This document shows positions 1-64,000 of a stretch of 64,000 nt of DNA, in pieces; position 1 is the stretch's first letter, and each line of letters opens with the position of its first letter. The position numbers and the translations under genes are program-made. Where the stretch lies: contig OX424564.1 in NCBI GenBank assembly GCA_949152475.1, forward strand, positions 682,001-746,000. The letters run 5' to 3'. The DNA is from Terebella lapidaria. Taxonomy: Eukaryota; Annelida; Polychaeta; Terebellida; Terebellidae. The notes under the pieces were generated by a model. It saw only the letters and a list, made by a program, of their open reading frames with translations. It searched no databases and had not been told where the DNA came from.

Positions 1-1643
1 CTCACCGCTCCGGTGCACACCGCGGTGAGGGATTTCACACCGGTGGTGAAGAAGTCAGGCCTGTATTCAATTTTGGATACATTCCACCTCGGGTGGCGAC
101 GTCCATGACTACGTCAGGGACGTCAAAGAACCGAATCTTCCACTTCGGTCCGTGGCGCTTTGCACAGCGCGTCATGGACGACAACTGGAAGCAGTCTGGC
201 ATCGTGTCCGCAGGTTCGAGCTACACAGCTCGCCTGACGGCGTCCATGGGCCAGACCCCGGCGGAGTACCAGACGGCAGAAGCCTCCCGGACAGCAGCAG
301 AGGCTGTGCGTCAACCGCCGGCAACTCCAGAAGTGGACGATCGGGACCGGGTCACCATGATCGTGTCGGAGAAGCCACAGATCGCGGCACGGACACGCGT
401 GGCATCCCCAAGCGTCGCACCCCGTCAAAGACTCAGGAGAGAGGCTCGTCCACCGGAACTGATCTGGTCCGGACGACGCCCCTGCAGTTTCCGGGCGCTT
501 TGACGCAGGAGGATTACCCGGGCTTGCTGGAAGTGACGGTCCCTGCGGTCCGTCAGAGGGACGTGTGGTGTCGGGCACCACTGCCTCCTCGAGTTCCACG
601 TCGGTGGTCCGGCCTAAGACCCCACGTGAGACTCCTTCCATGGCAAGCGGTTCCGGACGTGCGCCACCTCTCTCGAGGTCGACGTCCGTGTCCTCTGTGC
701 CAATTGAAGGGATGTCCGCGGGATGGCAAAGCATTGCCGCCTTGGACATGGACCCCCTCAATCCGGCGGAGGATGTGCTCCGACAGTTCGGATCTGCGGC
801 TGCCAGTGCCTACGCGACTTTCCGCGAGTCTGTAGGCCAGGCAGTCGGCCATCGTCGCGATGGTTTAGATCGGATGCCGTCGGACCCAGCGTTGGCTAGC
901 CTGCCGGTCTTCCGAGCCATTGGTGACTTGGGGTCCACAGGTGTAGCCGCGTTGGTCCGCGCGAGAGAAGAGTACCCCTGGGATCACCCCCAGCGTGGCA
1001 GGCTCACTCAGACCGCGGAATACCTCGTAGCGGAGATGGACCACTCTCTGGAACGGCTCAGCCGGTACCGTGCTGAGGCCTCTCGTGTTGCGTGCCACCT
1101 TGCACACGACCGAGGCCTCATGGAAGGTACCCGGCGGAGCCTTGAGAGTCCGAGAGGACCTCCGTCTCCCCCGAGGTAACCGCTAGGATGCAGCAACTGG
1201 AAGCTGAGAATCAGCAGCTACGGCGTCGTCTCGACGAAGCCGAGGCTGCTAGGACTCGCCTGATCCAGGGCGTTGATGACCAGTCTGCTGTCCAGCGGGC
1301 GGACGCCGCTTTGGAGCTGGCCATCTACCCAATCCTCGTCCGGATGTGGGGAGAACGTTCGGCCGGCGTCCAGCGCACCCGCGATACGGTAGAGATGTTC
1401 ACCGCCGTGGCCCACCTTGGCGCGACAGCTCTACCGGCCTCCTTCGCGTTGGCTCCGTCAGGACCTGGTTTGCAGGATTTCCCAGTGAAACCCCTGCAAC
1501 CGCCACCAGGCCTGTCTCGTCCGCCTGTGCAGCCGGATTACTCTATGCCGGCTCCGCTGCTTCCGCAGCGTGGGGACTCTTCTCCGCCGCCAAGCCCCAA
1601 GAAGGGCGGCACGGACGATGAGCCAATGCAGGAGAAAGGCTAG
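1..1643 (+). pseudogene. Broken copy of Ty3/Gypsy ORF3 (zinc-finger/coiled-coil ORF family)
   Basis: This stretch is collinear with 21560-23290, the third ORF of the complete LTR retrotransposon in this window. Shared peptides include GPWRFAQR, SAGSSYTARLTA, ALTQEDYPGLLEVTVPA, FRESVGQAVGHRRDG and the leucine-rich QQLRRRLDEAEAARTRL. It is cut by the window edge just after the second zinc finger. The frame is broken: similarity runs in one frame at 93-503, another at 565-1179 and the first again at 1188-1643. About 40 codons present in the intact copy, between the RRSLES peptide and the coiled coil, are missing around 1150-1190. The nucleotide divergence is much greater than between the two LTRs of the complete element, so this is an older or different subfamily. 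After 1643 the sequence no longer resembles that element. Confidence 0.85.
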
Positions 1644-2489
1644 GTGCTAGCCTCGTCGCTGCGGCAACGCAGCGGCGTGCAGGAGCCGCTTTTGTGGCTC
1701 CGCCCTGCCTCAGACCCGTCCTGCGGACCTGAGGCGCCGGCCGGCGGGGCGGCCGGCAACCTTTTCTAGAGGTACTATCACTTTTGATCACTTGGTGTGT
1801 CGTTTTACAAAATTTCCAAATTTAAAGGTTAACCTTGAAGATATTCCAAAGACTCGACACACCGTCCCTTTCGGCGGATGACCTTCCAAGGTCACCACAC
1901 CTTCCAAGGTGTTGGTGAGGATGCATATGTTATGTCGTAGTGTATGACGGCAGGACTCATTCCGGGCTGACTGTACCTGGTTGTAGTGTTCCGTAGAGTA
2001 GTGCCGGATGCCCTGTAGGGGGCACCCGCTGAACTTTACATATGTCAACCACAGTGGACACGTTTTTGGCCAGCAGGGACTTCTGTCATGTCGGCTTTGG
2101 CAGCTTCCTAGCTAAGTAGGTTCTCTGCTCATGTCGAGTGTCAGGACAATTTCACTGGCCACAGTGACCGTTGCTCCAGTGGTGGCTACTGTGGCCAGTT
2201 ATCCATTTTGAACACTGCTACCATCACTCCAAGGAACATTCAGCTGCTTTTTTTTCACGCTATGGGCTACGTTGGCTACCCTTAGGCGCCTTTTACACCT
2301 GCGGCAGGGTATTAATTTGGGTGTTCTCTCTGTGTTGGCCGGCAGCGCACCAATTCGGATGACCTTCATACCAACTCTAGTGCCACCACTGTTCACCTAT
2401 TCGCCCACAGCGGGCTATGGACCGACCTCGGTTAGACTGCTGGTCAGGAATACAGGACAGGACACATGGTCTGTCTGACTGCTTTGAGC
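1644..2489. other. Non-coding stretch after the ORF3 remnant
   Basis: The first 120 bases are GC-rich and rich in short inverted repeats, probably the 3' untranslated part of the retroelement remnant. From about 1780 the composition turns to ordinary host-like sequence. No exon with convincing splice sites or conserved peptide was found. Confidence 0.4.
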
Positions 2490-2900
2490 GCATTGAGCGG
2501 CCTGACGCAAGCTGTTCGATGGCAAGAACGTTGACCTGGATAACTACCTGAGTCAACTAGAGTTGATCGTGGCACACGAGGGATGGTCCGATGGTGACAC
2601 CGGATAAATTTTCGTGGGTAGCTTACTACCCTCTCATCACGCAGCGTGTACAGGATATGTTTGCGCTGACGTGTCCACAAGCAGGAGTTCCAAGCTCGGC
2701 TCCAACACAAATCGACCCGGGGACTCATATATTTGGGGTCAGGGGAGAACGTGGCTGTATCTAGCCTTGTGTAGACCACTGAGGTGTTTGAACAGGCTTT
2801 GTTGGGCCGTTGGGCAACCCAGAGTTCTATCTCAGTGTGCAGACCATCGGCGAGGCTGGATGAGAACACGCCCATGTACTTTGTGGTGGGAGACTCCTCT
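2490..2900 (+). pseudogene. Decayed Ty3/Gypsy gag fragment
   Basis: A frame around 2510-2605 reads as a retroelement Gag-like segment, with FDGKNVDLDNYLSQLE followed by AHEGWSD. It lines up with the Gag of the complete element near 13880-13950 (FNGDNADLEDYL, then EGWS, then AGSL). A stop follows directly and the similar GSLL peptide is in a shifted frame, so it is not a working gene. Only short blocks match, so the family assignment is tentative. Confidence 0.5.
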
Positions 2901-3080
2901 GTGGCTCTTGGCTTCGGGCGCAACGGGCAACATTATGTGTAGTACTATCCATGTATGTAGTCAGTCGGGCTTTATTTCTATTCGAATGAGTGTTCCATAA
3001 TATTGGCAGAATTAAAAGTCTTGCCATAGGCCTAGATGTGGATTGATACATAATCTTGTCTATCATCAATATTCGAGCAG

Positions 3081-6000
3081 GATTCTGGACAAAACGGTCT
3101 ACAATCCAAGTAACAACACACAGCAACCCATCAGCCATGGTGATCAAAAACAGTGGTGTCAAAACATCCCATGTTTGGCATGTACTGGGAACCGCTGGGC
3201 TTGTAGTGTCATTCATCAGCGTCCTTGCAATCTACTTCATGAGGAAGCGTGTTCGAGGTATGTCTACAATCGAGCAAGTAAGCATGGTAGGGGGTAGAAC
3301 TGGCACATGTGACCCGCATCTAATAATACTACTGGACACTCAGTCCAAGCGACGCCGACCACACTGGTGCCCGGGACGAAGACAAACAAGTAATGATTAT
3401 GACCGATTTCCGGGCTGACACACCAACTTATTCTTGTGTATGCACTCTGATACATGAGAGGACCATTATTACATATGATAGCGCACCTAAATACCTCGAT
3501 ATCTTGCTCAAAATCCCATCCAAACATCGCTTATCCTTAATGGAAAAATGTGTGGCCGTTGACAGCCAAGGCTAAGATCAATGTTTGATCAATGTTATCA
3601 ATGTTCAGAGAGATATCGAGGTATTTAGTTGTGCTATTTTTATGTAACTTGGGATTTATCATGTATCAGAGTACATACAAAAAATACATGACAAAAAGTG
3701 CCAGCCCGGAAACCCGCCATAGTCATGATTTGTTTGTATTCGCCCCGAGCACCAGTGTGGGCCATCATGGATGCCCGTCGTTCGGGCTATTGAACACTCT
3801 GCCATGTAGACAGTGCCATTCAGTTTCAATCTCAACATCCTGTAAAATATAACAGGTTGGTAACCGATTCTGTCTGAACTATTTGTGACTAGGCTTTCGA
3901 GGAGACGGTCGAACGATCATTTGTCATCCGAGTCCTTATCCCAGTTTAACAAGAGAGGGAGAAATGGAGACCAGACCGGGTACGGTACGTGGGTGTCTAG
4001 CGTTATTAGTGGTTGAAGTTCCAATCATCTCAATTCAACTCAATCCTACTTCATCTGATCAAATCAGATTATCACTTCTACTTGAATTATAAATACTCCG
4101 ATAGGAAGAGATGCTATTGACACACAATACACACATCACTGGCCCGAGTACGAGCTCGGAGAACACTGATACCTCCAAAAAACGGAACAACAGACTCTAC
4201 ATTCACCAGCAAGCTTAGGGATATCCGGTACTAGTATATCATCTCAAATGTCAAACTCCTGATATTGTTCATAATGCATTTCCTTGTGTACATGTAGTGG
4301 GTACAATACATATCACTGGGAATCCTGCAGCCACATCATCACCTGGCACAGAGCCTGCCCCCGAAATACCAAAGTCCACAGTCACGGGTCAAACCATCCA
4401 CAAAAATCAAGGGGACAATCTGCAGAACATCAACTCCGATTCCTCGAGCCCTAAGATATCCCGTGTGAACATACATGAATATCACACACATGGAGGTGCA
4501 TGCTCAGTGCTGAGAGACCGATAGTGCTATCATTATATTGTATTGGTATACACGTCATGGTACTAGTATCGAGTACTATCTACTAGTATCACCTAAAACA
4601 CCTGATTTGGTTGTGATTATTTTTGCAGATGCTGAGAAAAAATTGCCAAGTGCTGTTCTCAGATCTGTCTCGGAGTCCAGTGTTTCGACAGTGAACAATG
4701 AGCCTGATTGGTCTGCCACTATCCCGCCACAAGCGACTGGGGTTTACCGCATATTACACCTTTCCAGATCATCGGCTGCATACAGTGGCCACTTGCACCA
4801 CTCTGACATGCGGAGAACAGCGGCCCGGTCACACCCACTGGAACAGGCTGAAGAGGTTCAGCAAGAACCTCAGGCAGGATATCGTTACTGTTCGGACAGG
4901 CAGAGAACAGAGGCCCGGTCACACCCGCGGGTACAAGTTGGAGAGGTTCAACAAGAACCTCAGGCAGGATATCGTTACTGTACCGACAGGCAGAGAACAG
5001 AGGCCCGGTCACACCAACTGGAACAAGCTGAAGAGGTTCAGCAAGAACCTCAGGCAGGATATCGTTACTGTTCGGACAGGCAGAGAACAGAGGCCCGGCC
5101 ACACCCACTCGAACAAGCTGAAGAGGTTCAACAAGAACTCCAGGCAGGATATCGTTACTGTTCGGACAGGCAGAGAACAGAGGCCCGGCCACACCCACTG
5201 GAACAAGCTGAAGAGGTTCAGCAAGAACCTCAGGCAGGATATCGTTACTGTTCGGACAGGCAGAGAACAGAGGCCCGGCCACACCCACTCGAACAAGCTG
5301 AAGAGGTTCAACAAGAACTCCAGGCAGGATATCGTTACTGTTCGGACAGGCAGAGAACAAAGGCCCGGTCACACCCGCGGGTACAAGTTGAAGAGGTTCA
5401 GCAAGAACCTCAGGCAGCATATCGTTACTGCTCCGACAGGCAGAGAACAGAGGCCCGGCCACACCCACTGGTACAAGTTGAAGAGGTTCAGAAAGAACCT
5501 CAGGAAGGATATCGTTACTGTTCAGACAGGCAGAGAACAGAGGCCCGGTCACACCCACGGGTACAAGTTGGAGAGGTTCAGCAAGAACCTCAGGCAGGAT
5601 ATCGTTACTGTTCAGACAGGCAGAGAACAGAGGCCCGGTCACACCCACGGGTACAAGTTGGAGAGGTTCAGCAAGAACCTCAGGCAGGATATCGTTACTG
5701 TTCCGACAGGCAGAGAACAGAGGCCCGGTCACACCCACTGGTACAAGCTGAAGAGGTTCAGCAAGAACCTCATGCAGCATATCGTTACTGTTCGGACAGG
5801 CAGAGAACAGAGATCCGGTCACACCAACTGGAACAAGCTGAAGAGGTTCAGCAAGAACCTCAGGGAGGATATCGTTACTGTTCGGACAGGCAGAGAGTAG
5901 AGGCCCGGTCACACCCACGGGTACAAGTTGAAGAGGTTCAACAAGAACCTCAGGCAGGATATCGTTACTGTTCGGACAGGCAGAGAGTAGAGGCCCGGTC

Positions 6001-7311
6001 ACACCCACGGGTAAAAGTTGAAGAGGTTCAGCAAGAACCTCAGGAAGGATATCGTTACTGTTCGGACAGGCAGAGAACAGAGGCCCGGTCACACCCACTG
6101 GTACAAGTTGAAGAGGTTCAACAAGAACCTCAGGCAGGATATCGTTACTGTTCGGACAGGCAGAGAACAGAGGCCCGGTCACACCCACGGGTACAAGTTG
6201 AAGAGGTTCAACAAGAACCTCAGGCAGGATATCGTTACTGTTCAGACAGGCAGAGAACAGAGGCCCGGTCACACCCACGGGTACAAGTTGAAGAGGTTCA
6301 ACAAGAACCTCAGGCAGGATATCGTTACTGTTCAGACAGGCAGAGAACAGAGGTCCGGTCACACCAAGTGGAACAAGCTGAAGAGGTTCAGCAAGAACCT
6401 CAGGCAAGATATCGTTACTGTTCCGACAGGCAGAGAACAGAGATCCGGTCACACCCACGGGTACAAGTTGAAGAGGTTCAACAAGAACCTCAGGCAGGAT
6501 ATCGTTACTGTTCCGACAGGCAGAGAACAGAGGCCCGGTCACACCCACTGGTACAAGCTAAAGAGGTTCAACAAGAACCTCAGGCAGGATATCATTACTG
6601 TTCGGACAGGCAGAGAGTAGAGGCCCGGTCACACCAACTGGAACAAGCTAAAGAGGTTCAACAAGAACCTCAGGCAGGATATCGTTACTGTTCGGACAGG
6701 CAGAGAGTAGAGGCCCGGTCACACCAACTGGAACAAGCTAAAGAGGTTCAACAAGAACCTCAGGCAGGATATCGTTACTGTTCGGACAGGCAGAGAGTAG
6801 AGGCCCGGTCACACCAACTGGTACAAGTTGAAGAGATTCAGCAAGAACCTCAGGCAGCATATCGTTACTGTTCGGACAGGCAGAGAGTAGAGGCCCGGTC
6901 ACACCAACTGGAACAAGCTGAAGAGGTTCAGCAAGAACCTCAGGCAGGATATCGTTACTGTTCGGACAGGCAGAGAGTAGAGGCCCGGCCACACCCACTG
7001 GTACAAGTTGAAGAGATTCAGCAAGAACCTCAGGCAGGATATCATTACTACGCCGACAGGCAGAGAGCAGATTTTCGGTTTCGATCACCAGTACAGGTTG
7101 ACGAGATTCAGCAAGGACCTCAGCCAGGACAACTGAGTAGGATTCCTACAAATGCTTTCAAATTAACCTACATGTATAGCAAATCATGCATTCCAATTTG
7201 CTTGTATTCATGTGTCAATCTCAAATAGATGGTGGAAGTGGGTCTAGCTCCTCTGGTGGAAGTGAGGAATTGGACATTCGATCTGATGGACTATCATCTT
7301 CGAACGTGTAA
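3081..7311 (+). CDS. Single-pass membrane protein with about 26 cytoplasmic 30-residue repeats (partial, 3' exons)
   Basis: I do not recognise a family. Four exons fit: 3081-3257, 4298-4495, 4629-7136 and 7229-7311, ending with TAA at 7309. The first three junctions are all phase 1, and each predicted acceptor restores the open frame. The first exon encodes a short polar segment, then a transmembrane helix (WHVLGTAGLVVSFISVLAIYF) followed by basic RKRVRG, giving an outside-to-inside topology. The second exon is a Pro/Ser/Thr-rich linker. The third holds the 90-bp tandem array read as units containing GYRYCSDRQRTEARSH and QVEEVQQEPQ. The last exon is a Gly/Ser-rich tail ending SSNV. About 988 residues are covered; the extracellular exons are not found and may lie left of the window. 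The donor at 4496 (GTGCAT) is weak. Repeated Tyr, acidic and Gln residues suggest a scaffold or signalling tail, but that is a guess. Confidence 0.6.
3340..3775. repeat. Inverted repeat (foldback/MITE-like) inside the membrane-protein intron
   Basis: Sequence at about 3355-3510 is matched in inverted form by 3607-3765: for example the CACTGGTGC and TTTCCGGGCTG stretches recur as complements. The arms are diverged and separated by about 95 bases. It lies in the intron between the transmembrane exon and the linker exon. No target duplication was identified. Confidence 0.55.
4805..7130 (+). repeat. 90-bp coding minisatellite, about 26 copies
   Basis: The 90-base period is strict, with substitutions but no visible indels, so 30-residue units stay in register. 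Only forward frame 2 is open across the whole array. The frame-3 reading is stopped wherever a unit has GAGAGTAG instead of GAGAACAG (first at 5897), and the long reverse-strand frame breaks near 6550-6740. Variation is concentrated at a few codons (Leu/Arg, Glu/Val, Ala/Val, Thr/Val), and neighbouring units share variants, as expected from local duplication. Confidence 0.9.
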
Positions 7312-8205
7312 GTCTCATGTGCCTAGCCAATGTTCTAGATGTTATAACGAAGATCAATTCTTCGACCGCGATCGCATATATGTGTAAGACTTAAGCTACC
7401 TACCTGTACCTGTCTACAAAGAATATAAATCGTTCAAAACTAGACGTCAAGGCCCGAAGCTGCCTTGGGATATTTCGACAGAAACTCGTATGTATCTTCA
7501 CCATTAATGAGGTAAAACATGTTCGTTTACGACTACCTCATTTCACTCTACTAAGTTTGGTCAACATGGTCAATATGAAAAATGGCGACTCAGCGGAATT
7601 ATTTTAGGCCGAAGTTGAAGTTCACCAATACGTACACCTCTGAGAAATGTTTGCACATTCGTTTTACTCTACGATGCATTGATTCGGATATATGGCTGAA
7701 AATGAAAAAAGCTGACTCAGCTAAAAATAAATTTGAATAAATTGGTCCAGGGCCAAGTTCAACCAACATACCCCTAAGACATGTTTGTCTAGTGCCACTA
7801 GTCCCAAAATAACGTCCGTTTCGCTCTACGACGCATTATTTCCGAGATATGCAGTGGGCATCAAGGATGACTCATCAAAATGACTCATCACTCTGACTCT
7901 GAGCTCTGAGTCAAAGGTCATTAGAACGATTGACCCCATAATCAAAAGGTTTCCTTTTTGACACAAAATCGACTTACATGTATGTGTCAAGTTACAGAAG
8001 TGTAGCACAAGTAATTTTGCCAGTTATCATCCGAAAACCGTTTGACAGAATATTCATCCTCGCGGAATAATCGGCCCTCGGAACAGGGCGTTCATCTACG
8101 TGATATGAGTGATAAATGGTGAAAAGTTCTGAGAGGTACGTCCAGGCGTTCTTAACAAGTACTTTGCGAGTTATCGTACGGAAACCGAAAAGGGAAATAA
8201 ATTAG
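7312..8205. other. AT-rich non-coding sequence with one repeat terminus
   Basis: No conserved exon seen. Around 7440-7475 the sequence is the inverted counterpart of the right end of the 35000-36486 repeat (ACTAGACGTCAAGGCC), so a fragment of that family starts here. Confidence 0.4.
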
Positions 8206-9390
8206 CCCAAAGGCTATGATAGATTAACGGACAATTATAGTTTTGAACATTGCAGGTATGACCTTGAAATTCACCAGTCAAGGTCATCTTGGTCAAATTC
8301 ATGTTCACCGAAAGACATCATTATATGATTTTCTGTATGCTCACAATACAATACATTTAAACTGAACCATTTTGCCTGTAGGCGCTAATCCACATTTAAT
8401 GCCAGGTGTGACCTTGAGATTTACATTTCAAGGTCATCTGAAAGTCAAGATCAAGTTCCCGAAATGATGTGAAATATATGCTTTCTATAGGCTTAAAATA
8501 CCAACCTAAACTTTTCCGGCAAGAGTTGTAGCCTCACGACCAATTTACACATCACTTCAGGTGTGTTGATAAATCGGACCACACTCGGTACGATGACCTA
8601 TTGCCGTTGCGTTGTGTCCGACGTCGTCGTCTACATTTTATCTCCAAAGTTTACGTTCGATTCTTTCTGAAATTTTGAACAAAAATACTTAAAAACATTC
8701 TGAGAGGGAGAGAGGTTTTTGTTAAAGTTTTTTTTTTCTCGATTTCTTTTTCCAAATAGCGGCCATTTTCGACGAAAAACTGGCAATTTTGAACTCTGAC
8801 AGTCGTTTTCTCATATCTATTCATTAATTTTTTTGATGCACAAGACTCCCCATATGCACCCAGTGATGTGTATAAGTTTCGTTGTCCTTGAATCGCTTGA
8901 AGTGGGCCATTTTGACCCAAACTTGGCCCAAATGGGACTTTCCCTCGTTAAATTCTCCTATGCTTTATAATAGGACACATTATTTTGACATATAGGAAAT
9001 GATATATGCTGAATACTATTCTCGTGATCTCATTTTCATGGTCAGAGAACAAAATGGTCAATGTCTCGCTTATTATCAACTTTACAACCTAGGAATCAAT
9101 TGTGATCATATAGGAAAAGTTATATTTTAAATATTCTCATGACTTTGAACTGACTTTTGACCTTATTTTCAAAGTCAGAGCACAAAATGGCTAATATCTC
9201 GCTTATTATCGACTTTCCTTATTTCCAAGGTCAGAACAAAAATTGGCTAATATCTCATTTATTTTTGACTTCACAACTTAATAGGAATCAATTGTGAACA
9301 TATAGGAAATGATATATGCTGACTATTCTCATGATCTTCAATTTGACCTTTGACCTCATTTTCACGGTTACAGGACAAAATGGCTATTAT
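8206..9390. mobile_element. Fragments of Helitron2-like repeat family A
   Basis: The left end (AAATTAGCCCAAAGGCTA) is the inverted 3' hairpin end of family A. At 8586 a plus-oriented 5' end follows (GATGACCTATTGCCGTTGCG, then GTCCG-rich sequence and the motif GGCCATTTTCGACGAAAAA). From about 8940 to 9390 come several degenerate copies of the family's roughly 120-bp tandem unit (GGAATCAATTGTG, ATATAGGAAATGATATATG, AAAATGGCTAATATCTC). The copy is diverged compared with those at 34.5 and 59-64 kb. Confidence 0.55.
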
Positions 9391-9937
9391 TTATTATTAT
9401 CAATTTTGCGGGCGCTGCTGTCCGTTGGATGGAAAAGGGGCACATGTTATTCACGCAACCATGAACGTCAAATATCGTTTTAGTTCACCGAACTTGAGAC
9501 GCAGGCAGACAATGGCCGGGGCTTTTGGTTAGAAGGGTCTTTGTTGTTTTGGACTTTGGCCAGCACAAATGGCCAGCAGTATTTTTGCATTTATCGTTAA
9601 ACATGTCCACATTTGGTGTTCACTAACATGCTGAGTATTTTTGCATTTATGAAACATGTTGATCTATCAGTGTTTTTTTTATTTGCAACTGATACCTTAT
9701 GATAGACACGTTATGATAGTGAGTCGGAGGGAGTGCACTATGACGAGAGTGAGAATCAGAGCAATCGGAACAGTCAAACACAAAATGCAAAATGCTACAC
9801 AGGTTTACTGCCCTTATCAAGTGTTTCAAGTTCTAGCCAGACTATGAAAATGATAAGGCTCGGGCAGACAATGACTGTCAGGCGTCCAATGGACCAAGTC
9901 GGGCCTCCAAACGGCTTGGCCGAAAAAGCGTGTCGCG
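9391..9937. other. Non-coding, nothing recognised
   Basis: Short ORFs here overlap on both strands and have no recognisable peptide or splice context. Confidence 0.3.
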
Positions 9938-11080
9938 CCGGGGACACCCGAAAACGAGTTCCAAGTTCCGAGTTCCAAGTTCCAAGTTCCGAGTTCCAAG
10001 TTCCAAGTTCCGATTTCCAAGTTCCGTGTTTAAAGTTCTAAGAAAATGGTGTCGTCGGTGTTCAGTCATTACTGTAAAACTTCTAAGAAACGCCCGGGCG
10101 TCTATTGATTTCAGTTGCACTCTAGACCCGGCGTCTGTTGATTTAAGTCGTTGTCTGGACCCGGCGTTTATTGGATTTGGCGAGGCCTGTGTTACGATAT
10201 GACAAGATATTAAAAGCTGGAAATTCCCAACTGTGACGCGTTGACGTTGTCGATATTAGTATCTGTACGTTGCTATGTTACACCATGTACGTAGACCCGG
10301 CGTCTATTAGAACCCGGCGTCTATTAATTTCAGTATACCTGAACCCCTGGCGTCTATTAGAACCCGGCGTCTATTAGAAACCCGACGTCTATTAGAAGTT
10401 TTACGGTATTTCTACACATGCCACGCTTTTTCAGGAGTTCTTTGAGCATTGAGTCTAAAAGTTGCAGAGACGAGGGATCATGGCGTTAGTTTGAAGGCTC
10501 AGCACCACTATTTGTTACACGTTCGAATAAATGATAAATAACAACTTCTTCTATTAAATTTGTTCAGTCATCCACAGCATAGTTCGTTGGTGATGCCTGA
10601 ACAATTATTTAATGAAAGAAATTGACAAGATCCGAATTTATTCTGTCATAATGCAATAAGTATTATTTTCTTTCCCCTTTGTTTTCAATTTTCCCATCAA
10701 TTGTATTTAATTTTGTGAATGTAAAATATAGAAATGATATAAAAATACATTTGAACTAAACAGAATTGAACGAAAAACACACCCAAATCCGCAAACTATC
10801 CGAAATTTCAAATCATACCCGCGTGGCACTCTGAGGTCCTCGCATACCAGGCATCAGCTTAGAAGGTTAATTTGTGATATTGAAAGGTGGCACAAGAAAG
10901 TGATTTAATGAGTTGGAGAGACCCGGTGCATAAATATAAAAACGATAACTGCACTTTCTTGGGACTTTAAATGCGGAACTTGGAACTTGGAACTCGGAAC
11001 TTGGAACTTGGAACTCGGAACTTGAAACTCGGAACTTGGAACTTGAAACTCGTTTTCGGGTGTCCCGTCGCGCCGCGCGT
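9938..11080. mobile_element. Foldback-like element with terminal arrays of a 7-bp unit
   Basis: The left end reads GACACCCGAAAACGAG and continues into tandem GTTCCAA/GTTCCGA units to about 10035. The right end, 10975-11075, is the inverted form: GGAACTT/GGAACTC units, then CTCGTTTTCGGGTGTC. Terminal repeats built of short tandem units are a feature of foldback transposons. The interior contains a mariner-type MITE (10072-10406) with repeated CCCGGCGTCTATTAG. GC-rich GTCGCGCC sequence adjoins both termini. No transposase ORF. Confidence 0.55.
10072..10406. mobile_element. Mariner-type MITE (CTGTAAAA ends, TA target)
   Basis: Bounded by TA dinucleotides, with inverted ends CTGTAAAACTTCTAAGAA and CTATTAGAAGTTTTACGG. 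The interior has at least six copies of a CCCGGCGTCTATT motif. Same terminal design as the elements at 28941, 29874 and 40610. Confidence 0.6.
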
Positions 11081-11798
11081 CGCGCCAACTAGCAGATTTT
11101 AGGTTGCAAGTTCACCACATGGCAGACATTAAGTTTGGCAACTTTGGCTAGAGTCCACGCACGAAGTTCATAATAAAACGACTGTCTACACCGACAAAGA
11201 CGTGTATAAGAGTGCACATAGAACTTTGGCAAAATCATAAAATATACAGTGTGGAGAGAAGAACAGAAAATGATTCTTCTGTGACCTTAGCCTATCTGGC
11301 GATTAGCTTTGTCTAATGGGCGAAGTGCACTGGTGCAGGCGAAGACGAAGCGAAGGTACGAAATGAAACCCAAACTAAAACTAGTACATGTATACACAGA
11401 GTTCTGGTAAATTGCGGTTTGTATTTTTTGGCTGGTGATCGTCTTCGGAATCTCTTGGGGGTACAGACGAAAGCAAGACGAAGCGAAATGAGTGAAAACT
11501 ATAGTGGTAATTCAACCGACGAATACTGTATGGGAATACTGTAGGCCTACTGTGTTACAAAAGGATTGCATTATGGGCAAAGCGTTTAGTAATACTTCAA
11601 TAATTGTTCACGATAAAGACTAAGTAAGTCAAAATAGATGTTCGAATTTTATATTTCATATTGAAGAACACATTGAAATAAACAGATTCTTTTTTTACAA
11701 AATCGATTTATCTTCATTAGTTATCGAAATATGAAACTTTTTGTGGGCAATATAGGCCATATTTTCACTGTGATATTTTGCCTCATTAGCTATTATAA
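11081..11798. other. Non-coding flank of the LTR retrotransposon
   Basis: AT-rich sequence without a convincing exon. A GAAGACGAAGCGAA-type motif recurs at about 11340 and 11470. Confidence 0.3.
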
Positions 11799-11802
11799 TT
11801 AG

Positions 11803-12538
11803 TGTGGCGATTTTGCCCTAAGCACGCGGCAGGTGATTGTAAACATAAATGCCATTTATGTGGCCTTTTCGTACTTGGCCTTGTTTTGACATGCTCCGTT
11901 CGAGCGTGCGTTGCCACGGCGACGTATTGTAATTTACGTTCCAGTAAACTATAACAATGGATCGATTAAACCTCGCGTGCGCCCTACAGTTTCTGGTGTA
12001 TTATATATACACTGGAAGCGACTCGTTCGAGGAGATTGTCCAAGATCGAGAGACAGGACGCACACGAGGCTCACCATGAGCTTTGTGTTCCCTGTTTGTG
12101 AGTAGTGGGCTCCTAGAGCCCTGGGGACGATTTCCATGGGGAGGCCCGGGCTGGGAGAGACAAGTTGCTGACTCGGGGGCCTTCGGCCCTGTGGATCGCC
12201 AGCTCTCTCCCTTCCCGGGACGTGTGACAGAGGCTCTGGCCAGCATGTCGGACTGTACGGGGTTCCGTCCCCGAGGCAGACCGCGGCTCGCCAGGCCCCG
12301 CCAGTTAACACCGTAGGGATGAACTAGTTTCTGAACGGTGTCCGTAGGCCTGGGAGTGTCGGGTGGGCTGTTACCTGGTTACCGTTAATGCTGAAGTAGT
12401 TACCGTGTCCGCCGCGACCTCCGGTGAGCGGCCCTGCCGCAAGGATCCGGAATAGCGGATGCGCGTCCGCAAGGACTCGGATGAGAGAGGACTATCCTCG
12501 AGGATCCCGAAGAGCGGACGGTAGTCAATAACTTTACA
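11803..12538 (+). repeat. 5' LTR
   Basis: 736 bp, TG...CA ends, essentially identical to 23415-24150. A TATA-like TTATATATAC at about 12001-12010 is a plausible LTR promoter element. Confidence 0.95.
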
Positions 12539-12560
12539 TTGGTGCCGTGACCAGGATCAG
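12539..12560 (+). promoter_or_regulatory. Primer-binding site
   Basis: TTGGTGCCGTGACCAGGA follows the 5' LTR directly; the TGG start fits pairing with a tRNA CCA end. I cannot assign the tRNA. Confidence 0.7.
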
Positions 12561-12649
12561 TCCGACAGTGTTCCATCGCAGCCTACCGTCACAGCGTTGT
12601 AGCCTCCTTCGTCCCTGGGGATCGCCCGCTCCTCAAGGACAACTCAAAT

Positions 12650-13123
12650 ATGACGAAGGAAAGAGACAAGGCCAAAGATAAGGCCAATGAACCCAAGGGG
12701 AGGGATAAGGGTGGAAATGTCGCGGACCACACCCGGTCGCGCGACAGCCACCGTGAGACGTCTCCGGACGACTCCGGTGGCCGGAAGGAACGCGCGGAAA
12801 CCTCCGTGGACAAGACCCCGTCCGCGGAGACGACTCCGGCGTCCCTGGCTCCGTCTCCGGACGTAGAGTCGCGCCCTGAGGGGCAGCAACAGGGATTGCT
12901 ATCAGGGCCTGGCCCTGATCCGGTAGGCGCGGTAGGTGGAGCTGGCAACGGCGCTACCCCGCGCCCGCCTAAGTCCAGACGGCAGTCGTGGCAGGCGACG
13001 CTCTTTCAGGGGACATCTCCGGATGTCCGGGATCGAGTGGTAGCCGGCCCGAGGGCAAGCGGACCAGCAGTACTGGATGCCACATCCAGCCGGAGGAGCT
13101 CCCGCAAGGGCTCCCGGCCGTGA
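12650..13123 (+). CDS. Gag-region ORF, charged N-terminal segment
   Basis: An open frame starts 111 bases after the 5' LTR with a highly charged MTKERDKAKDKANEPKGRDK, then Ser/Pro/Thr-rich sequence. It ends at 13123, where similarity in style continues in the next forward frame (13077-13685). Either the real Gag begins at the in-frame Met at 13149 (MDQLTHTLSEL) and this is a separate leader ORF, or an indel separates the two parts. No recognisable domain. 158 codons. Confidence 0.55.
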   Translation: MTKERDKAKDKANEPKGRDKGGNVADHTRSRDSHRETSPDDSGGRKERAETSVDKTPSAETTPASLAPSPDVESRPEGQQQGLLSGPGPDPVGAVGGAGNGATPRPPKSRRQSWQATLFQGTSPDVRDRVVAGPRASGPAVLDATSSRRSSRKGSRP

Positions 13124-13685
13124 ATCCAGGCAGTCCGCGTCAGGCGGGATGGACCAGCTCACCCACACTCTGAGTGAGCTGGCTCCTCTAGGGCGCTATG
13201 ACCGCGCCCGGTCGCCCCATCAGGGACGATCAGACCGGCGGAACCGTTCCCCCTCTCCGCTGTCACAAGGCAACTCGGGGCCTTTGACGGAGAGGGAGAG
13301 GTGGCTGATATCCGAGGCGCTTGTACTGTTCAAGCGGAATCAGCCGCCTTCGAGCGTTGACCCGTCGGCCATCTCAAGTCCGGGGATGTCTGGGCCAGTA
13401 GCCCCTCCCCAAGTCCTGCCGAGTCCGCAGGCGCCGGTGGCCCCCGCAATGGGACCCGCGCCTGCCCCGCGGCTCGGAGGCACCACGTTGGCAACCGCGT
13501 CGACCGTTCCGACGGTTGGAGCGCAAGCCGCGTGGCCGACTTACCCTGGCACGTACAGTGTGTCGGACGGGCAGTGGCAACAGGCGGCTTCGGCCCCAAG
13601 CTTTGCCGCCCCTTCTGGAGCCTACCCAGTAGTTCGATGGGAGCCCCGCCCGCACCTAGCCAGAGTGGGTTTTCAGCGGGAATGA
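13077..13685 (+). CDS. Gag-region ORF, Pro/Ala-rich middle segment
   Basis: Forward frame 3 is open here, including MDQLTHTLSELAPLGRYDRA, ERERWLISEALVLFKRN and a long Pro/Ala-rich stretch. The frame ends at 13685. Gag-like sequence continues in forward frame 2, where a similar Pro/Ser-rich composition is picked up around 13620-13680. The shift is -1 relative to this frame. Whether it is programmed or a mutation cannot be told from one copy. Confidence 0.55.
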   Translation: MPHPAGGAPARAPGRESRQSASGGMDQLTHTLSELAPLGRYDRARSPHQGRSDRRNRSPSPLSQGNSGPLTERERWLISEALVLFKRNQPPSSVDPSAISSPGMSGPVAPPQVLPSPQAPVAPAMGPAPAPRLGGTTLATASTVPTVGAQAAWPTYPGTYSVSDGQWQQAASAPSFAAPSGAYPVVRWEPRPHLARVGFQRE

Positions 13686-13689
13686 CCCC

Positions 13690-14854
13690 GGCGGCAAACG
13701 TGAGCTTCCCTGCTCCTCCGTCCGCGGCATCGATGTTTGCTCCAGCAGACTCCGCCGCAGGCGCAGGAAGCGCACAGAACTTGCCGCTGTACACGGACGA
13801 CCCCGGAGCCGGGACCGCACGTCGGGCGCGTAGCAAACGCGATGACGGGCCCGACCACTCTTCGTGGCGGAAACGGTTCAACGGGGATAACGCCGACTTG
13901 GAGGACTACTTGCTCCAGGTATGGCGTACCGCCGTGTACGAAGGATGGTCCCAGCATGAAGCTGGACACGTCCTCGCGGGGAGCTTGGAAGGAAAAGCTC
14001 TCCGCGTGATGCCGTGTCTGCCGGTGGGAACAGTGACGTTCGGCGAGGTTGCTCGTCAACTTCGCCTGCTGTTCACGCCGACGACCAATCGGCGGCAGTC
14101 TGAACGAGAGTTGAAGGCGCGTATCCGCCATCCGACTGAGTCCGTGACAGACTATGCGTTCAACTTACGCATACTCGGCCGGAGAGCTTTTCCGGACATG
14201 GACTTCAGACGGTTTGAGACGATGCTGATCGATCAGTTCATCGATGGCCAGCCTTACCACCTAGCGTACGGGCTGGCCACCCATGAAAAGCGATCGATGG
14301 AGGAGGCAATAGACTCCGCGCTTGCGCTTGAGGTGGCTGTCCGCCCTAGACAGTTGCCTCCAGCCTCGGCTCCGGCCTCGGCTGTACCCGCGCAGGCGGC
14401 GACTCCTCCTCCGGTTAAAGCATCGCAGGTAACCCCGTGGCAGGACCCGGTCGTCCGGGAGCCCGCCAGGGAACCTACCCCGCAGCGGGTTAGTGCGCCG
14501 GCACCCTCTACAGGGGCGCCCGCACATGCGGCACCAGTCGCCGCGCCGTGCTCGCCTTCGGACGAGTACGACATGGAGGAATACGACCTTGGCGCCGCGC
14601 AGATGATTGCGCACTGCGCCGGGATCGAAGCTGCGGGACCCGCAGAATGTTGCGCGTTCACCTCCGGACCGGCCCAGAACCGTCCCTGCTACTTCTGCGG
14701 AAAGCAGGGACACTTTTGGCTGAAGTGTCCGGAGTTGTTGGAACGCCTGCGGTCGCGCGGATACCAGGGAAACCTTCCTGGCCCGCAACGGAGGAATTCC
14801 TTCCGGTCTGGTCCTCCGGGACAACAGAACCGGAACCCGCGACAGGGAAACTAG
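13690..14854 (+). CDS. gag: Gag capsid and nucleocapsid region
   Basis: Forward frame 2 is open from 13532, overlapping the previous ORF; the Gag-like part starts near 13690. A capsid-like segment runs from about 13870 (FNGDNADLEDYL, ARIRHPTESVTDYAFNLRIL, the retrotransposon Gag pattern). Near the C-terminus, at 14687-14728, there is a single nucleocapsid zinc knuckle, CYFCGKQGHFWLKC (C-X2-C-X4-H-X4-C). Stop at 14852. The pol frame (-1 relative to this one) is already open from 14548, so Gag-Pol is probably made by -1 frameshifting in the overlap. Confidence 0.8.
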
Positions 14855-17800
14855 ATCCGGACGTGGTGGCGACCAACACTGCGTCCGGGGATAGTTGTCC
14901 GGTGGCAAACGATGCCGCCCCACCCGCTGATGAGCAGGACGAACCCCAAGTAGATATGACTTCTCCGGAAGTAGTCCTTGGGGATCAGTCCAGCTCCTCC
15001 GCGGCTGAGGCGGATGGCGAGGACTCCGTAGATGAGCCCGGCGCGTGCGAAGGGTATCGCCCTACCTGCGCGTTGGTGAGGGACTATTGCTGGTACCTGC
15101 CCCTGTCCTTCGGACGGGAGCCGGTCCGGTTCCTCGTGGACTCAGGCTCGGAGGTGACCATCGTGGCCGCCGGGACGTTTAGGAAGGAGCCCGCGCTCCG
15201 CAACCTCGAGTTGCGGGATCCCGGACCGTATAAGCTCTACGGAGCGGGAGACAACCGCATCCGTGTCCATGGCATCATCGATCTGCCTATTACCCTTGGG
15301 GACAAGGTGTATCTGACAGAGACGATCGTGGCGGATATCGGAGCGGCCGGGATTATTGGGATGAATTTTCTACGGGCCCACCGGGTGGTTGCCAACTTTA
15401 GTGCTGGCGAGTTCCGGATGGGAGAGGACACACACTTCCTCTTCCGCTCGGGCCCGATGCATTCATTCCAGATGCGGACATCGCGCACTGTAGTAGTGCC
15501 ACCGATGAGTGAGATGATCATCGAGACGAGGCCGCGTCGTCCCCGCATGCCCCTCGATGGTCGACCGTGTATAGTGCAACCCGTGAGCAGTTTCGCCGCA
15601 GGAACTGGGCTCGTGCTGGGTGGGGCCCTGGTCATGTCCAACCCCCGCGCGATGCCCATCCTCGTGGTGAATCCTACGGATGCTCCGATTGTACTGAAGC
15701 GCGGATGCATAGCAGCTACTGCTATTCCCGCGTCTTCGAGTCGTGTCCTCCCCGACGATCCTGTCTGCCGCGCTGCGTGCGCGGCGGCGGCCACCGGGGA
15801 TGACCCGTTCACCCTGCCGGACCATTTGGAATCTCGGGTTCCGAAGGACCGGTTGGATGAAGAGCAGCGCCAAGCGCTCCGCAAATTGCTGCGGCAGTAT
15901 GCGGATGTGTTCATGGGTCCTGATGGTGCGGTTGGCAAGACTGACGTCGCCAAACACCGCATCGACCTCGTGGACGAGCGTCCTCTCAAGCAGCGTCTTC
16001 GTCGGGCAGCAATAGTGCACCAAGAGGTCATAGACCAGGAGGTGCAAAAGATGCTCGACTTGGACATCATCGAACCCAGTGACAGCCCTTGGGCCAGTCC
16101 GGTGGTTATGGTGAAGAAGAAGGACGGCTCGTGGAGGTTCTGCGTGGACTATCGGAAACTCAACGATGCCACGCGGAAGGACTCATATCCTCTCCCGCAC
16201 ATTGAAGATACCTCCGATGCCCTGGTCGGGTCGCACTATTTCTGTGCTCTGGATCTGGCCTCCGGGTATTGGCAGGTGGAGATGGAGGAGAGTGATCGGG
16301 CGAAGACTGCCTTCGTTACCAAGAACGGGCTCTACCAATTCAAGGTAATGCCGTTCGGGCTCTGTAACGCACCAGCGACGTTCGAGCGCCTCATGGAGAT
16401 GGTACTTAAAGGGTTCCTCTGGAAGCGATGTATGGTCTACATCGACGATGTCGTCGTGTATGGCCGGTCGTTCGAGGAAACCCTCACCAACCTCCAGATG
16501 GTGCTCCATCGCATCCGCGGAGCAGGGCTTAAATTGAAGCCAAGTAAGTGCGAACTATTCGCGCAGGAAATCCTGTACTTGGGCTTCATGGTAACGGGCA
16601 CCGGAGTGAGACCAGACCCCGCAAAGGTGGCGGCCGTGCAGAAATGGCCTCCGCCCTGCAACGTGGCGGACGTGAGGTCCTTTTTGGGCTTCGCGAGCTA
16701 CCACCGCAGGTTTATTCGCGGCTTTGCGGAGATCGCGCGTCCCCTTACTATCCTCACGGAAAAGGGCGCCGATTTTGTTTGGTCCGCCGAGCAGGCTGAC
16801 GCCTTCTCGGGACTCCGGCAGGCCTTGGTAGCGGCCCCGGTGCTGCGGCACCCTCGTCCGGACTGCGAGTTCATCCTGGACACTGACGCGAGTAACTTTG
16901 CACTCGGCGGTGTCCTCTCGCAGATCGTGGACGGGCAAGAGCGGGTAGTAGCTTATGCGAGTGTGGCCTTGAGCCGCTCTCAAATGAACTACTGTACCAC
17001 TCATCGCGAGTTGCTCGCGGTGGTTACGATGACCAAGCGTTTCCGGCACTATTTGTTGGGACGCCATTTCCGCTTGCGGACTGATCATAGTTCGCTGAGA
17101 TGGCTCCTCAACTATAGTGAGGCCGATGGCTTGGTGGCGCGGTGGCTCGTCAAACTCCAGGAGTATGACATGCAGATAGAGCATCGCGCTGGTAAGTTGC
17201 ACGGCAACGCGGACGGCCTGTCCCGTTGTCATAAGTGCAAGAATCCGGGTTGTGCAGGGATGGCGCCATTCCAGCAAGCCGCGGATTCGTCCTCAGACTC
17301 GGAATTGGACGTTCCGGGGAGACCGCAGGCCGCCGCCCCCTCTAACAACACGGCGGCCGGAGCGTTTAGGGCTAATCTCCGCGCGCGGACCCGCCGTTAT
17401 CGGCGAGGGCGTCCCGCATACGAAGCGGAGGTGCGGCTCAGCTCCAGCGAGTCCTCCTCGAGTCCGGCGGTGTACTCCTCGTGGGTACCCTCGTCCTCTG
17501 GAGAGTCTGAGTATGAGCGGTCCTTGCCCCCTGTGGTGATGGCCGCTGCGGCGCAGCCGGACGCGACGGATGAGGAGCCTAATTACTTGGGTGGCTACTC
17601 TCCGGCGCAGATAGCTGCGACGCAAAGAGCTGACAGAGCTCTGGCACCGGTAATCACAGCCCTTGAGGCCGGCCAGAAGCCCTCGAAGGATGAGCGAAAG
17701 ACCTACAGGGAGGAGACCTTGTCTCTAGTATCTCAGTGGGAACGACTCTCCTTGAGGGATGGCCTCTTATACCGGCGCTATGAGCCACCGACCCCACTGC

Positions 17801-19161
17801 CTCCAATATGGCAGTTGGTGCTTCCGGCGGAGCTGCGGAAAGAAGTACTCCACCAGTTGCATGACCTCCGGGTGACCGGTCACTTGGGAATCCGGAGGAC
17901 CGTCCATAGGCTACAACAGCGCTTTCATTGGCCTGGTAGCAGCTTGGACGTGCAACGGTGGTGCGCAGCCTGCCCTCGGTGTCAAGCTCGTAAAGGAGTT
18001 CCGACTCCTGGCCGCCACCCCTTAACCACGGTTAAGGCGGGCGCGCCGTTTGATCGGATAGCTTTGGATATACTGGATACCCACCGGGTCACCCCGCGCG
18101 GTTTCCGGTACATCCTGGTAATATCCGACTATTTTACCAAGTATACCGACGCCTACCCACTGCGCCGCCAGACTGCGGACGAGGTAGCTCGGTTATTGGT
18201 GAATAGATGGGTGGTGTACCATGGGGTACCTAAACAGGTACATTCGGATCAGGGCACGCAATTTGAGAGCAACCTGTTCCGAAACCTAGCACAGATGCTA
18301 GGCAGTACCAAGGTGCGGACCACCCCCTACAGGCCCCAGTCTGATGGCCAGGTCGAACGCTTTAATCGATCGGTCCTCAATATGCTGGCGGCCTTTGTGA
18401 ACGATCGTGCGAATGATTGGGATGACCACCTCCCGTATGTCTTAATGGCGTACAGGTCGTCGGTCCACTCTTCGACCGGAGTTACTCCGCACGCGATGTT
18501 GTACGGCCGGGAGCTAAATTTGCCCGTGGATATTATGTATCCAACTGCGGCAGAGACCGGCGCAGTACCCCAGTGCGGTCCGGAATACGTGGAGTGGATT
18601 CGCCGCGCCCTGGCGAACGCCCATGATTTCGCGCGCGCGCGCCTGGACAAGTCTGCCATCCGGCAGAAGCGAGGCTATGACGCCCATGCTAAGGGTAGGC
18701 CAGCTTTTGCGGAGGGCGACAAGGTGCGCTACTATTATCCGCCGCTTAAGCAAGGCAATAAATTTGCTAAGCCGTGGATAGGCCCGTTTACGGTACTGAA
18801 ACAGGTGACAGATGTGGACTACCGGATCCGGAGGGATTCCGATCCGGACAGGGTTCTGGTTGTCCATATCGATAATCTGAAGAAGTACGAGGGCCCGCTT
18901 GTCATGGATCCGCTCGTTCAAGATGCGGAACCGGATGATGCTCCCGTATGGGATCCGTCTGGTCAGCATCCGCGGACTCCGGCCGAGCGTGTGCGCCGTA
19001 TGGTGGGCCTCCCGGACCTCTCTGACCCGTCAGATGATGGACTGGGTGGCTATCAGCCAGATGACGGCGATCCGCAGGTACCCCCACTACCTCCAGTACC
19101 TGCGGATGACGGGCGGCCACGCCGGAAACCACGTGCGCCAGCCCGGTATGGGTGGGAATAA
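14548..19161 (+). CDS. pol: Pol polyprotein: protease, reverse transcriptase, RNase H, integrase
   Basis: One uninterrupted frame of 1537 codons. Residue numbers count from the ORF start at 14548. The aspartic protease motif VDSGSE is at about 197-202. Reverse transcriptase has LDIIEPSDSPWASPVV, FCVDYRKLN, the QFKVMPFGLCNAPATFERLM block and catalytic YIDD at 631-634. RNase H starts at about 775 with LDTDASNFALGGVLSQ and has TDHSSLRWLL. Integrase has an H-H-C-C zinc region near 1100-1150 (HLGIRR, CPRCQARK) and the catalytic triad D1174, D1234, E1270 (D-X59-D-X35-E). A GPF module (KPWIGPFTVLKQV) and a short Pro-rich tail follow; no chromodomain is seen. No internal stop or frame break, so the enzyme part looks intact. 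Confidence 0.95.
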   Translation: MLAFGRVRHGGIRPWRRADDCALRRDRSCGTRRMLRVHLRTGPEPSLLLLRKAGTLLAEVSGVVGTPAVARIPGKPSWPATEEFLPVWSSGTTEPEPATGKLDPDVVATNTASGDSCPVANDAAPPADEQDEPQVDMTSPEVVLGDQSSSSAAEADGEDSVDEPGACEGYRPTCALVRDYCWYLPLSFGREPVRFLVDSGSEVTIVAAGTFRKEPALRNLELRDPGPYKLYGAGDNRIRVHGIIDLPITLGDKVYLTETIVADIGAAGIIGMNFLRAHRVVANFSAGEFRMGEDTHFLFRSGPMHSFQMRTSRTVVVPPMSEMIIETRPRRPRMPLDGRPCIVQPVSSFAAGTGLVLGGALVMSNPRAMPILVVNPTDAPIVLKRGCIAATAIPASSSRVLPDDPVCRAACAAAATGDDPFTLPDHLESRVPKDRLDEEQRQALRKLLRQYADVFMGPDGAVGKTDVAKHRIDLVDERPLKQRLRRAAIVHQEVIDQEVQKMLDLDIIEPSDSPWASPVVMVKKKDGSWRFCVDYRKLNDATRKDSYPLPHIEDTSDALVGSHYFCALDLASGYWQVEMEESDRAKTAFVTKNGLYQFKVMPFGLCNAPATFERLMEMVLKGFLWKRCMVYIDDVVVYGRSFEETLTNLQMVLHRIRGAGLKLKPSKCELFAQEILYLGFMVTGTGVRPDPAKVAAVQKWPPPCNVADVRSFLGFASYHRRFIRGFAEIARPLTILTEKGADFVWSAEQADAFSGLRQALVAAPVLRHPRPDCEFILDTDASNFALGGVLSQIVDGQERVVAYASVALSRSQMNYCTTHRELLAVVTMTKRFRHYLLGRHFRLRTDHSSLRWLLNYSEADGLVARWLVKLQEYDMQIEHRAGKLHGNADGLSRCHKCKNPGCAGMAPFQQAADSSSDSELDVPGRPQAAAPSNNTAAGAFRANLRARTRRYRRGRPAYEAEVRLSSSESSSSPAVYSSWVPSSSGESEYERSLPPVVMAAAAQPDATDEEPNYLGGYSPAQIAATQRADRALAPVITALEAGQKPSKDERKTYREETLSLVSQWERLSLRDGLLYRRYEPPTPLPPIWQLVLPAELRKEVLHQLHDLRVTGHLGIRRTVHRLQQRFHWPGSSLDVQRWCAACPRCQARKGVPTPGRHPLTTVKAGAPFDRIALDILDTHRVTPRGFRYILVISDYFTKYTDAYPLRRQTADEVARLLVNRWVVYHGVPKQVHSDQGTQFESNLFRNLAQMLGSTKVRTTPYRPQSDGQVERFNRSVLNMLAAFVNDRANDWDDHLPYVLMAYRSSVHSSTGVTPHAMLYGRELNLPVDIMYPTAAETGAVPQCGPEYVEWIRRALANAHDFARARLDKSAIRQKRGYDAHAKGRPAFAEGDKVRYYYPPLKQGNKFAKPWIGPFTVLKQVTDVDYRIRRDSDPDRVLVVHIDNLKKYEGPLVMDPLVQDAEPDDAPVWDPSGQHPRTPAERVRRMVGLPDLSDPSDDGLGGYQPDDGDPQVPPLPPVPADDGRPRRKPRAPARYGWE

Positions 19162-20199
19162 CCTTCCGCCCATGCGGATGCGTCTGCGGTACCCGTCTGT
19201 CATACTATGGATGGGTTTTAGGTCGTTCCGTGAGAGTCCGCACGACTTACCTCCGCGGGTGGCTACTTTGTGGCTATCTTCGGAGTTGAGGTCCGCGGAG
19301 ACTTTCATGTCGTAACGCCGCCGCTCCGCATCCGCCCTCCTGTAGTTTCTAGCGCCAGGGACGTGCGGATGGCCTGTCCGCACATTGTGGACGGCTGTCC
19401 GGCGTAATCCGCACAACGGTTACGCTGGCGGGACGAATTTACTGATCCGGCCGGACGCCCCTGGTCCCGGGACAACCTCTTATATGGCCAGACTGAGGTT
19501 GGGATTTACGTCCGCTACGGGAGAAGCGCCTTCCCACGGATTTGGGGAGCTGGCTCTGGACGCGGGGATAGTGTCCGCAGATGAGGACTGATGTCCGCGG
19601 TTCGTCCGCGTGACTCGTCCGGCGTCCGCGGCGCTTTAAGATGACGCACTTCGGTGTAGTTATCCCCCGTGAGCCATTACTATAATTGCGGTTATAGTAA
19701 ATTAAGGTTTCTTACGGCAGGAAACCGACTATCCATTATGATAATGGAGCGGTTGTTAAGTCCGCGTGTGCGGACCAGCCGCGGCAGCGGGTGACGCTCG
19801 TTCTCGTCCGGATCGTACCTTACAATACGCGGTCCGGCCGGAATGACCGGAACCCCGGCCTCCTTCTAAGAAGGGGGTCGTATATTACATGCGCAACACT
19901 TGTGGTGGCTTCTAATTCCAATTTCATCTTCATTGGATAAGGGCAATACGCCGTACAATGGTAGACGTCCGGCCTGGACTCCGTCCGCGGGCAGCTCCGG
20001 ACGTCCGCCGGCTATTGCTTTCACCATCTTTGGGCGCCTCTAGATTGGGCGCCGGTATGAAGGGTTCGCCCCCTAACCAGTGCGGTTATGGACCATGCCG
20101 GCTCCGCGTCTAAATCTATTGGCTCCGCGCTCCGGTAGTCGTTTGAGGAGGCTCTGAGCTGGACCGGGCACCGCTCCGCGGCCGGGCAGTACGTCGGGG
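19162..20199 (+). other. Untranslated spacer between pol and ORF3
   Basis: About 1 kb with no long forward frame. It is rich in short GC-rich motifs containing GTCCG. It could hold a splice acceptor or an internal promoter for ORF3, but I cannot point to one with confidence. Confidence 0.4.
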
Positions 20200-20955
20200 A
20201 TGCTAGTGGGCGCTTTGCAAACGGGTCCGGATGAGAGTACTCGTGCGGAAACCCGTCCGGATGGCCGTAGCCGTCCGGACACCGGTTCTGCCGAGAACTC
20301 CTCGGTGTCCGCACCTGCGGAGTCTGGTCCGCACGACCAGAAGGCCCCTGGGACTTGGGCGGAGCAGGTTGACGCGGCTGAGGAAGCCGCATCCCAAGCG
20401 CCGCCTCAGGGACAGGAGTCTGGCTCGAAGGAGACCGAGAACCGAGATGACGGGTTTACATCGCCCGTCTCTAGGCGTACTCGCCGTCGAGCCCGGGAGA
20501 TTGCCCAGAAGCAGTGGAGAGCCCAGCAAGAGCTGGAAGCCGCTGACCGCGGGCAATCTGAGGCCGGATCCGACCCGGACCCGGCCTCCTCGCCTCCGAA
20601 GAAGAAGAAGAAGCGGCCGCACCGGAAAAAGAAGTCCGGCGGCCCCTCGCCTCAAGCAGGATCAAGTCCGGAGGACCTCAGCCACTGGCGCCTAAGCCGG
20701 GCGGCCAGAAAGGGTCCTCCGCCAAACCCGGAGTCGCCAAGACGCCTAATCCCTCGGGATCTGGTGCGGGCGGCGCCTCCGCGGGATCCGGCCCAGGCGC
20801 GGGAGGTTCCTGTAAGCGGGTGCCTATCCAGGCACCGAAAGGAACCTCCTCTTCTTCTTCCTCCGGTACCAAGAAACCTACCGGAGCTGCGGAGGTGGGG
20901 TCGAGTCCAGTGGACAGAGGGCGTCCCGTGCCGAAGGAGGGAGATCTTCGTTTAG
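20200..20955 (+). CDS. ORF3 N-terminal segment, acidic/basic low-complexity
   Basis: Starts at Met 20200. The first 150 residues are acidic and Ser/Pro-rich with a central RRTRRRAREIAQKQWRAQQE helix-like stretch, then a strong basic cluster KKKKKRPHRKKK (about 20599-20634) that could be a nuclear localisation signal. After about 20680 the sensible composition switches to the -1 frame (PLAPKPGGQKGSSAKPGVA), which runs without a stop into the 20820 ORF. So this ORF and the next look like two parts of one protein joined by a -1 shift or broken by an indel. Confidence 0.6.
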   Translation: MLVGALQTGPDESTRAETRPDGRSRPDTGSAENSSVSAPAESGPHDQKAPGTWAEQVDAAEEAASQAPPQGQESGSKETENRDDGFTSPVSRRTRRRAREIAQKQWRAQQELEAADRGQSEAGSDPDPASSPPKKKKKRPHRKKKSGGPSPQAGSSPEDLSHWRLSRAARKGPPPNPESPRRLIPRDLVRAAPPRDPAQAREVPVSGCLSRHRKEPPLLLPPVPRNLPELRRWGRVQWTEGVPCRRREIFV

Positions 20956-23294
20956 AACTCCTCCGGAAGCGCGCGGAGCAAGACGGGGTCCACCTGTCTG
21001 ACGCCGCACTGGAAGCGGGACGGCGGTCCTTCGTTGCGCAGCAACAGAGGGCCGCGCCCCCGCGCGGGAAGAGTGTGCCCCGACAAACCAGGTCGGAGAA
21101 TCGTTCGGGGGCGGCCAAAAAGAAGAAACGGTCGTCCTCGGAGCAGCCCTCTATCCAGAGGCTGCGGGCCGAAATGGGCCCCGAACTCCCTGGAGTCCGT
21201 CAGGGACACATGTTCCTCCCGCGCTATGGCAGGGATCCGCAAGGGCGCCGCACAGCGGCGGCCGGCGCGGCGGCCGACACGCCTTTCACACGGCCTCGTC
21301 CACTCACGGACGAGGAGCGTGTCGGGTTGCCGCCCGAGACAGAGGAGGGTGTAATATGCCAACTCTGTCCGAAATCCCTGGACGGGTATGAGGACCCGCA
21401 CCGTGCGCTCAACCGGGATCGTAGGTATCCTACCTACGACCACTTGAGTCGACATATTGCGGGGTACCACTACCCCTGGATGCAAATGTTCGTTTGCAAG
21501 AGGTGCTACTCCAGCAGACCTCAGCAACGATATTTCGCCAGTTTAGAGGCCCTGAATGATCACCGCTCGGGTGCACACCGCGGTGAGGGACTTCATACCG
21601 TTGGTAATGAAGTGGGGCCTGTATTCAATTTTGGATACATACCACCGAGGGTGGCGTCGTTCATGACTACGTCAGGAACGGCGAATCACCGATTCTTTCA
21701 CTGGGGTCCATGGCGCTTTGCACAGCGCATCATGGACGATGCCTGGAAGGAGTCTGGCGTTGTGTCCGCGGGCTCGAGCTACACCGCTCGCCTGACGGCG
21801 ACAATGGGCCAGACCCCGGCGGAGTTCCAGGCGGCGGAAGCCGCCCGGACAGCAGCAGAGGCTGTCAGTGAACCGCCGGTGATCCAGGCCGGTGAAGAAC
21901 GGCACCGGGTGACCATGATCGTGTCGGAGATGCCGCAGATCGCGGCCAAGACACGAGTGGCTTCTCCTAAGCCGCGCCCCCAGCCGAAGACTCAGGGGAA
22001 GAGCTCGTCCGCCGGAAAGGCTCCGGCCAGGACGACGCCCCTGCAGTCTCCGGGTGCGCTGACTCAGGAGGACTACCCGGGCTTGCTCGAGGTGACGGTA
22101 CCCGCGGGTCCGTCTGAGGGACGGGTGGTGGCAGACACCTCCGCCTCCTCGAGTACCGCGTCGGTGGTCCCGCCAAGGACCCCACGTGTGACTCCCTCGG
22201 TGGCGAGCAGTAGCGGACGTGCGGTACCTCTCTCGAGGTCGGCGTCCGCGTCCTCGTTGGTAGTTGAGGGGACGTCCGCAGGGTGGCAAAGCACCGCCTC
22301 CCTGGACTTGGACCCCCTCGACGCCACGGCGGACGTACGCCGGAGGCTCGGTCCCACGACCGCCAGCGTCTACGAGACTTTCCGCGAGTCTGTAGGCCAG
22401 GCGGTCGGCCATCGTCGCGATGGTATGGACCGGATCCCCGGTGACCCGGCGTTGGTGAACCTGCCGGTGCCCCGAGCCATTCGTGACTTGGGGTCCGCAG
22501 GTGTAGCCGCGTTGGTCCGCGCTCGGGAGGAGCACCCCTGGGATCACCCCCAGCGTGGTCGACTCACCCGAGCGGCGGAGTACCTTGTGGCGGAGATGGA
22601 CAGCTCTCTGGATCGGTTCAGCCGGTGCCGCGCCGAGGCCTCTCGTGTCGCATGCGATCTCGCATACGACCAGGGCCTCATGGAAGGCACCCGGCGGAGC
22701 CTAGAGAGCTACCGGACTTTGTCGGCCGTCATTGAGCGGCGCGCGTTCGACCAGGGTCGGACCGCCGCTCTTGCCGAGCAGTCCGGGGCGTCCGCCCCCG
22801 CCCCAGAGGTAGCCGCACGGATGGAGCACCTGGAGGCTGAGAATGAGCAGCTACGGCGTCGTCTTGACGAAGCCGAGGCCGCTCGGACTCGCCTACTCCA
22901 GGGCGTCGATGACCCCGAGTCGTCCGCCCTGAACCAGGCGGCTCTCCGGCGCGCGGATGCCGCTTTGGAGCTGGCCATCTACCCATACCTAGTCCAGGTG
23001 TGGGGAGAACGGACGGCTGGTCCACAGCGCACCCGCGATACGGTGGAGATGTTCCGCGCCATTGCCGATCTCGGCGCGACCTCTCTACCGGCCTCCGTCG
23101 TGATGGCTCCGCCAGGACCCGGATTGCAGGGCTCACCGCAAAAGCCCATGCAAGCTCCACCGGGCCTGCCTCATCCGCCCGTGCAGCCGGCTTTCACTAT
23201 GCCGGCTCCGCTGCTTCCGCGGCGTAGGGACCCGTCACCGCCGCCAGACCCCAAGACAGGCGGCACGGATGAGGAGCCTAGTCTTGCACCGTGA
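20820..23294 (+). CDS. ORF3 main segment: two C2H2-like zinc fingers plus coiled coil
   Basis: 824 codons downstream of pol, an unusual place for anything but an envelope gene, yet there is no signal peptide or membrane segment. Residues about 180-217 form a C-X2-C...H-X4-H unit with long spacing (CQLCPKSLDGYED ... HLSRHIAGYH). Residues about 226-253 form C-X2-C-X17-H-X4-H (CKRC ... HRSGAH). A conserved block follows (FHWGPWRFAQRIMDDAWKES), then Ser/Pro-rich linkers and, near 665-695, a leucine-rich heptad region (HLEAENEQLRRRLDEAEAAR). The tail is Pro-rich. A second, diverged copy at 1-1643 shows that the ORF belongs to the element family. A nucleic-acid-binding accessory role is an inference. 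Confidence 0.8.
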   Translation: MPIQAPKGTSSSSSSGTKKPTGAAEVGSSPVDRGRPVPKEGDLRLELLRKRAEQDGVHLSDAALEAGRRSFVAQQQRAAPPRGKSVPRQTRSENRSGAAKKKKRSSSEQPSIQRLRAEMGPELPGVRQGHMFLPRYGRDPQGRRTAAAGAAADTPFTRPRPLTDEERVGLPPETEEGVICQLCPKSLDGYEDPHRALNRDRRYPTYDHLSRHIAGYHYPWMQMFVCKRCYSSRPQQRYFASLEALNDHRSGAHRGEGLHTVGNEVGPVFNFGYIPPRVASFMTTSGTANHRFFHWGPWRFAQRIMDDAWKESGVVSAGSSYTARLTATMGQTPAEFQAAEAARTAAEAVSEPPVIQAGEERHRVTMIVSEMPQIAAKTRVASPKPRPQPKTQGKSSSAGKAPARTTPLQSPGALTQEDYPGLLEVTVPAGPSEGRVVADTSASSSTASVVPPRTPRVTPSVASSSGRAVPLSRSASASSLVVEGTSAGWQSTASLDLDPLDATADVRRRLGPTTASVYETFRESVGQAVGHRRDGMDRIPGDPALVNLPVPRAIRDLGSAGVAALVRAREEHPWDHPQRGRLTRAAEYLVAEMDSSLDRFSRCRAEASRVACDLAYDQGLMEGTRRSLESYRTLSAVIERRAFDQGRTAALAEQSGASAPAPEVAARMEHLEAENEQLRRRLDEAEAARTRLLQGVDDPESSALNQAALRRADAALELAIYPYLVQVWGERTAGPQRTRDTVEMFRAIADLGATSLPASVVMAPPGPGLQGSPQKPMQAPPGLPHPPVQPAFTMPAPLLPRRRDPSPPPDPKTGGTDEEPSLAP

Positions 23295-23394
23295 CTTCCG
23301 GGTGTTGCCATCTTGCCTTCTTCCGGACCCCGCCATGCGAAGCCTTCGTCGGGTTTTGGCTGTTTTGGGCGCGGGCGGAACATGTTGGGGACCA

Positions 23395-23414
23395 ACATTG
23401 TAAGAAGGGGGTAA
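23395..23414 (+). promoter_or_regulatory. Polypurine tract
   Basis: AAGAAGGGGGTAA lies immediately upstream of the 3' LTR at 23415, the expected place for plus-strand priming. Confidence 0.7.
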
Positions 23415-24150
23415 TGTGGCGATTTTGCCCTAAGCACGCGGCAGGTGATTGTAAACATAAATGCCATTTATGTGGCCTTTTCGTACTTGGCCTTGTTTTG
23501 ACATGCTCCGTTCGAGCGTGCGTTGCCACGGCGACATATTGTAATTTACGTTCCAGTAAACTATAACAATGGATCGATTAAACCTCGCGTGCGCCCTACA
23601 GTTTCTGGTGTATTATATATACACTGGAAGCGACTCGTTCGAGGAGATTGTCCAAGATCGAGAGACAGGACGCACACGAGGCTCACCATGAGCTTTGTGT
23701 TCCCTGTTTGTGAGTAGTGGGCTCCTAGAGCCCTGGGGACGATTTCCATGGGGAGGCCCGGGCTGGGAGAGACAAGTTGCTGACTCGGGGGCCTTCGGCC
23801 CTGTGGATCGCCAGCTCTCTCCCTTCCCGGGACGTGTGACAGAGGCTCTGGCCAGCATGTCGGACTGTACGGGGTTCCGTCCCCGAGGCAGACCGCGGCT
23901 CGCCAGGCCCCGCCAGTTAACACCGTAGGGATGAACTAGTTTCTGAACGGTGTCCGTAGGCCTGGGAGTGTCGGGTGGGCTGTTACCTGGTTACCGTTAA
24001 TGCTGAAGTAGTTACCGTGTCCGCCGCGACCTCCGGTGAGCGGCCCTGCCGCAAGGATCCGGAATAGCGGATGCGCGTCCGCAAGGACTCGGATGAGAGA
24101 GGACTATCCTCGAGGATCCCGAAGAGCGGACGGTAGTCAATAACTTTACA
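23415..24150 (+). repeat. 3' LTR
   Basis: 736 bp, matching 11803-12538 with one difference seen; followed by the TTAG target duplication at 24151-24154. Confidence 0.95.
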
Positions 24151-24329
24151 TTAGTATTCATGACGTCACACCGGGATATTGATTTTAATTAGTGATTAAG
24201 AGTGTCATTCTGACGTTGATTTGCATGGTATCACAAATGTATATTATCGGAAGATGTAGCTATATAAATTTATACCATGATTATAGAGTGGTACACCAGC
24301 ATAGCAACCATTCCTTTGATACTGCCTCT

Positions 24330-24523
24330 AGCAACCATGGTTGCTAAGAGCGTAACTCACAGCCTAAAGCAGAACTGGTTTTATAAAGCTTTGTACGAGA
24401 TAAATAAATGAAGATAATTGATCATTGTGGTTTTTACGGCGTGCAATTATCATAATTAGTTCCAAAGTTATGAAGACTTTTATTACAGTTTTAGGCTGTG
24501 AGTTACGCCCTTAGCAACCATGA
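24330..24523. mobile_element. MITE-like inverted repeat
   Basis: The left arm has GGTTGCTAAGAGCGTAACTC and ACAGCCTAAA. The right arm has TTTAGGCTGTGAGTTACGCC followed by CTTAGCAACCATG, its near-perfect complement. No ORF. Target duplication not clear. Confidence 0.55.
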
Positions 24524-26574
24524 TCAGTGCGATGTCCTTTTTCGTGTGTTAAAAATGACTTCTGAGATCATACTTAGGGCCTATGTAGGTTTATAATGAA
24601 TAACGATTTGGAAATCATGCAGATTGATAATCAGGTCAAGTTGAGTAAATGTATTTAAAAATTCATTTATTTTTTTTATTTTTTATTTATTGCAATATCG
24701 CTGGAGAAACGATCAAGCAATACATTGCAACATCGCACGCACACGCAATGACAACAGTAAAATATGTTATTGGCGTGAAAGTTGTCCCTGGTATTGTGTA
24801 TATTGGTTTTGTGTGCCTCTGCGATATACTTGTAGGTCTACATGCGCATTAGCAACAGAGGAGGACAAGTTGTAATGATCTGAGCAATACTATGCTCAGC
24901 ATGGTGACCTCCATAATTATTCATATCAAAAACACATACCTTTCCGTTGAAAATAAAAGCTAAAAAAAATCAGAATCTTGTCGTTTGTATGAATTAACTA
25001 AGAGTTTTCAATGAAGTTTTTTTTTATTGTCATCATCAAAATCTGGTTGGGTTGTTCGTGATAGGTTGATACTTACATTAGCCCCCTGAGTGGGTCGAGT
25101 AGATGTCATCATTATTATGTGTAATGTATCTATCAACCTATTACCGCTTATAGCCAGATTTGGATGATACCAATAAAAACCTTACATCAAACACCTTCAG
25201 AATGGAAACAAAGCCCGACCAAACATTCATATCTGAAGCCACACTGGCGTCATCAGGAGCAGTCAGTGTGTAATTATATTTGTTTCTACTGTACACCAGA
25301 TGGAGTAAGTGCACATCTGCTCAACAACTTATTAAACCAATTTAGAAATTCAAAACAAACATGTATCAGGCTCTGCGTATATTTTGTGCGAGAGAAGAAA
25401 GTCAAAGTCAAGCCCCCCCCCCCCCACACTCCCATATCTACCAGGGCATTCCATTGAAAGACGACGACTATTATATCATTTATCTATTAGGAGTACATTT
25501 AGTTTTTAACTCCGTCGAACACCGAAATTATAAATTGAATTTATTTATTTTTCACAAGAAAATACTAATCACATCAACACAATATTTAGAAATGCCAAGA
25601 AACAGAAAGAGAAGAAGAGGAAACTCCTTCTGAAAGTTGTAACGCAGCAATATATAGATATTTATTTAGTTGCATACCAGTACTGAGAATGTGTCAAACT
25701 AATCAAGACATCTTCTGAACGGGATTAAGTCCTTCAAATTTTCAATCATTTTATTTGTCTCAAAACTAATTTCTGTTCAAATTCTGTTGAATACAAAAAA
25801 TATTTCTCAATGAATAAATATATGTGCGTATTTTATGTATATTCAGTGTGGCCCTACGTAATTCACACATTGTGAAATGCATTACTTGGTAATGGTGATA
25901 GATCTATATCAATTAAAATTATTATCACACTGTTTTCTCTCTGGCGGCTAAACACAGTGATTGAATTAAGCACAGCTGTACCACAATGTGGGTGGGTTGA
26001 GGGGGGGGGGGGGGGGAGTTAAGCCCCTCGTTTATGACAGGGTACACATGAAATTTTTAATTTCATACTTTCGAATCCCCTTCACATCCCTGGCCAGATA
26101 GCGGGATAAGGAAACTTGATTCCATTTCTAGGCCTACTTTCGCTTCGCCTTCGCCGAATATTTGAAGCCTCGCGATGTCATCCGTATGTACGAAGTGCCG
26201 TGTACGCGTTGACCAGCTGCTGCCACCGACTGCACGAGGGGATGGGATGAATGGTTACCAGTTACTTTTGTACAAAAGCCGTCAACACAAATTTCGGAAG
26301 CTCGGAGCCGATTTCGCATATTATCATAGATAGAGATTGATGAAGTGTTCAAGTGTATGAACTCATTGATTCAGCCAGGTCCACATCTGTGCTGCATTTT
26401 CAATTGAACCCGAAGCAACATAGGCTATAGTGGACATAAATACGTAGTTGGCGCGACGCGCGGCGCGGCGCAACGCGCGGCGCGAAGTACTTGCGCGACG
26501 CGCCTTTTCCGCCAAGCCCCTTCGGCCCGCCACACCGCCTGGCAAACCATCGTTATTGTTATATTATTGACTTT

Positions 26575-26885
26575 TGAACGTGAGAATTATGGATATAGGA
26601 TATGATATACATGTATGTTAAATATTCTGATGATTTTAATTTGATTTTTGACTCCATTTTCAAGGTCACTGGACAAAATAGCTGATATTTCTCTTGTTAT
26701 CAAATTAACAACTTAGCAATCAATTGTGAACATGTAGTAATTGATACATCCTGGATATTCTTGTGAACTTGAATTTGATCAGTGACCTCACCATCACGGA
26801 ACAAAATAGCTATTTAAAATTTAAAACATATATTGTCCGGTGAACTTTCTTTGCCCTTGGGCTAATTTTTTATACAAAAAATATG
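26575..26885 (+). mobile_element. 3' end fragment of Helitron2-like family A
   Basis: Two degenerate copies of the family's tandem unit (CAATCAATTGTGAACAT, GACAAAATAGCT) lead into ATTGTCCGGTGAAC and the terminal hairpin GCCCTTGGGCTAATTT. Confidence 0.55.
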
Positions 26886-27118
26886 GGGTTCACCCTGCTA
26901 CAAGTAATTATTTTGTCGTAGTTGTCAGATCCAGAGTCAGTTATTATTTTCCCGAAATTTCAGTAAATTGAGCGATTCTACATCTTTCTTATTGGTAGGT
27001 ACTGGCCAGAACTATATGTTAGTGATTCCCTGACCCAGGATGCTAGTTACCCCGGTTATCTTTCTTCCCGAGGGAAATCAAAACGTCTTGTTTGATTTCT
27101 CCTTCATTGTTTTTGTAG

Positions 27119-27681
27119 AAGTTGGTCACAAGATGTCAACTGCTGCGCTCGCACAAACAGGACATACCTGGATCATCCAATGGTTCGGGAGATATACCAG
27201 TAAGCACCATTTTTCAAAACTAGTCGGTCTGTCGTAAACCAATGTTAATAGGGATAAAAATGTGTTGGTACTGATGGGAAATTGGAACAGGTTCTGCAAT
27301 GTTCATCCGACATATTTACTTGCAATATCATTCACAAGTCCCTACCATATCCAAACATATTCCTAATAAATATCAGCTTGATGAATAGATAACAATTTCG
27401 GACTTATTATTAACAGAAGACCTATTTGATACTAGTATTTTTTTATATATGTTTATATTTGCAGAATGTCTGATGTAGAGTTCGCATCATTGATTGATGG
27501 AACACTGCATGTCACTGTGAAACCACCTCCAGAAGAGCTGCCGCGGGATTTCATTGATGATATTATCCGGATCGCTCGGGCACATCCTACGTCAGAGAGA
27601 CCACAACACGTTATACTACACAGCGCTCGGGATCCACGGGCACAAGCTAGAAACATCCCTCCTTTACAGCACCGCTTGTGA
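27119..27681 (+). CDS. Possible two-exon gene fragment, unknown product
   Basis: Two candidate exons fit by phase: 27119-27199 (acceptor TTTTTGTAG, donor GTAAGC) and 27479-27681 (acceptor GATGTAG), both entered in phase 1, ending with TGA at 27679. The first reads VGHKMSTAALAQTGHTWIIQ, the second has FASLIDGTLHVTVKPPPEEL and DFIDDIIRIARAHPT. Alternatively the second exon starts at the ATG at 27466 as a 71-residue ORF preceded by a TTTGCAG acceptor. I do not recognise the protein, and upstream exons are not found. Confidence 0.35.
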
Positions 27682-28132
27682 TGTCTTCTAGTGATGGAGC
27701 AAACAAATACACTGTATACCGTATATGGGCCATTATATATCGCACTTAATCATGTGGTTAACAATGCCACCCCCTCCCATGGTGCAAAAACGAGGCAGGT
27801 AGACCAGGCCGTGCAATTCGATCAAGCAAACACAATCAACTACCTGCCATATCCATGATTATAAGTAGCATTATTGCCAGATAACTTTCAATACAACATC
27901 AATGTTCTACTAGCTTCACCTTAGGTAGCGAGAATAACTTATCTTACCTAACAACTCGAGGACGACTGCAATGAATTACCAGTCATGCCACTGAAAGTTT
28001 GAAATCAAAGATTCAACACATTTATTTATATATTGATTTGTGACCCTGAAATGGGCACTGATTGATGCTCATCATTTTGTTCCCCCTCGCCAGCACTAAA
28101 ACAAGACGGCTGGATATTTGCTGACTGGCGAT
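27682..28132. other. Non-coding, nothing recognised
   Basis: No exon or repeat structure supported. Confidence 0.3.
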
Positions 28133-28900
28133 CAGGGATGGGGTCAAATACGTATTTGTATTTAAATACGCTGTATGAGTGTATTTGTATTTGAATTTGA
28201 TAGAAGATTAATTGCAATATTTGTATTTGATACCCATATTTGAAGTATTTGTTCAAATACAATCAAATACCGCACTTAACTGTGATAAGATCTTGATCTA
28301 GCTTCCTGTGGTGTTGTAAACAGAAAAGACTACCTTTCCCTTCCCCCAAGCACCCTGCACCCATTATCAATAGGCTCATAAATTGGGTAATCAACACTGG
28401 TCAAGTACCAATGTGGCCACCTTCCTCTCACACTGCCTGTAACATGTTTGAAATAACATCAGTGAAGTAGCCATCTGCATGCCACTGGCTTAATGACCCT
28501 GTGAATACCAATAACAATGAGCAAGCTGAGAATCAACATCACAAACCTGAGCCACTTTGGCTCATCACTGGCCATGGAGTTATGCATGTGTACATGTACA
28601 TGACATATTGTACACGTAAGGATATAATCCGCTCTGACTTAGTATGATCAGGAAAACAGTACCGTAGGCCTAAGACTATTTGAAAGTGAATTTCTAACTT
28701 CTCTGATATAACATGTATAATGATTTGATATAAATGTGCTTTGCACCTTATCCGTATTTTAATTTGTATTTGATCATAATATCTGTATTTGTATTTGGAA
28801 AATGAAAATCAGGAATATTTGTATTTGAATTTGAAAATCGAAAAAAAAAATATTTGTGTTTGAATTTGTATTTGATAAAGTGTATTTTACCCCATCCCTG
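28133..28900. mobile_element. Non-autonomous hAT element with 8-bp target duplication
   Basis: Ends CAGGGATGGGGT and ACCCCATCCCTG are inverted repeats, flanked by CTGGCGAT on both sides (28125-28132 and 28901-28908). The subterminal regions are built of GTATTTGTATTTGA-like repeats on one side and the complement on the other. The CAGGG ends with 8-bp duplication fit the hAT superfamily. No transposase. Confidence 0.85.
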
Positions 28901-28940
28901 CTGGCGATATGTCAGGCCATTACAGTATTGTTTCAATATA

Positions 28941-29145
28941 CTGTAAAAAGACTAATTTTGGCGGCTATTAAATTTGGCGGTTTTGAGCCCTACGCTTTTT
29001 GGCAGAGATTTAATTTGGCGGTTTTAAAACCACTTATATTTCCTAACATATATCTAGTTATTTGGCGGACGATTTAATTTGGCGGTTTCTCCCCTACCGC
29101 CAAATCCGCCAAATAAATCGTCCGCCAAAATTAGTAGTTTTACAG
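28941..29145. mobile_element. Mariner-type MITE
   Basis: TA-flanked, with ends CTGTAAAAAGACTAATTTTG and CCAAAATTAGTAGTTTTACAG. The interior repeats TTTAATTTGGCGG and its complement. Confidence 0.75.
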
Positions 29146-29873
29146 TACTTTGCATGTACTGAGCAAGAAAATTCCATCCAAAAGTTTGATGGCCAGAATT
29201 GTTCATGCCATTTTAGCCAGTATATGTCCTGCAATGTTCTGTGATCTGTGCTCCACATGATTTCAGATGACACACGTGTAAGTATTGGTAACACATTTAC
29301 ATTTATTTTATTTTACAATATTGTACAGCATAGATGCATGTGTTATAATGGAGCATGCACATATCAGTTTACAGTTTTTTATATATCAAAATATTATCAA
29401 CATAATTTTGACAATAAAACTTTTGGTACCACTCGTGTCTTCCCATTTGTAACATACATGTGCAACAAAATGTGATGACAAATTTTATCACATCAATTTA
29501 TTTTTTACTGGAGTTTCAACCAAGTCCAATGTACAATTAGTACATTATTAAAATTACAAAACAAAATTAACTAGTATATGTACAGTACCATTATACCAAA
29601 CTGTACGTGTTCAAATCTATACAATTCCATGAAACAAACAACATAATTTCCTCCAAGGGCCTATATTCTAAAGTTTCATCAGCTCAGTTTTGATGTTTAA
29701 TTCTGCCAATTTAATGTGTGTGGAATAAATCCAAACTAGTGTCATCATTTATAATTAGTCTGTCTCGGTGTATGTATATCAATGAACAAGCTCAGTGAGA
29801 TTATTCCAAATAAGAATGTGTACATGATATGAATTAACAGAGTGGTCAGATATATTCCAGCTACTGTAAAAAG

Positions 29874-30020
29874 ACAAATATCAGCGGGTTTTACTCGCAG
29901 ACAAATTGCAGAGATTAAAGTTTGCAGATTTTAGATGTCATGTGTATTATTTAATTTTGCCGTTGAAAAAAAATGTGAAATCCGCAAAATAAATCGACAG
30001 CAAATATTGTCTTTTTACAG
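29874..30020. mobile_element. Mariner-type MITE
   Basis: TA-flanked, ends CTGTAAAAAGACAAATAT and ATATTGTCTTTTTACAG; a diverged relative of the elements at 28941 and 40610. Confidence 0.7.
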
Positions 30021-30295
30021 TAATCAGCACATGTGACATGAATGTGCCTGGACCACTGCCCTTCTTTTGATTGTTTGTAAATATAAATCTACATTGATTT
30101 GCATCAGCAGAAAACCTGATAAAATGTCAAAGCATTCTGTTGAATCCCTTTAACTATTATAAATGAGAAGTTTACAATCATCCCAAGACAAACACACAAA
30201 TGTCTGGCAAATTTTTAATTATAAAACTGAAAATGTTTAATGATCATTCATTGGAAGATTTTATTTATTTTTATTTTCTAAGAACAATGGATTAA

Positions 30296-30838
30296 TTAAT
30301 TAGTGTTGACATACTGTCCCCCCACGCTTCCAAACAGCGGTTTTGGAGGTGTCTGATCCTTCGGTGGTAAAGAACTGTCCTCGGGAGGCGTAAGTATTGC
30401 CTGATTGGCTTGCTGGAATTGGTCCGCTGACCATCGTGTTATGACGATTCCTATTCCCTCGATGAGCGCCAGAAGTACACCACCGATGATAGCGGAGCCA
30501 GCCATGGCAGGGATCCCGTTCCGTACGGACAGGACGGCACCAGTGATAGCGCCACTTGTTATTGAGTTCCAAGGGTCTTCCTTCTTACGGATGTACACCA
30601 TGGAACAGTCAATCGCAGAGAACAGTCCTCCCCACACTGCAAAGTTCCCGCCAGTGATTGGAGCACGCTCTTTGACGGCGAGCAAGCTTCCCATCAGACG
30701 CCGGTAGCGGCCGCTCGGCGCATTCCTAAAACCTTTGATGGAGTGGAACACTGACCCCCCAATAGCTCCCATAGCGAAGGCGCCACCGCAATCGTCAACA
30801 ATCCGCCATGGACACGGCTCACGTGCGTACTCCTCCAT
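30296..30838 (-). CDS. TIMM17: Mitochondrial import inner membrane translocase subunit Tim17
   Basis: Tim17 is a multi-pass core subunit of the TIM23 complex, which moves presequence proteins across the mitochondrial inner membrane. The 180-residue protein starts at [19 protein letters not shown], the family N-terminus, so I chose that Met although the frame stays open up to 30946. Family blocks in order: [15 protein letters not shown], a Gly-rich first membrane segment, [39 protein letters not shown], then [21 protein letters not shown]. Cysteines are at positions 9, 17 and in SAIDC. The length is close to vertebrate TIMM17A/B (about 171). It is intact in one exon, which is odd next to the 14-exon METTL3; a retrocopy or lineage-specific intron loss is possible. 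A TTTATT at about 30261 can serve as polyadenylation signal on this strand. It is divergent to METTL3. Confidence 0.93.
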
Positions 30839-32994
30839 TACTATCAGACTATAGCCGCGTGCGAGTAGCAAGGTCAGTGAGTATCTTACACAAAATCCGC
30901 CGTCTGACCTGAGCAAGCCCCTATTTTTGCTCAAACCCTTCCTCACACGTCTGCGAATACTTAGCTATATTCACAGCCTACTTGGTGGTCCCATGTTCGG
31001 CAGAATTAACACGTAGATCTACATTCATTCACTAAATTGATTCACAAACTGTTTTCGCTCACGTTTCTCGCAACCTTTCGCCGCCTAGCGACTGTTCGTG
31101 TGACAAAAATGACATGATGGAATGGCTTTTACGAATTACATATACCTGTAGACTCTACGCAACTATATTCTAGTAGCACTTATCAATCTGCTCATTGAAT
31201 AGGGTAGGCAATCTCCACAATGTGATATTATTCAGTATGCAAATGATCTCGATTGCAGTTAGCTTGTCCAGTTGTCCACACCACCATACGCACATTCGAT
31301 AGCTAGGAAATCACTGGACCGAAACAGACAATAGACAAGCATAGGCGGGGACCGAGGTGGGTCACAGTTAGACCCAGGTGTCCCACTCTCTCGAACGCCC
31401 GGCCACAGGTCACAGTTAGCCTGCTTCGATCCTAGGACCGAGATGGACGAGGACCGAAGTGGGCGGACATCCTCTACGCTGGGAAAAAGAGAAAAGATAT
31501 ATGGGTCGAATAGGCTAACTTTTTGGTTCACTGCCAAACTATTCCAAATTTACGCCGCTCTGAATTTAGAATTGCTGACATTTCAGGAAGTTGACTTGAA
31601 AATTGAAGAAAATTTAACGGTTTTCGATAAGCCTACAAATGACATATGAAAAATTGACATGTTTAGGTATTTTTTGTTGTTGGAAGGGATTACGGCCAGT
31701 AGGCATGCAACTTCAGTGCTCCTTTCCTCGGTAAAATAAAAATATTCTGAGAATCATAGCCAGGTTTTACACTGGCCTAGTATGCCTACATCACATAATA
31801 ATTGATGTGGGTGATATAACCTTCTAGAGCTTGTACCCCGGTCTTGTACATGTAGGCTATTATTTCGGGTAAAACCTTTAAAGGGTATATATCACGAAAA
31901 TCGGATATTGGTTTTTGTTATGTATGTGAAAGCACTATTTGAGCCGAACAAAATGGTCTTCACATCATATCGATATCATGATTCCTTCCAAAGTTATGAC
32001 ACTTTAGAGGGTATATATCACGAAATATAGGCATTTTAAAATGTAATAATGAGCTCGTTTATATTTATATCTGTTCACCAAAATACACTTTTTATGTTTT
32101 TTAGTTCGAATAGTCAGCGGTTTCAAGAAATTCGTGGTTGCCATGGCAACCAATGGTCTGGCTGGGCCCTTAGCAACCTGGTTGCTAAGGGCCAAATCAG
32201 CCCATTGGTTACCATGGCAACCAAAATTGTTATGCACTGACTGACTAATCCTACTGAACGATATATTTGAGGAGTTTTGGTGACCAAATATGAGCTTAAA
32301 TGCTTAATTGTGTTAAATCGCCTAATTAAAAAGCAAGCTGTCAATGACGTCACACACCTTATTTGCATACTAATTAGAATTTTTCAAGACTAACTTGAGA
32401 AATTTGCCGTTTTTTTAATATTAAAGCAGCTATAACTTTTCAACAAATAGAAATATCAACATTCTGTAAAGACCGTTCTATTCAGCTCAACGAGTGGCTT
32501 CAATTACTAGTAAGCTGATATAATATTTTCGTGATATGCACCCTCTAACAATAGGTGTCAACATCTGTCATGAACACATCAAACCACTGCATGCTTTCTG
32601 TGGAAATATAGATCTAGGAACACCTTAGAAATCAACTTAATACTCAAATTTTAAGAGCTATTTACTACTCTGTGATCAACTCGCATCTAAAATTTGGAAT
32701 AACATTCTCGGGATCAGCTAATTCATCATATTTGAACAAACTTTTTATTTTGCAGACTTTTTAAGAACTTCAATAGCTTCTAAATGTATAAAGCATAGGG
32801 GGCCTAATGGGCCACTCCGATATGGTGCGCAGTATACCTGAACAATTCAAAGCTCTAAAAGTACATTCTTTTGTGTCAGGCTTCAAACGCCATATTCACT
32901 TTGGTTATTTAACTTGACTTTGACAGACCCTACATTACTACAATAAATATTCTGTAATAAAATCTGTACACATGCCATCTTTTCCTGATTTCAC

Positions 32995-33031
<37 letters not shown>

Positions 33032-33515
33032 AGGGGGGGGGGGGGATAGGAGCTGGTTTAAATGTTCATTTCTTGTGCCATATTTATATTTGTTCAGAAT
33101 TATATTAAGCAAGTTTCCATAGATCCATATACATATCATCTACTACTTAATATTCACACACAGTAGGCTTTTATGGATTTAACAGCTTTTTAGGCTTTTA
33201 TGGACTCATGGGGAAACGTAAGCTCTCATGTCTCATTTTACAAAATATTCACTTCATTTATGTCCTGCCTCATTTCCTGAATTAATTGATTGATTGATTG
33301 TTTAAAGATCGAATAACCTCGAAAAATAAATTTTCTTTTTCACGTAAACTTACCTCAGACTTGATTGTAACTCGTGTGATAAATCGGAAATACAGTATCG
33401 TTGGACGCTTGTTGATTGAGCGATAATGCAAGGTTTTCCGTAGTGGGACGTAGTTTGCCAAAACTGCCGGTGTTCTGTTGCTGCTCAACTGCTTAAGTTT
33501 GAGGCGAGGATCGAA
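30839..33515. other. Intergenic region between divergent TIMM17 and METTL3
   Basis: 2.7 kb between the two start codons. It contains the 32004-32548 inverted-repeat element, a (TG)n tract at 32996-33030 followed by a G run (33033-33045), and scattered hairpins. The promoters of both genes should lie here, but I see no distinctive core element. Confidence 0.4.
32004..32548. mobile_element. MITE-like element with central 90-bp hairpin
   Basis: Ends TTAGAGGGTATATATCACGA and TCGTGATATGCACCCTCTAA are inverted repeats. Inside, 32134-32223 is a near-perfect palindrome: GGTTGCCATGGCAACCAATG and CTTAGCAACC mirrored by GGTTGCTAAG and CATTGGTTACCATGGCAACC. A second GGGTATATATCACGAAAAT lies just upstream at about 31885. 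Confidence 0.65.
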
Positions 33516-36500
33516 ATGTCGTCAGATACTTGGAGTGATATTCAGGCTCATAAAAGTCGCCAGAGCAGCTTGCGAGAGAAGATAGCGCGCCGGAGAAAGG
33601 AACGCGAGGAAACCTTTGGTAGCCTGACAGTGTCGCCGACAACCGCAGCGTCCGGCGCCGACGGCTCGGCCTCCGACAGCACCCTGGGCTCTTCCCCTCT
33701 ACAACCCTCGGCCAAACCCCCTCCAAAACTGTCAACTGCCGCTCTGATCGGCTCCCCGCCCACCGCTGCCAAAACAGGTCAGTCAAAAACAGGTCAATGG
33801 GTAGGCCAGCCTGAGCGACGGGTAGTGTCGCTCAGGCTGCGGGTAGGCCTTAGACCCAGGTGTCCCACTCTCTCGAACGCCGAAGGCGTGAGTGGGACAC
33901 AGGTTCAAGCGTTCACGGGTGTCGTACTGGTTTACACTTCGAGCGTGACCAAGCCTCAGATTGCATGACTAGACATCTACCTGGCACCAGTCCAGATTGT
34001 CCTTCGATCTCTTCTGCATCAAATTATGTAGTAGAATTCCTTGGTCACACCCAGCGGAATTCGATCTGAGCATCATTTCAAATCGACATGATAATCCACA
34101 ACTTCTGATTTCGCCATTCCTGGGTGATAAATGACGTGTGCAAACAAGCAATCAGCTCATTTATCGCCCAGGAATGGCGAAATATGGGCCGATAAGCTAT
34201 TGTAGTGGTTTTTCGTCCGTCATCCGTCTTTAACAAGCTACTGCAATGATATTCTCGCAGGCTTAAAATTAGACATTTTTTCCAGGAGCCAAAGGGCTCC
34301 TATTTGCCTTCTATTCAACAAAGCACATTTCAATATTAGTTTACAGATTTTCATTAGCCAATTGACTCGTGGGCTCTATTGCTTGGGAGCAAATCTGAAC
34401 GTTTGGGAGCATATGGCTACCCACAAGGGGCAATTTTGTGCCCCGTATTCTCGAATATTCTGCACTGCAACTATACAAGCTGTATGGACACTTGTTTGAT
34501 TTCCTGAAAATACGCTGTGCTTATTAGGTTACCGGACCTATGGTCTGATAACCTATTGGCATGACGTTGCGTCCGTCGTCCGTTGTCCGTCGTCGTCGTC
34601 CACATTTTTATCTTCTTTGTTTACGGGCGAATTCTTCTGAAATTTTGCACAAAAATGCTTAAAAATAATTCGAGAAGGAGTTTTTAGTTTTTTGATTTTT
34701 GCATTTGTTTCAAAATGGCGGCCGTTTTCGACGAAAAATGCCTGATTTTGGACTTTGGCGGCCATTTTCTCAAAATCTGTTCAGTAACTTTTTTTCTTTT
34801 AGACATAACACTCCTCATATGTACTCCTATGATGTCTATAAAGTGGGCCATTTTGGCCCGAACTGGGCCCAAATGGGACTTTCCCATGTTAAATTCTCCT
34901 ATGCTTTATAATGGGACACATTATCATGATTATGTCTAATATCTCACTTAATATTGAGATTAGAGATTAGGAATCAATTGTGGACATAATCGCTTATTAT
35001 TAGGGCATTTCGGCATGAAATGCCCTTATGGTTTTGTCTGTTTTTTTTGTTTTTTTTTTGTTTTTTTTTTTCTTCTTTTTTTTTTCACTTTCCGCCGTTT
35101 TGGTTTCCGATCAATAACTCGGGAACGCCTGAACGGATCTTGTCCAAATTTACACCACTGGTCAGAAATATTACATGGAAGACCCCTATTGTTTTGGAGG
35201 TGGCTCCGGGGTCCGTGAGGTCCGTGAGGATGAAATCAAGGTTGATTTTGAGACTTGGTTTCCGAGCGATAACTCAAAAAGTATTCATGCAATGGCAAGT
35301 ATTCTTTGCATGGGAGTTCATATACAATGTACCACCACGGAAGAACCCTATTGATTTTGGGGTCAATCCGTCGAACAACCTTTGACCTAGAGCTCGGAAG
35401 AATTTTTGCTGATTCATCCTTGAGGCTTTCATGCATATCTTGGAAACGGTGCGTCGTAGAGCGAAACGGAGCTCAATTTCGGCCTCCTGGCACTAGACAA
35501 ACTAGTCTAGGGGGTATCTAGGGTCGAGACGACCCCTGGTGTCGAATTTTTTTTCGCCGACTCGGCACTTCCTGTTTGGCCGTATCTCGGAAACGGTGCG
35601 TCGTAGAGCGAAACGGAGCTCAATTCCGGCCTCCTGGCACTAGACAAACTAGTCTAATGGATATCTTGGGTCGAGACGACCGCTGGTGTCGAATTTATTT
35701 TCGCCGACTCGGCACTTCCTGTTTGGCCGTATCTCGGAAATGGTGCGTCGTAGAGCGAAACGGAGCTCAATTCCGGCCTCCTGGCACTAGACAAAATAGT
35801 CTAATGGGTATCTTGGGTCGAGACGACCCCTGGTGTCGAATTTATTTTCGCCGACTCGGCACTTCCTGTTGGCCGTATCTCGGAAATGGTGCGTCGTAGA
35901 GCGAAACGGAGCTCAATTCCGGCCTCCTGGCACTAGATAAACTAGGCTTATGGGTATTTTGGGTCGAGACAACCCCTGGTGTCGAATTTATTTTCTCCGA
36001 CTCGGCACTTCCTGTTTGGCCGTATCTCGGAAACGGTGAGTCGTAGAGCGAAACAGAGCTCAATTCCGGCCTTCTGGTACTAGACAAACTAGTCTAGAGG
36101 GTATCTTGGGCCGAGACGTCTTCTGGTGTCAAATTTTTTTTTCGCCAACTCGGCACTTCCGGTTTGGCTGTATCTCGGAAATGGTGCAAATCGGAAACGG
36201 CCTCCTGGCACTAGGCTGACTAGTCTGGAGGGTATCTTGGGTCGAGATGACTTCTGGTGTCGATTTTTTTTTCGCCGACTCAGCACTTCCTGTTTGCCAT
36301 ATCTCAGAAACGGTCTGTCGTAGAGCGAAATGCAAAGATGCCTAAGGGCGGGGTATGTCACTTAAACTTTGACCACGGACAGTTCAGAGTCATCATGGTT
36401 CTAGACGCGGTCTCTTAGGTATATGTTAGGTAGGAATAGAACTCACACGAAATGCCCCAAGGCATCTTCAGGCCTTGACGTCTAGTTAACTTTACAGCTT

Positions 36501-39500
36501 AGGAATCAATTGTGGACATATAGGAAATGATATATGCTGAATATTCTGATGACCTTGAATTTGACCTTTGACCTCATTTTCTAGGTCACAGGACAAAATG
36601 GCTAATATCTCGCTTGTTATCGACTTTACAGCTTAGCAATCAATTATGAACGTATTGGAAATGATATATGCAGATTATTGTCATGACCTTGAATTGGACC
36701 TTTGACCTCGTTTTCAAGGTTACAGGACAAAATGGCTAATATCTCACTTATTATCGATTTTACAACTTAGGAATCAATTGTGGACATATAGGAAATGATA
36801 TATTCTGAATATTCTCGTGACCTTGAATTTGACCTATGACCTTATTTTCAAGGTCAAGAGCACAAAATGGCTAATATCTCGCTTGTTATCGACTTTACAT
36901 CTTAGGAATCAATAGTGAACAGATAGGAAATGTTATGTTATGAATATTGTCATGACCTTGAATTTGACCTTGGACCTAATTTTCAAGGTCACAGGACAAA
37001 ATGGCTAATATCTCGCTTCTAATCGACTTTACAGCTTAGGAATCAATTATGAACATATAGAAAATTATATATACAGATTATTCTCATGACCTTCAATTTG
37101 ACCTTTGACCTAAATTTCAAGGGCACAGGACAAAATGACTAATATCTAGGGTTTAATCCCGGGAATGGAGTTCCCGGGAATTCCCGGGAATTATCAAGAT
37201 ATCAGAGTTCCCGATTCCCGGGAATGAGGTGGCCAGGAACCGGGAATATATCTCCCCCTCCCCCAACAAAAAATTAGCCCAAGGGCTAAGATAGGTTACC
37301 GGACAACTTTAGTTGAAACAGGACAGGTGAGATATGACGTTAAGATAAACCAATCATCTTCGTGAACTTCAGTGTCATCATTAAGTGTGCAGCATATAAC
37401 CTTGTATTCATGTATGTTCAAAATACAAATACAAGGTCTATCTACAAGTCTTTTGTCTATAAACGAAATTTACACATTTCTTGTTGGACGTGACACTGAG
37501 ATATAGCACTCAATGTCATCTGACGTCAAGTTCAACGTCACCCAAAAAAGCCACATATATATGTGGTATACATGTATATGACTTCCAATTCCAGCTATAC
37601 CTACAAACATTTTTTGGCTGTAGAGGCCAATTTACACACTCAAGGGGCCTTTTAAGCAATTCAAAGCACTCCATCTTTATACACAATGTCAGGGACCCCA
37701 ATTAGCATGTTTTATAACAAAAATCTCAAAACTGATCAGATAAATTTGAAGGAAAACGACCAAAAATTAAATTTGGGGCCTATTCAGCCTAAATTTCTAG
37801 CTTTTTGAGCAATTCAAGGCACTTTATACACTATATACATATTTATACACATCATGTCAAAAACCCCAATTACTATGTTTTGAAATAAAAATCTCAAAAG
37901 TGATCAGACAGTTTTCGATTAAAGACAAACAAGGTGCAAATTTGGGCATTTTTCGACTCAAAAATGGCTGTTTTGACATTTCAAGGTCATCCAAGGTCAA
38001 ATTCAAGGTCACCACACAAGTCTTCATATATGACTTCCCATTTGAAAGTGCTAATTTCTAAGCTCTATCTTCAAGCATTCTATGAGTACAGTCTAGGCAG
38101 CTCCCATTATGAAGGAAAAAAGTGCCGAAAATTTTCAAAGTTCAAAGTTTTTTTCGTCGACCCGTCAAAAATTCAAAATGGCCACCACACGGAGACCAGC
38201 GATTCAAGGGCAACAAAACTTATACACATCATAAAAGTACATAGAGGGAATCTTCTGAAACGAAAATCTCAAAACTGGTCAGACAGTTTTCGAGAAAAGA
38301 CAGAAAAGCTGCAAATTTGGGCATTTTTCGACCCAAAAATGGCTATTTTGACCTTTCAAGGTCATCCAAGGTCAAATTCAAGGTCACCACACAAGTCGCC
38401 ATATATGACTTCCCATTTGAAAGTGCCAATATCTAAGCTCTATCTTTAAGCGTTCTATGAGTACAGTCCGGGCAGCTCCCATTATGAAGGAAAAAAGTGC
38501 CGAAAATTTTCCAAGTCCAAAACTTTTTTCAAAGGGTGAAAAATTTTTTTTTGCCTAGAAATGGCCCGAAGTGGATAGTAACGCGATTTGGGGCAAAAAA
38601 AATTTTTTCGCCGACCCGTCAAAAATTCAAAATGGCCGCCACACGGAGACCGGCGATTCAAGGGCAACAAAACTTATACACATCATAAAGGTACATAAGG
38701 GGAATCTTCTGAAACGAAAATCTCAAAACTGATCAGACAGTTTTCGAGAAAAGACAGAAAAGCTGCAAATTTGGGCATTTTTCGACCCAAAAATGGCTAT
38801 TTTGACCTTTCAAGGTCATCCAAGGTCAAATTCAAGGTCACCACACAAGTCGCCATATATGACTTCCCATTTGAAAGTGCCAATATCTAAGCTCTATCTT
38901 TAAGCGTTCTATGAGTACAGTCCGGGCAGCTCCCATTATGAAGGAAAAAAGTGCCGAAAATTTTCCAAGTCCAAAATTTTTTTCAAAGGGTGAAAAAATT
39001 TTTTTTGCCTAGAAATGGCCCGAAATGGATAGTAACGCGATTTGGGGCAAAAAAATTTTTTTTCGCCGACCCGTCAAAAATTCAAAATGGCCGCCACACG
39101 GAGACCGGCGATTCAAGGGCAACAAAACTTATACACATCATAAAGGTACATAAGGGGAATCTTTTGAAACAAAAATCTCAAAACTGATCAGACAGTTTTT
39201 GAGAAAATGACCGCCAAAGTCCAAAATTGGCCATTTTTCGTCAAAAATGGCCGCCATTTTGAGAAAAATTCGAAAATCAAAAAACTAAAAAAAACCCCCT
39301 CTTGAAATATTTTTAGGCATTTTTGTGCAAAATTTCAGAAAAATCCGCCTGTAAACTTTAAAGATACAGCTGTGGACGGACGACGGACGGACGACGGACG
39401 CAACGTGACGGCAATAGGTTATCGGACCATAGGTCCGGTAACCTAAAAACTACATATTAACAGAAGAAAACAACGGTATCTTTCGTCCCTGTACATTTCC

Positions 39501-42500
39501 TACAACACTCTGTGGTATAGCAGGACAATGTATTGCCAAAATAAGGTAAAAATAAAGAATAATAAGTACTTACTGTCCTTACTGTATGCTTCCATTTGTC
39601 GTTGTCATGGAAAGTCGGTGACATTTTTGTCTAGTGCATGCAAAAAGACACCTTGGGTATTTTCTAAAACAAGACATAATGTAACAATGGGACCACACAG
39701 CGATTTGTCCCTTCACAATATTTGTGTCCATATTAAATATGAACAAAGACGGGGGAGGGTTGTGAACTTGTGAGCCCTCTCCTGTTACATCATACCTCCA
39801 ACGTAAATTAGGATTCTGAATTTCTGATTTCACCCATGTTTACATTTGCATGCTTTATAAATTGCTGTAAGCATGGTTGCATGGTGATTTATAAGGAAAA
39901 CTCGTTGACAGATAGTGTCTGCAGTGATCACTAACGAACCAATTCATGTGTACTATTGTTTTGAAGCTACGAGTTTATTCCCGGTTCCATTCCCGGGTAC
40001 CCGGTTCTGAGCACTTTTTATTCCCGGTTCCCGGTTCCAGGAAAACCGGGAATATATTAAACCCTACTAATATCTCCCTTATTATCGATTTTATAGCTTA
40101 GGAATCAATTGTGAACATATAGAAAATGCTTTACACTGAATATCGCCGTGACCTTGAATTTGACCTTTGACTTCATTTTCAAAGTCAAAGGACAAAATGG
40201 CTGATATCTCACTTTATTGACTTCATAGTGTGGGAATCAATGAAAAACATAGGAAGTGTTATGCGCCAAATATTCTGATGACCTTGAATTTGACCTTTGG
40301 CTTCATTTTCAAAGCCACAGCACAAAATTGCTAATATCTCTCTGATTATTGATTTCGAAGCTTAGCAATCAAAATTTGCTAATATCTCTGTGGACATGAT
40401 AATTGCTAAATATTATATATGCTGAATATTCTCTTGACCTTGGATTTAACCAGTGTCCTGGCTAACCTCTAAAATATTAAACATATATTGTCCGGTAACC
40501 TATCTTTGGCCCTTGGCCTAATTTAATAAATTTGCGAAAAAAACAAAAATTGCCAATTGTCAATATTGAATATTATTCTGGTCTGGTCACCAGATGACCA
40601 GATCATGTACTGTAAAATGACTAATTTTGGCGGCTATTAAATTTGGGAGTCGGAGCCCCGTATTATTTGGCGGAGATTTAATTTGGCGGTTTCAAAACCA
40701 CATATATTTCTTATCATATATCTAGTTAATTTGGCGGTTTTTCCCTACCGCCAAATCCACCAAATAAATTGTATGCCAAAATTAGTCATTTTACAGTAGA
40801 TAGCAAATGACATTATATAACTACATGGTGTTTATACTGTATTGATCATTTGTTGTATTGCAGATCATGTGAGCACTCCAAGCAGTGGCAGCAGTAAGCA
40901 GGAGCCCGTGCAGCAGTCCCTGTCCCCCGACACTCTCCAGCAGATAGAACAACATCTCCTTGTGATGCTGAGTGACATCACTCTGGTCCTCCCGGTCGAG
41001 GTCTCAAGTCTCATGTCCAGTATGACAAAGACACTCAGAAGAGATCCACACTTGTCTACACTCGCTGACCGTATCAACACTGATGCTGCACGCTCTGCCG
41101 TCGAAGATTTACTCAACAAATTTGCAGCACAGATGCTCATAAGGTAAGCCATTTCTTCTGTTTAGCATTCTGCAAATACCAGTATTTATTCCTGAAGGTT
41201 TTAATTCACAGATTTGCAGTCAGATTGTCTGCAGTATCCATGGTATCCTGTGTATTCAGTAGTATTTGGATAAAGGATTCCTTTCATTTTCATGATTACC
41301 TGATCACCTGTCACAAAGTTCTTCCGCCCTGACAGTTTGGAATACAGCGTAGAAGACCAGAACACAACACTGGTTGTAGAATCTGTAGACTATAACAAAG
41401 TGAGTCCACATGCTCAGCTTAAGGATACACCATTACCTGTATGTAGTTCTATAATCATGATCATGATTATGCATGCTATTTCTGACATACAGCTCTCAGC
41501 CGTCACAAATGAAATGGATTGGTTTCAAGATGTGTTTTCAAGAAAAAGAAAAAAAGACAGGTAAAGTTCAAGTTACTTGATTTTAGTATTGTAAAGAAAT
41601 TTAGAATTTCTTGCAAGTATAGGTGCTTGTAAATAACATTAGGATCACTTCCTTATATCTCTATAATAAAGAACTGCGAATTAGCATAATAAAAAAAATG
41701 TAGCAATATTACTCAACTCTATGTAAAGTATGCAGTGTTCATTATTTTCAGTGATGAAAGTGAAGTCGACAAAACCACCAAGCAACAGAGGACGGACAGA
41801 CACGACGAAGATTTGATTGAGGTGGGTTCATTGCTGTGTCTAGATATGAAAATATCAAATATTATCGGACAGTGTACTGACCTTGAACTTGACCTCAGAT
41901 GACCTTGTGTGGTAAATCTCAAGGTCTCCTTTATATATGATATAGTGGATGTGTTGGTGACTTTGAACTTGACCTCAAATTAACTTGAGTAATAATCCCA
42001 ATATCAAGTTCAATCTAAATCTGCAAATAAGCTTCGGCACCCGTGGTTAAACTGGTGTGTTTCTTTCCTCAGAACCTTCTGTCAATGGAATCTGCGAAAC
42101 AGAGGGAAACCAAGAAAACCCGCGACGAAATCTTACTTCTGCTCAGTAAACCAACAGCGAAGGTAATCATTGTACATCCAAGACCATATCATATGTAGGG
42201 AATCTATTGCGGACCTTGAACATAACCTCATATGTAACCCGTCATTTTAGTCTATAAAGCACTACCATTCAGACAGATAGCATTCCCTGATGAAGCTGTC
42301 AAAGACAGCGAAAGGCCTCGGAAGACCGGAATTCTTATCATGAGTGTTTTCACACATTCGCCTGTTTTATGCGAGCATGGCCTCATATGACCTTGAGTGT
42401 TCAAAACCAAGGTTATGTTCCAAGCAGAAATTGCTTGGAAACATTTACCATATTTGTGTCATGAATGCACAGAAAGATTATGTCATCTTGGACAACCTTG

Positions 42501-45500
42501 AGCTTGATCTTCCGTGAACCCCATTTGTCTGGTAACCAAATATTTGTTTGGACCATAATTGGAGGGCAACAACATGCAGGCGAATAGGGTGACTCTGAGC
42601 CTGACTTCATACATGTATGGGCAGTGGCCATCTGAATACTAATCTCTATCTGGCAACTGATTGAGCCCCATGAGCATTTTCTGATTTCAGGAGCAGTCGC
42701 TGATAGAGAAGTTCAAGTCACAAGGAGGTATGTTGTATTATCATGCAGCAGTTGTTTGACAAGTACATTGTAATGGAAATCTTGTTTAACTGTTTGTTTA
42801 ACCAACTCAACACTGGTACTCGTTACTTTTGTAATATCGTATCGGTTCAGTACACGGTTAGATTACAGTACAATATGATGAGAGATGTTCACATGGCTTT
42901 GACTGTACCTGTAAATGTTGATGTGTCAGATTGAGAAGTGTATTTTGTGTCCTGCAGGTGCGCAGGTGAAGGAGTTTTGTCCAAACGGAACTAAGGAGGA
43001 ATGTAAACGAGTTAATGTGTCCTCGTCACCTTGTGATAAACTCCACTTCAGGAAAATTCTCAGCAAACACACAGATGGTAAGGGTGTATAGACCGTGAGA
43101 TTATCATAACTTGTATTGTATCCACCCTCCTATATTGAACACAGACAGTGAGATTATCATAACTTCTATTGTATCCACCCCTCCTATATTAAACACAGAC
43201 AGTGAGATTATCATAACTTCTATTGTATCCATCCCTCCTACCGGTATATTAAACTCAGTGAGATTATCATAACTTCTATTGTATCCATCCCTCCTATATT
43301 AAACACAGACAGTGAGATTATCATAACTTCTATTGTATCCATCCCTCCTATATTAAACTCAGTGAGATTATCATAACTTCTATTGTATCCATCCCTCCTA
43401 TATTAAGCACAGACAGTCAGATTATCATAACTTCTATTGTATCCATCTCTCCTATATTAAACACAGACAGTCAGATTATCATAACTTCTATTGTAGCCAC
43501 CCATCCTATATTAAACACAGACAGTGAGATTATCATAACTTCTATTGTATCCATCCCTCCTATATTAAACACAGACAGTGAGATTATCATAACTTCTATT
43601 GTATCCACCCCTCCTATATTAAGCACAGACAGTCAGATTATCATAACTTCTATTGTATCCATCCCTCCTATATTGAACACAGACAGTGAGATTATCATAA
43701 CTTCTATTGTATCCACCCCTCCTATATTAAGCACAGACAGTCAGATTATCATAACTTCTATTGTATCCATCCCTCCTATATTAAACACAGACAGTGAGAT
43801 TATCATAACTTCTATTGTATCCATCCCTCTTATATTAAACACAGACAGTGAGATTATCATAACTTCTATTGTATCCATCCCTCCTATATTAAACACAGAC
43901 AGTCAGATTATCATAACTTCTATTGTATCCATCTCTCCTATATTAAACACAGACAGTCAGATTATCATAACTTCTATTGTATCCATCTCTCCTATATTAA
44001 ACACAGACAGTCAGATTATCATAACTTCTATTGTATCCATCCCTCCTATATTAAACACAGACAGTCAGATTATCATAACTTCTATTGTATCCATCTCTCC
44101 TATATTAAACACAGACAGTCAGATTATCATAACTTCTATTGTATCCATCCCTCCTATATTTAACACAGGCAGTCAGATTATCATAACTTCTATTGTATCC
44201 ATCCCTCCTATATTAAACACAGACAGTCAGATTATCATAACTTCTATTGTATATCCATCCCTCCTATATTAAACACGGACAGTGAGATTATCAGAACTTC
44301 TATTGTATCCATCCCTCCTATATTGAACACAGACAGTGAGATTATCATAACTTCTATTGAATCCATCCCTCCTATATTAAACACAGACAGTAAGATTATC
44401 ATAACTTCTATTGTATCCACCCCTCCTATATTAAACACAGACAGTGAGATTATCAAACTTCCATTGTATCCATCCCTCCTATATTAAACACAGACAGTCA
44501 GAATATCATAATTTCTATTGTATCCTTCCCTCCTATATTAAACACAGACAGTGAGGTTATCATAACTTCTATTGTATCCACCCCTTCTATATTAAACACA
44601 GACAGTGAGATTATTATAACCTCTATTGTATCCATCCCTCCTATATTACACACAGACAGTGAAATTATCATATAACTTCTGTCATCACAGCAGAGCGTAA
44701 AGTATGAACCCCTTGTTCAGCTAAAATACACTTTTGTGTTGGCAGAATCTCTGGGGGACTGTTCGTTCTTGAATACATGTTTTCACATGGACACATGTAA
44801 ATATGTGCATTATGAGATAGACTACCCCGACCATCTACCTACCGAGAGCAAGGCAGGCGGATTGACAACACTCAAGTCCACGCAGGAGTCCACGATTCTC
44901 TTCCCTCCACAGGTGTGGTGATGTGATGTCATGTTATCACATCAAAGATAAACCCACTTATAATACTTCAAACCTACCAACAAAATTGAAGTGCTGACAA
45001 GTGATAACTGAATATAAAAAGTATTTTGTGATTGATCTTTGTCCAGTGGATCCAGTGCGACCTGCGACTATTGGACATGACGATCCTGGGCAAGTTTGCT
45101 GTGGTAATGGCCGACCCACCATGGGACATTCACATGGAGCTGCCGTACGGTACGATGAGCGACGACGAGATGAGAAAACTCCAGGTCCCCATCCTGCAGG
45201 ACGAGGGCTACATCTTCCTCTGGGTCACTGGCAGGTAAAGGGATAAAGTTCCTCACGTGTTACCGGCGGGTAAAGGGTTAAGTTTCATACCTATCACAGG
45301 TAGGTAAAGGGTTAAAGTTGAAATCAATTTTAAAATCAGGAAAAACCAGCATTCTTGTTTGTCACGCAAACTTGAGAGTACATCTCGAGATTGCCAGGAA
45401 TAAACAGGAAACATGTACAACTCGACGACAGATATTCAGAATATCGCCTTTAACTGTGCATGAAAACATTGGATAGAGAATGATCGGCCTGCATTCATTG

Positions 45501-48500
45501 CCGATTGCCACAGTATCCACACTAATACCAATGACTGAGTGTAGAACTTGCCCGCAACGCGGCACATGATATGCACATGATACATATTTTCGGACCAAAA
45601 CTTGCACAAATTCTCATTCTATAGACAAAATCTAACTATTGCAGACTGAATAAATTTTGTCAATTCTAAAAGTGATTATAGCTTTAAAGGTTCTCACATG
45701 TTACTGGCGGGTAAAGTTTCATACCTATCACTGACACGTGTTACCAGCGTGTAAAGGGTTAAGTTCCTCATGTGTTGCCGGAGGTTAAAGGGTTAAGTTT
45801 CATACCTATCACTGGCAGGTAAAGGGTTAAAGGTTCTCACGTGTTACCGGCGTGTAAAGGGTTAAGTTCCTTATGTGTTGCCGGAGGTTAAAGGGTTAAG
45901 TTTCATACCTATCACTGGCAGGTGAAGATCTCTATTCCTGTATAATTCTGGTATCTATAATCTATGTCTTACACTACAGTACATTACACTTCTACCTTGA
46001 TGTATCTTTAGTTTTGTTACAACAAATAAGTTGCACATGTACAATGTAATCATTAAGTATTCATTTAAAATCCTAGTATTGATTGACATATTTCAGAGCC
46101 ATGGAGTTAGGCAGAGAATGCTTACAGCTGTGGGGGTGAGTACATTCCAACCTTACACGTATTTGTGCCCAAATCCTAGATATTGTCACCATAGTAACAT
46201 GGACATGGTGTGTCTTCTAGGTACGAAAGAGCGGACGAACTGATCTGGGTGAAGACGAACCAGCTGCAAAGAATCATTCGTACAGGAAGGACAGGTCACT
46301 GGCTCAATCACGGCAAGGAACACTGTTTGGTAAGTGACTCCGGTCAGAAGGAGAACATCTGTGTGTGGTCCCCAAGACACGTCTCAAAACCTATGGCGAC
46401 CGTGTCTTCAGCAAATCTGGCCCATTGTGTTAGAATAATCTTCCTGTTGCAGTCTGATCCAAAGACACTCTTCCTGCCTTTGAAAGAGGACTAAAAGCAT
46501 CAATTTTCTCAACAGCATATCGAAATGTTCGCTAAATTAATTAATATCATTGTCGTCATTGTACATTATATCTATGTAAAGTGCTCCGAGCAAATTTGTT
46601 TGGAGAAGCACTATACAAGAATTTGAAATACATACATACGTACAAGTATATTTCTGCTGTGCGTTTCCCAGGATTACCTGGAATATATGCTCCATTGTCA
46701 TGTTTAAAAGGCGGTCACAGATATTGACAGCTTGGTGTTTGTTGTTTGTCTGAAGTTGCAGCCAGTGGTGCCCCAGCGTAAGAGGGTCAGAACTCTAAAT
46801 CTCCGGCTGGTATTTATTACACAGATTGGCGTGAAGGGCAATCCCAAGACCATGAACCGTGGGCTGGACTGTGATGTTATAGTGGCCGAGGTACGTGATC
46901 TTATAGTGGTCGAGGTACGTGATGTTATAGTGGCCGAGGTGTGGGATGTTATAGTGGCCGAGGTGTGTGATGTTATACTGGCCGAGGTACGTGATGTTAT
47001 ACTGGTGGAGGTACGTGATGTTATACTGGTGGAGGTACGTGATGTTATAGTGGCCGAGGTACGTGATGTTATAGTGGCCGAGGTACGTGATGTTATAGTG
47101 GCCGAGGTACGTGATGTTATAGTGGCCGAGGTACGTGATGTTTAGGCATGTAAATCGGTGGGAGATTTTGATATCGATGATCGTTGCCTTCCACCGAGCG
47201 ATCATCGATCATCGAATCTGACCCTTGACTCGGCAATACTCGCGCTTGTTGATGGGCAATATCGGCTGGAACCGCCACGGTCACTGAGGCGCTAGTGCCA
47301 TGATACGATGGTGGGGTTAGCATGTATTATAGGGCACAGGAAGAAATAAATGAATAAACCACAAGGTTTTAATAATAGTCCAAAAAAGTTGTTTGGTAAT
47401 TGATGATCCGAGTCAAAAATAGCAATGTTTGAAGAAGTTTCATTCGAATCATCAAATGTGGAGCCATTTCACACCTCATGTGTATCCACACTACACGGTG
47501 CACATACGCAGCAAAAATAGTCCTCAACAATCCCCAAGATTAGATCATAATTCAAGCAATATACTTCGCCTAATCCTTTTGAAAAATCTGCATAAATTCG
47601 TTATGGAAACATGCGGTGAAAACAATTTGCATTACGGTCGGCACCCACCGGTCTGACACAGGCTGCATAGACGTGCTGTAGGAGTTCTCTCGATGTATTC
47701 ATACGCGGCTACAAAACAAGAACTAGCTTTTTAAAAAAAGGCGCACGGCCAAAACTGCCCACTCACGAAAATATCCGAAACAATTTACGATATGAAAAAA
47801 ATCGATTCCAAGTATTTCACATCGATCATCGCTCGGCCCAGTACAATCGATCGATCATCGATATCATCGATTTATCGTTACATGCCTAGTGATGTTATAC
47901 TGGTGGAGGTACGTGATGTTATAGTGGCCGAGGTACGTGATGTTATAGTGGCCGAGGTACGTGATGTTATACTGGTGGAGGTACGTGATGTTATAGTGGC
48001 CGAGGTACGTGATGTTATAGTGGCCGAGGTACGTGATGTTATACTGGTGGAGGTACGTGATGTTATAGTGGCCGAGGTACGTGATGTTATACTGGTGGAG
48101 GTACGTGATGTTATAGTGGCCGAGGTACGTTATGTTATAGTGGCCAAGGTACGTGATGTTATAGTGGCGGAGGTACGTGATGTTATAGTGGCCGAGGTAC
48201 GTGATGTTATACTGGTGGAGGTACGTGATGTTATAGTGGCCGAGGTACGTGATGTTATAGTGGCCGAGGTACGTGATGTTATACTGGTGGAGGTACGTGA
48301 TGTTATAGTGGCCGAGGTACGTGATGTTATAGTGGCCGAAGGTACGTGATGTTATAGTGGCCGAGGTGTGTGATGTTATAGTGGTCGAGGTACGTGATGT
48401 TATAGTGGCCGAGGTACGTGATGTTATAGTGGATGAGGTGTGTGATGTTATAGTGGCCGAGGTGTGTGATGTTATAGTGGCCGAGGTGTGTGGTGTTATA

Positions 48501-49738
48501 GTGGACGAGGTACGTGATCTTATAGTGGTCGAGGTACGTGATGTTATAGTGGCCGAGGTACGTGATCTTATAGTGGCCGAGGTGTGTGGTGTTATAGTGG
48601 ACGAGGTACGTGATCTTATAGTGGTCGAGGTACGTGATGTTATAGTGGCCGAGGTGTGGGATGTTATAGTGGCCGAGGTGTGTGATGTTATAGTGGCCGA
48701 GGTACGTGATGTTATAGTGGACGAGGTACGTGATGTTATAGTGGCCGAGGTACGTGATGTTATAGTGGTCGAGGTACGTGATGTTATAGTGGCCGAGGTG
48801 TGTGGTGTTATAGTGGACGAGGTGTTGTGTGTTATAGTGGCCGAGGTGTGTGATGTTATAGTGGCCGAGGTACGTGATGTTATAGTGGACGAGGTACGTG
48901 ATGTTATAGTGGACGAGGTAAGTGATGTTGTAGTGTCCGAGGTGTGTGATGTTATAGTGGCCGAGGTACGTGATGTTATAGTGGACGAGGTACGTGATGT
49001 TATAGTGGACGAGGTACGTGATGTTATAGAGGCCGAGGTGTGTGATGTTATAGAGGTCGAGGTACGTTATAGTGGCCGAGGTGTGTGATGTTATAGAGGT
49101 CGAGGTACGTTATAGTGGCCGAGGTACGTGATGTTATAGTGGACGAGGTATGTACCACGTACATGGTTACGTATTTGACAATTCGCATGTTTCACTTTCT
49201 AGGTGCGTGCCACGAGTCACAAACCTGATGAGATTTATGGCATCATCGAGCGTCTGTCCCCAGGAACACGTAAAATAGAACTGTTTGGTCGACCACATAA
49301 CGTTCAACCAAACTGGTAACGGTCCAGCAAAATTATGCAAATATTCCTCAACTCTATTGAATTGTTTACCCTGAGTATTCAGCATCAGCGGTTATGCTCG
49401 ACTCAAACATTCATGTGTCACTGTGCTCGAATGGCCTTTGAACAGTAGTATTGAATTAATGACTCTTTCGAAAACTTATCAAGGCCAACTTGACTTGAAA
49501 TTTTTGACCCGTAAATAGCTATTACATTTAATTGATATACTGAGAAGATGTCCAAAGGTAACTCATGTTTCAAACATATACATGTACTTCCACTGTTGTA
49601 CATCTCAGGTTTTCAGTAGCATGTTCATTGTTGTGTTCCAGGTTTACCCTCGGAAATCAGCTTGATGGAGTCAAACTCAATGAACCAGACGTTGTCAAAG
49701 CTTTCAAAGCCAGATACCCGGATGGCAAGTGTATGTAG
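33516..49738 (+). CDS. METTL3: METTL3, N6-adenosine RNA methyltransferase catalytic subunit (14 exons)
   Basis: METTL3 transfers methyl from SAM to adenosine N6 in mRNA, in a nuclear heterodimer with METTL14. Exons: 33516-33777, 40864-41143, 41336-41560, 41752-41821, 42073-42162, 42691-42727, 42958-43077, 44746-44912, 45047-45234, 46097-46135, 46221-46329, 46825-46890, 49203-49315, 49642-49738. All have GT-AG borders and keep phase, giving 620 residues (human 580). The N-terminus [20 protein letters not shown] matches the family leader helix. The zinc-finger domain has C329, C337, C347, H351 and C367, C373, C379, H383. The catalytic motif DPPW is at 440-443, followed by [35 protein letters not shown] and [13 protein letters not shown]. 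Exon 12 ends at LDCDVIVAE. All hallmark residues are present. Introns 7, 9 and 12 hold tandem arrays and intron 1 (7.1 kb) nested transposons. Exon 3 may contain a 54-bp intron (41439-41492). Confidence 0.95.
33800..34183. repeat. Hairpin-rich segment in METTL3 intron 1
   Basis: Three inverted repeats in a row: CAGCCTGAGCGAC with its complement (33807-33840), TGTCCCACTC with GAGTGGGACA (about 33860-33900), and a 27-bp stem at about 34109-34183 (TTCGCCATTCCTGGGTGATA, complement on the far side). Related fragments recur near 31370 and 57297. Confidence 0.5.
35000..36486 (+). mobile_element. Helitron2-like family B element with 147-bp tandem repeats
   Basis: The 5' end TTAGGGCATTTCGGCATGAA, with AATGCCC, is a hairpin. 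The 3' end has CGAAATGCCCC, then an imperfect AAGGC...GCCTT hairpin and GACGTCTAG. Between 35430 and 36340 about six copies of a 147-bp unit occur (TCTCGGAAACGGTGCGTCGT, CTGGCACTAGACAAACTAG). It sits inside a tandem unit of family A, whose sequence resumes after it. Confidence 0.6.
37147..40066. mobile_element. hAT-type element with 8-bp target duplication, itself interrupted
   Basis: Ends TAGGGTTTAAT and ATTAAACCCTA are inverted; CTAATATC flanks both sides (37139-37146 and 40067-40074), interrupting a family A tandem unit. Subterminal sequence is rich in CCCGGGAATTCCCGGG-like palindromes. Most of the interior (37271-39446) is a later family A insertion; the rest (39447-40066) has no recognisable transposase. 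Confidence 0.8.
37271..39446 (-). mobile_element. Helitron2-like family A copy (reverse orientation)
   Basis: Reads AATTAGCCCAAGGGCTAA at the left (inverted 3' hairpin) and AGGTCCGGTAACCTAA at the right (inverted 5' end), with GGACGGACGACGG next to it. The interior has about 2.5 tandem copies of a roughly 440-bp unit (TTTCAAGGTCATCCAAGGTC, CAGCTCCCATTATGAAGGAA, AAAATGGCCGCCACACGGAG). It lies inside the hAT element. Confidence 0.6.
40610..40796. mobile_element. Mariner-type MITE just upstream of METTL3 exon 2
   Basis: TA-flanked, ends CTGTAAAATGACTAATTTTG and CAAAATTAGTCATTTTACAG. It ends 67 bases before exon 2. Confidence 0.75.
43090..44680. repeat. 54-bp minisatellite in METTL3 intron 7, about 29 copies
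   Basis: Units contain TTAAACACAGACAGTGAGAT, TATCATAACTTCTATTG and TATCCATCCCTCCTATA. The period is 54 with a few shorter units. Long frames through the array (for example 43673-44272) are artefacts of the period being divisible by 3. The array begins about 13 bases after the exon 7 donor. The AACACAGACAGTGAG part resembles the exon 7 end plus donor (AACACACAGATGGTAAG). Confidence 0.9.
45225..45926. repeat. Interrupted array in METTL3 intron 9 built from the exon 9 end and donor
   Basis: The end of exon 9 with its donor (CACTGGCAG|GTAAAGGG) is repeated in the intron: exactly at 45811-45827, as CACTGGCAG|GTGAAG near 45914-45926, and in modified form (TTACCGGCGGGTAAAGGG, GCGTGTAAAGGG, GGAGGTTAAAGGG) in between. 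Units alternate GTTCCTCACGTG and GTTTCATACCTATCAC linkers. An unrelated segment (45320-45690) splits the array. Confidence 0.8.
46873..49150 (+). repeat. 24-bp minisatellite spanning the METTL3 exon 12 donor, about 60 copies
   Basis: The unit is the last 18 bases of exon 12 plus the first six of intron 12, ending GTGGCCGAG|GTACGT. About 11 units run from the exon to 47142 and about 52 units from 47889 to 49150, split by a hAT-like insertion. Variants include GTGTGT or GTGTGG in place of GTACGT, and TGGTGGAG or TGGACGAG in the exonic part. Because 24 is divisible by 3, the exon frame stays open through the first block (to TAG at 47143). Confidence 0.95.
47143..47888. mobile_element. hAT-like insertion inside the METTL3 splice-donor array
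   Basis: Ends TAGGCATGTAA and TTACATGCCTA are inverted, flanked by GTGATGTT at 47135-47142 and 47889-47896. This 8-bp target duplication falls inside one repeat unit. Subterminal sequence is rich in ATCGATCATCGAT motifs on both sides. No transposase. Confidence 0.8.
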
Positions 49739-50066
49739 ACAGTCCTGACATGATCTGTGATGTCTTGAGGAAAGTGTAAGGGACTCCCTGATCATAGAGA
49801 CCTAACGACTGCGACCGAGGACAGGAGCAGTTTGTGTCTACAGCAGGACACTCCTTGGGCGTCAAATATCGCGGCCTTGTCAGAGATTTGTTGCTGGACC
49901 AAGTGGATGCAATCCTGAATGGATGTTTGTTCAAAAATATGAACATGTTTACAGTATGAAATATACAAAAGTACATGTACTTGTCAAGCAGCACAGCTTG
50001 TTGTCAAGGCTGTGATGTGATGCATGTTGATGTATGATGTTTTTGCCAGTGGATGTCTTTGTAGCA

Positions 50067-50072
50067 AATAAA
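50067..50072 (+). terminator. METTL3 polyadenylation signal
   Basis: AATAAA, 329 bases after the METTL3 stop codon. Confidence 0.6.
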
Positions 50073-50148
50073 TATATAAACAGATCTTGTATGTTTATAT
50101 CCATTGTCTGCTGGTATCGGATCACGAAATGTTCTACTTGGTCATGAG

Positions 50149-50154
50149 TTTATT
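50149..50154 (-). terminator. Polyadenylation signal of the C22orf39-like gene
   Basis: TTTATT on the + strand reads AATAAA on the minus strand, about 41 bases beyond the minus-strand stop at 50195-50197. Confidence 0.6.
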
Positions 50155-50194
50155 TGCAAATGGTTATGTACATAACATTGAGATGATTTACATG

Positions 50195-50619
50195 TCATAA
50201 GATGGTACAAGTTTGTCTTGATTCCTCTATGGCTGGAAGTTTGACGCGGCCCGTGTTCTCGGGCAGAGGTTTGTCCCAATCGGGCGGCGGTGACGTTCTG
50301 TACTGCCAGACGTCATTGTTCCTTGCTGCTGTCAGACGATCTCGTCTTCGTTCCAACTCATTGTCAATGATCCTTCTCTGTGGGAGTATGACAATAAGGC
50401 TACTACCAATGTAGTACCAAGAGGAATTCTAAATATTGGTATCGTTAAGTTTCGGAGGATTTGACAATTTATATTTATTTATGACCGAGTTGTAGGCCAT
50501 TTGGCTCACAGCAATCTCAGATGATCGAGCCTTCCTGTATTCCAGACAGTTATCATAGTCCTCCTTCCACTTGGAGCAGTCTAACTCCTTCCCACGAGTG
50601 TAGTTCTGGTGAAAACGCC
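50195..50619 (-). CDS. C22orf39-like (UPF0545 / PANTS family) protein, last two exons
   Basis: Two minus-strand exons, 50619-50510 and 50377-50195, join in phase 0 (donor GTGAGC, acceptor CCCACAG). The first reads RFHQNYTRGKELDCSKWKED followed by YDNCLEYRKARSSEIA, with the spaced Cys and Trp pattern of the family. The second has a helical arginine-rich stretch (NELERRRDRLTAARNN), then VWQYRTSPPPDWDKPLPE, matching the C-terminal SPPPDW-x-x-PLP signature of human C22orf39 (a small protein linked to synapses and mitochondria). The tail here is longer than in the human protein, ending CTIL. The 5' exon, entered with one base of split codon, was not found; it lies upstream on this strand. The gene is tail to tail with METTL3. 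Confidence 0.75.
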
Positions 50620-50690
50620 CTTTGAAACCTCAACAAAGTATATATATTCATCAGCAGTAGCCTACACCTTGAAAATTAAATGCAGAAGTA

Positions 50691-52513
50691 CCGTATTGGT
50701 CCTAATAGTGGCACGCCCCCTGATAGTAGCACGCCCCTCTCTGTTCAATTTTTAGGAAGAGCAGAGCTCTTCCTCTATGATGTTGGTTTTTTTTGGATTT
50801 TGGAGAATTTTCCTTTGTTTACATTTCTGAAAGTCCGACTTGGAGCCAGAGCAGACCATTCAATTGTGGCTAATTATGAGGGCCCGGGGCCAGTTGGAAA
50901 GAATATGACACCCGCGTACCCAAGTATGGTTACTGTAATAAGTTATAAGCAATAATAGCCACAGGAGACGTGTGTTCCGACCGTTTATTTTTTTTGTGTG
51001 TCATCGTTTCATCACCCATCACCACTCCCGTTTTGATCTTCTCTGAAACAGGGCTTTCTTGTATCAGATGCACTCAAAATTTTGCATAAACATTCCACAC
51101 TACATAGATAGTACATAAGCTATTGCAAAAATGGAAAAACGCTTGATACGGCAACATAATAATTGAAAACTTGTGGCAAGTGCTGGTATGTCCAGTAGGC
51201 CAAATGCAAATGAGAGTGGCCCCCTCCTAGTGGTTGTTCGCGAGGCAGCCAGCCACACTCGACCCGCTTCATCCCCATTCCGCACCACCTCTTCCCCCCC
51301 TCCCATCCGACTACAACCCAATCGTGATAAATGAAAGCTGGCCCGCACCCGGGTAAAAATCAGGTCTGCTGAATGGTCCGATGAGTTTTCTGACTTTTCT
51401 CGCATGAATATATCGCTAGGCCTAAACTATCTGCAAGATCGCAATCGGCGATTACTGATGCATTTCAGAAATAAGATCCACCTCGAGAGATCATATATGC
51501 CGATGACAACAAGTTCACTTTCTTCAATATGCCTCCCCCTCCTCTTCCACCTAAACATCGCTGTTCGTTGGGTGAGCGTGCCTCATAGCCTAATGAATAA
51601 TTAATGAGCTGTGACATTGTTTAGACAATTGTTAGACAATTAACAAGACATATAACATGTCTACTGATGGAGATAAAAAATAAACCGATGGGTAAATACT
51701 AATTAGGTCTATCATTGACCACAGTAAATTTAATTAAGACATAAAACATTTATTATTGGGCACAATAAGGTAAAGGTTCTGTCCACTACATAGTTTGCGG
51801 GGGGGGGGGTGATAGGGCTACGGGAGATACACTCCAGCAGTCGTCAGCGACTGGAGAACATCTAGTTTGGAAGATGGGACTAGATGGAATCAGTACCTTA
51901 ATAATGGTATCAATCAATTTACATTAGGCCAAATCAACAATAGCAAATGATTGGCCAGTACAATATCATGGGCTACAGTTACAATATGGCCACAACATAT
52001 ATGTACCGAATAGGATGCGAATAGGTTTTGAACTAGTTCTGTGCAAACATTTTCAAAGCTCTTCCTATGAGGCCAGTGGCCCTTGTTGTATCCGTGTAAC
52101 TAGTATTTCACTTCAGATCTTTCTAATAAACTCGTGGAGTGTTCCAAATCACCCATTTATGTTATTTGAAAATGGAATTAAAGGCTATACGAGCCATCCG
52201 TCCTAAATTCGCTGCATTCCCAAATTCGCCAACAGCATTTTCAGGCTCTATTATGTGTTTCAGAGCACTCGGTTATATCATTAATCGAGAGTCTAGTGTC
52301 CTATCTGTTTACCAGCAATTTGTTTTCCACAAGGACAGCTTCTATGCTTTGCTGATTTGCAGTTGGTGAACTTAGGGATGCGGCGAATTTTGGACGGATG
52401 GCTCGTAGGTATAATTTTCAGTGATTTTCCTAAATTTGACCTCAAATTTTACGTCAGTTTTGCTCATGCTAATGCTGCTTTGGCATGCCGTACTACTATT
52501 AGGACCAATACGG
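50691..52513. mobile_element. Non-autonomous DNA transposon with TA target (1.8 kb)
   Basis: Inverted ends CCGTATTGGTCCTAATAGT (50691) and ACTATTAGGACCAATACGG (to 52513) are bordered by TA on both sides. No transposase frame. Most of the interior (50775-52090) is repeated downstream at 52703-55240, so the interior itself is a repeat family. Confidence 0.6.
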
Positions 52514-52702
52514 TAATCGAATTCAGTAAAATGATGAAATTTCATTTGACAGTAAAAAAGAGCACTTACTTTTACATTCGTGATACTCGTCATAGTAGAT
52601 TTGACATGGACGCAACTGAAAAATTTAGTTATTTGTTAATACAGAAAAACAGTACACTGGTACAGGTACAACAATCCTATTATTACCACTTTTGGTGTTC
52701 CA

Positions 52703-55240
52703 AAATGATGTTGTTTTTTTTTGGATTTTGGAGAATTTTCCTTTGTTTACATTTCTGAAAGTCCGACTTGGAGCCAGAGCAGACCATTCAATTGTGGCTA
52801 ATTAGGAGGGCCTGGGGCCAGTTGGAAGGAATATGACACCCGTGTACCCAAGTATGGTTACTGTCATAAGTTATAAGCAATAATAGCCACAGGAGACGTG
52901 TGTTCCGACCGTTTTTTTTTTTTTTGTGTGTCACCGTTTCATCACCCATCACCACTCCCGTTTTGATCTTTTCTGAAACAGGGCTTTCTTGTATCAGATG
53001 CACTCAAAATTTTGCATAAACATTCCACACTACATAGCTAGTACATAAGCTATTGCAAAAATGGAAAAACGGCTTGATACGGCAACATAATAATTGAAAA
53101 CTTGTGGCAAGTGCTGATATGTCCAGTAGGCCAAATGCAAATAAGCGTGGCCCCCCCTAGTGGTTGTTCGCGAGGCAGCCAGCCACACTCGACCCGCTTC
53201 ATCCCCGTCCCGCACCCCGTTCCCCCCGCATCCGGGTAAAAATCAGGTCTGAATGTCTGATGAATGATCCGATGAGTTTTCTCGCATGAATATATCGCTA
53301 AACTATCTGCAAGATCGCGATCGGCGATTACTGATGCATTTCAGAAATATGATCCACCTCAAGAGATCATATATGCCGATGACAACAAGTTCACTTTCTT
53401 CACGATGCCTCCCCCCTCTGCCACCTGAACATCGCTGTTCGTTGGGTGAGCGTGCCTACGGTGGAAGAAAATGGAACATGGAAGAAATATTTTTTGACAT
53501 ACGGTTATTGCGTTCCCTCGCAATAATATTGCGTTCCCTCGCAATATTATCGCGTTCCCTCGCAATCCGGATCGCGTTCCCTCGCGATATTATTGCATTC
53601 CCTCGCAATCCGGATCGCGTTCCCTCGCGATCTTATTGCGTTCCCTCGCAATCCGGATCGCGTTCCCTCGCGATCTTATTGCGTTCCCTCGCAATCCAGA
53701 TCGCGTTCCCTCGCGATATTATCGCGTTCCCTCACGATCTTATCGCGTTCCCTCGCATTCTGGATCGCGTTCCCTCGCGATCTTGTAGAATAACCTTCTC
53801 AGAAGTCATTGGCGTCAGCACAATGCGAGGGAACGCGATCCAGAATGCGACGGAATGCAATAAGATCGCGAGGGAATGCGATCTGGATTGCGAGGGAACG
53901 CGATCTGGATTGCGAGGGAACGCAATAAGATCGTGAGGGAACGCGATCCGGAATGTGAGGTAACGCGATAATATTGCGAGGGAACGCAATATTATTGCGA
54001 GGGAATGCGATAATATTGCGAGGGAACGCAATATTATTGCGAGGGAATGCGATAATATTGCGAGGGAACGCAATATTATTGCGAGGGAACGCGATAATTT
54101 TGCGAGGGAACGCAATAACAATGTGCTAAAAATATTTCTTCCATCAGAGGCTCCGTACGTGCCTCATAGCCTAATGACATCGCGAGATACTGCAGCACTT
54201 AATACAAAAATAAATCAATTGATCATAGCTTATCAACCATCTTTTAAAATCGATGATTTGTTGGTTGAGTCATGTTTCAAGCACTCGATTATTTTGTGCA
54301 TGATAGGTAACTAGTAATTAGGTTACTAGAATCATACACAAATGATCAAAGCAAAAATCGCCAGTCGAGTTCGTAATGCAGCAATCACATCATCACGTTT
54401 ATCACAAAACTTTATGACAGTTCTCATCATAATGACCCGCACAACTTTCCTGTAGGGGCCTACTGCATGCTGCAAGAGCGCCATCTGTTGAATGTCACGT
54501 ATGATCAGATAGGCCTGTGATTTGCTACACCACTATTATTGGTTGCATGGGAATCGTGATGTGGCATTCTGAGCTGTGTAATTTGGACATATAACATGTC
54601 TACTGATGGAGATAGAAAATAAACCGATGGGTAAATACTAATTAGGTCTATTATTGACCACAGTAAATTTAGTTAAAACATAAAACTTTTATTTTTGGGC
54701 ACAATAAGGTAAAGGTTGTGTCCACTACATATTTCATGACTGTAACCGAATAGGTTAACATTAACTTTCCTAGTTGTGTCTATTAGGGCCGATTGACCAC
54801 AATAAAAAATAGTTAGGACATGAAACATTGACTATTAGGTTCAAGATAAAGGTTCTGGTAAATATAAATTTGATGCTTGTAGTGGTTGTCATATTACGAA
54901 AATAAGTTAACATCGATTTTTGCTAGTTGAATCTATTAATAGTTTGGGGGGGGGGGGGGGGGGGGATTTTTGTTTGGGGACACTCCAGCAGTCGTCAGCG
55001 ACTGGAGAACATCTAGTTTGGAAGATGGGAGCAGATGGAATCAGTACCTTAATAATGGTATCAATCAATTTTATATTAGGCCAAATCAACAATGATTGGC
55101 CAGTTGGTACAATATCATGGGCTACAGTTACAATATGGCCACAACATATATGTACCGAATAGGATACAGTATTCGAGGGTTTTGAACTAGTTCTGTGCAA
55201 ACATTTTCAAAGCTCTTCCTTTGAGGCCAGTGGCCCTTGT
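52703..55240. repeat. Second copy of the 50.8-52.1 kb segment, with insertions
   Basis: Direct-orientation copy of 50775-52090: shared landmarks are GGAGAATTTTCCTTTGTTTA, CCACAGGAGACGTGTGTTCC, CACACTCGACCCGCTTCATC, ACATGTCTACTGATGGAGAT and AGCGACTGGAGAACATCTAG. A foldback element (about 53457-54152) interrupts it where copy A reads GCGTGCCTCATAG, and other stretches are unique. A run of 20 G lies at 54946-54965. Confidence 0.75.
53457..54152. mobile_element. Foldback element with arms of regularly spaced 12-mers
   Basis: The left arm has 13 copies of GCGTTCCCTCGC (53510-53790) separated by 9-10 bases. The right arm has 14 copies of the complement GCGAGGGAACGC (53825-54115), so the arms pair into a long hairpin around a 35-base centre. 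The outer edges GGAAGAAATATTTTT and AAAAATATTTCTTCC are also inverted. Comparison with the uninterrupted copy (GCGTGCCTCATAG near 51576) shows a 6-7 bp duplication CGTGCC(T). No transposase. Confidence 0.75.
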
Positions 55241-55291
55241 TGAAATTTGGCATGCAAAATTTCAAAAAGGTATGGGTATGAGAATTTCAAA

Positions 55292-56993
55292 AATTAGCCC
55301 AAAGGCTAAGATAGGTTACCGGACAATTTTGGTTTGGCCATGGCAGCATTGGCAGGTAACAGACCTTGAGATTTACCAATCAAGGTTCGCAGTGTAAACA
55401 TATGACCTTGGGATTTACCAATCAAGGTCATCCGTATGAACTTCGATGTAACCATTACATGTATGTGTGCGGCATTTGATATTCTATATGTTGGGTGGAA
55501 TCGTTTAGGCCGCTCAGGTCAATTTACACATTCCAAGTCAGACATTTGGCACTCAAGGTCATCTGACGTCAAGTTCAAGGTCATCATTAGTTGTGCCATA
55601 TATGTCTTCCTATATGTTCATAATGCAAACAGGAGCTCTATCTGCAAGCATTTCATCTACAAAGGCAAATCTGGGCATTTTTTGACCCCAAAATGGCTGT
55701 TTTGACCTTTCAAGGTCATCCAAGGTCAAATTCAAGGTCACCACACAAGTCGCCATATATGACTTCCGATTTGAAAGTGCCAATTTCTAAGCTCTATCTT
55801 CAAGCGTTCTATGAGTACAGTCCTGACAGCTCCCATTATGAAGGAAAAAAGTGCCGAAAATTTTCTAAGTCCAAAATTTTTTTCAAAGGGTGAACATTTT
55901 TTTTTGCCTAGAAATGGCCCAAAATGGATAGTAATGTTATTTGGGGCGAAAAAATTTTTTTTCGCCGACTCGTCAAAAATTCAAAATGGCCGCCACACTG
56001 AGATCGGCGATTCAAGGGCAACAAAACTTATACACGTCGCAGAGGTATATAAGAGGAATCTTTTTAAGCAAAAATCTCAAAACTGATCAGAGAGTTTTTG
56101 AGAAAATACAGACCAGGTGCAAATTTGAGCGTTTTTCGACCCAAAAATGGCTGTTTTGACCTTTCAAGGTCATCCAAGGTCAAATTCAAGGTCACCACAC
56201 AAGTCGCCATATATGACTTCCCATTTGAAAGTGCCAATTTCTAAGCTCTATCTTCAAGCGTTCTATGAGTACAGTCCGGACAGCTCCCATGATGAAGGGA
56301 AAAAGTGCCGAAAATTTTCTAAGTCCAAAATTTTTTTCAAAGGGTGAAAATTTTTTTTTGCTCTGGAAATGGCCCAAAATGGATAGTAATGCGATCTGGG
56401 GCGAAAAAAAATTTTTTCGCCGACCCGCCAAAAATTCAAAATGGCCGCCACACGAAAACCGGCAGATTTAGGGCAACCAAACTTATACATATCACAAAGG
56501 TATATGAGGGGAATCTTTTGAAACCAAAAACTCAAAACTGATCAGACAGTTTTTGAGAAAATGGCCGTCAAAGTCCAAAATTCAGCGTTTTTCGACAAAA
56601 ACGGCCGCCATTTTGAAAAAAATGCGAAAATCAAAAAACAAAAAAATACCTCCTTCTCAAAATATTTTTAGGCATTTTTGTGCAAAATTTCAGAAAGATT
56701 CGATCGTTAACTTTAAAGATAAAAATGTTAACGCCGGACGGACGGACGGACGGACGGACGTGCGGACGAGACCTTCTTGTGTGCCTTTTACATGTTAAAT
56801 TTCCTATCTAAAATAGGCACACAACTCCCCAAAATAGGCACACAAGAAGAAATTTCCTCACAACTTATGGTTGTGTGCCTTTTCTAGTCACACAACCATA
56901 CTCTCGTCCGCCCGGACGGACGGACGGACGGACGGACGACGGACGCAACGCCATGCCAATAGGTTATCGGACCAAAGGTCCGGTAACCTAAAA
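55292..56993 (-). mobile_element. Helitron2-like family A copy (reverse orientation)
   Basis: Left end AATTAGCCCAAAGGCTAAG, right end GGTTATCGGACCAAAGGTCC with GGTAACCTAA. Two copies of the roughly 440-bp internal unit. Near the right end a 56757-56910 segment (AATAGGCACACAA, TTGTGTGCCTTTT) is inserted within the GGAC-rich subterminal repeats. It is nearly the reverse complement of 59279-60804. Confidence 0.65.
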
Positions 56994-57263
56994 AGACCGC
57001 AAACACGTTGCCATAGCCCCCTGGTGGCCGTTTTGAGAGAAATCCAATATGGCCACCAGCAAACAAAGAAAACCCCATAGCTTGGCTCCTGTTCAGACTA
57101 CACTTTATTGTAATACACTTTTCATAGGTATTTTGGGACGAGGAATCCATTTATGAAGTCCCTTACAGTTTCAAGGTCGCCAACAAGGTCAATTCATATT
57201 TAAGAGGTCAATATTAGCTGAAAAATAGGCGAAAACATGAAATGTTGAAAAATACATGCAATT

Positions 57264-57480
57264 GTGGCGATTTCGCCCACATATCGCGGCAGGCAGCCTG
57301 AGCGACGCGGAGCGGCAGGTGTCTTTGCTAAACACTAACCAGTTTTACGGTCTATTTTTGGACGCTTCAGCTCGAAGCACTCTAATCCTCTCTTGCCCAG
57401 TAAACTATAACAATGGTTTGACCTAGATCTCCTTCGTGTCTCGTGTGCTGGGATATATATACTCTGGCACCGTTTTGATT
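57264..57480 (+). repeat. LTR fragment related to the 11.8-24.2 kb element
   Basis: TTGTGGCGATTTCGCCC, CGCGGCAGG, CAGTAAACTATAACAATGG and GGGATATATATACTCTGG follow the order of the 5' part of the LTR at 11803-12020. Diverged, with a CAGCCTGAGCGAC insertion, so from another or older copy. Confidence 0.6.
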
Positions 57481-57837
57481 GTCCGGAATCTTCAAAGGCA
57501 CTTTACACCTTAATAATTCACCTTCCCCTATTATCGCCCACTGCATGCCGAATGATTGTCTCTGACGATTAACTTCGCGCTTCAAATAAAGCATCAAACT
57601 GTTATTTGGCTTGTATGAAACCTCACCATCCAAATATTGTCAGAAATGTCATCCTTGGTAACAGATTTCTCCATCTTCTCATTTATTTTGCTGTTTGACT
57701 GACTACCATAGAGGTTTGACTCCACTCATTATTAGGTCTATTATAATTCGCGAACTGCAAACCTATTGTAAAGTTCGGCGCCCGCTACAGGGCGCCGCTC
57801 TCTACGGTAACAACTACAACCAGGTAACAGCACCTCC

Positions 57838-58025
57838 GGATCGGATCTTACTGTGTACAGCGCTGCGCTGTACACAGTAAGATCGGATCCAGAACATGCG
57901 GAGCGGGTTCCGCACATCCGGAACGGGTCCCGCACATCCGGAACGGGCTCCGGAACGAGTCCCGCACATCCGGAACGGGACTCCGCACATCCGGAACGGG
58001 CTCCGCATATCCGGAACGGGTTCGG
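57838..58025. repeat. 53-bp palindrome followed by a 20-bp tandem repeat
   Basis: 57838-57890 is a near-perfect palindrome centred on CAGCGCTGCGCTG, with outer GATCTTACTGTGTA and TACACAGTAAGATC. From about 57900 to 58025 there follow roughly seven units of CGCACATCCGGAACGGG-type sequence. Confidence 0.75.
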
Positions 58026-58109
58026 CCGTCATACATCACAACATAACACATATCATCATCATCACCTTATCTACAACATGCACATTATACATTCGTTATG
58101 GTAATGTAG

Positions 58110-58909
58110 CCGTGTGTAGAGTCCGAGGAGCCATGGAGCGGCTCCACGGAGCACGTACACGTGGGCATGTTGCTGGCCGGTCTCGCCGAAGGCACTGTCA
58201 CAGAGATAGAACTCTGAGCCAGCCCGACGGTCTGCCAGAGTCTGTGTCACACGTCCCGGGAAGGGAGAGAACTGGCGATCCACAGGGCTTACGCCCCCGA
58301 GTCAGCAACTTGTCTCTCCCAGAGCCGTCTAGTAAGAGAGTTGTGACAATGACCGTTCGAGATTTTAGCGTGATTCGCCATTTTTTGTCCAAAAGAAGCT
58401 TTGCATCGGCAGAAACGACCTTTCAGCCCGATGTATTCATGATATAAATGGAGCTTTGTGTGGGGTATTGTTGTTTTCCGTCAAACGTGATTGGACAAAA
58501 AATGGCGCCTATCACGTCATTGTCGTAACTCTCTTACTAGACGGCTCTGGTCTCTCCCAGCCCGGGCCTCCCCATGGAAATCGTCCCCAGGGCTCTAAGA
58601 GCCCACTACTCCTGACCAGGGAACGCAAAGCTCATGGCGAGCCTTGCGTGCGTCCTGTTCACTCTCTCTCGGACAATCTCCTCGATCGAGTCGCTTCCAG
58701 TGTATATATAATACACCACAAGCTGTAGGACGCACGCGAGGTTTAATCGATCCATTGTTATAGTTTACTGGAGCGTAAATTACAATACGTCGCCGTGGCA
58801 ACGCACGCTCGAACGGAGCATGTCAAAACAAGGCCAAGTACGAAAAGGCCACATAAATGGCATTTATGTTTACAATCACCTGCCGCGTGCTTAGGGCAAA
58901 ATCGCCACA
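58110..58909 (-). repeat. Reverse-orientation LTR remnant of the Gypsy family
   Basis: Read on the minus strand from 58909 it follows the LTR at 11803 closely (ATCGCCACA end, CATTTATGTTTACAATCACC, TATATATAATACACC, CCCGGGCCTCCCCATGGAAA) with scattered substitutions, then becomes more diverged below 58300. It is interrupted by the hAT MITE at 58320-58549. No matching internal region adjoins it, so it is a solo or truncated LTR. Confidence 0.8.
58320..58549. mobile_element. hAT MITE inserted into the LTR remnant
   Basis: Ends CAGAGCCGTCTAGTAAGAGA and TCTCTTACTAGACGGCTCTG are inverted. GTCTCTCC flanks both sides (58312-58319, 58550-58557), while the uninterrupted LTR has it once. 230 bp. Confidence 0.9.
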
Positions 58910-59278
58910 CTATACTATGGAACGTTTTTCCTTGCGAGACTTGCTGCAGGAACACGGCTCAACAGGCTAAGATACTTGTAGTATGCTAAACAAAAATAAC
59001 AATAACCAATAGCTGTTCAACTCTCTTTTAAAATAAACTTCAAATGTTTATATATTAAAATTATATTGGTCCATAGTAGGCTATATAGGCCTAAAGGGAT
59101 GTTATATACTTTTTATTATTATAGGATCCATGGTAGAAACCCATAAAATGGTATTCCTGGCTCAGCCTCACATCCTCATTGATTGTGATTATGGAGAAAT
59201 CACAACGTAATCAATATACCTGTTATGCTAGTGTGATCGACTAAGGTAAGGCCTATATATGGCGTGCCGCCTGTATTT

Positions 59279-60804
59279 TTAGGTTACCGGACCTTTGGTC
59301 CGATAACCTATTGGCATGGCGTTGCGTCCGTCGTCCGTCCGTCCGTCCGTCCGTCCGTCCGGCGTTAACATTTTTATCTTTAAAGTTAACGATCGAATCT
59401 TTCTGAAATTTTGCACAAAAATGCCTAAAAATATTTTGAGAAGGAGGTATTTTTTTGTTTTTTTGATTTTCGCATTTTTTTCAAAATGGCGGCCGTTTTT
59501 GTCGAAAAACGCTCAATTTTGGACTTTGACGGCCATTTTCTCAAAAACTGTCTGATCAGTTTTGAGTTTTTGGTTTCAAAAGATTCCCCTCATATACCTC
59601 TGTGATATGTATAAGTTTGGTTGCCCTAAATCTGCCGGTTTCCGTGTGGCGGCCATTTTGAATTTTTGGCGGGTCGGCGAAAAAATTTGTTTTCGCCCCA
59701 AATCGCATTACTATCCATTTTGGGCCATTTCTAGGGCAAAAAAATTTTTTCACCCTTTGAAAAAAATTTTGGACTTAGAAAATTTTCGGCACTTTTTCCC
59801 TTCATAATGGGAGCTGTCCGGACTGTACTCATAGAACGCTTGAAGATAGAGCTTAGGAATAGGCACTTTCAAATGGGAAGTCATATATGGCGACTTGTGT
59901 GGTGACCTTGAATTTGACCTTGGATGACCTTGAAAGGTCAAAACAGCCATTTTTGGGTCGAAAAACGCTCAAATTTGCACCTGGTCTGTATTTTCTCAAA
60001 AACTCTCTGATCAGTTTTGAGATTTTTGCTTAAAAAGATTCCTCTTATATACCTCTGTGACGTGTATAAGTTTTGTTGCCCTTGAATCGCCGATCTCAGT
60101 GTGGCGGCCATTTTGAATTTTTGACAAGTCGGCGAAAAAAATTTTTTTCGCCCCAAATAACATTACTATCCATTTTGGGCCATTTCTAGGCAAAAAAATT
60201 TTTTCACCCTTTGAAAAAAATTTTGGACTTCGAAAATTTTCGGCACTTTTTTCCTTCATAATGGGAGCTGTCTGGACTGTACTCATAGAACGCTTGAAGA
60301 TAGAGCTTAGAAATTGGCACTTTCAAATGGGAAGTCATATATGGCGACTTGTGTAGTGACCTTGAATTTGATCTTGGATGACCTTGAAAGGTCAAAACAG
60401 CCATTTTGGGGTCAAAAAATGCCCAGATTTGCCTTTGTAGATGAAATGCTTGCAGATAGAGCTCATGTTTGCATTATGAACATATAGGAAGACATATATG
60501 GCACAACTAATGATGACCTTGAACTTGACGTCAGATGACCTTGAGTGCCAAATGTCTGACTTGGAATGTGTAAATTGACCTGAGCGGCCTAAACGATTCC
60601 ACCCAACATATAGAATATCAAATGCCGCACACATACATGTAATGGTTACATCGAAGTTCATACGGATGACCTTGATTGGTAAATCCCAAGGTCATATGTT
60701 TACACTGCGAACCTTGATTGGTAAATCTCAAGGTCTGTTACCTGCCAATGCTGCCATGGCCAAACCAAAATTGTCTGGTAACCTATCTTAGCCTTTGGGC
60801 TAAT
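59279..60804 (+). mobile_element. Helitron2-like family A copy
   Basis: 5' hairpin end TTAGGTTACCGGACCTTTGG, then (GTCC)n-rich sequence, two 440-bp-type units, and the 3' end TGGTAACCTATCTTAGCC with TTTGGGCTAATTT. Near-identical in reverse to 55292-56993. Confidence 0.65.
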
Positions 60805-61393
60805 TTCTCGAAATCTATTCAGACAGTTTTCCTCAAAATCATGTATAAGATTATCCTTATGTACCTTTGTGATGTGTATAATTAAGTTTTGTTGCCTTTG
60901 AATGGACTGTCTGTGAAAATTTGTCATTAACGAAAAAAATCTTTCAAGATGTAACTTGATTTCGTATTGAAGTCCATACAGAAGATGTGTTTCTATCAAC
61001 ATTTACGACATGTTTTAACATATAGATTTTAACATCAGTGTAACAATTTATATGTATTCAGCATCCCACGCAATTCACATGATTGCCGGTAAGCTACAGC
61101 ACCCTTGGTGCTATGTTTTTCTTCTGCCATTTGGTTTCCAGATCATAACTCTTGAATGCCTTTATCTATCATTCCAAAACTGTCACAACTCTTCCAAAAT
61201 ACTTTGCTACAGTCCCCTATTGTGTTTTGTTGAGATTCGAAATCCAAGATGGCCGCCAGCCATTTTGGGAAAAAAGTCGGGCAATTCCTGTCATTGTCAT
61301 AATTTGATTCAAGCAATTCCCAGGAAAAAAAAGTTTGATCCGATAGCCTATTGGCATGGCGTTGTGTCCATCGCCGTCTGTCCATCCACATTT
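60805..61393. other. Repeat-derived non-coding sequence
   Basis: 60830-61000 recurs at 62280-62470 (TCAGACAGTTTTC, TCTTTCAAGATGTAACTTGA). 61083-61115 is a family C 3' end (GCCGGTAAGCTACAGCACCC). No gene seen. Confidence 0.4.
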
Positions 61394-61575
61394 TTAGGTT
61401 ACCGGACCTTTGGTCCGATAACCTATTGCCGTGGCGTTGCGTCCGTCATCGTCGTCCGGCGTCCGTCGTGCGTCGTCCGTCAACATTCATATCTTTAAAG
61501 CTTATGATCGAATCTTCCTGAAATTTTGCACCAAAATCCTTTTAAATATTTCGAGAGGGAGGTATTTTTTAGTTT
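61394..61575 (+). mobile_element. 5' fragment of a family A copy
   Basis: Starts TTTAGGTTACCGGACCTTTG and runs into GTCCGTC-rich sequence and GAGGGAGGTATTTTTTAG, where the family C element begins. Confidence 0.55.
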
Positions 61576-62560
61576 TTAGCTTACCGGCCCTTTGGGCCGA
61601 TAAGCTATTATCGAGGTTTTTCGTCCGTCGTCCGTCCGTCGTCCGTCCGGGTCTGTAACTTTTTTTTGGCATGATGAATCTCCCCATAAATTTGTCAGAA
61701 CATACCTTAGGCCAATATCTAAAAATGTTTTTTTTATTTTTTTAATTGAATTGTTTTTGCCGATTTGGCGGCCATTTTTGACGAAAAATTGCCAGTTTTG
61801 GACTTTGGTGGCCATTTTCTCAAAAACTGTCTGATCAGTTTTGAGATTTTTGTTTCAAAACATTCCTCTCATGTACCTCTATGACATGTATAAGTTTCGT
61901 TGCCCTTGAATCGCCGGTCTGCGTGTGGCGGCCATTTTGATTTTTTGACGGGTCGGCGAAAAAAAATTTCTTGGTCTCAAATCAAGTCACTATTCGTTTT
62001 GAGCCATTTCCAGCTTTAAAAAAAAAAAATTTTTTTTTTGGCCATTGAAATTTTTTTGGGACTTAGATAATTTCACCCAATTTTTGCTTCATAATGGGAG
62101 CTATGCAGAGTAATCTCATAGAACACTTCAAGATAGAGCCTAAGTATTGGCACATTCAAATGGGAATTCATATATTGCGGTTTGAGTGGTGACCTTGAGT
62201 TTGACCTTCAATAACCTTGAAAGGTCAAAACGACCTTTCTCAAAAAAATGATGAATTTTGCCTTTGGTGTCCATTTTCTCAAAATCTATTCAGACAGTTT
62301 TCTTCAAAATCATGTATAATATAAGAATCTCCTCATGTACCTTTCTGATGTGTATAAGTTTTGTGCCTTTGAATCGACTGCCTGTGAAAATTTGTCATTA
62401 ATGAAAAAAATCTTTCAAGATGTAACTTGATTTCGTATTATAGTCCATACAGAAAATGTTTTAACATATAAATTTTAACATCAGTGTAACGATTTATATG
62501 TACTCAGTATTCTGCTGCACATGATTGCCGGTAAGCTACAGCACCCTTGGTGCTATGTTT
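61576..62560 (+). mobile_element. Helitron2-like family C element
   Basis: 5' end TTAGCTTACCGGCCCTTTGG pairs with GGGCCGATAAGCTA as a hairpin. The 3' end has GCCGGTAAGCTA followed by the hairpin AGCACCCTTGGTGCT. The interior resembles the family A 440-bp unit but is diverged. Another family C start is near 34185. Confidence 0.55.
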
Positions 62561-62566
62561 TTATTT

Positions 62567-64000
62567 TTAGGTTACCGGACCTATGGTCCGATAACCTATT
62601 GCCGTCACGTTGCGTCCGTCGTCCGTCCGTCGTCCGTCGTCCGTCCACAGCTGTATCTTTAAAGTTTACAGGCGGATTTTTCTGAAATTTTGCACAAAAA
62701 TGCCTAAAAATATTTCAAGAGGGGTTTTTTTTTTAGTTTTTTTATTTTCGCATTTTTCTCAAAATGGCGACCATTTTTGACGAAAAATGGCCAATTTTGG
62801 ACTTTGGCGGCCATTTTCTCAAAAACTGTCTGATCAGTTTTGAGATTTTTGTTTCAAAAGATTCCCCTTATGTACCTTTATGATGTGTATAAGTTTTGTT
62901 GCCCTTGAATCGCCGGTCTCCGTGTGGCGGCCATTTTGAATTTTTGACGGGTCGGCGAAAAAAATTTTTTTTGCCCCAAATCGCGTTACTATCCACTTCG
63001 GGCCATTTCTAGGCAAAAAAAAAATTTTCACCCTTTGAAAAAAATTTTGGACTTAGAAAATTTTCTTTTTTCCTTCATAATGGGAGCTGCCCGGACTGTA
63101 CTCATAGAACGCTTAAAGATAGAGCTTAGATATTGGCACTTTCAAATGGGAAGTCATATATGGCGACTTGTGTGGTGACCTTGAATTTGACCTTGGATGA
63201 CCTTGAAAGGTCAAAATAGCCATTTTTGGGTCGAAAAATGCCCAAATTTGCAGCTTTTCTGTCTTTTCTCGAAAACTGTCTGATCAGTTTTGAGATTTTC
63301 GTTTCAGAAGATTCCCCATTATGTACATTTATGATGTGTATAAGTTTTGTTGCCCTTAATCGCCGGTCTCCGTGTGGCGGCCATTTTGAATTTTTGACGG
63401 GTCGGCAAAAAAAATTTTTTTTGCCCCAAATCGCGTTACTATCCACTTCGGGCCATTTCTAGGCAAAAAAAATTTTTTACCCTTTGAAAAAAATTTTGGA
63501 CTTTGAAAATTTTCGGCACTTTTTTCCTTCATAATGGGAGCTGCCTAGACTGTACTCATAGAATGCTTGAAGATAGAGCTTAGAAATTAGCACTTTCAAA
63601 TGGGAAGTCATATATGAAGACTTGTGTGGTGACCTTGAATTTGACCTTGGATGACCTTGAAATGTCAAAACAGCCATTTTTGAGTCGAAAAATGCCCAAA
63701 TTTGCACCTTGTTTGTCTTTAATCGAAAACTGTCTGATCACTTTTGAGATTTTTATTTCAAAACATAGTAATTGGGGTTTTTGACATGATGTGTATAAAT
63801 ATGTATATAGTGTATAAAGTGCCTTGAATTGCTCAAAAGGCTAGAAATTTAGGCTGAATAGGCCCCAAATTTAATTTTTGGTCGTTTTCCTTCAAATTTA
63901 TCTGATCAGTTTTGAGATTTTTGTTATAAAACATGCTAATTGGGGTCCCTGACATTGTGTATAAAGATGGAGTGCTTTGAATTGCTTAAAAGGCCCCTTG
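62567..64000 (+). mobile_element. Helitron2-like family A copy, cut by the window end
   Basis: 5' end TTAGGTTACCGGACCTATGG, GTCCGTCGTCCG-rich subterminal region, two internal units. It is the reverse complement of much of 37640-39446, including the outermost GTCCCTGACATTGTGTATAA stretch. Confidence 0.65.

Follow-up and report, generated by a model that had tools for sequence, protein, structure and literature searches.

How the 5' splice site of a conserved coding gene comes to be followed by dozens of copies of itself, and whether these copies serve the gene or are merely tolerated, is the question raised by a tandem array in METTL3 of the annelid Terebella lapidaria, which lies in the window analyzed here (the whole 64,000-nucleotide stretch of DNA). 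The parts of the locus, in window positions, are:

40864..49738, + strand: METTL3 gene as resolved by in-frame joining at AG/GT borders and by homology, 14 exons without its 5' exon(s)
46825..46890, + strand: exon 12, 66 nt, phase 0, ending ...CDVIVAE, its last 18 nt supplying the exonic bases of the seed unit
46891..46896, + strand: authentic intron 12 donor GTACGT (U1 duplex of -6.0 kcal/mol for GAG|GTACGT)
46873-47142, + strand: array block 1, 11 donors (the authentic one and ten more), each in phase 0 and open as far as exon 13
47143..47888, no strand assigned: 746-bp DNA transposon copy that splits the array, with terminal inverted repeat TAGGCATGTAA and an 8-bp target duplication
47889-49150, + strand: array block 2, 55 AG|GT sites with three phase shifts, none reaching exon 13 in frame
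49203..49315, + strand: exon 13, acceptor TTTCACTTTCTAG

When joined, the 14 exons form a single stop-free frame of 501 aa closed by a TAG stop codon at 49736-49738, and the match of this frame to solved METTL3 chains (E 2.3e-184) makes the identity of the gene as METTL3 certain by sequence similarity. A protein search (7988 candidates scored, 2907 passed) yielded, among the best 120 of 2907 listed, an unnamed entry on a 1893-base contig as the top match by E-value (73% identity in the alignment), a shorter, rearranged record of Lamprigera yunnana, presumably a beetle, as the second (84% over 38% of the query), and Paralvinella palmiformis (Annelida, Terebelliformia) as the third (70% in the alignment). 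These relatives are in keeping with an annelid source. The METTL3 frame is intact when spliced at 46890, the join of exons 12 and 13 corresponding to human E506|V507 as counted from the alignment with solved METTL3; VAE and VRATSH are contiguous, with no insertion between them, in 18/18 homologues aligned (18 of the 120 listed).

The repeated unit is 24 bp long and combines 18 exonic bases, which encode DVIVAE, with 6 intronic ones; it begins inside exon 12 at 46873, and the exon end plus donor reads ...GATGTTATAGTGGCCGAG|GTACGT. With TRF, a 24-bp period was detected in 11.3 copies at 46871-47142 (93% matches) and in 53 copies at 47889-49150 (88%). Cutting the units at each [GA]AG|GT gives 11 donor-like sites in block 1 and 55 in block 2 (66 in all). 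Their spacing is 24 bp apart from a single step of 25 bp and, towards the 3' end, two irregular stretches of 18/6/19 bp. Unit statistics refer to the 63/66 units in register (at most 6 mismatches to the exon copy), the other 3 being left out. The exon copy is the commonest unit: 21/63, itself counted, are identical to the exon end plus donor, the other 62 have a mean identity of 93% to it, and 22 distinct unit variants are present in the array. GAG|GTACGT occurs at 45/66 sites (authentic donor counted), and AG|GT is invariant in 63/63 in-register units, the spacing revealing no unit that lacks it. Array and insert together occupy 98% of intron 12. A search of the genome (761.6 Mb, 438 contigs) for the unit at no more than 2 mismatches returned 46 matches, 46/46 inside this array, and a control with the reversed pattern returned 0; a dispersed satellite or a transposon-borne origin was rejected on the grounds that the unit was found at no other locus. 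Several points of a preliminary description of this DNA are borne out, namely that the unit is the exon end plus its 5' splice site, that most units keep GAG|GTACGT, and that a phase 0 intron 12 is combined with a 24-bp period; its proposal that the exon 12/intron 12 junction was the seed of the array agrees with the uninterrupted join in the homologues and with the confinement of the unit to this place.

The same description gave about 60 in-frame tandem copies (46873..49150). The number holds (63 in-register units, 66 sites), whereas the common frame does not. Nor is the array continuous, being interrupted at 47143-47888 by the transposon, which that description does not mention and whose 8-bp target duplication GTGATGTT is found at 47135-47142 and 47889-47896. 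Terminal inverted repeats, the 8-bp duplication and multiple copies are all present, as in hAT-like elements, a placement that we make by target-site length only, following what we take to be the rule. At least 30 full-length copies exist genome-wide (30/49 matches listed), of which at least 18 share 99-100% identity, this copy counted in both cases and both numbers being lower bounds from 40/60 candidates scored. Judged by sequence, the family is young and moved recently; from its size, the element would be non-autonomous. Once the transposon and one copy of its 8-bp duplication are deleted, the flanks join into a perfect 24-bp unit, and in this reconstructed empty site the first 29 donors share one frame. 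Because the transposon brings an in-frame stop at 47143, only 11/66 donors (the authentic one and ten others) reach exon 13 in frame at present, and the other 55/66 meet a stop before it. In-frame METTL3 products from block 1, suggested earlier, would accordingly be possible from 11 donors.

The best explanation, to which we assign a probability of roughly 0.78, is that the intron 12 array is a boundary-seeded minisatellite, or 'mirage', that probably grew neutrally and is mostly neutral for splicing. The unit spans the boundary, its repetition is tandem, local and of minisatellite size, and AG/GT is kept. A short tandem duplication across the METTL3 exon 12/intron 12 junction (18 + 6 bases) would have started the array, slippage and unequal exchange would have amplified the 24-bp unit until intron 12 was filled, and a recently mobile terminal-inverted-repeat transposon would later have split the product. 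Growth presumably ran from exon to intron; this is the simple reading, since protein constraint acts on the exon and the array was found at this locus alone. The spliceosome would mostly use the authentic donor at the end of exon 12 (66 nt), the remainder of the array would be intronic ballast kept because it is tolerated, and block-1 donors, which would add 8n residues to METTL3, may be used at a low level as noise. The internal order of units, with B-C-D repeated across both blocks and an A-A-F pattern as well, carries likely signs of unequal exchange, and internal duplications suggest past instability of array length.

The composition of the units is compatible with such growth. Among the types of codon change, 18/20 are nonsynonymous and 2/20 synonymous, no higher than the chance expectation (19/72 possible single changes are synonymous), and the units appear from these changes to evolve without coding constraint, in a neutral-like manner. 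The absence of stops in the units is uninformative because just 1/72 possible changes makes one. A Pfam search of the block-1 ORF found no family, and a coding repeat domain as a selected feature was rejected on this result together with the lack of coding constraint and of any insertion in the 18 homologues. A gradient among units with distance from the exon was not significant (Spearman 0.17, p = 0.19). The invariance of AG|GT might hint at selection on donors: if 9/24 positions are invariant by chance, the probability that all four fall there is p = 0.012 (post hoc). The single frame of the first 29 donors in the reconstructed empty site likewise counts against the neutral reading.

Boundary-seeded minisatellites were found described mainly in amphioxus. 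In the available part of one account, mirages of the amphioxus Adh3 and globin genes are tandem repeats that straddle an exon-intron boundary at one end or the other; many of their units, though not all, carry AG/GT, and haplotypes differ in length; RT-PCR is said there to suggest that regular splicing is undisturbed, cryptic use being held possible (PMC3087553). The accessible portion of another account adds TnC and PGBD5 mirages and states that Adh and TnC mirages give no aberrant mRNAs (PMC3902484). As far as these excerpts go, boundary-spanning units, AG/GT signals and conserved coding genes are common to the amphioxus mirages and the METTL3 array, and repeats occur at donors and acceptors alike, the latter in a CCT1-like gene of the present genome. 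The METTL3 array differs in its annelid host, in its size (63-66 units vs. 3 and 6 in two BflGb6 haplotypes), in its in-phase 24-bp unit and in its interruption by a transposon. Human internal tandem repeats at exon-intron boundaries are described, in the text available, as changing gene structure and possibly forming novel introns (PMC2812944). They share the boundary location with the METTL3 array and are variable; the excerpted description concerns recently duplicated primate genes and 4 units on average, whereas METTL3 is a conserved gene in which the intron was already present. Repeat-rich introns and exon 4 duplications are reported, in the part accessible, for earthworm metallothionein genes (PMC12783039). 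A search of the open full-text literature by titles and abstract beginnings, mostly without subscription papers, found no METTL3 or annelid mirage.

Further arrays lie at or close to boundaries in METTL3 and in one gene of a survey of CCT and kinesin genes:

45215..45930, + strand: second donor-seeded repeat, in intron 9; 34-bp unit with 20 nt from the end of exon 9 (FLWVTGR) and 14 nt from the start of intron 9
43090..44672, + strand: intron 7 array, 54 bp x 29, 95% of intron 7, beginning 13 bp downstream of exon 7
C16:33972000-33984300 (L012, L013): three boundary-linked arrays in a CCT1-like gene

The intron 9 repeat is a second donor-seeded, junction-spanning case in METTL3, with about 10 diverged copies by eye in clusters at 45215-45319 and about 45690-45930; the exon 9/intron 9 junction scores against a downstream copy above all 3000 random segments. 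When the intron 7 array was examined for exonic homology as a third exon-seeded candidate, 7.7% of random segments scored as well. The survey used 45 of 53 PF00118 matches, at 8 CCT gene locations (8 were dropped as intronless, isolated or on contaminant-like contigs), and 70 of 151 PF00225 matches, in 20 kinesin gene regions (those on contaminant-like contigs or in unfetched regions were dropped). Arrays were scored when no more than 60 bp (CCT) or 80 bp (kinesin) from a profile match, so that the edges of unmatched exons are missed. The gene on contig C16, which we take to be CCT1-like from its sequence motifs, bears three arrays. The first, 38 bp x 34, is acceptor-seeded at the exon RESDITKERI, and 17 of its copies agree with the boundary probe in at least 19/24 positions. 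The second, 32 bp x 4, follows shortly after a donor, and the third, a 20-bp array, extends over 2.3 kb and by eye starts at the apparent donor of an exon missed by the profile. The other seven CCT-like locations had no array of at least 3 copies within 60 bp of a match, and the 70 kinesin exon matches in 20 regions had none within 80 bp, three two-copy repeats being present. Two candidates were set aside: a kinesin two-copy repeat at C7 falls within the intron next to its border and does not span the boundary, and at CCT locus L014 an array of 17 bp x 20 is some 100 bp away from the intron edge.

Exons with boundary-linked arrays number 3/14 in METTL3 vs. 0/70 in kinesins (p = 0.004), and those with exon-spanning arrays 2/14 vs. 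0/70 (p = 0.026), both comparisons being biased because METTL3 was not picked blind. In this small sample, the process looks recurrent but clustered in some genes. A stronger reading, which we hold to be rather unlikely, is that boundaries in certain genes of this lineage are recurrent minisatellite seeds through a junction-linked, gene-specific mutational process, which could also supply dozens of equal donors and 8-residue METTL3 inserts that vary with the length allele; its basis is the two donor-seeded repeats in METTL3, the acceptor-seeded one in the CCT1-like gene and three that abut or lie close to donors. Other boundary-linked periods (34, 38, 32 and 20 bp) would break the reading frame and the 54 bp of intron 7 would not; as most are frame-breaking, the multiple of 3 in the 24-bp unit may be accidental.

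The minisatellite of human IFI6 (6-16) reportedly provides multiple splice donors, a finding credited to Turri et al. (1995). In the available part of a further source, three mRNA species are said to arise through two downstream repeat units that serve as donors (PMC4526556). As excerpted there, it resembles the METTL3 array in being a tandem repeat across an exon's donor and differs in that its units are reported as donors in mRNA, whereas 11/66 in METTL3 could give an open frame; the two are not homologous. By analogy, the IFI6 case is a functional counter-precedent to the splicing-neutral reading. Nor is neutrality obvious from the splice signals, since in U1 pairing the extra donors equal the authentic one, which is the third weakest of 13 METTL3 donors (GAG|GTACGT, -6.0, against a range of -5.0 to -9.9 kcal/mol). 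The strongest array donor (GAG|GTAAGT at 48918, block 2) reaches -10.2 kcal/mol; as most sites match the 9-mer of the real donor and one is stronger, sequence alone gives no reason for the first donor to prevail. It is unlikely that the units are used recursively or as acceptors, because array AGs lack a pyrimidine tract (6-8 pyrimidines in the 15 nt upstream vs. 11 at the true acceptor).

Block-1 donors might be used to insert 8, 16 ... 80 extra METTL3 residues between DVIVAE and VRATSH, by which m6A writing would be tuned and the isoform spectrum set by allele length. All 11 block-1 donors being in frame and stop-free to exon 13, array donors as strong as the authentic one, and the IFI6 units said to act as donors in the portion available (PMC4526556) speak for this proposal, which we nevertheless consider improbable: 0/18 aligned homologues have an insertion at the join, the unit peptides are unconstrained, the period is not a multiple of 3 in most of the other boundary-linked arrays of this genome, and amphioxus mirages are said in the accounts accessible to splice normally (PMC3087553, PMC3902484). 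More improbable still is a brake on expression, in which use of block-2 donors or retention of the array would place the stop at 47143 before the exon junction and lead to decay of METTL3 mRNA, donor competition setting the METTL3 level. The 55/66 donors that meet a stop before exon 13 and the location of the strongest donor (-10.2 kcal/mol) in block 2 would suit such a brake, but before the insertion 29 donors shared one open frame and, the stop belonging to a young transposon copy, the brake would be very recent.

It is highly doubtful that the array serves by binding much U1 in unspliced RNA, as a magnet or recognition decoy that blocks premature polyadenylation or delays splicing. The 66 AG|GT sites have U1 duplexes of -5.3 to -10.2, the 396 GTs at 40001-46800 (which include true donors) having a median of -1.5, and AG|GT is invariant, both as expected of such a role; against it, the acceptor-seeded CCT1-like array would not bind U1, so that array growth needs no U1 function. 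On balance, functional ideas (splicing, isoforms, U1) are, on the sequence evidence, unlikely as the main story. Least credible of all is an artefactual copy number or order of units, since, hard as tandem arrays are to assemble, the contig (C11) measures 41.6 Mb, 22 distinct unit variants stand in order, the transposon inside the array has a perfect target duplication, and further boundary arrays occur in the same genome.

The very large METTL3 array, in a conserved gene of a phylum other than that of amphioxus, the second one in METTL3 and the acceptor case in the CCT1-like gene suggest that the process is wider than thought. Boundary-seeded growth of the kind we favor for intron 12 would be a source of intron growth and possibly of intron gain, and the METTL3 array offers a natural experiment in which the spliceosome chooses one donor among about 66 similar ones.

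Some minor observations were made in the assembly and the window. Kinesin region L023 has 23-bp arrays about 250 bp or more from the profile match, and among METTL14/METTL4-like loci, arrays of 21 bp x 12 and 25 bp x 2.8 are present at L043 and a 134-bp array at L047. Several in-frame TAA/TAG codons lie inside long matches on small contigs with kinesin matches (C414, C351, C182, C120, C179 and others) and on contigs with MT-A70 matches (C386, C353, C418, C39); the small contigs of this kind may derive from contaminant or symbiont ciliates in which TAA/TAG = Gln. G+C is 0.30-0.33 for loci L041, L042, L044, L046 and L050. Tandem repeats alike in their 147-bp period occur at window positions 35436-36187 and at L010, L014, L015, L017, L038 and L043. 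A tRNA search of window positions 40000-52000 found none. At 4805-7129, a 90-bp x 25.8 array lies in an 896-aa ORF of 30-residue repeats, the opposite strand also carrying long open frames; two Pfam scores above the cut-off for this ORF look spurious because no single stretch passes. At 53505-54118, two 21-bp-period arrays in opposite orientation (TTATCGCGTTCCCTCGCAATC / TGCGAGGGAACGCGATAATAT) form a large inverted tandem repeat.
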